Shown here in pieces: positions 1 through 37,771 of a stretch of DNA of 37,771 nucleotides. Within the stretch, counting starts at the first letter, position 1. Every line of letters begins with the position of its first letter. Below the pieces are notes generated by a model that saw nothing but the letters and a program-made list of their open reading frames with translations, was not told the DNA's origin and did not search any database. The DNA is from a bacterium (GTDB lineage: Bacteria > Verrucomicrobiota > Kiritimatiellia > CAIVKH01), in contig JAUIHQ010000006.1 in assembly GCA_030432155.1 (NCBI GenBank), positions 1-37,771 on the forward strand. The letters are read 5' to 3'. A program made the position numbers and the translations under genes.

Positions 1-522
1 AAACACGGGGTCCTCGCCGTCGATCTCGCCAACGAGACCGTTCCGACCTGTCTGCGTGACGAAAGCATGAGCCGGGCGATGTTGAAATTCGAGGCCTCGA
101 ACCTGCCCGAGCTGCCGGTGGTGGACAAGAGGGAAGGGGGCCGCCTTCTCGGGGTCATCCGCTACAAGGATGTCATCATGCTCTACAACTACGAGATCAT
201 CAAACAAGACTCGGCGGATGGTCTCGTTCGCAGGATGGGAAGCCTGGATCAGTTCCCCCGGGTGGGCATTGCCGAGGGCTTCTCCGCCCAGGAATGGGAA
301 CCCACCGAGGCGTTCTGGGATAAGTCGCTTGAAGATATCCGCCTTCCGCTTGAGTATGGCGTATATGTGATGCTGGTCAAATCGCGGAGCACCCGGGGCA
401 ACGGGCAACGCGAGGTGATTCCCATTATTCCCAACCGCTACTATCGGGTGACCCAGGATGACACCCTGATTGTGTGCGGGAAGGATGAAAATCTCGACAA
501 ACTGCCCGGACACGGGGGGTGA
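1..522 (+). CDS. C-terminal part of a ClC-type chloride channel or other CBS + TrkA_C (RCK_C) protein, truncated by window start
   Basis: Frame +1 is open from base 1 (KHGVLAVDLANETVPTCLRDESM...), followed by a CBS-like segment (LPELPVVDKREGGRLLGVIRYKDVI) and a TrkA_C-like tail ending at TGA 522. Confidence 0.6.
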   Translation, partial: KHGVLAVDLANETVPTCLRDESMSRAMLKFEASNLPELPVVDKREGGRLLGVIRYKDVIMLYNYEIIKQDSADGLVRRMGSLDQFPRVGIAEGFSAQEWEPTEAFWDKSLEDIRLPLEYGVYVMLVKSRSTRGNGQREVIPIIPNRYYRVTQDDTLIVCGKDENLDKLPGHGG

Positions 523-610
523 TCCGCTGTAAACCGGAGGTTGGGCGTATTCATGCCCGCCAAGGCTTCACGCTTGCCCGGGTTCGGTTCTCGGTGCTAC
601 CATCCAATCC

Positions 611-1255
611 ATGAACGATAAAGCGCCAGCCGCGGGCAACTCGGCGGAACGAGCCTATGTCCCCGTACTATCCTTTGCCGAAGGCATTGGAACATCCTAC
701 TTCAAATCCCTTGATCTCGATCCCAACACGGTCGGGTCGCTGGAGCTTGGAAGCATGCAGGTGGATATGGAACTCTTCCGCCTGTATGACAACAGCCCTG
801 ACGGGCTGGATGCCGTGATTCGCAAAGCCGATGCCGCGTTGATGCTGGTGAAATTCCTCGACCGGGTCTGCATGGATAAGATCAAGGAAGCGTACCGGAT
901 GCTGATCGATGAGCCTTTCCTGCCCAAATCAATCCTGATTTTCCGGGAGCCGAAGGAATCGGAGTTCAAAATTTCCTGCGCGTATTGCGGGCAGAAACTG
1001 TGGGTGCGCGACCGGGATGCCGGCAAGCGGGGGAACTGTCCCCAGTGCCGCAAGACGTTTTTCCTGCCGACCCAGAAAAGCTACCTGACCTCCTTCCTGA
1101 TGCTGACGGAAGCCGTGCCGGTGCTGTCGGTGACCGGCGGCGATGTTTCGTGCAAGAACGCGGTGTCGTCTCTGATCGAGCGGATCGTCAGCCAGGAACA
1201 GGGCCTCAAGTCCACCACGATGCGGGTTCAGATTCCTCCCGAAGATCTGGAATAG
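611..1255 (+). CDS. Hypothetical protein with internal zinc ribbon (CAYCGQKLWVRDRDAGKRGNCPQC)
   Basis: Complete 214-aa ORF with CxxC-x17-CxxC zinc-ribbon spacing. Confidence 0.65.
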   Translation: MNDKAPAAGNSAERAYVPVLSFAEGIGTSYFKSLDLDPNTVGSLELGSMQVDMELFRLYDNSPDGLDAVIRKADAALMLVKFLDRVCMDKIKEAYRMLIDEPFLPKSILIFREPKESEFKISCAYCGQKLWVRDRDAGKRGNCPQCRKTFFLPTQKSYLTSFLMLTEAVPVLSVTGGDVSCKNAVSSLIERIVSQEQGLKSTTMRVQIPPEDLE

Positions 1256-1386
1256 CCGAGGACGAAGCTGTCCGGCATCCTTCCCCGGACCGGGTCATGT
1301 TTCGTCTGCGACGAAAAGAATCCCTGCGGATTTCATCTCCGCTCCCGTATCGAGAACGGGACCGTATTTCTCGCCTACACCTCGCA

Positions 1387-2445
1387 TCAACCGTAGTGAG
1401 CCTGGATCCAGTCCTGGTATTCGCCGCTCCGGACATCATCCACCCACGCCTGGTTGTCGAGATACCACTGGATGGTTTTCCGGATGCCGGTCTCAAACGA
1501 CTCTTCCGGCAGCCAATCCTGTTCCTTTTCCATTCGTGTGCAGTCGATCGCGTAGCGACGGTCATGCCCGGGGCGGTCTTTGACATACGTGATCAGCTCC
1601 CGGCGTGACCGACCGTCCTCAAGGGGGCCGGCCAGCTCATCAACAAGGTCGCAGATCACCTCCACCACGCGGATATTTTCCATTTCGTTGCGGCCGCCGA
1701 TGTTGTACGTCCGGCCCCGGTCTCCCCGGGTCATCACCCGCCAGATGGCCGTACAGTGGTCCCGCACATACAGCCAGTCCCGGACATTCTTGCCGTCACC
1801 ATAAACCGGCAACGGCTTACCTTCCCTGGCATTCATGATCATCAGGGGAATCAGCTTCTCGGGGAATTGATACGGGCCGTAATTATTCGAGCAGTTGGAG
1901 ATGGTGACCGGCAAACCATAGGTATGGTGGTATGCCCGGACGATATGGTCGGACGATGCTTTGGACGCCGAGTAGGGGCTGTTGGGTTTGTAGGAGGTCT
2001 CCTCGGTGAAAAGGCCGGTTTCCCCCAGGGAACCGAAGACTTCGTCGGTGCTGACATGATGAAACAGTCCGATACGGTCCATACGCTCACGGGCAAGCTG
2101 GAGCAGGGTGTAGGTGCCGAAGATGTTGGTCCGGATAAAGTCATCCGGGGCCACGATCGACCGGTCGACATGCGACTCGGCGGCGAAATGGGCCACCGTG
2201 TCGATTTCGTAGTCGTCGAAAATCTTTCCCATCTCCTCCCGGTCGCAGATGTCAGCCCGGACAAACCGGTATCGGTCGCCCATGGAGGCCTCCAGATCGG
2301 CCAGGCTCTTGGGATTGCCCGCGTAGGTCAGCTTGTCGACATTGACAATCCGCCCGTCAAAATCACCAACCTCTTCGAGCAGGTAGCGGATAAAGTTGGC
2401 ACCGATAAAACCGCAACCGCCTGTAACCAGAACATGTTTCATCAT
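1387..2445 (-). CDS. rfbB: dTDP-glucose 4,6-dehydratase
   Basis: MMKHVLVTGGCGFIGANFIRYLLE Rossmann GxxGxxG, STDEVFGSLG, YSASKASSDHIVRAYHHTYGLP; start trimmed from 2541 to the ATG after an AGGAG RBS. Confidence 0.93.
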   Translation of the reverse strand: MMKHVLVTGGCGFIGANFIRYLLEEVGDFDGRIVNVDKLTYAGNPKSLADLEASMGDRYRFVRADICDREEMGKIFDDYEIDTVAHFAAESHVDRSIVAPDDFIRTNIFGTYTLLQLARERMDRIGLFHHVSTDEVFGSLGETGLFTEETSYKPNSPYSASKASSDHIVRAYHHTYGLPVTISNCSNNYGPYQFPEKLIPLMIMNAREGKPLPVYGDGKNVRDWLYVRDHCTAIWRVMTRGDRGRTYNIGGRNEMENIRVVEVICDLVDELAGPLEDGRSRRELITYVKDRPGHDRRYAIDCTRMEKEQDWLPEESFETGIRKTIQWYLDNQAWVDDVRSGEYQDWIQAHYG

Positions 2446-2482
2446 CGTGAATTCTCCTGTCCCCAGTTTAAGCTGATTTCCC

Positions 2483-2556
2483 ATCGTAATCGTGATCATG
2501 CTCATAATCCTAATCCTTTTACCATGAAGGATTAAGATCATGATTTCGATTACGAT
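2483..2556. repeat. Imperfect inverted repeat built of degenerate 6-nt units
   Basis: Left arm ATCGTAATCGTGATCATG(CTCATA)ATCCTAATCCTT; reverse complement of right arm ATCGTAATCGAAATCATGATCTTAATCCTT: 27/30 matches with one 6-nt indel. Confidence 0.75.
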
Positions 2557-2740
2557 TAGGACGGCTGTGTTTCCTTAACCGGGTGCCATTCAGACCTGAC
2601 CCCATTGTAACCGTCCCTCAACTCCTCATGAAGCCAGAAAATCACCTGTCCCTATTTCAGGGGGGTAATCTTCGCTCTTGCTTTTCCCCTGAAGCCTGCC
2701 AATATGCCTTTTGTATGCGCTTACATTTTGGAGATAGGAT

Positions 2741-4363
2741 ATGATTTCGCCATTGCCGGATACTGCGGTCGCCTGGGTTGATCGCCAGCTTGCCTCGATG
2801 AGTCGGGATGAAAAGATTGCCCATCTACTGATCCCGACCGTCCATGGCTACACCGATGCCGAACGACTGCTGACGCTGATGGAGGATATTCCACTCGGAG
2901 GGGTATTTGTCAGTGGAGCCCCGGGGGATACCCATCGGGAGTGGTTGGACCGGTTTCAGGGGGCCAGCAGAATTCCGATGATCGTCGCCGCGGACCTTGA
3001 AGGCGGGGCAGGCTATGTTGTCGAAGGAGCGGTGACGTTTCCCGATCCCCTCGCGGTCGGTGCGGCCAATGATCCGGACCTGGCGTATACCATGGGGGAA
3101 GCGGCAGCCCGGGAGGGTCGGGCGGTTGGGATCCATTGGACCTACGCCCCGGTGGTGGATGTGAACAGGAATCCGGATAATCCCATCGCCAACACCCGGT
3201 CGCTGGGTGATGACCCGGACCGCATCAGCCGCCTCGCCGTCGCCTTCATGAAGGGCATGCAGGACCACGGCCTCGCAGCCTGTGCAAAGCATTTTCCCGG
3301 CGACGGGATCGACGACCTGGATCAACATGTAGTGACGACCATCAACTCCCTCTCCCTCGAAGATTGGAAGTCGATCTCCGGCCGCACCTTCGCATCAGTG
3401 TTTGATGCCGGTCTGTGGAGCATCATGATCGGCCACATCGCCCTGCCCTGCTGGGATGCCCATCGCGACCGCCGCGGCTGCTACCGCCCCGCAACCCTCA
3501 GCCGTCGCATCATCACCGATCTGTTGCGGAAAGAAATGGGTTTCGATGGACTCATCGTGACCGACGATATGAACATGGGCGGGGTCGGGGGCTATGCCGA
3601 TCGGCGAACTCGCACCATCGAAGCCATCAAGGCCGGATGCGATATGTACCTGTTCCCGCACCTGCCCAAGGACTTCGGGTACCTCAAGGAAGCTGCGGAC
3701 AGCGGAGAACTGCCGGAAGAACGCATTGAGGATGCCTGCCGCCGGGTTCTCGAGCTGAAAGCTCGAATTGGCCTCCATGAAACCATCGAGCCGCCGCCCC
3801 CACCTCAACCGGAACGAATCGATGTGTATCGTGCCGCATCGCGCACCATGGCCGAGAAGGCCCTCGTGCAGGTGCGGGACCTCAACAGGACGCTCCCTCT
3901 CAAGAACCTCAAGCCGGGAGCCAGGGTTCTCACCATGACTCTTTCGTCAGATCGCGCCGACATGCCGCTGATCGATGACCTGCTGAAAGAACGCGGCTTC
4001 GAGGTGGATCATATTGTGAACCTCGACGATTTCCGCTTTTTCGAAACGGCGCCGGATTATGATGCGATCTTCGTCAACTTTCTGTTCCGTGCCGCCTGGG
4101 CGTACTCATCGGTTCGTTGTGTCGGAGCCCAGAACCGGATCATGATCGGCGGATTCTACAGCGACCGGCCGAACGTGGTCTTCACCTCATTCGGTTCGCC
4201 CTACCACCTTCGCATGTTCTCGGCGCTGCCGAATCTGCTGAATGTTCACACCGCAAGCGAAACCGGCATCCGCGCAGCGGTCCGGGCATGGTTCGGTGAG
4301 CTGGAGGCAAACGGGCAAAGCCCGGTACAGAATCTCGAACGCCCGCCGGTGGTGTTTGGGTGA
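2741..4363 (+). CDS. Glycoside hydrolase family 3, beta-N-acetylhexosaminidase (NagZ)-like
   Basis: KHFPGDG, MIGHIALP and GFDGLIVTDDMNMGG motifs of NagZ-type GH3. Confidence 0.9.
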   Translation: MISPLPDTAVAWVDRQLASMSRDEKIAHLLIPTVHGYTDAERLLTLMEDIPLGGVFVSGAPGDTHREWLDRFQGASRIPMIVAADLEGGAGYVVEGAVTFPDPLAVGAANDPDLAYTMGEAAAREGRAVGIHWTYAPVVDVNRNPDNPIANTRSLGDDPDRISRLAVAFMKGMQDHGLAACAKHFPGDGIDDLDQHVVTTINSLSLEDWKSISGRTFASVFDAGLWSIMIGHIALPCWDAHRDRRGCYRPATLSRRIITDLLRKEMGFDGLIVTDDMNMGGVGGYADRRTRTIEAIKAGCDMYLFPHLPKDFGYLKEAADSGELPEERIEDACRRVLELKARIGLHETIEPPPPPQPERIDVYRAASRTMAEKALVQVRDLNRTLPLKNLKPGARVLTMTLSSDRADMPLIDDLLKERGFEVDHIVNLDDFRFFETAPDYDAIFVNFLFRAAWAYSSVRCVGAQNRIMIGGFYSDRPNVVFTSFGSPYHLRMFSALPNLLNVHTASETGIRAAVRAWFGELEANGQSPVQNLERPPVVFG

Positions 4364-4370
4364 AAGAAGA

Positions 4371-4399
4371 GCCGGAGGGGCCTTTCGGCCCCCACCGGC
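4371..4399. terminator. Hairpin between convergent genes, possible bidirectional terminator
   Basis: GCCGG-a-GGGGCC-tttc-GGCCCC-ca-CCGGC between stop codons at 4363 (+) and 4406 (-); no strong T tract. Confidence 0.5.
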
Positions 4400-4405
4400 C
4401 GGGTA

Positions 4406-5311
4406 TCAGAACTCCCATCCGAAGTTGACAAGAATCTTTGCGGGATTGGCATCATCGGAAACGCCGAACAGCGGAGCGAGGTTCAGGTGTGTGTTGGGTA
4501 GCGGTCGAACCTGGATACTCGGTCCCACATAGAGGGATTTCTCAAAATTTCCACGGTCCTCCGCAGTGTCAGCCCATGCGTATTCCGCCTCCACACCGAT
4601 GGATAGCTTTTCATCCTGGATGGTTTTGCTGATGCCGAAGGTTCCCGCGTATTCTCTTTCCTTCTCATCCTCCAGTTCGGCTTCATATACGGCATTGAAA
4701 CCCCAATGCCAGCCCACGGTCAGCTCGTCGCCCAGCAGCAGTTTGTACTCCACTTTATCCGCCGCTTGATCCCGTAATGCGTACTCGGCGTACAAGGTCG
4801 GATTCCCGGGGATCACGCCCCAGTCAGCGAGGGCGTAGCGAAGTTCGAACAACTGGTCCACATAGGTCGGCCCCCCGTCACCCTCGTTGCGGCCAACCAC
4901 ATACAGGTCGAACTGGAATCGATACGGCAGCCCGAACTCGACTTCATAGAAGTTCTGAACCTTTGTCGGGCCGTCCTCGGGCACGTCCAGCCGCAGCCAG
5001 TATTCGAATTCCATCTTCCCTTCGGGAACGACATAGATTCTGGATCGGGGAAAACGGCGGTGGGCTGTCCATCGCGGCTGGCCATAACTCCCAATCCGGT
5101 CCTCCTCACGAAGGCTGGATACCTTCCGGCCGTCCACCTCAATAGCCGGAAGCTCCCATGATCGGGTACCGCGGTAATCCGACGAATCCTCACTCGAACC
5201 GCGGTCGCCCATGACAGCCGGGTTGTTCGATGGCACATCCGCGGCAAGTGAAGTTGAAAGCGGAAGGCACAGGAATAGCGCAATTTGGTACAGACTATGT
5301 TTCACCATCAT
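4406..5311 (-). CDS. Outer-membrane beta-barrel-like exported protein
   Basis: Signal peptide MMVKHSLYQIALFLCLPLSTSLAA, alternating barrel-like strands, terminal aromatic (VNFGWEF); AAGGAG adjacent; start could be the GTG at 5305. Confidence 0.7.
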   Translation of the reverse strand: MMVKHSLYQIALFLCLPLSTSLAADVPSNNPAVMGDRGSSEDSSDYRGTRSWELPAIEVDGRKVSSLREEDRIGSYGQPRWTAHRRFPRSRIYVVPEGKMEFEYWLRLDVPEDGPTKVQNFYEVEFGLPYRFQFDLYVVGRNEGDGGPTYVDQLFELRYALADWGVIPGNPTLYAEYALRDQAADKVEYKLLLGDELTVGWHWGFNAVYEAELEDEKEREYAGTFGISKTIQDEKLSIGVEAEYAWADTAEDRGNFEKSLYVGPSIQVRPLPNTHLNLAPLFGVSDDANPAKILVNFGWEF

Positions 5312-5400
5312 CTCCTTGTTTGTGTGAACTACAGGAGTGGTAACGACGCGGGAGCGGGAATCGTTCACTTCGAATCGAATGCGGTAGAGGCCGGTCCCGT

Positions 5401-6375
5401 TTATGCGTGGATCGGTTGCGCCCGGTCGCGCAGATGACCGCCGCTTCTTCCGGCGAGCACGGCGAGGATCTCGGCGATAATGCACACCGCAATCTGCTCG
5501 GCTCCCTCCGCGCCCACATCCAACCCGATCGGGCCGTACGCCCGGCCGCGAACATTCTCCGGAAGCTCTTGAAGAATCGTGCGGCAACGCTTCTTCGGGC
5601 CTAGCAGGCCAAGATAGTCGATATCGGCCTGCACAGCCCTTAGCGCCCATTGACGGTCCGCCTCCAGCGCATGATTTTTCACTACGACGCAGGTGGTTTC
5701 ACCGGGGAAGGTGAAAGGATCCGTCCAGCGCAGATGGTGGGTTCTGACGTGGTCCGGCAGGTTTTGAAAACGCAGGTTGGCTTCGCGGTGATCGATGACC
5801 GTAACATCAAATCCTGCGGTGTCGGCGGCCGCGATCAACGGTTCGGCATCGATCCCCCCGCCCAGAAGAACCAGGGCGGGCGGAGGCTGTAACGCGTCGA
5901 GATAGACGCTCTCGTCCTCGATCTCCCCGCTGCCGGCATCCATCTCGATGGCGCCGTCAGCCAGGTTCCACACAATCCGGAAAGGTTTCTGCTTCTGCAT
6001 CTGCTGAAGAATATCATCAACCTGTTTCCGGTCATCCGGCCGGAACACCCGCAGCAGGATATCGACTTCACCCTCACAACCCAGCCCGAGACCCCATATC
6101 GTATCTTCATCCGTGCCGGTATCGTAATGAATGGCTTCCACCGTTGAGCCGGACGTCATCACCGCGGCCGCCCGCTCCCGAAGATCCAGCTCAAGACAGC
6201 CCCCGCTCACGTTGCCTGCAAGGCCGCCGTCGCCGGCAATAAACAGCTTCGCACCGGGCCGCCGGTAGGAAGAACCCTTGATCTGGTGGAGAAGCGCCAC
6301 CGTACAGGATTCGCCCTTCCCGATGGAATCCGCCACCCGCGCAAACACCTCCGCCGTTTCACGCCATTGCTTCAT
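5401..6375 (-). CDS. XdhC/CoxI family protein
   Basis: GSSYRRPGAKLFIAGDGGLAGNVSGGCLE near the N-terminus and a C-terminal Rossmann region (LVLLGGGIDAEPLIAAADTAGFDVTVIDHR). Confidence 0.88.
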   Translation of the reverse strand: MKQWRETAEVFARVADSIGKGESCTVALLHQIKGSSYRRPGAKLFIAGDGGLAGNVSGGCLELDLRERAAAVMTSGSTVEAIHYDTGTDEDTIWGLGLGCEGEVDILLRVFRPDDRKQVDDILQQMQKQKPFRIVWNLADGAIEMDAGSGEIEDESVYLDALQPPPALVLLGGGIDAEPLIAAADTAGFDVTVIDHREANLRFQNLPDHVRTHHLRWTDPFTFPGETTCVVVKNHALEADRQWALRAVQADIDYLGLLGPKKRCRTILQELPENVRGRAYGPIGLDVGAEGAEQIAVCIIAEILAVLAGRSGGHLRDRAQPIHA

Positions 6376-6382
6376 ACACGCC

Positions 6383-7696
6383 TTACATCCCCACCATGCC
6401 CATGGCGATGGCCGCGATCCCGAGGAAGAAAAAGAACCCGGCCACGTCGGTCACCGTGGTGAGAAAAATGCTGGAGGCGAGAGCGGGGTCAATCTTCAGG
6501 GACTTCAGGAAGAAGGGGATCATCACCCCGGACAGCGCCGCGGCAAACATGTTGAGAAACATTGCGATGCTGACCACGATCCCCAGCAGAAAACTGCCTT
6601 TCCACGCATAGCCTATGATCCCGACCACGAGACCCACGGCAAGGCCGTTCAACAAGCCAAGCATCGACTCTTTGAACAAAGCCTTCCGGCCCGCCTTGCC
6701 TTCGATCTCTCCGAGGGCCATACCCCGGATGATCACGGTAAGGGTCTGCATGCCCGCATTCCCGCCCTGGCCGGCCACGATGGGGAGAAAGACCGCGAGG
6801 GTGGTCCATCGTGCGATCGTACCTTCAAACAGGCCGACCACCGCCGCAGCGAGAAAGGCGGTCGCGAGATTCACGTACAACCACGGCAGGCGCTTGTAGA
6901 TGGCCTTGTTCCAGGGGGTGAATGTGTTCTCTTCACCGGACAGACCAACCATGAGCTGCATGTCCTCAGTGGCCTCTTCCTGGATGATGTCGATCACCTG
7001 GTTGGCTTCGACCATGCCGACCAGCCGCCCATCGGATTCGATCACCGGCAGGGCCATGAAGTGATATTGTTGAAAGATCCGCGCCACCTTTTCCTGGTCG
7101 TCATCCACCCGCACATACTGCACGTCGGGTTTGAGGATATCCCGGATCATGCGCTTGGGATGACGGAACACGAGGTCACGAATGGTGACGACACCGGCCA
7201 GCTTGTTGTTCCGGTCCCGAACATAGATATACGAGACACCCTCGATATCCTCATCCGCATCCTCATCCTGGCGTACCCGCTTCAGTGCTTCCTCAATGGT
7301 GATATCGTCGGGCAGAACGATGAATTCGTCGGACATGATGCCGCCGGCGGAATCCTCGGGATACCGCATGAGCTCCGCGACCTGGGCCGACTCCTCGGGA
7401 TCGATGTGCGAAAGCACCTCGTACCGCTGTTCCGGCGGTAATTCAGCGGCAATATCCGCCGCTTCGTCATGCGGCATTTCCTCCAGCAGCTCGCCGATTT
7501 CCTCCGGCGTCATCTGTGCGGTAATACCGGCCGCTACGTCTTCATCCAGTTCCGAAAGCACCTCCGAGGCGGTTTCCGTGGGCAGCTCGCGTATCACCGA
7601 CACCGCGTCCTCGACCGGGATCTCCTGCAGACGGTCGGCAATGTCCGCGGGATGGTCGAGATGATTGATGTCCGGCTTGTCCTCGGTGTCGTTCAT
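6383..7696 (-). CDS. mgtE: Magnesium transporter MgtE
   Basis: MgtE_N, two CBS repeats, TM region with LPIVAGQGGNAGMQTLTVIIRGMALGEI; start trimmed to MNDTEDKPDINHLDHPADIADRL. Confidence 0.93.
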   Translation of the reverse strand: MNDTEDKPDINHLDHPADIADRLQEIPVEDAVSVIRELPTETASEVLSELDEDVAAGITAQMTPEEIGELLEEMPHDEAADIAAELPPEQRYEVLSHIDPEESAQVAELMRYPEDSAGGIMSDEFIVLPDDITIEEALKRVRQDEDADEDIEGVSYIYVRDRNNKLAGVVTIRDLVFRHPKRMIRDILKPDVQYVRVDDDQEKVARIFQQYHFMALPVIESDGRLVGMVEANQVIDIIQEEATEDMQLMVGLSGEENTFTPWNKAIYKRLPWLYVNLATAFLAAAVVGLFEGTIARWTTLAVFLPIVAGQGGNAGMQTLTVIIRGMALGEIEGKAGRKALFKESMLGLLNGLAVGLVVGIIGYAWKGSFLLGIVVSIAMFLNMFAAALSGVMIPFFLKSLKIDPALASSIFLTTVTDVAGFFFFLGIAAIAMGMVGM

Positions 7697-7793
7697 GACG
7701 CGTAGCTTATGGAATGGGCGGAAGTGATGCACGAGAAAAGGCGTTGGGAAATGGTGCGTACCTGATAAAGTGCAGCAGGAGGTTGGCGGTTGG

Positions 7794-10400
7794 ATGGACA
7801 TCACCTGGACAAAGGATGAGTGCATGGGATCCTTTACGGCGCGGTTTGACCGGGTCGCGGAACGGGTTCCGGATCATCCGGCGGTGATCGATGCCTCTCG
7901 CACCATCACCTACCGGGAACTTCAGGGCGAGACCCGCCGCATCGGCGCCGGCATCGCGTCGCTGCACGGTACGGAGCCGGTGGGATTGGTGATGGCTCAT
8001 GACGCCGTCACGGTGGCAGTCATCGTCGGTGCGATCCGCGCCACCCGGATATATGTTGTTCTCGACCCGACCGGCCCGGCCGATCGCAACCTAGGCCTGA
8101 TTCAGGATGCGGGAATTCGATACCTGCTTGCCGATCCCGCGTCCTATTCCGCTGCCTGCTGTTTCGCCGGATCGGAGCAGACCGTTGTCAGAATCGAAGA
8201 GCTGGCCGGGGATGAGCGTCGGCTTGATACCCTTCGGGCCGACGGGAATACGCCGGCTGCCATTTATTACACGTCCGGCTCAACCGGTGAGCCAAAAGGG
8301 ATCGTCTGGTGTCATCGGAATCTGCTCCACAAAGCGTGCTCGATGGTGCTTGCATGTGAACTCACGCACGATGATCGGCATGCTGTTATCACCCCGTTCA
8401 CCTTCGGAACGTCAACCGCACCGATGTTTAATGCATTGCTTTCGGGGACATCGACCACGGTGTATCCGGCTGTAAAGGGAAGCCTGGAGGATCTTCGCCA
8501 ACACCTGATCGACCACCACGTTACGGTGTTGACCCCTTCGGTGGCGCTTTTCCGATCAATGCTTTGTCACGAAAGCCGGGATCCGGTGGCGGAATGCGTG
8601 AGGGTTTCGATTATCGGCGGCGACAGGTATCACCCGCATGACGTTGATATCTGGAAGCGGTCGTTTCCCCGCTCTGCAATCCTCTTTCATGGTCTCTCCT
8701 CCACCGAAACCAACCTGATCGCCATGTATCGGATCGATCACGACACCCCGATTGACGGAGCCATCCTTCCGGTCGGAAAGCCTGGACCGGACAAGATCGT
8801 CCGGATTCTCGATCCCGAGGGACGGGAGGTTGCCCCGGGAGAAGAAGGAGAGATCGCCGTCCAGAGCCGATACCTGTGCAATGGGTATTGGAAACGTCCC
8901 GCATTGAATGCTGAGAAGTTTCGACCCGCGCTCGACGGCAGCGGGGAGCGGATGTTTATGACCGGCGATATCGGAAGGTTTGACGAAGACGGCAATCTGT
9001 ATCACCTCGGCCGGAAGGATTTCATGGTCAAGGTCCGCGGATTCCGGGTGGAGATCGGCGAAGTTGAAGCGGCGCTGCACCGGCTCGAGGCCATTCGGGA
9101 AGCGGTGGTCATAGCCCGCGAGGATGAAAAGAGGGAATCGTTCCTGACCGCGTATGTTGTGTTCAAGCAGGGATCCCGGCTCACGGTGGATGAGATGCGG
9201 CGTCAATTGGGCGTGTCGATACCGGGCCACATGATACCGACCGCCTTTCGGGTTCTCGATTCGCTTCCTCGAAGCACCGCCGAGAAGGTGGACCGTCGTG
9301 CGCTGCAGACCCTGGCCGGCGACCGGCTTGAATCCGAGGCATCCCGCCGTCCGATATCCACACCGACCGAGGTCATGCTGCAGCGCCTGTGGAAAAGCAA
9401 TCTCGGGAGAGAGCCGACAGATGTCGGCGATTCGTTCTTCAATCTCGGCGGAACATCCATTTCCGGCCTTGCACTGCTGGAAAGCATCCGCCGGTCCACC
9501 GGTAGAAATCTCCCGCTGAACCAGTTGTATCGATCACCGACGATCGAGGCCCTGGCCCGGGTGATCGACGGGACGGGAGATGATGCGGAACATGTTCGGT
9601 ATGTTATCCTGCAGTCGTCCGGCGGCGGCCCGCCGCTTTTTCTTGTTCCGGGCATCGGTTCCGATGCCAACTCTCTCCGGGATGTTGCTGCGGCGTTTCC
9701 GCCGGATCGCCCGCTTATCGGCCTGCAATATCCCGGGGTGGATGGCCGGGAGGCGGCAACCTCTTCCCTGGTTGAACTCGCAAATCGATGGGCCGATATC
9801 GTAGAGAAAATCTTTCCGGTCGGCCCCTGCCTGGTCGGCGGTACCTCGGGCGGAGGTGTAGCCGCGCTCGAGCTGGCGAGGGAGCTCCGAACGAGAGGCC
9901 GGGCGGTCCATCTTGTTGCGTTGATCGAGACCAACCTGCCCGGCCGGTGGTTGGTGCCGCATGGCCGCGGGTGGACGTTGCGATATCATCATCGAATGAT
10001 GGCGTGGATGCCCGCCGGTTCGAGGCATTGGCGCTGGTCCGACCTTGGTGCAGGCATTGCTCAGCACATCGGCCGGATGCGCGCGGTCCGGAGCGCCCGG
10101 CATCGTCAGGCCCGTGGTGACGCGCTTCCTCATGTGCTTCGGTATCACTATCTGCTCGATGCCGCCATCCGGTCGTTGCGGGATTACAAGCCTGCGTGCT
10201 ACACCGGCCGGATTGTCCTGTTTCGGGCCGAGCAGCCGGAACATGCATTCGCCACCGCCGACCCCGCGTTGGGCTGGAGCCCCTATCTCTCCGATCTTAC
10301 CATCGTCGATATCCCCGGCCGCCATGGCGCCCACATCCGTCCGCCCCATGCCTCGGTGCTTGCACAAAAACTGGCAGATGCATGCAAAGATGAAAGGTAG
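7794..10400 (+). CDS. Stand-alone adenylation - carrier (PCP) - thioesterase protein (NRPS-like, no condensation domain)
   Basis: A3 YYTSGSTGEPKGI, A5 HGLSSTETNL, A7 MTGDIGRF, A8 GRKDFMVKVRGFRVEIGEVE, A10 AEKVDRRAL; carrier NLGGTSISG; thioesterase GGTSGGG and PGRHGAHIRPPH. Confidence 0.88.
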   Translation: MDITWTKDECMGSFTARFDRVAERVPDHPAVIDASRTITYRELQGETRRIGAGIASLHGTEPVGLVMAHDAVTVAVIVGAIRATRIYVVLDPTGPADRNLGLIQDAGIRYLLADPASYSAACCFAGSEQTVVRIEELAGDERRLDTLRADGNTPAAIYYTSGSTGEPKGIVWCHRNLLHKACSMVLACELTHDDRHAVITPFTFGTSTAPMFNALLSGTSTTVYPAVKGSLEDLRQHLIDHHVTVLTPSVALFRSMLCHESRDPVAECVRVSIIGGDRYHPHDVDIWKRSFPRSAILFHGLSSTETNLIAMYRIDHDTPIDGAILPVGKPGPDKIVRILDPEGREVAPGEEGEIAVQSRYLCNGYWKRPALNAEKFRPALDGSGERMFMTGDIGRFDEDGNLYHLGRKDFMVKVRGFRVEIGEVEAALHRLEAIREAVVIAREDEKRESFLTAYVVFKQGSRLTVDEMRRQLGVSIPGHMIPTAFRVLDSLPRSTAEKVDRRALQTLAGDRLESEASRRPISTPTEVMLQRLWKSNLGREPTDVGDSFFNLGGTSISGLALLESIRRSTGRNLPLNQLYRSPTIEALARVIDGTGDDAEHVRYVILQSSGGGPPLFLVPGIGSDANSLRDVAAAFPPDRPLIGLQYPGVDGREAATSSLVELANRWADIVEKIFPVGPCLVGGTSGGGVAALELARELRTRGRAVHLVALIETNLPGRWLVPHGRGWTLRYHHRMMAWMPAGSRHWRWSDLGAGIAQHIGRMRAVRSARHRQARGDALPHVLRYHYLLDAAIRSLRDYKPACYTGRIVLFRAEQPEHAFATADPALGWSPYLSDLTIVDIPGRHGAHIRPPHASVLAQKLADACKDER

Positions 10401-10463
10401 TGGTCCCGCCCCTCTCGGGCGGTTTCAAACATGTCGTAGCCGCTCATCTCCTGCTCGTGCACA

Positions 10464-10504
10464 TACTCGTACACACGATCCCCTTGTAAGTATGTGTACG
10501 AGTA
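10464..10504. repeat. Perfect 12-bp inverted repeat TACTCGTACACA / TGTGTACGAGTA with 17-nt spacer
   Basis: 10464-10475 and 10493-10504 are exact reverse complements, between convergent genes. Confidence 0.85.
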
Positions 10505-10582
10505 AGGTCGAAGTCGGCAATGAAAAGGATACGGATTTATGTAAACCGCCCTCGTCAGGCCGATCCAATATCCTTCACCATC

Positions 10583-10607
10583 ATGCGGGGGCTTTCCTGC
10601 CCCCCAT
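10583..10607. terminator. GC hairpin downstream of tonB, possible terminator
   Basis: ATG-c-GGGGGC-tttcct-GCCCCC-c-CAT; no clear U tract. Confidence 0.4.
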
Positions 10608-10677
10608 GGTTGGGTATGAGCGGATTGTTCACGTTCATGGAATGAGCCGTTTCCCCGATGATCGGCAACCCACCCTG

Positions 10678-11328
10678 TCACCGCTCCAGTGTAAACCGGA
10701 TGGGCAGGTTGGCGGTTACCGGTGCGGACCATTCGGCGGGAGGGGGCGGGAAGGGGGATGCGGCACGGGCTGCACGCTCAGCTTCGCGAACCAGAATGCG
10801 GCTGCAGATGTCGGAGACCGGGGAGGCCTCGCGAAGTGTTCCGTCTGAAGCAATCTCGAGGTGCAGTGTAACGGTGCCGCGAATGCCGGTACGGCGGGCG
10901 GAGGCGGGATAACGGAGATTGGCCGCGATGGTCCGGCTGACCATCGCCCAGTAGGAGTCCTTCGCATCGGCCACGGCTTCTGCCGTGATCATCACAACCT
11001 CCTCATCCGGCTGGGCATCCTCAAGGACCTCCGGGGCGGGTTCCGGTTCCGGCTCCGGTTCCTCCGGCGCCGGGACTTCTTCAACGGGTTCCGGTGGTTG
11101 CTCGGGCGCCGGTTCCGGTTCAGGCGGCGGGGGAATGGGTTCAGCCATTTTCTTTGGCTCCACCGGAACCGGGGGCGCCGGTTCCGGCGCTTTCACGATG
11201 TGCAGGACCACCGATGCCGGAGGGATGGGACGGGGATGGATGCGAGGGGCGACCGGCAGTCGGGAGAGACCCTGGTGAAGAAGGGCGGATGCGCCGAGGC
11301 AGAGGATGAAGAGCGCTTTCGCGTTCAC
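10678..11328 (-). CDS. tonB: TonB energy transducer
   Basis: N-terminal anchor, long Pro/Glu-rich linker (EPIPPPPEPEPAPEQPPEPVEE), C-terminal TonB domain (LRYPASARRTGIRGTVTLHLEIASDGTL); overlaps exbD stop by 4 nt. Confidence 0.85.
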   Translation of the reverse strand: MNAKALFILCLGASALLHQGLSRLPVAPRIHPRPIPPASVVLHIVKAPEPAPPVPVEPKKMAEPIPPPPEPEPAPEQPPEPVEEVPAPEEPEPEPEPAPEVLEDAQPDEEVVMITAEAVADAKDSYWAMVSRTIAANLRYPASARRTGIRGTVTLHLEIASDGTLREASPVSDICSRILVREAERAARAASPFPPPPAEWSAPVTANLPIRFTLER

Positions 11329-11756
11329 GGCGCAGCATCCTGCCCGGTTCGGCCGGTAAGCTCGATGGACGACAGGCCGGCCGCCCTTGCTTCATCCAGC
11401 AGATGAAGAACCCGCCCTGCCGGTGCATCACGATCCGCGGTGATCACCATGGGCGTCCCGGTATTCCGCTCCGCCGCTTCGGCCAACCGTGGCCGCACGT
11501 TTTCCTCGGCAATCGGCTCTTCGTTGAGAAACAACGTTCCATCCTTTTCGATGACCCACACAAGAGCCGACGGGTCCGGAGCGGTTTCCTCGCCCCCGCT
11601 CATGGGCTCCAGATCCAGGCCGAGCTGTTTCTGGCGGGTAAAGGATGACGAAAGCAAAAAGAAAATCAGCAGCAGAAATACACAATCCACCAATGCGGTA
11701 AGATCCATCCGCGGACGGATACGCTGGCGTTCGGCAAGACGGATGCGCGGTTTCAT
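11325..11756 (-). CDS. exbD: ExbD/TolR biopolymer transport protein
   Basis: MKPRIRLAERQRIRPRMDLTALVDCVFLLLIFFLLSSSF with the TM Asp, periplasmic VITADRDAPAGRVLHLLDEARAAG. Confidence 0.9.
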   Translation of the reverse strand: MKPRIRLAERQRIRPRMDLTALVDCVFLLLIFFLLSSSFTRQKQLGLDLEPMSGGEETAPDPSALVWVIEKDGTLFLNEEPIAEENVRPRLAEAAERNTGTPMVITADRDAPAGRVLHLLDEARAAGLSSIELTGRTGQDAAP

Positions 11757-11788
11757 GGCGTGATCTTGTATCCGCCTGAAGGCAGGCA

Positions 11789-11900
11789 GGAGTCTGCCCC
11801 TCCGGGGTGTGGGCCTCCGGAGGGACAACCTCCCCGCGGCGCGGTGGACATCGGTCGGCTTGATCCTCCGGTGAGAGGACTTCCGGAGGGGCAACCTCCC
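11789..11900. repeat. Intergenic repeat island, three copies of a TCCGGAGGGRCAACCTCCC-like unit
   Basis: 11816-11834 TCCGGAGGGACAACCTCCC; 11882-11900 TCCGGAGGGGCAACCTCCC; inverted copy 11789-11805 GGAGTCTGCCCCTCCGG. Confidence 0.75.
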
Positions 11901-11921
11901 GGTTGCCCGCGTTGCGCCCGA

Positions 11922-12533
11922 TCAACCACTTTGTTCCTCCCCATGCACGGTCAGTACCGCATCGAGCAGTTCCTCTATCGCTTCAAGCCTTGTATGCACC
12001 AGCCGCTCGAAACCATGCCATGCAAGGTAGGCGGGGATTGCAACCCCGAGTCCGAACACGGTGGTCAGCAGCGCTTCCCAGATGCCGCCGGCCAGGGCCG
12101 ACGGATTGACGTCGCCGCCCGCCTGCTGTACGGCATAGAACGCCTGCACCATCCCGAGCACGGTTCCCATCAGCCCGAGCAGCGGCGCCACCTGGCTGAT
12201 CACCGCGAGGGTGGTAAGGTGGGATTCCAGCCGCCGCTTGACCCGGTGGGAGGCAACGACCAGTGCCTCCTCGAACCGTGCCTGCGTTGTACCCCACGCG
12301 GTTTGGACGGTTTCCATCAGGGGCCGCAGGCAGGGGGGCATGGGCACTTGGTCGCGCTCGCCCCCGGCGAGAATCCGGTCCCGAGCCTGACGAGCCCGGG
12401 CGGCCACGTTTCGTTCCCACAACCCGAGTACAATCAGGCGTTCCAGGGCCACGGCGACAACGATCAGGGAGCACAGGATGATCGGCGCCATCATCCACCC
12501 TCCCCGTTGAATCCAATCACTCACTGTTTCCAT
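11922..12533 (-). CDS. exbB: ExbB/TolQ/MotA proton channel protein
   Basis: METVSDWIQRGGWMMAPIILCSLIVVAVALERL; ISQVAPLLGLMGTVLGMVQAF; ALLTTVFGLGVAIPAYLAWHGFERLV; GGGAG upstream of chosen ATG. Confidence 0.9.
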   Translation of the reverse strand: METVSDWIQRGGWMMAPIILCSLIVVAVALERLIVLGLWERNVAARARQARDRILAGGERDQVPMPPCLRPLMETVQTAWGTTQARFEEALVVASHRVKRRLESHLTTLAVISQVAPLLGLMGTVLGMVQAFYAVQQAGGDVNPSALAGGIWEALLTTVFGLGVAIPAYLAWHGFERLVHTRLEAIEELLDAVLTVHGEEQSG

Positions 12534-12623
12534 AATCACTCCCGACATGTCGCATGTACGATGAGAATCCCTGTGCCGCGGCGCGATGGCCGCGGCACAG
12601 AGATCGTTCATCCATCCAACCGG

Positions 12624-14720
12624 TTAAAACATGACTTTTGCCGTTGCATACACATACCGGCCCGGCTGGGGAACCTCGTCGCCGGGTGCGAGATCGCCCG
12701 AAGCGAGCAGCGCCTCCCGGGTCAGATGTTCGTTGTATTCTTCATCAAGCAGGTTCTCGACTCCCACTTCCAGCTCAAGACCGCGGACGATCTCAACGCC
12801 GGCGCGGAGGTGATAGACCTCAAAGGCTCCGGTTTCATCCTCGGGGAAGGTTTCGTCGATCTTGTCCTGGCGGGCCGCAAACCGCATCCCCGCTTCGCAC
12901 CACCAAGGGCGCGTTTCGCTGTCCGCATCAAATCGCAGGGCAATCTCGCCGGACAGCGGCGGAATTTCCGGAAGGTCCCGGCCGTCGGTGGTATTGCGCC
13001 CGGCTACAAATGCAAGCGACGCGGGAACGGACCAGCCTTCGCCAAGGAGCAACTTCCCTTCGGCCTCGGCGCCGTAGAGTTCTGCATCGACGTTGCGGAA
13101 GCTGCGGATGTTGTCCGGTGCGCCGTCGCCGTTGACATCCATACGGGCCACGCTGGTCTGGTAGATATAGTCATCCACCTGCGCGGCAAACAACGAGATG
13201 TCGATGGAACCCTTTTCGTGGGTCATCACCGTTCCCACTGCCGCCTCCAGCTTGGTTTCCGGATCGAGGGCGGGATTGCCGACGAGGTATCCGCCGGGGG
13301 CGGGCGCGAAGGCGAAGAACTGTTCCGTGACCGCGGGGTAGCGGCTGACTCGTCCCGCGCCGGCGTAATACCGTACACGTTCGCTCGCCGCCCATTCCAC
13401 GAGAACATTGCCGGAGAACAGGGTTTCGTCCACTTCATCCACCGCGGCGTTCTCGCCGTTGAAACGCGCATACTGGTCGAGGATCGGAGCCGGGGGGGAC
13501 CCCATGCCGACCGCGATCAGGTCGTCCGCTCCGGCGGCCTCGCTCTGGGCGTAATCGACCCGGCCGCCGATGCGGAGGGTGATGGAGTCGCCGGCGTCCT
13601 GTTTCCACTCCGCGAATGCACCCACGATGTCGCGGGTGACGTCGGGCCAGATGTGGTCCCGGAACGTCATGCCGGAAGCAACCATGCGGCGGGTACGGGT
13701 GGCGTCCCGTTCCATTCGCTCCGCGTCGGTTCCGATCGTCAGCACGGACTGCTCGCTGATACGCCAGTCCGCTTCCGCTTTGCCGGCGTAGGATTTCGCG
13801 GTGGAAGGCGTCTCCGCTTCCATGATGCCGCGGTTCGGCTTGTCGGCATTGTCCATGAGATGATCGATGTCGGCCAGCCCGAGGCTGAGCTCCATCCGTT
13901 CGACCGATCCCTCTGCGGGCAGAATCCGATATCCGCCGAGGGCCATCCAGGCCGTCGACTCACGGATGTCCATGGGCAGCGAGGGGAAGTCAACGTTCTC
14001 TTCCCGTTTGTAGAGGACGGAACCGTATACCCGTTGTCCTTCGACCGGATCCCAGCCGAGGGAGAGCGAACCGGTATATTCTTCCAGTCCCGCGGGTACG
14101 GTTTTGCCGTCGGCCGATTCATAATCATCGAGATCCGCGGTGCCGGCTTCGGCCCGGATATCGAGATTCTCGTCGCCGCCTTCGGCCTTTACCGAAGCAG
14201 AATAGCCGTCGCGGCCATCATCCCAGGTGAAGGCTGCGGTACCCTCCATGCCGGGTTCGGCATCGGGACCACGTTGGACCGCGGGGTCCATGATCACCCG
14301 TCCTCCGGTCCCGCCGGGACCGAGGGTCACCGACGGCAGTGCTTTGACGACGGATACGGATTGCAGGGCATGCGCCGACACATACGAAGCCGGCGGATCC
14401 ATCCGCGAGGGACAGGCGCCGTACAGCGGCAGGCATCCGAGCTGGGTTTGGACCCGCTCCCAGCCCAGGCCGCGGATGACCGGTTCGGCCGCGTTGGCCC
14501 CCCGGTGGACCGCGGTAACGCCGGGCAGGCTTTTCACGGCTTCCGCGACCGACAGGGTCAACGGATTGTCCATCGCGGCGGCGGTCAGCGACCGTTCGCC
14601 CGGCGCCTGAAGCGGCGCTTTGACGTCAATGGGATCCAGGGCAGCCGGATCCTGGGCGGGTGACAGACCCGCAGTTGCAGCGGTCATCAGGACCGCAAGA
14701 CAGATCGATAGATTCTTCAA
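12624..14720 (-). CDS. TonB-dependent receptor, NosA/OprC copper-receptor-like
   Basis: Signal peptide, plug RSLTAAAMDNPLTLSVAEAVKSLPGVTAVHRGANAAEPVIRGLGWERVQTQLG, CPSRMDPPASYVSAHALQSVSVVK, C-terminal ENLLDEEYNEHL...ATAKVMF; proposed TTG start after GGAG (ORF remains open upstream). Confidence 0.85.
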   Translation of the reverse strand: MKNLSICLAVLMTAATAGLSPAQDPAALDPIDVKAPLQAPGERSLTAAAMDNPLTLSVAEAVKSLPGVTAVHRGANAAEPVIRGLGWERVQTQLGCLPLYGACPSRMDPPASYVSAHALQSVSVVKALPSVTLGPGGTGGRVIMDPAVQRGPDAEPGMEGTAAFTWDDGRDGYSASVKAEGGDENLDIRAEAGTADLDDYESADGKTVPAGLEEYTGSLSLGWDPVEGQRVYGSVLYKREENVDFPSLPMDIRESTAWMALGGYRILPAEGSVERMELSLGLADIDHLMDNADKPNRGIMEAETPSTAKSYAGKAEADWRISEQSVLTIGTDAERMERDATRTRRMVASGMTFRDHIWPDVTRDIVGAFAEWKQDAGDSITLRIGGRVDYAQSEAAGADDLIAVGMGSPPAPILDQYARFNGENAAVDEVDETLFSGNVLVEWAASERVRYYAGAGRVSRYPAVTEQFFAFAPAPGGYLVGNPALDPETKLEAAVGTVMTHEKGSIDISLFAAQVDDYIYQTSVARMDVNGDGAPDNIRSFRNVDAELYGAEAEGKLLLGEGWSVPASLAFVAGRNTTDGRDLPEIPPLSGEIALRFDADSETRPWWCEAGMRFAARQDKIDETFPEDETGAFEVYHLRAGVEIVRGLELEVGVENLLDEEYNEHLTREALLASGDLAPGDEVPQPGRYVYATAKVMF

Positions 14721-14838
14721 AGATTGTTCTCCACGTTTTGTAGGTAAGCTGGATGTCCGCTCAGTCGATGTGAACGTGACGAAGCGGCACAGCCTTCGGG
14801 CTGCCCCATATAGATAACGGCATCCAGGCGCGTTCGGT

Positions 14839-15255
14839 TCAGACGAAGGTGTCGGGAACGACGCGGGGAGGGGGAACGGCCGGCTCGGAGGAGAACTGGG
14901 ATCGGCACGTTGTGACGGTGCGGTATCGATCGTCCCGGTCCGCCGGATCCGGCAAGCGAAGGCGGAAGGATGAAAGCAATGCCTCCATGCGCAACGGGGG
15001 GGTGGGAACCGCCAAGCCTTCGGTGGCGGATGTGTCCCGGACCTTCGCCTGTTCGATGCTCTTGCACATCGGGCAGGGGTGGTCGCCGTCAAACGTGCGG
15101 GACAGACCTTCCGTCAGGCCGTATGAAGACGAGTACTCCACGATCATGCGGCTCCAGGCAACCGACTGAAGAAACATCCAGTGTCCCCCCATGGTCGCGA
15201 GCACCGCGACAAGCGCCGCGGTGGTGCCGGTGAATCTGAAGATACGCTGCATCAT
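14839..15255 (-). CDS. Small membrane-anchored HPCPMCK protein, putative metal-locus partner
   Basis: 138 aa: N-terminal hydrophobic segment, WMFLQSVAWSRMIVEYS, GDHPCPMCKSIEQAK; directly upstream of the receptor on the same strand. Confidence 0.65.
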   Translation of the reverse strand: MMQRIFRFTGTTAALVAVLATMGGHWMFLQSVAWSRMIVEYSSSYGLTEGLSRTFDGDHPCPMCKSIEQAKVRDTSATEGLAVPTPPLRMEALLSSFRLRLPDPADRDDRYRTVTTCRSQFSSEPAVPPPRVVPDTFV

Positions 15256-15340
15256 TATCCGGCCCGACAGACTGCCTTACACCCGGACGATTTGCAATGA
15301 AATCCCTGCCTGGCGCGGACGCTGGAAGAACGGGCTTTAC

Positions 15341-15361
15341 TTTGTTAGTTAAACTAATAAA
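15341..15361. promoter_or_regulatory. Putative ROK operator 1 (TTTGTTAGTTAAACTAATAAA)
   Basis: Palindrome around TTAGTT-A-AACTAA (15345-15357), between TTTACT (15336-15341) and TAAAGT (15358-15363), just before the SSS ATG at 15370. Confidence 0.7.
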
Positions 15362-15369
15362 GTGTCGGC

Positions 15370-17763
15370 ATGGATACGGGAAATGGCATTCTTCCTCTGG
15401 AGCCGCTCGTGGGCCTGGATTGGCTGGTGATCGGGCTGTTCTTCGCCGCGACGCTGGTGATCGGGCTGGTGTTCACCCGCCGCGCAACCTCCAGCATGTC
15501 GGACTATTTCGTGGCCGGCCGCAGGATGACCTGGTGGGTGGCGGGAACATCCATTGTTGCGACATCGTTTGCGGCAGACACGCCCCTTGTGATCGCGGGC
15601 TGGATGAGGACCGTCGGCCTGGAGCGGAACTGGTTCTGGTGGGGCGGGATCATGGGTATGATGCTTTGCACCTTCTTCTTCGCCCGGCTGTGGCGACGGG
15701 CCGAACTCCTGACCGATGTGGCATTCAACGAGCTGCGCTACGCCGGCCGTCCCGCGGCCGGTTTACGAATGTTCCACGCTTCGTACCGGGCCATCATACA
15801 GAACACGCTGGTCATGGGATGGGTGACCCTGGCCATGACCAAGATCATGGACGTCACACTCAACATACCCACGCTGGTATTTCTTGAAGGCCGATTTCTT
15901 CCCCATGCGGTTGCCAAGGGTGCGGATGTGGTGTCCGCAACTGCGCCATACATCATCGCCCAATGGCCCCTGCTGGGCGATGCGGTCATTCCCGCCAAGG
16001 TAACCGGGATCCTGCTCTGCCTCGGTATCGCCGCGCTTTACAGCACGTTTTCCGGGCTATGGGGGGTCATGGCTACGGACTTCTTTCAGTTTACCCTGGC
16101 CATGACCGGTACGATCGTGTTGATGGCCATCAGCTTCGCGGTTGTTGGCGGGCCGAAGGCCATGATTGAGAAGGCAACGGCCTCGGTTGAAAGCGGTGGC
16201 GTTCATAACCGCGCGGACACGGAAACCGAGGCCCCGGAACCTGATCCGGCGCTTCTGGCCGTGGGGCTGATGATGATCCCTCATGAAGGAAACCTGCGGT
16301 GGACGGCGAACGGCCTGTCGGAAGACAAGGTTGCCGCTCGACTTGCCGGGGCTCATCGAGATGATGTGCTTCGGGCGCTGGCCCGTTGGCGCCAAGCGTA
16401 CCTGATTCCCCTTTCCCGGTTCACCACGATGGAGTCCGCGGAGGCGCTGGCGGCTTCGGGATGGTTGATTCGCGAGGGCGATACGTTCCGACGTGCAGCG
16501 ATTCCCCTGCCGATGGAGGACGTCACGCATGCGCTGGATGCGGCAGGTATCCGGGACCGTGGCGAAATCATGGCCGCTCTGCGGGGTGACCGTGTGGTTC
16601 CGTCCTCGAGAATCACCCGCTTTCTTCCCCCGTTTGACCTGAGGGGCGGCGGACTACTCGCCGTCTGGTCGCTGGTCGTCTTTCTTGGTCTGCAATGGTG
16701 GGTCGGTGGTGAAGGCGGCGGGTTTCTCGCCCAGCGACTGTTCTCCTGCCGGAATGAGAAACACTCCGTGATGGCGATGTTGTGGTTCAATTTTCTTAAT
16801 TTCGCCGTGCGCCCCTGGCCGTGGATTGTTGTGGGTATTGTTTCTCTCGTACTGATTCCCGACATCAGTGCATACGGGCATGATTTCGATCAGGAGCATG
16901 CCTATGTGGTGATGCTGATGCTTCTGTTGCCCGCGGGAATCAAGGGACTGCTGGTGGCGGCTTTGATGGCGGCTTATATGTCCACGATCTCCACGCATGT
17001 GAACTTCGGCGCATCGTATGTAGTCCACGACCTGTATAAGCGATTTGTACACCGCACGGCATCGGAACATGTGCTGGTCAAAGTCTCGCAGGTCACCTCG
17101 ATCCTGCTTGCGATCCTGGCCGGGGTATATGCCTTCGTTGCAGATCATGTTGCGACCGGATGGTTCACGATGTTCGAGCTGATGTCGGGTACCGGGTTTG
17201 TTCTTCTGCTCCGATGGTACTGGTGGCGTATCAATGCCTGGTCGGAAATTTCGGCGATGATCAGCTCGTTGCTGCTCTATGGGTTGATGAATGGTACGCA
17301 CATGTTTCACTCCTTGTTTGAATCCATGGGGGCGCCGGCCTATCTCGTAGACGAATACGCGGTCCGGTTCACCCTCAACATCGCGCTGACGACGGTTGTG
17401 TGGCTGGCTGTCACCTTTCTCACCCGCCCCGAGTCGGAGGATCATCTTGTCCGATTCTATCGCCGGATCCGCCCGCCGGGACGTTGGAGCGCGATCGCCC
17501 GCAAAGCCGGTTATCCCCGCCATCTGAGCGTGGGAAGGGCGGAGTGGGCCTGTTGGGCCCTCGGGGTCACAGGATTGTTTGCCATGGTGTTCAGCGCCGG
17601 CCGATTCTGCTTCGGCCAATACGGTTCCGCGTGGGTATTTGCCGGTTATGCGGCGGTTGCAACATGGATTCTGTTCCGCCTGATCGGACGCATGGACTGG
17701 AGTGGATTGGATGCGGCGGACGACCCGAAAACATCCTCACCTGAAAAGAAGACCTCATCATGA
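15370..17763 (+). CDS. Sodium:solute symporter (SSS) family transporter with large cytoplasmic/soluble insertion
   Basis: DYFVAGRRMTWWVAGTSIVATSFAADTPLVIAG; GLWGVMATDFFQFTLAM; LLVAALMAAYMSTISTHVNFGASYVVHDLYKRF. Confidence 0.9.
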   Translation: MDTGNGILPLEPLVGLDWLVIGLFFAATLVIGLVFTRRATSSMSDYFVAGRRMTWWVAGTSIVATSFAADTPLVIAGWMRTVGLERNWFWWGGIMGMMLCTFFFARLWRRAELLTDVAFNELRYAGRPAAGLRMFHASYRAIIQNTLVMGWVTLAMTKIMDVTLNIPTLVFLEGRFLPHAVAKGADVVSATAPYIIAQWPLLGDAVIPAKVTGILLCLGIAALYSTFSGLWGVMATDFFQFTLAMTGTIVLMAISFAVVGGPKAMIEKATASVESGGVHNRADTETEAPEPDPALLAVGLMMIPHEGNLRWTANGLSEDKVAARLAGAHRDDVLRALARWRQAYLIPLSRFTTMESAEALAASGWLIREGDTFRRAAIPLPMEDVTHALDAAGIRDRGEIMAALRGDRVVPSSRITRFLPPFDLRGGGLLAVWSLVVFLGLQWWVGGEGGGFLAQRLFSCRNEKHSVMAMLWFNFLNFAVRPWPWIVVGIVSLVLIPDISAYGHDFDQEHAYVVMLMLLLPAGIKGLLVAALMAAYMSTISTHVNFGASYVVHDLYKRFVHRTASEHVLVKVSQVTSILLAILAGVYAFVADHVATGWFTMFELMSGTGFVLLLRWYWWRINAWSEISAMISSLLLYGLMNGTHMFHSLFESMGAPAYLVDEYAVRFTLNIALTTVVWLAVTFLTRPESEDHLVRFYRRIRPPGRWSAIARKAGYPRHLSVGRAEWACWALGVTGLFAMVFSAGRFCFGQYGSAWVFAGYAAVATWILFRLIGRMDWSGLDAADDPKTSSPEKKTSS

Positions 17764-18314
17764 AAAAAACACAACGAATGCTCCTGGCTCTTATCCTTGC
17801 CCTGTCGGCCGGTACGGCGGGAGCCGCCGACAACATCGCGGTGAATTCCGGTTTTGAAGAGTCCCCCGGCATGAACCGGGCCGAGGGTTGGCAGGGTGAC
17901 AACCCGGCCGGTTACGGAACCTTCGCCGGCATCGCCCGTACCGGGATCGCAGCCTACAAGGCATGGGCCCAGCCCGCTCTCTGGCAGGAGTTTCCCGCCC
18001 GTGCCGGCGATACCTGGAAGGCCTCGGCCTGGTTTCTGCATCCCGCGGAATCGGAGGAGGATCAACCGTTGTCCGGAGGCGCCTTTGCCCGGATCCGCCT
18101 CGAGTTCAAGAACGCGGATCACGAAACCCTGCATGCCGAGCACTCGGAAACGCTGAATGAACAGGATGCCACGAATGAATGGAAGGAGCTCGAGGTGAAG
18201 GGAAGGGTCCCGCTGGGCGCCGTGTACGCGCGGGTTGTCTTGAACATCGTATATGCCGGCGGCCAGGGCGTCGTGTATGTGGATGATGTCGAAATCGACG
18301 GACCCCGGCGGTAA
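17760..18314 (+). CDS. Secreted carbohydrate-binding-module-like protein
   Basis: Signal peptide MKKTQRMLLALILALSAGTAGA; NSGFEE...W...YVDDVEI pattern typical of jelly-roll CBMs; ATGA overlap with SSS gene. Confidence 0.65.
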   Translation: MKKTQRMLLALILALSAGTAGAADNIAVNSGFEESPGMNRAEGWQGDNPAGYGTFAGIARTGIAAYKAWAQPALWQEFPARAGDTWKASAWFLHPAESEEDQPLSGGAFARIRLEFKNADHETLHAEHSETLNEQDATNEWKELEVKGRVPLGAVYARVVLNIVYAGGQGVVYVDDVEIDGPRR

Positions 18315-18323
18315 GGTTGACGT

Positions 18324-20222
18324 ATGAGCCGATCCTTCATGATGTGGCTGGTCCTGATACCGGTTGCCTTCGCGGCTGCGGCTGCGGAGGAGGGCGGTCT
18401 GCAGGTTCTCTGGCGTTTTGATTCCGGTATCACCAACGACCTCGGCGGCGGATACAATGGATGGTCACGGGGAGAGGCGAAGGCGATCCCCCGCATCCGC
18501 CGCGGGGCGGGCCGGGGTGGCGCCGGCGCGGGGATGGATGTGGAGTACCGGGTTCGGAAGGGCGAGGCCGGGGTCTGGATGCACCTGTTCGATTCCCGCG
18601 CCCCGGCCGACGGTCGTTTGTTTGTCGATGCGACAGCCATGCCCTTTCTGTCGTTCTGGATCCGGGGGAAACGCGGAAACGAAAACCCGTCGATCCGCCT
18701 GGCCGATGCAGCATGGTTCGCACGCGATGACGCGGTCCGGGTCGGGCGGGTTCGAGATGTTCTGCCTGGAGGAATCACCACCAACTGGCAGGAGGTGGTG
18801 ATCCCTCTTGCCGGGGCAGGTGTGGATCCATCGTCCCTCGCATCGATCAGTTGGATGATGGAAGACGAAGGGGAAGGAGGATTTGTGATTGATGACCTGG
18901 CCCTTAAGTCAGCCCCCGACACGCCTGTCCCCTTGTCGACAAAGGCCTATCCCGCAACCAGCGACCGGTTGCGTCTTGCCCTTTGGGTGTGGTCGTCGGA
19001 AAGAGTTCTGACCGACCCGGTGGAACAGAAGCGGTTTCTCCGGTTCTGCCGTGAGCAGAAGGTGACGGATCTTTATATGCAACTCACTCCGGCGTGCGGC
19101 GTCGGAGATCCTGCGGATGCTGATTGTCCCATTCGGTATCCCGAGGAATGGGCGGGGTTGATACGGGCATGCAGCGGGTCAGGCATGAAGGTACATGCCC
19201 TGGAGGGGCGTCCGGACTATGTTCTCGCGACCTGGCATTCCCGGCTGCTTTCCCTGGTACGTGCGGTTGTCGCGTATAACGAAAGCTGTGCGCCGGCGGA
19301 ACGGTTTGCCGGCATTCGGTTCGACAATGAGCCCTACTTGCTCGCGGGGTTTCACGGGCCCGACCGGGCAGGGATGATCAAGGAGTGGCTGGACGGTAAT
19401 CTGAAAGTCATGGGTCTGGTGCGGTCGCTGGGCGCAGACTTGGAGGTTGGAGTCGATATACCGTTCTGGCTCGATGAATCCGAGGATCCGGTCATTCGTG
19501 ATTTCCGGTACGCCGGCAAGTCCCAGCCGGTTGCCTTCCACCTGATCGATCTTGTCGACCAGGTAACGCTGATGGATTACCGGGATACCGCCGGGGGTAT
19601 GGACGGCATCATTGCTCACGGCCGCGGGGAGGTGGACCATGCCGCGCGAACCGGCAAGCCGGTCCTGCTGGGGGTGGAGACGTTTTCCTATCCGCCCCGG
19701 TCCGTCACCTTTGCCGGATCCATGTCGGCGGATGACCACCGTAAATCCATGGCGGAAGGACCACTGGCCGGGAACTACCTTTGGGACTCATTCCGGATCC
19801 GCACGGTTTCCGCCGGCAGACGGGTGTGGATCGGCTTGATGCATGATGCGGAGCTTGAACCGGGAGCGGCGGAGTTGTCCGGTGCGCTGGCCTCCCTGGG
19901 CGACTCGCTGGCGCGGCTTCAGCCGGCAGCAAATACCCCGGAAAACGTAGAAGGTGTGTTTCGTGAATCCGTCGTGCGGGATCCCGAGCTATCCAACGTC
20001 CGGCGGTCCGGCCCATGGTTGACGGTCGATATCCGGATGCTCGACAAGGTGACATTTGCGGAAGAGACCCGGCGGGATGTGGAGCTTGCGTTTGAGGAAA
20101 CATCTCAGGCGTTTGAGGGTCATCGCGGATTCGGCGGGTTTGCCGTGCACTATTACGAAACGTGGCGGGATCTGCCTGCCGGTTTACATCAGGACGCTGC
20201 TTCGCAGGCGGGGGGCGAGTGA
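18324..20222 (+). CDS. Secreted two-domain protein: CBM-like N-terminus + putative TIM-barrel glycosidase-like domain
   Basis: Signal peptide; jelly-roll-like W.....FVIDDLAL domain; barrel-like region with FAGIRFDNEPY, VTLMDYRDTA, VLLGVETFSY. Confidence 0.6.
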   Translation: MSRSFMMWLVLIPVAFAAAAAEEGGLQVLWRFDSGITNDLGGGYNGWSRGEAKAIPRIRRGAGRGGAGAGMDVEYRVRKGEAGVWMHLFDSRAPADGRLFVDATAMPFLSFWIRGKRGNENPSIRLADAAWFARDDAVRVGRVRDVLPGGITTNWQEVVIPLAGAGVDPSSLASISWMMEDEGEGGFVIDDLALKSAPDTPVPLSTKAYPATSDRLRLALWVWSSERVLTDPVEQKRFLRFCREQKVTDLYMQLTPACGVGDPADADCPIRYPEEWAGLIRACSGSGMKVHALEGRPDYVLATWHSRLLSLVRAVVAYNESCAPAERFAGIRFDNEPYLLAGFHGPDRAGMIKEWLDGNLKVMGLVRSLGADLEVGVDIPFWLDESEDPVIRDFRYAGKSQPVAFHLIDLVDQVTLMDYRDTAGGMDGIIAHGRGEVDHAARTGKPVLLGVETFSYPPRSVTFAGSMSADDHRKSMAEGPLAGNYLWDSFRIRTVSAGRRVWIGLMHDAELEPGAAELSGALASLGDSLARLQPAANTPENVEGVFRESVVRDPELSNVRRSGPWLTVDIRMLDKVTFAEETRRDVELAFEETSQAFEGHRGFGGFAVHYYETWRDLPAGLHQDAASQAGGE

Positions 20223-21377
20223 TAATTCGACCAGGTGGGGTATGATCGCGCCGAGGGCGAGATCGTCGGGACCGATACCGCTGAATGCGATGTGGGCTCG
20301 CGGCGGATCATCCACCACGCCGGTTTCGCGAAGGACCTGGTACATGCTGTTCGCCTCCGCGGTTTCGCGCACCGTGGCGCCGACCAACGATTCCAACTCG
20401 TCCACATCCGAACCGATCACCACCCGGCCCGGCCCGAGCAGATCGAGCCCCCAGGCGAGGACCCGGCCCAGCTCCCGGGCAAAGGTTTCCCAGCATGCCC
20501 GGTAACCGGCGGGCGTTTCCAGGCTGGCTGCGATCAGCCGGTCGAGGGACCGCGGCGTGCCGGATGCCCGCTCCCGGCGGGCAAGGGCGAGGGGATGGGG
20601 AATATCGACCCGGATCTCCCCCGCCATGTGGGTCTCGCCCAGGTAGGCGCGTCCGTCGAGAACGATACCGCACCCGACCTCGGTCAATTGTTCTGCATTC
20701 CGTTGCCGGAGGTACACCAGCAGGTAGAGCAGGGAACCGGTCGAATGGTTGCCGCCGGTAAAACCCACCGCCAATGCCGCACTGGTTGCATTGTTCAGCA
20801 CGTGAACCGGAACACCCAGCCTCTCGTGGAGGGGGGCTTGCACGGACACATTGCGCCAGCCGAGCGGGCGGGACAACACAACCGATCCTTCATCGCGGCT
20901 GATGATGCCGGGCACCGAGATGCCCAGCCCGAGCAGACGTTTGCGGGCGATGCGGGCCTGGGTGCAGAGCCGCGCCACGACATCGGTGATGGAATCAAAC
21001 ACGGATTCCGGGTCAGACGCACCCGGCTCGATGTGTTCCCTCGCCACCGGTTCGCCGAGTAGATTCACAAGAATTGCGTGCATCGATTTCCGGCGGACCT
21101 CCACCCCCACGGCATACCCGCCCCCGGGATTGAGCTCGAGAAGGGTCGGCTGCCGTCCCCCGGTCGAAACCCCGAGGCCGGTCTCGCGAAGAAGTTGCTC
21201 ATCAATCAGGTGCTCGACGATCGACGACATCGAGGTTGCCCGGATACCCGTCAACTTCACCAGGTCGGCCCGGGAGAGGGTGCCGTGCTGCTGGATGAGA
21301 TCCAGCACGAGAGCCATGTTGATGCGGCGGTTCAGCTGCGGTCGGCCGCTGATGATGGTTGGCAACGGATCCTTCAT
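20184..21377 (-). CDS. ROK-family transcriptional regulator (XylR/NagC-like)
   Basis: N-terminal wHTH NRRINMALVLDLIQQHGTLSRADLVKLTGIRATSMSSIVEHLIDEQLL; ROK core LGLGISVPGII, VHVLNNATSAALA, GCGIVLDGRAYLGETHMAGEI. Confidence 0.88.
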   Translation of the reverse strand: MKDPLPTIISGRPQLNRRINMALVLDLIQQHGTLSRADLVKLTGIRATSMSSIVEHLIDEQLLRETGLGVSTGGRQPTLLELNPGGGYAVGVEVRRKSMHAILVNLLGEPVAREHIEPGASDPESVFDSITDVVARLCTQARIARKRLLGLGISVPGIISRDEGSVVLSRPLGWRNVSVQAPLHERLGVPVHVLNNATSAALAVGFTGGNHSTGSLLYLLVYLRQRNAEQLTEVGCGIVLDGRAYLGETHMAGEIRVDIPHPLALARRERASGTPRSLDRLIAASLETPAGYRACWETFARELGRVLAWGLDLLGPGRVVIGSDVDELESLVGATVRETAEANSMYQVLRETGVVDDPPRAHIAFSGIGPDDLALGAIIPHLVELSLAPRLRSSVLM

Positions 21378-21482
21378 GGTAGTGGCGCTATACCTACCAT
21401 TCCGAAGGACGGCTTTGCCAATGAAATCATTACGCGAACAGATCCCCGCCGCCGTCCGGCCGCGGGAAGGTTTGCCCTTGAC

Positions 21483-21503
21483 TTAATAAGTTTAACTAAT
21501 AAA
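21483..21503. promoter_or_regulatory. Putative ROK operator 2 (TTAATAAGTTTAACTAATAAA)
   Basis: 31-nt window (21477-21507) matches operator 1 region at 26 positions; lies between TTGACT (21478-21483) and TAAAGT (21500-21505). Confidence 0.7.
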
Positions 21504-21533
21504 GTGTTGGGTATGGTGAAACGGAGCGGATGA

Positions 21534-22214
21534 ATGAATAGATGTGCAGGTGTCATTATCGCCGGATTGATTGTCACGACAGGAGTGGCCCGGGCCGACT
21601 TCGTGCATTCGTTTGAAGCGGAGCCGGCGGACAGCGGACCGCCGGAGGGTTTTGGTGTCTTCGGGGCCGGAACCCTTGACAGCGGGGTGGCGTCCCTTGG
21701 CGGTACATCGGTAATGCAGGCTGCCTATGCTGTCGTTGATCTCGGTGGCGGGCCGGTCTTTTCATTCCGGTCCATACTTCTGCACGATACATTGACGACA
21801 CCCATGGATCTGACCGACCGGATCCTCGAGGTGCAGGTCTGGGCGGATGCGGCCATTACCGGGGCCGGGGGCTTTGTTGCATTCCATATGTACGATGCAG
21901 ACGGGACTGAGATGCGGACGACCTACGCGGATCTCTTTTCGCCGACCACCTCGCCCCAGACGTTTTCACAATCAATCAACGACCTGCCGACAACCGTGGC
22001 CGCAGGTTCGGTTCCCGGATTGGACACTGCGAATATTGTACGCTATGGCCTCGATTTTTATGATCAACCCAGCGCTCCGGACCAGGCCGTCACCTTTTTC
22101 GTGGATGATTTCCGGAGCATGGTGGTCCCCGAACCCGCATCCATCCTTCTTTTGGGGTTCGGCATGCTGATGGCCTGGGTAAGTGCCCGGCGGGGACGAT
22201 TTCATGTCGGTTGA
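21534..22214 (+). CDS. PEP-CTERM sorted exported protein (paralogue A)
   Basis: Signal peptide; C-terminal VVPEPASILLLGFGMLMAWVSARRGR. Confidence 0.85.
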   Translation: MNRCAGVIIAGLIVTTGVARADFVHSFEAEPADSGPPEGFGVFGAGTLDSGVASLGGTSVMQAAYAVVDLGGGPVFSFRSILLHDTLTTPMDLTDRILEVQVWADAAITGAGGFVAFHMYDADGTEMRTTYADLFSPTTSPQTFSQSINDLPTTVAAGSVPGLDTANIVRYGLDFYDQPSAPDQAVTFFVDDFRSMVVPEPASILLLGFGMLMAWVSARRGRFHVG

Positions 22215-24123
22215 CGGCGCCATCGGATCGTCCTGCCCCGAGCCGATTCTGTGGCCATGGCCATGTGCGGTGCGCCGCACCGGCGGGATCCACGAACTCG
22301 GTTCCGGCGATCAAATCCTGCAAGGGGATCTGTCGGCATCCGGATTTGATGCGTGGTGGGGCCGGGTGATCGATACCTGCCGGGATGGCGATACCGAACG
22401 GCATGTTACGTGCGGGGGGATTCATCTCCGGCTTGAAGGCCGGGATGCGGAATCACCGGAAGCATACCGGCTGAGCATCACCTCATCCTCCATTCACATA
22501 GCCGCGCCGACTCGGGAAGGACATTTCAGGGGATTCACCACGCTTCGACAACTTCTGCGGCAGTATGGCCCATCTGGATATCTCCCCTGCATGGACATAC
22601 GGGATGAGCCTGTTTTCCCCGAGCGAGGGTTGATGTGGGACATCAGCCGAAACCGCGTGCCCACCCTGGCGGCTCTGTACCGGCTGGTCGATCTGATGGT
22701 CGAGTGCAAGCTCAATCACCTTCAGCTCTACACCGAGCACACCTTTGCCTACCGGGAGCATCGTGAGGTGTGGAAGAACGCATCCCCGTTGACAGCAGAA
22801 GATGTAGATGCCTTGAGCCGGTACTGCGGGGAGAGGCATGTCCGACTGGTTCCCAATCAGAATTCCTTCGGGCATCTGCGGCCGTGGTTGAAGCACCCCC
22901 GATATCATCACCTCGCGGAATGTCTTGAGGAGGTGGATACGGAGTTCGGACGGCAGGTGGAGCCATTCGGACTGTGTCCGCAGGAGCCCCGTGCCCGCCT
23001 GTTCCTCGCCGGGCTGTACGATGAGCTGCTACCGCATTTCGGGGGGGATCTCTTTAATGTCGGGTGTGACGAGACCGTGGATCTGGGGAAGGGCCGGAGT
23101 GCGGCGGTGTGTGAAGAGAAAGGTGTTGGCCGGGTCTACCTGGACTTTCTTTTGCAGATCGACGACCTGGTGCGGACGCGCGGACGACGGATGATGTTCT
23201 GGGCAGACATGATGAATCGATACCCGGAATTGATTCCGGAGCTGCCCGGGGATGCGATTCCGTTGGTGTGGGATTATGAGGCCGATGCTGCGTTTGGGCC
23301 TCACCTTGATCGCTACCTCGATGCCGGTTTGAAGCCGTGGGTGTGTCCCGGAACCGGTACATGGAACTCGCTGGGCGGGCGATTGGAACAGGGCCTGGCC
23401 AACATGCGCAGGGCGGCACGCCAGGGGCAATATCATGGGGCGTCCGGCTATCTCGTCACCGACTGGGGCGACAACGGCCACTGGCAACCGATGGTGGTTT
23501 CGTTCCCGGCGGTCGCGGCGGCCGGGGCATATGCCTGGTCATCCCGTGAACCGCACCGGCGCGACCTGGTGGATGCAATCAATGTGCATATTGTTTCCGA
23601 TGGCAACGGGCGGATGGGCGATATTCTGTACGAGATGGGGAATCTGTACCGTCTGTTTCATCTCCAGCCGTTCAATGCATCCACCCTGTTTCATGCCCTG
23701 TATCATTTCGATCAGGATCTTCATATGGCGGATGCTGTGTATGGAGAAAAGGACCGGGCGGGATTTCTGCGAAGCCTTGAAGCGATGAACGGCTTACGGA
23801 GCGCCCTCTCCTGTGCGATGCCCCGGTGTGACGACGGCAGTCTGTGCCGCAACGAGGTCGGCATGGCCCTTTCCGGAATGGAGCTGGCTTGTCGCATCGC
23901 CCTTGCCCGGCTTGATCACCAGGGAGCCGGCGTGTCCGGATTACCGGATCCGGTCCGGCAGGACCTTGGCGCGGCGGTGGGCGCCTTTCGGGATGTGTTT
24001 CAGGCGACCTGGTTACACCGTTCCCGGCCGGGGGGATGGATCGACAGCATCCGACCGCTGGAGCTGCTCCATGCGGCGTGCTGTTCACCGGAGCGGGTCG
24101 GTCCGGCAGGCGTGATTTCGTGA
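22204..24123 (+). CDS. Glycoside hydrolase family 20-like (beta-N-acetylhexosaminidase-like), probably cytoplasmic
   Basis: GLMWDISRNRVPTLAALYRLVDLMVECKLNHLQLYTEHTFAY, FNVGCDET (Asp-Glu), TDWGDNGHWQP; no signal peptide; overlaps upstream PEP-CTERM gene by 11 nt. Confidence 0.82.
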   Translation: MSVDGAIGSSCPEPILWPWPCAVRRTGGIHELGSGDQILQGDLSASGFDAWWGRVIDTCRDGDTERHVTCGGIHLRLEGRDAESPEAYRLSITSSSIHIAAPTREGHFRGFTTLRQLLRQYGPSGYLPCMDIRDEPVFPERGLMWDISRNRVPTLAALYRLVDLMVECKLNHLQLYTEHTFAYREHREVWKNASPLTAEDVDALSRYCGERHVRLVPNQNSFGHLRPWLKHPRYHHLAECLEEVDTEFGRQVEPFGLCPQEPRARLFLAGLYDELLPHFGGDLFNVGCDETVDLGKGRSAAVCEEKGVGRVYLDFLLQIDDLVRTRGRRMMFWADMMNRYPELIPELPGDAIPLVWDYEADAAFGPHLDRYLDAGLKPWVCPGTGTWNSLGGRLEQGLANMRRAARQGQYHGASGYLVTDWGDNGHWQPMVVSFPAVAAAGAYAWSSREPHRRDLVDAINVHIVSDGNGRMGDILYEMGNLYRLFHLQPFNASTLFHALYHFDQDLHMADAVYGEKDRAGFLRSLEAMNGLRSALSCAMPRCDDGSLCRNEVGMALSGMELACRIALARLDHQGAGVSGLPDPVRQDLGAAVGAFRDVFQATWLHRSRPGGWIDSIRPLELLHAACCSPERVGPAGVIS

Positions 24124-24149
24124 GAAACCTCTTTACACGCCGACCGACC

Positions 24150-24170
24150 TTTGTAAGTATAACTAAATAA
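24150..24170. promoter_or_regulatory. Putative ROK operator 3 (TTTGTAAGTATAACTAAATAA)
   Basis: Aligns with operator 1 core TTTGTtAGTtaAACTAA; 34 bp upstream of second PEP-CTERM gene. Confidence 0.6.
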
Positions 24171-24203
24171 GGGTGGGGCGGGCTGTACTCATCCGGTATC
24201 GTC

Positions 24204-24884
24204 ATGAACGCCAAGCATTCAGCTGCCGTCGCGGGACTGGCCGGCTGCCTTTTGTTGTGCCCATGGGCAGGAAAGGCGGCGGTCCTCCTGCAGGATGATT
24301 TCGACGACCAGCCGGTGGGGTCGGGGAACCCGGATGATTTCATTGCCTTCGGCGCCGGCCTCGCCGACCGGGGCATTACCAGTCTTGATGCGGTATCCGC
24401 CCCCAACTCCGCTTACCTGTCGGTAAATTTTGACAATGGCTTTGCCGGGATGATCCGCCTTCCCTTTTCACCCTATGTCACCCTCAGCAATATCAGCGTT
24501 GCCGTGCGTGCAACCTCTGATCTGAGTTCGAACCTTGGTATGTTCGGGTTTCAGCTTGTGGATGCCGACGGGACCGCGGCTCGCACCCAGACCGGCGACC
24601 TGCTCAGTCCTTCGACCGCCTTCCAGGTATTCGAACAGGATGCGTCAGCCATCAATCTTATCACGTCCCCGGGGTCCATCGCCGGCCTGGACACCACGCG
24701 GATCGTTCAGTTCGGTTTCCTTGTCCTCGACCGCGGGGATCTCTCCGGCGCCGCTTCGTTCTATATGGATGATCTGGAGCTCGAAGGCTGGGTGATACCC
24801 GAGCCCGGAACCATCGCTTTCCTGCTTATCGGCCTTGGCATGATGGCCCGGCTTCGCCACCGGACAACCCCCGCTACGGCCTGA
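24204..24884 (+). CDS. PEP-CTERM sorted exported protein (paralogue B)
   Basis: Signal peptide; C-terminal VIPEPGTIAFLLIGLGMMARLRHR; DADGT..RT..GDL.SP.T..Q.F pattern shared with paralogue A. Confidence 0.85.
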   Translation: MNAKHSAAVAGLAGCLLLCPWAGKAAVLLQDDFDDQPVGSGNPDDFIAFGAGLADRGITSLDAVSAPNSAYLSVNFDNGFAGMIRLPFSPYVTLSNISVAVRATSDLSSNLGMFGFQLVDADGTAARTQTGDLLSPSTAFQVFEQDASAINLITSPGSIAGLDTTRIVQFGFLVLDRGDLSGAASFYMDDLELEGWVIPEPGTIAFLLIGLGMMARLRHRTTPATA

Positions 24885-24958
24885 TGATACCCAACCCGCT
24901 CATCGAAAAGCAGATGCGAAGCCGATAAAAACGTTTTACTAAATCCGCCACCCCCGGT

Positions 24959-25459
24959 ATGTTTTCCCGCATGAATGAGGAACACATGTCTGTTTTCGGG
25001 GGCAGCCGCCTGCTCAAGGCGAGCCGGAACATGGAGATCATCTGCGACGGAGTGAAGGACTTCCGCCAACTCTACAGGATGCGGGATGAGGCGGGGCTGC
25101 AGATGACGAAGGTATCGGTGCAGGCGTTGCAGAGCCTGGTCGATATCTACGCGGACCGGTCCATGAACGAAGCCATGGCGATGCACAAGCTCAACCTGGC
25201 CAAGGCGGACTGCCAGGAGCTGTTGCTGGATGTTGAAGACTTTCTTCACCAGCACCATCTGGATCAATGGTCGCCGGATGAGGATCTGGCCAAGCGGGCG
25301 AGGGCGCTTGGCTACATGTCGGACCGGACGTACCAGGTCTACCGGCCGTGGATTCATCACAGCGCGGACGTTGCGGCCAACCTGCTGATCTGCATTCTAC
25401 ATCAGACGACATTTCTACTCGACCGGATCCGTATCGCGCCGCTTCGGGCGGCCGGGTGA
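24959..25459 (+). CDS. Helical protein, four-helix-bundle-like
   Basis: 166 aa, predominantly helical-looking; C-terminal [33 protein letters not shown]; overlaps next gene (TGATG). Confidence 0.55.
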
Positions 25460-26994
25460 TGCTGGCCGATGTCACATCGGGTGCGGTGCTGGGGGTTGAC
25501 GCCTACCCGGTGGAGATTGAAGTCAACGAGGGCGGCGGCGACCCCAAGGTCATCATTGTCGGATTGCCTGACGCCGCGGTGAAGGAAAGCTCGGACCGGG
25601 TCTGGACCGCACTGATCAATTCCGGTTTCGCCCCTCCGATGGGAAAAACCACGGTGAATCTCGCGCCCGCCGATATCAAGAAGGAAGGACCAAGCTTCGA
25701 TCTCCCCATTGCCCTTGGCATGATTGCCGCGTCCGGCGGCATTCCCGCGGAGCGACTGGAAGGGTATTGCATCGTCGGTGAACTGGCCCTGAGCGGGGAG
25801 GTACGCAAGGTGCGAGGTGTTCTGCCGATTGCCATGATGGCGAGGGAGCAGGGGTGCCGGGGGATGATCGTTCCCCTCGCCAACGCCGAGGAGGCCTCGG
25901 TGGTGGAAGGCCTGGCGGTGTATGCCGTGCATACCCTGCGTGAAGCGGCGGAGTTTCTGGCCGGCGATCGCGAGTTGTCCCGTCATGTCGTGGATATGGA
26001 TGAAGTATTCGAGGGGAACGCCCGGTACGACCTCGACTATGCGGACGTGAAGGGGCAGGAGTTTGCCAAACGGGCCATCGAGGTGGCCCTGGCCGGCGGT
26101 CACAACATCCTGTTTGTCGGCCCGCCCGGAACCGGCAAGAGCATGCTCGCCAAGCGCATCCCCACCATTCTTCCGAACATGAGTATCGAGGAAGCGCTTG
26201 AGGCCACCAAGATCCACTCAATCGCCGGTCTGCTTCCGTCGCGAAAAGCACTGGTGGCGAGGCGGCCGTTCCGCACGCCGCATCACACGATCTCCGATGC
26301 CGGCCTCCTCGGCGGAGGTTCGCATCCCATGCCCGGAGAGGTCAGTCTTGCCCATCACGGGGTTCTGTTTCTGGATGAGCTGCCGGAGTTTCACCGCAAC
26401 GTGCTGGAAGTGATGCGCCAACCGCTGGAAGACGGTCAGGTCACGATCTCGCGGGCCGCGGCCAGCGTCACCTTTCCCTGCCGGTTCATGCTCGTGGCGG
26501 CAATGAATCCGTGCCCATGCGGCTATCATGGCGATATCAAGCGCGAGTGCCGGTGTACATCGCTCCAGATCCAGCGCTACCGGTCCAAGATCTCCGGTCC
26601 GCTTCTTGACCGGATCGATATTCACATCGAAGTACCGGCGGTGAGTTACCGGGAACTATCATCGATGGAGCCGGGTGAACCGTCCTCCGCGGTCCGCGGC
26701 CGGGTGGTGCGAACGAGGGAGGTGCAGCGCAAGCGGTTCGGGCGAAGGTCCGGCGTCCGTTGCAACGCGCACATGCGGCCGCGGGATATCCAGAAGCACT
26801 GCGCGTTGGAAGAAACCGCCCGCCACCTGCTGAAGCAGGCAATCAGCGACCTCAACTTCTCCGCCCGCGCCTACGACCGCATCCTCAAGGTCGCCCGCAC
26901 CATCGCCGATCTTGAAGAAACTGAATCCATCCGCGAATCCCACATCTCCGAAGCCATCCAATACCGATCCCTGGATCGCCAGTGGGTGCGGTGA
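25459..26994 (+). CDS. comM: YifB/ComM Mg-chelatase-like AAA ATPase
   Basis: [79 protein letters not shown]. Confidence 0.93.
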
Positions 26995-27093
26995 TGGGGA
27001 GGGGGGATTGGTTCATTTGGGATTTGATGATTGGGCTGACGTACCGGCCGCCGAAGTCCTGACAAATCTAACGTTGCAGTTCATATTTGTCGT

Positions 27094-27243
27094 ATGAAGT
27101 ACCGGGAACGTGCTCTTGAAAAAGAAGTGTTGAGGGCTTGGGAGGCCTTTTCCGCGATGCTGATAACGGGTCCGCGTCGATCTGGCTAGACCACGCTGCT
27201 GCGAAACGTGAACGCACTGGCCTTCACGTCCAATACTCACTAG
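27094..27243 (+). pseudogene. Remnant of an AAA_14/DUF4143-type ATPase, in-frame TAG at the Walker A lysine position
   Basis: MKYRERALEKEVLRAWEAFSAMLITGPRRSG*TTLLRNVNALAFTSNTH*; GPRRSG-K-TTLL expected, codon 27187-27189 is TAG. Confidence 0.75.
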
Positions 27244-27253
27244 CATCCGGGCC

Positions 27254-28270
27254 ATGGCTCGTACGCCCCCAACCCGGCGCGGGTGGTTCCCGGTCTCTAT
27301 CCTGTCCGTCCTGTTGCTGTTGATCGTCGCTACTGCACTGATTGTCGATCTTGCGTGGAAGGCTTGGTACGCCGGACTTGCCGACACCGGACGCAACCCC
27401 TGGTTCCGCCGTGCATGGTCGGACTATGTCGATCACACCCCGCCCCGCCGTGAAGGCGAACGGCTGATCATCCTGCTTTCCAACTCGCAGGGCTACGGCC
27501 GTGAAATGGCGTGCGAAGATACCTACGCAGGGCAACTGCGATCCCGCTTTGCGGTTGCCGACACTCCGACTCGCATTGTGAACTGGTCGGTCCCGGGCGG
27601 ACAATTCACCGATCTGATCACTCTAGCCGCGGCCGCTCGCAGCAAGCAACCCTCCAGCATCATCGCGGTGGTGTCGCCGGGGTCGTTCACCGTTCCGGAA
27701 AGCGTTGAGCGTGCGCTTGCCCTTTGGGTATCCGATACGTATCGACTACTCGCGGACCCCACAATCCGCGAAGCCTTGCCCGAACCCCTGCTGCAAGAAG
27801 CCCGTGACCTGCGGCTTCGTATCGACATCGCAGCAGGCCGCATGGGCGCCGCCTGGCGGATTCGGACCCTCCCGTCGGCCCTGCTTGCATGTAATCCCTC
27901 CCTGGCTCCGTTCTTTCATCCTCAGGAGTCGATCAACTGGTTCGGTCGCCAGCCCGGCCTTGATGCGTGGACCCCGGTATGGCGGACTTCTCCGAATCGC
28001 ACCTTTGAGATGTGGCGCTATGAGGCCTTTCTCGACCAGCTTACCCAGGCCGCTCCCGTATCGATCCTCATCGATATGCCCCTCACCGAACGGGTTCGCG
28101 CGGGACGCACTACGCCTCCGGACATCCTGGCCGCTGCCGCGGCGGCCCGCGGAGTCAGGTACCTTGACCTATCCGCGGACATTCCCGACCAGAGCTTTAT
28201 CACCGCCACCCACTTGAATCTCGCCGGCCATGATGCGTTTGCCGCCCGACTCGCCAGGGAGCTTCCGTGA
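27254..28270 (+). CDS. SGNH-hydrolase-like membrane-anchored protein, probable partner of MBOAT acyltransferase
   Basis: N-terminal TM; LIILLSNSQGYG block I-like; C-terminal FITATHLNLAGHDAFAARL; 4-nt overlap with MBOAT gene. Confidence 0.65.
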   Translation: MARTPPTRRGWFPVSILSVLLLLIVATALIVDLAWKAWYAGLADTGRNPWFRRAWSDYVDHTPPRREGERLIILLSNSQGYGREMACEDTYAGQLRSRFAVADTPTRIVNWSVPGGQFTDLITLAAAARSKQPSSIIAVVSPGSFTVPESVERALALWVSDTYRLLADPTIREALPEPLLQEARDLRLRIDIAAGRMGAAWRIRTLPSALLACNPSLAPFFHPQESINWFGRQPGLDAWTPVWRTSPNRTFEMWRYEAFLDQLTQAAPVSILIDMPLTERVRAGRTTPPDILAAAAAARGVRYLDLSADIPDQSFITATHLNLAGHDAFAARLARELP

Positions 28271-29691
28271 CGTTTGTATGCCTTGAATTTGCGGTCCTGC
28301 TGGGGGTGTCGTTGATTCTGGTGCGGGCGCTGCCGCGATTCCGGACGGCCGTACTGCTCTTGGCCAGCTATGTGTTCTATGCCTACTGGAATCCCTGGTA
28401 TGCCTTGCTTATTGCGTTCTCCACCGCGATCGACTACGGCGCCGCACGCTGGATCGCGGCTCACGACCGCCCCCGGGATCGCCGCCTCGCCCTTTGGATC
28501 AGCGTGGCCGCCAACCTCGGCATGCTCGGGTATTTCAAATATACCAACTTCGGTTTGCACATCATACACGACCTGCTCGGGGAGGCCGCGTCCCCCCTGC
28601 CGAGCGCCCTCGACCTGATCCTGCCCGTCGGCATTTCCTTCTACACGTTCCAGAGCATGGCTTATACCATCGACGTGTACCGCGGCCGAATCGCCCCCGA
28701 GCGCAATCCCGCCGTGTTTGCCCTGTTTGTATCCTTTTTTCCCCAACTGGTTGCCGGGCCGATTGAGCGGGCCGACCACCTGCTGCCCCAGCTTCGGGTC
28801 CCGGCGCCGTCGGACTCCGGACATTTCGAGGAAGGCCTGCGCCTGTTGCTGTGGGGCCTGGTCAAAAAGCTGGTGGTCGCGGACCGCCTGGTCCTGGCTG
28901 CCATGCCGGTGTTCGAGACCGCTCCCACGCGCGGCGCCGCCGATCTTCTCTATGCAGCGCTGGCGTTGTTTACCATGTTGTATTTTGATTTCTCAGCCTA
29001 CACCGACATGGCACGCGGAACCGCGGTTCTGTTTGGTGTACGCCTGTCGGAAAACTTCCGCCTTCCCCTTGCCGCCACCAGCATCGCCGCGTTCTGGCGT
29101 GGATGGCACATCACCCTGTCGACCTGGGTCAGGGACTACGTCTTCCTTCCCCTGGGCGGTACGAACCCGCGTAATCTTCCGCGCCAGGCCCTGGTAACCC
29201 TGCTGACCATGGGTCTGGTCGGCTTGTGGCATGGCGCCAACTGGACCTATGTCGCCTGGGGTCTTCTGCACGGGGTCTTCATGGTGATCTATCTCCTGTG
29301 GTTCATGGGCATCCGGCGGCGGTTTCGACGCGCATCGCGGATTGCCCGCCATCCTGCCGGCGCCTTCACGGGGTGGGCCCTGACCATGGCGTTGCATGCC
29401 GTCGGCATGGCCTTATTCTTTTCCCCTGACCTCTCCCAGGCCTTTCACATCCTCCGGAGTTTTGTGTCGCCGACCGCCTGGATGGCGCCCCCCCGCGAAC
29501 CCCTGGGGGCGGGGTTTGCAATCCTCATCGTCCTATGGTTGATCCATGCCCGGATGGGAACACGGTTTCCGCTCGAGCGGATAGGGGATCAGTCCGTTGT
29601 ATGGCGTGCCCTGTTTTATGCCGGACTCCTCCTTGCCCTCGCGCTGTTTGCGGTTCCCCGCAGCCACACATTCGTTTACTTTCAATTCTAA
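28267..29691 (+). CDS. MBOAT family O-acyltransferase (AlgI/DltB-like)
   Basis: LPVGISFYTFQSMAYTIDVYRG, FVSFFPQLVAGPIERADHLLPQL, FDFSAYTDMARGTAVLFG, GLWHGANWTYVAWGLLHG. Confidence 0.93.
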   Translation: MTFVCLEFAVLLGVSLILVRALPRFRTAVLLLASYVFYAYWNPWYALLIAFSTAIDYGAARWIAAHDRPRDRRLALWISVAANLGMLGYFKYTNFGLHIIHDLLGEAASPLPSALDLILPVGISFYTFQSMAYTIDVYRGRIAPERNPAVFALFVSFFPQLVAGPIERADHLLPQLRVPAPSDSGHFEEGLRLLLWGLVKKLVVADRLVLAAMPVFETAPTRGAADLLYAALALFTMLYFDFSAYTDMARGTAVLFGVRLSENFRLPLAATSIAAFWRGWHITLSTWVRDYVFLPLGGTNPRNLPRQALVTLLTMGLVGLWHGANWTYVAWGLLHGVFMVIYLLWFMGIRRRFRRASRIARHPAGAFTGWALTMALHAVGMALFFSPDLSQAFHILRSFVSPTAWMAPPREPLGAGFAILIVLWLIHARMGTRFPLERIGDQSVVWRALFYAGLLLALALFAVPRSHTFVYFQF

Positions 29692-29701
29692 CCATCCAGA
29701 T

Positions 29702-30499
29702 ATGAACCCAGAGCCATCATCGAGTGTTCGGTCCCGGTTCTCCGCCGCCGCGCAAACGTATCAGGATGCTTCGCGTCTCCAGGATCGGGTGGCCCGACGA
29801 TTGCTGGAATTGGTTCCTCCGGGTCTGTCGCCGGCCTCGGTTCTGGATGTCGGCTGCGGTTCAGGACGTCTGACGGGCCTCGCCGCAGAGCGATGGCCCG
29901 AGGCCTCGTTGACCGGGGTGGACCTCGCCGAAGGTATGATCGAGGAGGCCGGCAGGCGGTTTCCGTCAACCACCATACAATGGATTCAGGCTGATGCGGC
30001 CACATTCAAGCCCGGGATCCGTTACGACCTTGTGATCAGCAGCAGCGCCCTGCACTGGCTCGATCCATTTGCGGCCGGCCTTCATCATGTCGCCACCCTG
30101 GTCGCCCCCGGGGGGCACCTCGCCCTTGCCGTCATGCTGGATGGAACCCTTGTTGAACTTCACCACGCCCGGAAGGCCGCGGTACCGGGCAAGCCTCCGC
30201 GAAGGCGGCTGCCGACCGGCGACGATTTTGAGGCCGCTCTTCGCGCGATCCCCGACGCACGGGTGCGGCGAATCGAACGCATCATCGTTGAATACGACGA
30301 ACCCTCCGCGGCTCATGTTCTCCGAACTCTGCATGCCATGGGCGTAACCGGCGGTGCGGTTTCCCGCGGTGAGGTTCCGCTGCATCGGGGCGACATCCGG
30401 GCCTTGTGTGCCTACTACGATCACAACTTCCGGTCCCCCGAGGGTGTACGTGTGACCTTCGTCGTCGGGTATGCCCTGGTTAGGTTTAACTCTCATTGA
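29702..30499 (+). CDS. SAM-dependent methyltransferase, BioC-like
   Basis: RSRFSAAAQTYQDASRLQDRVARRL, VLDVGCGSGRLTGLAAERWP, GVDLAEGMIEEA, DLVISSSALHWL. Confidence 0.8.
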   Translation: MNPEPSSSVRSRFSAAAQTYQDASRLQDRVARRLLELVPPGLSPASVLDVGCGSGRLTGLAAERWPEASLTGVDLAEGMIEEAGRRFPSTTIQWIQADAATFKPGIRYDLVISSSALHWLDPFAAGLHHVATLVAPGGHLALAVMLDGTLVELHHARKAAVPGKPPRRRLPTGDDFEAALRAIPDARVRRIERIIVEYDEPSAAHVLRTLHAMGVTGGAVSRGEVPLHRGDIRALCAYYDHNFRSPEGVRVTFVVGYALVRFNSH

Positions 30500-30630
30500 G
30501 ACATCGATCTGCACCTAGTTTGGTCGGCGGCAAAGTAAATTTAAGGAGCATTCTCGCTCGCCTGTTCAAGCATGAAACCATTGCATGAGAACTGTGGTCT
30601 GCGATGATGGAGGGGAAAGGAGATGACGCG

Positions 30631-31176
30631 ATGACGATGAAGGTACTGGTTCCGGTGGCCGAGGGTTGTGAGGAAATGGAGGCGGTGATCCTGGTGGATG
30701 TGTTTCGCCGTGCGGGCTGGGAGGTGACGGCCATGGGCCTGAAGCCGGGCGAGATTACGGCTTCGCGCGGTGTTCGATTGATCCCGGATACGGTGGTGGA
30801 TGATCTTGATGCAAGGTCGTTTGATGTATTGGCGATTCCCGGAGGCAACGGTGGGGTCGAGACGCTGTGCGGTGATGAGCGAATCCTGGACATCGTTCGG
30901 CAGTTTCATGCAGCGAAAAAATGGATCTGTGCGGTATGTGCGGGACCGCTTGTGCTGGATCGCGCGGGCATTCTCGATGGCGTTCCGGTGACGTGCCATC
31001 CATCGGCCGGCAGCAAACTCAAGGGTACGAAACGATCCGATGAACGCATCATACAGCATGAAAACATCATCACCAGCCAAGGTCCGGGTACGACGATGGC
31101 CTTTGCGCTGCATGTTGTTTCCACCCTGGAAAATCCCGAAAAAGCAGGTGAAATCGCCGCTGCCATGGTGTTTTAA
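30631..31176 (+). CDS. DJ-1/PfpI family protein
   Basis: MKVLVPVAEGCEEMEAVILVDVFRRAGWEV, AIPGGNGG, AVCAGPLVLDRAGILDG; AAAGGAG 8 nt before ATG 30631. Confidence 0.9.
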   Translation: MTMKVLVPVAEGCEEMEAVILVDVFRRAGWEVTAMGLKPGEITASRGVRLIPDTVVDDLDARSFDVLAIPGGNGGVETLCGDERILDIVRQFHAAKKWICAVCAGPLVLDRAGILDGVPVTCHPSAGSKLKGTKRSDERIIQHENIITSQGPGTTMAFALHVVSTLENPEKAGEIAAAMVF

Positions 31177-31313
31177 GCCCCTGAAACAAAGAAATACGTG
31201 GAAATCGTCAAAAAAACACTTGTTTTGCGGATCAAGTGCGACACAATCCGAATCACGTTCGATCGCGTGGTGCGAATCAACGAGTTAACCAACGATAGAA
31301 GGAGGCATTCAAC

Positions 31314-31595
31314 ATGGCGTTGACCAAGTCTCAGACGGCCACAAAGCTGGCGGAAGCCACTGGCCTGAGCAAGAAGCAGGTAAACGAGTTCTTTGACGAA
31401 CTGTCAAAGCTCGCCTACAAGGAAGCCAAGAACAGTTTCACGATCCCCGGCATCGGTAAGCTCGTGTTGGTTCATCGCAAGGCTCGCATGGGCCGCAACC
31501 CTGCGACCGGCGAACAGATCAAGATCCCGGCCAAGAAGGTCGTGAAGTTCCGCGTCGCGAAAGCGGCGAAGGACGCGATCCTTCCCAAGAAGTAA
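31314..31595 (+). CDS. HU-family DNA-binding protein
   Basis: 93 aa, FTIPGIGKLVLVHRKARMGRNPATGEQIKIPAKKVVKFRVAKAAKDAI; GGAGG RBS. Confidence 0.95.
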   Translation: MALTKSQTATKLAEATGLSKKQVNEFFDELSKLAYKEAKNSFTIPGIGKLVLVHRKARMGRNPATGEQIKIPAKKVVKFRVAKAAKDAILPKK

Positions 31596-31617
31596 TTCGC
31601 GATTCAGTTCGCAGAAG

Positions 31618-31652
31618 CGGGAGCAGGCGGAAACGCCCGCTCCCGTTTTTTT
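31618..31652 (+). terminator. Rho-independent terminator after HU gene
   Basis: CGGGAGC-a-GGCG-gaaa-CGCC-c-GCTCCCG followed by TTTTTTT. Confidence 0.92.
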
Positions 31653-32005
31653 GTCCTCAGCACTTCTTCCAGGGGTGGTGAATCCCGCCGCCGTCTGGTC
31701 ATCCCCTCTGCCGCTCGGGAACCCGCATGAGCGATGGTGAAACCAGTGGCCACGATGGGAGGTTGAAGGCGCCTGTATGGTGATATTCACAACCGCTTAC
31801 ATTCGGATGGATTACGAAGTTTTCACAGCTTATTCACATGCGAGGCAGGAATCTGTTTATAACTGCCCGGAGGCAGGCTTGCTTTGTAATGCGCTGGTTG
31901 GCAGCGGGATGCGTGAATCATCGGGCGAGGGGCATGCCGCGACGCCTGTCAACAACCCCTTCGAGTTGTTAATAAGTTCCGGTCAAATCCGTTTTACCGG
32001 GGCAA

Positions 32006-33199
32006 TCACCCGACTTCGGCCGGAACTCGGCGCTGGATGAACCGTTGGATGCGGGTCATCGCTTCCTTCAGTTCCTCCATGCCGGTGGCATAGGAACAGC
32101 GAACATGGCCTTCGCCGCAGGCGCCGAAGGCGGAGCCGGGAACGACGGCGACGTTTTCTTCATCGAGCAGTTTCAGCGCGAATTCTTTCGAGGTCAGGCC
32201 GAACTTGTCGATGCGGGGAAAGGCGTAAAAAGCTCCCTTGGGTTTCACGCAAGGTACGCCCATGTCTTCGAACGATCGGTAAATGAAGTTTCGGCGCTGT
32301 TTGTACTCCGCCTTCATTTCCTCGATATCGGACTCAGGCTGTTTCAGCGCTTCGAGGGCCGCTTCCTGGCTGGTGATCGGTGCACAGAGCATCGTGTATT
32401 GATGAATCTTCATCATCGCGCCCACGAGCTGGGCCGGGCCGGCGGCAAAGCCGAGGCGGAATCCGGTCATCGCCCACGCCTTGGAGAATCCGTGAAGGTA
32501 GATCGTACGGTCACGAAGGCCGGGCAGGGAAGAGATCGCGGTATGCCGCCCGTCGTAGGTCAGTTCGCCGTAAATATCATCGGTGATGACGATCAGGTCC
32601 CGCTCCACCGCCAGCTCGCCGATTTCCCTGAGATCGTCTAGGTCCAGCGCCGCCCCGGTGGGGTTGTTGGGGAAGTTCAGCATGATCGCTTTGGTGCGGT
32701 CGGTAAGCTTCTCTTCCACCATCGCCCGGTTCAGGCGGAATCCGGTCTCCTGGGTGGTCTGGATCGCCACCGGCTTTCCGTGGGCAAAGGTGATGATCGG
32801 ATTGTAGGAAACGTAACAGGGTTCGTGATAGATCACTTCATCGCCCGGTTCGAGAATCGCCCTCAGCGCGAGGTCCAGCGCTTCGCTGACGCCCACGGTG
32901 ATGAGGATCTCGTTCTCCGGCCGGTAGAACACATTGTAGGTCCGGTGGAGGTATTCGGCGATCGCCTGGCGAAGCTTGAGCAGCCCGAGGTTCGAGGTAT
33001 AACTGGTCATGCCTCGTTCCAGCGAATAGATCGCGGCCTCGCGGACGTGCCACGGGGTAACGAAATCCGGCTCGCCGATGCCGAGGCTGATCACGTCCTT
33101 CATCGTCGAGACGATCTCGAAGAAGTCGCGAATGCCGGACGGCGGCATGTCCCGGACATGGGACGCGACGTAATTACGGACTGACTTTGAGTCGCTCAT
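32006..33199 (-). CDS. PLP-dependent aminotransferase class I/II
   Basis: LGIGEPDFVTPWHVREAA, LNFPNNPTGA, DDIYGELTYDG, HGFSKAWAMTGFRLGF. Confidence 0.93.
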   Translation of the reverse strand: MSDSKSVRNYVASHVRDMPPSGIRDFFEIVSTMKDVISLGIGEPDFVTPWHVREAAIYSLERGMTSYTSNLGLLKLRQAIAEYLHRTYNVFYRPENEILITVGVSEALDLALRAILEPGDEVIYHEPCYVSYNPIITFAHGKPVAIQTTQETGFRLNRAMVEEKLTDRTKAIMLNFPNNPTGAALDLDDLREIGELAVERDLIVITDDIYGELTYDGRHTAISSLPGLRDRTIYLHGFSKAWAMTGFRLGFAAGPAQLVGAMMKIHQYTMLCAPITSQEAALEALKQPESDIEEMKAEYKQRRNFIYRSFEDMGVPCVKPKGAFYAFPRIDKFGLTSKEFALKLLDEENVAVVPGSAFGACGEGHVRCSYATGMEELKEAMTRIQRFIQRRVPAEVG

Positions 33200-33653
33200 A
33201 CCCTTCTTCCGGTTCCATCATGACCCCGTGATCCTTGTAGGTGCGGAGCATGAAATGGGTGGCGGTGGAGAGGACGCCGGGGATGGTGGCGAGCTTTTCG
33301 GCCACGAAAAAGGCGACGTCCTTGAGGTCCCGGCCCGAAACAAACAACAGAAGGTCGAAGGTTCCGGACATGAGGTACAGGGATTCGACTTCATCGAATT
33401 TGCTGATCCGGTCGGCGATATGATTGAACCCGCCCTCGCGTTCCGGTGTGACCTTGACCTCGATGACTGCGGTGACTTGCCGGATGTCAAGCTGGTCATG
33501 GTTCACGACGGCGCGATAGCCGCGGATAATGCCGGATTTTTCGTACTCCGCGATCCGGGTTTTCACCTCGTCGATGGGGATATCCAGCATCTTCGAGAGG
33601 TTTTCCGGCGTCTCGAGTGCGTTCTTTTTCAACAATTTCAGAAGTTCATCCAT
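33174..33653 (-). CDS. Lrp/AsnC family regulator
   Basis: MDELLKLLKKNALETPENLSKMLDIPIDEVKTRIAEYEKSGIIRGYRAVVN plus ligand-binding ferredoxin-like domain; overlaps aminotransferase start by 26 nt. Confidence 0.9.
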   Translation of the reverse strand: MDELLKLLKKNALETPENLSKMLDIPIDEVKTRIAEYEKSGIIRGYRAVVNHDQLDIRQVTAVIEVKVTPEREGGFNHIADRISKFDEVESLYLMSGTFDLLLFVSGRDLKDVAFFVAEKLATIPGVLSTATHFMLRTYKDHGVMMEPEEGYERLKVSP

Positions 33654-33759
33654 GGTATACCTGCCTGCGTGAAAAGAGCCGCAACGTAACAAAGGCGGGT
33701 TGGAAGCGTCCAGAGCAATTCCATGGCGGCGAGGGACGGGCCCGAATCCGCACCCCGAT

Positions 33760-34887
33760 TCAGGTTTCAGGTGATGAAGCCAGCACCTGTTCGATACAGC
33801 GGTTCATGCCGTCGATAAACTGCGGGATGCTGAACATGTCCGCCCGCCGGCGGATCCGGTCGTGGTCCCATGGAACCGACCAGCCCGCGCGTGCCGCTCC
33901 CATCAGCGCTTCTTCGCTCTGCTCGCGGAACAGGATGCCGGTTTCACGATCGACGACTGTTTCCGTGACGCCGCCCCGGTCGAACGCAATAACCGGGGTT
34001 CCGCAGGCCATGGCCTCGACCGGGACGATGCCGAAATCCTCTTCGCCCGGAAAGATGAGCTGCCGGCAACGGCGGTACAGGTCCCGGATAGCCTCGTCGG
34101 ACTGCCAGCCGAGGAATTCCACCGTGGGCCCGGCCTGGGATTGGAGTCGGCGAAGCTCCGTACCGACGCCCACCACCTTGAGAGATTGCCGGGCCATGGT
34201 GTAGGCGCGGACGGCAAGGTCCACTTTCTTATAGGGAACAAGCGCGGAGACCACGAGGTCGAAGTCCTCACGGGGTGTGCCCGAAGGCGTGTAGAAGTCC
34301 GTATCGGCCGGCGGATACACGACCTCGGCTTTTCGGCCGTAGTAAATATCGATGCGGCGCCGAACATGATGACTGATGGCCACGAACAGGTCCACGCGCT
34401 TCGCGGTACGCCGGTCCCATTTCCGCATGGCCGACAGCACTGGGCGGGCGATGGCGCGCTTGAAGGATCTTTGGCCGAGATACTCGTCGTGAAAGGTCCA
34501 TGCGTACCGCATCGGGGTGAAGCAATAACACAGGTGACGGGTGGAGGAGCCATGGCGGAGAGCCTTGATCGCGCAGTGGCTGGTGGTAATGAGCAGCTCG
34601 CCCTTCGGCCGGGGGATGGTTCGCAGGGCCGCCGGAAAGAGCGGCAGGCAGAACCGGTAATACTTGTGAACGCCGGGGAGCGCGTTCAACCAGGAGGGCT
34701 GAATCCGGTGCCGCCGGATCGTGTCGGACACCGCGGAAGGGTTGGCCACCAGGGTATGGATCCGGGCATCGGGAAAGCCCTCGCAAAGAAGCTCCAGCAC
34801 CTTCTCTCCGCCCCGCATGCCGGTCAACCAGTCATGGCCCAGCGAAACGGAACGGTTCTTCCACGATTCTGGATATTCATGATTCAT
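33760..34887 (-). CDS. Glycosyltransferase family 4
   Basis: SLGHDWLTGMRGGEKVLELLCEGFPDA; FPGEEDFGIVPVEAMACGTPVIAFDRGGVTETV. Confidence 0.92.
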   Translation of the reverse strand: MNHEYPESWKNRSVSLGHDWLTGMRGGEKVLELLCEGFPDARIHTLVANPSAVSDTIRRHRIQPSWLNALPGVHKYYRFCLPLFPAALRTIPRPKGELLITTSHCAIKALRHGSSTRHLCYCFTPMRYAWTFHDEYLGQRSFKRAIARPVLSAMRKWDRRTAKRVDLFVAISHHVRRRIDIYYGRKAEVVYPPADTDFYTPSGTPREDFDLVVSALVPYKKVDLAVRAYTMARQSLKVVGVGTELRRLQSQAGPTVEFLGWQSDEAIRDLYRRCRQLIFPGEEDFGIVPVEAMACGTPVIAFDRGGVTETVVDRETGILFREQSEEALMGAARAGWSVPWDHDRIRRRADMFSIPQFIDGMNRCIEQVLASSPET

Positions 34888-34963
34888 CCGGTCCGGACGT
34901 TACCAGAGGGAGGCGGGGGCCGGAAGTCTGAAGCCGGAGGGGGTGGGAGGGGGAGGGAATGTC

Positions 34964-35056
34964 TGAATTTTCGAATGACGAATTCCTGCATGGCGGACTC
35001 CGGCCCCGGTCCCCCATGGGGAAATTTCAAATTTCAAATCCCAAATCCCAATGACG
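34964..35056. repeat. Intergenic short-repeat island (TTTCAAA/TCCCAAA heptamers and AATGACGAA motifs)
   Basis: GAATTTTCGAATGACGAATTC near 34964; AAATTTCAAATTTCAAATCCCAAATCCCAATGACGAA near 35021-35056. Confidence 0.65.
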
Positions 35057-35073
35057 AAACGGGGTACTATCCC

Positions 35074-35226
35074 CTATCGTTTGGATGGGTGAAACAGGAG
35101 CCAGAGCCGGAATTTGATCCGCGACCACAGGGGAGCCCGGTTGGTTGGAGTGCGCGGGACGCGCTTGGACGTCGCCGCCTCCAGCCGCCGCTCCTCCTTC
35201 ATGTAGTTCCGGTCATAAATGCCCAT
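35074..35226 (-). CDS. Small basic protein, 50 aa: MGIYDRNYMKEERRLEAATSKRVPRTPTNRAPLWSRIKFRLWLLFHPSKR
   Basis: ATG at 35226-35224, TAG at 35076-35074; not in supplied ORF track because it is under 60 aa; weak RBS. Confidence 0.55.
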   Translation of the reverse strand: MGIYDRNYMKEERRLEAATSKRVPRTPTNRAPLWSRIKFRLWLLFHPSKR

Positions 35227-35295
35227 GCCGGAAGTCTAGGCCATGGGCGGAAGGCTTGCAATGCACCGGTCCACGGGCGATCACGATGCGCATGG

Positions 35296-35694
35296 TTACG
35301 CGGGAGGAGGAATGATGCACGTGAGTTGCTTCATGATGTCGAAATGTCGGCGATTCCGGGTTACGAGCGGACGATCCAGAGCGATGGCAGTTGCTCCAAT
35401 CCACAAGTCGTTCTGACCTATATTCCGATACGCCTGCGCATCCTGAATGTCCGCGCAAAGCGATGCATAGACGGGAATGACCGGCTCCGGATCCATGATG
35501 GGGTTGCCCAGAGTCAGGAACCGCTCGACGACGTCTCTGTCATGACCGGCTCGAATGGCTCCGTGATGAAACTCCCCGAGGACAACCCAGGGAATGCCAA
35601 GACTCCGGGACGCATGTTTCTGGGCAAACGTGGTGGCCCACGCCTGTCGTCGCCAGAGTCCAACCAGAAAGGTTGTATCGGCAATCAAGTCCAT
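35296..35694 (-). CDS. vapC: PIN-domain toxin, VapC-like
   Basis: MDLIADTTFLVGLW, VLGEFHHGA, QNDLWIGATAIALDRPLVTRNRRHF: PIN acidic residues present. Confidence 0.88.
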   Translation of the reverse strand: MDLIADTTFLVGLWRRQAWATTFAQKHASRSLGIPWVVLGEFHHGAIRAGHDRDVVERFLTLGNPIMDPEPVIPVYASLCADIQDAQAYRNIGQNDLWIGATAIALDRPLVTRNRRHFDIMKQLTCIIPPPA

Positions 35695-35912
35695 GGATCT
35701 TCCTTTACCGAACTGCGCTCCGAGATCGTCGATTCCAACGCCTCGTCCGCTTTCTCGTCCGGAGTCCTCGACTCAACAAAGGAAAGAATCGCGCCGAGGC
35801 TGCCGGGCTTGGGAACCACCTTCTTGACTATGGACGAGAAGGAATCCCGATTGTTTCGCTTCCACGCCTTGAGTCGTGCATACGCTTCCTCATCCAGGGT
35901 GATCGTTTTCAT
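35685..35912 (-). CDS. vapB: VapB-like antitoxin
   Basis: MKTITLDEEAYARLKAWKRNNRDSFSSIVKKVV; overlaps vapC start by 10 nt. Confidence 0.82.
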   Translation of the reverse strand: MKTITLDEEAYARLKAWKRNNRDSFSSIVKKVVPKPGSLGAILSFVESRTPDEKADEALESTISERSSVKEDPWT

Positions 35913-35916
35913 GTAC

Positions 35917-35930
35917 TCGTGTATACACGA
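35917..35930. promoter_or_regulatory. Perfect palindrome TCGTGTATACACGA, candidate TA autoregulatory operator
   Basis: 14-bp perfect palindrome 5 bp upstream of the antitoxin ATG. Confidence 0.65.
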
Positions 35931-35963
35931 AGTGCTAACACGAGTCAATAATATCCGAGTCTT

Positions 35964-36701
35964 TTACCTCGTTCCCTCATGGGCATGAGCCCGGTGGTTT
36001 GCGCCGTCATTGTTGTCCCAGAACGCATGGCCGAAGGCATCAAAGGATACGATGGCATACTCGATCCAGCCGCCGAGGGTGTAGCCGATGAAGCCGCCGT
36101 TCCAGATGTCGTTGTTGTAGGCCTGGCCGTTGACATACATGGGTTGGACCTTCCATCCGTCCGCCCCTTCATGGGTGTAGACGATGTAGCTGTTGATGGC
36201 GGCGCCGGCGGGCCAGGTTTCGGTCTGAATCTCGAGATAGCTTCGGGGATAGTAGCCTTCGCCGCTGTTATCCCGGGTGTTGCCCGTCCAGGCGAGGGGG
36301 CCGATGGGGGTGGTGAGGAAGAAGTAATTGTCCCCGCCGTTGCTGTCCCACATCTCGAAACCCCAATCATCCCAAGCATGGAAGTAGTACTGAACGACCG
36401 CGTGGTCGGGAAACGGGGTGGGATAGGAAACGTACCAGCGCGAATTGCCGTTGTAATGGCCGCCATGCCACATCGGGTACGTCGTCCATTCATCATCATT
36501 GATCCGGATCCCGACTTCGGCCTTGAGGCCGGGGTAATCGTCATTCAGGAATACGCTGAAGGTTCGGGTCTGACCGCTGTCGTCCATATGCTTGAAGGGT
36601 CCATAGACGCCCATCCAGGTCGGAGCGGCCGACGAAGCGGCGGCCATGGCCAGGAGAAACCCACCCAGAACCAGCATTTTTCCAATCCGTACATGTTTCA
36701 T
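35964..36701 (-). CDS. Secreted protein with two tandem CBM25/53-like modules
   Basis: Signal peptide MKHVRIGKMLVLGGFLLAMAAASSAA; VVQYYFHAWDDWGFEMWDSNGGDNYFF and EYAIVSFDAFGHAFWDNNDGANHRAH repeat-like module ends. Confidence 0.65.
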   Translation of the reverse strand: MKHVRIGKMLVLGGFLLAMAAASSAAPTWMGVYGPFKHMDDSGQTRTFSVFLNDDYPGLKAEVGIRINDDEWTTYPMWHGGHYNGNSRWYVSYPTPFPDHAVVQYYFHAWDDWGFEMWDSNGGDNYFFLTTPIGPLAWTGNTRDNSGEGYYPRSYLEIQTETWPAGAAINSYIVYTHEGADGWKVQPMYVNGQAYNNDIWNGGFIGYTLGGWIEYAIVSFDAFGHAFWDNNDGANHRAHAHEGTR

Positions 36702-36738
36702 GCTCATTTCCTTTCGGTGTCGCGGTTGCACACCATCG

Positions 36739-36752
36739 TGCAATCGTTTGCA
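36739..36752. promoter_or_regulatory. LacI-family operator 1 TGCAATCGTTTGCA
   Basis: Palindrome with central CG in divergent intergenic region. Confidence 0.75.
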
Positions 36753-36790
36753 CAATGTACTCAGGCTGCCGGGGAGTGTAAAGGAAAAGG

Positions 36791-36804
36791 TGCAAGCGGT
36801 TGCG
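36791..36804. promoter_or_regulatory. LacI-family operator 2 TGCAAGCGGTTGCG
   Basis: Same TGCAA-N-CG-N-TTGC architecture, 52 bp downstream of operator 1. Confidence 0.7.
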
Positions 36805-36834
36805 TTTTCGCCCTGGACTGCTAGGCTGGCCGGG

Positions 36835-37771
36835 ATGGATGAAGGCGACAAATCGCTTACGTTGAAGGATATTGCGCGGATGGCCGGAACGTCGGTCAGC
36901 ACGGTTAGCCGTGTGTTATCGAATCATCCCCGCATATCGGAAAACACCCGCCGCCGGGTGATGGCCCTGGTTGAGGAGCATGGGTTTGAGCTGAATCCAG
37001 CCGCGCGGGCATTGGCTGGCGGGCGTACCGGGCTTATCGGGGTATTGGCTTCGAACATCGGCAGCGGTTTTTTTGCCGAGGTCATTCACGGGATCGACCG
37101 CATGACCCGCTGGCAGAAGGGTCACATCATGTGTTCGTTCGCCACGGATTATCGCGACTATCACACGATGCTCCGCCGGATGTCTTCCCGGGGACAGGTG
37201 GATGGCGTGGTGCTTGTCGCCCCGCCGGCCCAGTTGTTCGCCCAACCGATGGCGTTCGACTTTCCGCTGGTGTGTTGCGCCTCCGCCCCTCCCGAGGCAT
37301 CCCGGTGGTATCACTGTGATTCCATCACCTTTGATAATCGGGAAGCGATGATCCGGATCGTGGATCGACTGGTACACGAGCGGGGCTGCCGCCACCTTGT
37401 CCATGCCGGGGGGCCGGACGACAATTTCGATGCCCTCGAGCGCCGGGCTGCGTTCGTGCAAGCGGCTTCAAGGCATGCACACATCCGCGCCGAAACGGCG
37501 TCTTGCGGATACGAGACCAACGACGTGAATCGGGCGCTTGATCCGTGGCTGGATGCGGGCACGCTGCCGGATGGTTTTGTCGCGTGGAACGATGCCACCG
37601 CGGTCTGCATTCTCGAGCGGTTGAAATCCCTGCCCGAGGAAACGCGGAAGACCGTGGCGGTAACCGGGTGGGATGATGATCCCATGGACGGCCTGATCGG
37701 ACTGACCAGCGTCCGCATGCCGATGCGCGAAATGGGCGAGCACGCCGCCCGCCTCCTCTACGAACGACTCG
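36835..37771 (+). CDS. LacI-family transcriptional regulator, truncated by window end
   Basis: MDEGDKSLTLKDIARMAGTSVSTVSRVLSNHPRISENTRRRVMALVEEHGFELNPAARALAGGRTGLIGVL; absent from ORF track because no stop in window. Confidence 0.93.
   Translation, partial: MDEGDKSLTLKDIARMAGTSVSTVSRVLSNHPRISENTRRRVMALVEEHGFELNPAARALAGGRTGLIGVLASNIGSGFFAEVIHGIDRMTRWQKGHIMCSFATDYRDYHTMLRRMSSRGQVDGVVLVAPPAQLFAQPMAFDFPLVCCASAPPEASRWYHCDSITFDNREAMIRIVDRLVHERGCRHLVHAGGPDDNFDALERRAAFVQAASRHAHIRAETASCGYETNDVNRALDPWLDAGTLPDGFVAWNDATAVCILERLKSLPEETRKTVAVTGWDDDPMDGLIGLTSVRMPMREMGEHAARLLYERL

Follow-up and report, generated by a model that had tools for sequence, protein, structure and literature searches.

A probable ROK-repressed N-acetylhexosamine-glycan regulon with PEP-CTERM proteins in Kiritimatiellia

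Among the closest described systems is that of Bifidobacterium NagR, a ROK regulator with palindromic operators that overlap promoters and with a regulon that has grown from a local nag cluster (PMC9599254). Likewise, the ROK protein ChiR of Thermotoga controls chitobiose uptake and nagAB (PMC3750489). In the open literature, outside which most subscription papers lie, we found no paper that pairs PEP-CTERM either with the ROK family or with Kiritimatiellia names. The locus described here lies in a window of 37,771 nucleotides (the whole stretch of DNA that was analyzed), which makes up the whole of contig C401 in a Kiritimatiellia draft genome, a MAG with 466 contigs, a total of 3.89 Mb and 86% completeness.

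Gene content and candidate operators

The features of the locus are listed below by position in the window.

15340-15362, no strand: candidate operator 1, 23-bp palindrome CTTTGTTAGTTAAACTAATAAAG, with the SSS start codon 7 bp downstream
15370..17763, + strand: SSS sodium:solute symporter, 797 aa, presumed importer (PF00474, E 7.7e-30)
17760..18314, + strand: small secreted protein with signal peptide, CBM4_9-like by eye
18324..20222, + strand: secreted putative glycosidase, CBM11/30-like jelly roll plus TIM barrel with GH18-like features (CBM30, E 2e-4)
20184..21377, - strand: ROK regulator with N-terminal HTH, of a subfamily without the zinc motif (PF00480, E 6.6e-21)
21478..21505, + strand: promoter-like TTGACT-16-TAAAGT, coinciding with operator 2
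21482-21504, no strand: candidate operator 2, palindrome CTTAATAAGTTTAACTAATAAAG, between the ROK gene and the PEP-CTERM/GH20 unit
21534..22214, + strand: PEP-CTERM protein 1, with signal peptide, CBM-like beta sandwich and PEP-CTERM anchor (PF07589 above cut-off)
22207..24123, + strand: GH20 beta-N-acetylhexosaminidase-like protein without signal peptide (PF00728, E 5e-17; ORF called from 22183)
24149-24171, no strand: candidate operator 3, palindrome CTTTGTAAGTATAACTAAATAAG, upstream of the PEP-CTERM protein 2 gene
24204..24884, + strand: PEP-CTERM protein 2, sharing a domain with protein 1 (PF07589 above cut-off)

The genes form three units, namely the symporter, small secreted protein and secreted enzyme (unit 1), PEP-CTERM protein 1 and GH20 (unit 2), and PEP-CTERM protein 2 (unit 3). 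The ROK gene sits between units 1 and 2 and is divergent from unit 2. An earlier, sequence-only reading of the window had called the SSS, CBM/GH, ROK, GH20 and two PEP-CTERM genes correctly, and had also rightly placed the ROK gene inside the locus, divergent from operator 2. Its statement that there is no SusCD pair holds for the locus, but it had missed a TonB-dependent receptor gene that adjoins the locus divergently. The product of this gene, the sole TonB receptor nearby, is copper-receptor-like and not a SusC, and the gene has no operator upstream. The non-Sus layout that had been proposed, with PEP-CTERM proteins, secreted CBM/GH, SSS and cytosolic GH20, agrees with this gene anatomy.

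Each palindrome consists of two 9-bp arms and a 5-bp spacer, 23 bp in total, with the consensus CTTWRTWAG-N5-CTWAYWAAG, and extends one base further at each end than was first reported. The sites do stand directly before the SSS-CBM-GH unit, the PEP-CTERM-GH20 unit and the second PEP-CTERM gene, as had been claimed, with operators 1, 2 and 3 lying 7, 29 and 32 bp from the respective start codons. This placement would suit a repressor, as has been argued for NagR (PMC9599254). The best intergenic palindrome pair scores 32.5, a value reached by 0 of 300 dinucleotide shuffles (maximum 26). Allowing at most one mismatch, the core motif has this locus as its sole location in the draft genome. With the pattern CTTWNWWAG-N5-CTWWNWAAG and at most two mismatches, there are 3 matches in the assembly, all at the locus and each with 0 mismatches, versus 24 for a reversed-pattern control. 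The genome scan that had been proposed as a check therefore finds the sites to be exactly three and not scattered.

That these palindromes serve as general promoter elements or as hairpins, and not as operators, is hardly credible. Operator 2 does coincide with the TTGACT-16-TAAAGT element, but a promoter element would be common in the genome, where the palindrome occurs exactly three times, and foreign sites vary in their distance to the promoter. Promoter-like elements number 2 versus 3.1 expected, and shuffled sequences contain them no less often; the overlap at operator 2 is therefore no more than suggestive.

The half-site TTAGTT/AACTAA had been likened to XylR-type operators. This resemblance is loose, with arms that are 1 bp apart here and about 11 bp apart in XylR operators, and the XylR-type reading was dropped because of this difference in spacing. 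When 146 relatives were searched for a 16-mer core with 1 mismatch allowed, the matches were scattered, and the core proved too short to be informative.

Regulator, transporter, enzymes and surface proteins

The regulator combines the ROK domain with a MarR_2-like HTH at residues 23-64, which is the winged HTH plus ROK architecture, and its nearest PDB relatives are Lmo0178, Mlc and XylR. Its best NCBIfam match is NagC (NF047937; 2.3e-29), at 102.8 bits far under the curated cut-off of 650. The zinc motif CxCGxxGC is absent from the protein and from all nine aligned relatives, and the place of ExGH is occupied in this subfamily by AGE-x-VDIxHPL, so that the ExGH histidine is missing. Both motifs are kept by many ROK members and are not strictly defining. 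As judged from the alignment, their absence sets a subfamily apart without removing the protein from the ROK family. It also means that the inducer is not readable by analogy, and that one of the GlcNAc type cannot be taken for granted. The two other recognized HTH-ROK proteins of the genome retain the zinc and ExGH motifs.

The symporter has SGLT1/2 and vSGLT among its sequence relatives. Similarly close relatives are confined to 5 of the 346 genomes of the class, every one of which has further members of the system. For the small secreted protein encoded next to it, a Pfam search gave no match.

The secreted enzyme, modeled with a pLDDT of 78, matches CBM11/30 with its N-terminal domain and GH18 chitinases with its barrel in Foldseek. 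Its TIM-barrel family, which combines a CBM with the GH18-like fold, has at least 477 relatives in our scan, and residues D334, E336, D378, Y419 and E452 are invariant. Judged against the GH18 signature, which we take to be DxxDxDxE, the family consensus beta-4 motif FDGIHLDNE is one position away, with an acidic signature position replaced, and the window enzyme itself departs at two positions. The D and E of the DNE motif are invariant, and there is an M-x-Y on beta-6 as in GH18 chitinases. Pfam Glyco_hydro_18 gave no match at E values up to 10 in six members of the TIM family, and a direct assignment of the barrel to GH18, lacking Pfam support, was not adopted. A short PDB relative of the enzyme, 10yv, is labeled a putative GH97.

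The GH20 protein scores 62.6 bits with PF00728 versus a cut-off of 22.3 and retains the catalytic Asp-Glu pair, its VGCDE aligning to LGGDE of 6je8. In the related genome G018, a GH20 relative (46-52%) adjoins a gene of the TIM family.

Many environmental bacteria encode abundant PEP-CTERM proteins, whose roles are mostly obscure. The two proteins of the locus match both PF07589 and TIGR02595 above cut-off, with signal peptides judged by eye, and the genome encodes exosortases, including one on contig C56 (exosortase, E 1.8e-56). The model of PEP-CTERM protein 1 is weak (pLDDT 63) and gives a beta sandwich with matches of the CBM4/11/16/22/30 type, which are to be read as fold class only. From this model, the PEP-CTERM proteins resemble carbohydrate-binding modules.

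The motif in related genera

Orthologs of the ROK protein (42-49% identity) are found in 6 of the 345 other genomes of the class. When the 346 Kiritimatiellia genomes were searched with a pattern derived from the window only (CTTWDTWAG-N5-CTWAHWAAG, at most one mismatch), 17 of the 345 others had matches. These comprised 3 of the 6 with the ROK ortholog versus 14 of the 339 without it (hypergeometric p = 0.002), and this co-occurrence, together with the positions of the sites, is what links the ROK protein to the operator. Among the ROK-less genomes, the genes next to 13 of the 14 matches were inspected, and none was recognizably related to the system. The match in G044 lies 13 bp upstream of a kinase-like/PIG-L deacetylase/NagB operon that is followed by a PEP-CTERM protein and an SSS symporter. 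In G168, the match is upstream of a TIM-family gene, of the same secreted hydrolase family as in the window, and in G046 it is upstream of a gene whose secreted TSP3-like product has a relative in the TIM/GH20 array of G018.

A wider pattern, CTTWNWWAG-N5-CTWWNWAAG, was designed after one of the G044 sites had been seen. It finds only two sites in G044, upstream of both units of the locus including the PEP-CTERM gene, and a second site in G046, 22 bp upstream of NagB. The sole site with at most one mismatch in G089 ends 1 bp upstream of the ROK start codon, and an additional site with two mismatches there is upstream of a CBM-like gene. G018, with 138 wide-pattern matches, was left out as evidence, and no such site accompanies the ROK orthologs of G021 and G103. 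A matrix trained on foreign sites only ranks the three window sites first, with scores of 34.4, 32.2 and 30.2, and the next position scores 4.1. Read at this level, four related genera carry a matching site before like genes, and the sites that had been predicted for orthologous loci are present (G044, G168, G046 and G089). As in NagC-type regulons, one operator motif is found before amino-sugar catabolic genes, through the NagB/PIG-L operon of G044 and the NagB gene of G046; NagB equivalogs score above cut-off. The genome of the window has a kinase-like/PIG-L deacetylase/NagB operon of its own on contig C324 (49-55% identity), with no operator upstream.

The palindromes might instead serve another regulator encoded elsewhere, with the ROK gene a mere neighbor. 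We regard this as improbable on a survey that covered the ROK family: the genome has six further ROK-domain genes that could supply such a regulator, but its remaining HTH-ROK proteins carry the zinc motif, the motif matches track the ROK ortholog, and a site stands directly upstream of the ROK gene in G089 and adjoins this gene in the window.

At TIM-family loci of other phyla, a matrix scan found no window-like sites. Since the ROK proteins there are only distantly related (25-32%), their operators would be expected to differ. De novo palindrome pairs at seven loci (L117, L118, L122, L125, L045, L135 and L137) were unconvincing, and those at L112 and L135 are hairpin-like.

A second pairing of ROK protein and motif appears in G046, where an SSS symporter with 61% identity over the whole protein adjoins a different ROK protein (25% identity). 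A de novo search found matching palindromes upstream of this ROK gene and of the symporter. The motif has only four locations genome-wide (control, none): between the ROK gene and a divergent GH94-like/CBM/TIM unit, and upstream of the symporter, of a pair of phosphohexomutases and of a gene with the domain of the PEP-CTERM proteins. In G168, a GH94-like gene, SSS symporter, ROK gene, three genes with this domain and two phosphohexomutases lie together, and the end of a TIM-family gene precedes the symporter. The motif sites of G046 and the cluster of G168 thus suggest that two ROK-operator pairs, only distantly related, converge on one target set.

These clusters bear on the substrate. The same ROK regulon could act on beta-glucan or another neutral glycan, with GH20 and NagB as side players, and we consider this unlikely, though less so than control by another regulator. 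In its favor, glucan-binding CBM11/30 modules are the closest matches to the N-terminal domain of the secreted enzyme, and in G168 and G046 the system is accompanied by two phosphohexomutases and a GH94-like phosphorylase whose nearest relatives are cellobiose phosphorylases. However, the GH94 superfamily includes chitobiose phosphorylases too, the operator lies upstream of NagB or deacetylase genes in G044 and G046, and a neutral glycan fits poorly with the GH20 of the window and of G018 and with the GH18-like barrel. The NagB and PIG-L deacetylase neighbors, the GH20 and the GH18-like fold together favor N-acetylhexosamine glycans.

Proposed regulon and comparison with known systems

From the palindromes, their uniqueness in the genome, their conserved placement and the genes around them, we infer that the locus is very probably a locally ROK-repressed regulon for the utilization of N-acetylhexosamine glycans, including in this reading the binding, repression, inducer, substrate and protein locations. 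The ROK protein (20184-21377), most likely a dimeric repressor, would bind the three 23-bp palindromes and block transcription of units 1, 2 and 3, and possibly of its own divergent gene, until an inducer derived from amino sugars frees the operators. The two PEP-CTERM proteins would then keep the glycan bound to the cell surface through their carbohydrate-binding-like domains for cleavage by the secreted GH18-like enzyme. The symporter would import the product, the cytosolic GH20 would trim it, and the sugars might then enter the pathway of the kinase-like/PIG-L deacetylase/NagB operon on C324.

A broader proposal, to which we give even weight for and against, is that Kiritimatiellia possess a non-Sus mode of surface glycan capture, in which exosortase-sorted PEP-CTERM proteins serve as surface receptors within a ROK amino-sugar regulon. 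It would include a new GH18-like family, a ROK subfamily that senses without the zinc and ExGH motifs, and a target set transferable to another ROK protein and operator. In at least two genera, or three when the unanchored homolog of G046 is counted, the shared operator would link some PEP-CTERM proteins to the capture of glycans and the catabolism of amino sugars. Moreover, the 23-bp ROK motif is usable for mapping regulons in uncultured Kiritimatiellia, the analysis brings to light a widespread uncharacterized CBM plus GH18-like family, and the locus may offer a case in which two ROK-operator pairs, distant relatives of each other, govern one target set.

By analogy, a NagC/NagR-like amino-sugar regulon is a better comparison for the locus than XylR. 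Like the system of Bifidobacterium NagR (PMC9599254), it has a ROK regulator, palindromes, and NagB and amino-sugar glycan genes as apparent targets. The NagR regulon differs in having ABC importers, a NagA-type deacetylase and different operators, and in having no PEP-CTERM proteins. The HTH plus ROK architecture is shared with NagC and Mlc of E. coli and with Thermotoga ChiR, whereas the window protein belongs to a subfamily without zinc CxCGxxGC and ExGH, and uptake would be by SSS instead of PTS or ABC systems. With Foldseek matches, a beta-4 motif that in the family consensus is close to the signature, and M-x-Y on beta-6, the secreted enzyme resembles GH18 chitinases (clan GH-K), but it has no Pfam GH18 match, departs from the signature at two positions and carries a C-terminal extension. 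On the evidence of its genes, the locus is also similar to Bacteroidota PULs in combining surface binders, a secreted hydrolase, an importer, a cytosolic exo-enzyme and one local regulator. Unlike those loci, it has no SusC/SusD and would rely on SSS uptake, and the CBM-like PEP-CTERM proteins would replace the surface glycan-binding proteins. ROK control of amino-sugar regulons is already known from NagC, NagR and ChiR; the novelty of the locus is in its parts and not in the kind of system.

ROK loci and a tandem array in relatives

Genes for CBM4_9-like secreted proteins lie on either side of the ROK ortholog in the relative G089, and this locus (L136, 3068-6677) carries window-like sites at 4723 and 5994 as well as a weaker site at 4628. 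In more distant loci from Planctomycetota (L112, L117, L118, L119 and L122), ROK, SSS, TIM-family and PEP-domain genes are co-located in differing sets; operators were not found at these loci.

In another relative, G018, a unit of 11.5 kb containing a TIM-family gene, a GH20 gene (46% identical) and CBM_11-like and TSP3-like genes occurs in at least seven tandem copies, located at both ends of the 3.1-Mb contig WLWN01000001 (L041, L042, L053, L055, L078 and L079). This arrangement reflects either gene amplification or an effect of assembly.

Other genes of the window

7770-10400, plus strand: free-standing, NRPS-like adenylation-carrier-thioesterase protein
12624-15092, minus strand: TonB-dependent receptor that most resembles copper receptors, with a sub-threshold score of 293 bits against TIGR01778
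14839-15255: small CxxC-bearing membrane protein accompanying the receptor

The receptor gene is divergent from the SSS unit, and no operator is present upstream of the receptor gene.

Associated phosphorylases and a possible amino-sugar route

L044 12143-14794, minus strand: GH94-superfamily phosphorylase
L134 1095-3779: GH94-superfamily phosphorylase
L044 18821-19999: sugar-kinase-like protein
L162 5903-7360: sugar-kinase-like protein
L199 225-1712: sugar-kinase-like protein

The phosphorylases, which share 48% identity, represent a family of ~890 amino acids that is associated with the system in two genera. The sugar-kinase-like proteins are 49-51% identical in the pairs compared, and those of L162 and L044 have no Pfam match. 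Genes for a PIG-L deacetylase and NagB are found downstream of the kinase-like gene both in the relative G044 and in the window's own genome (GCA_030432155.1). It is possible that these genes together provide a route from GlcNAc through GlcN to GlcN-6-P.
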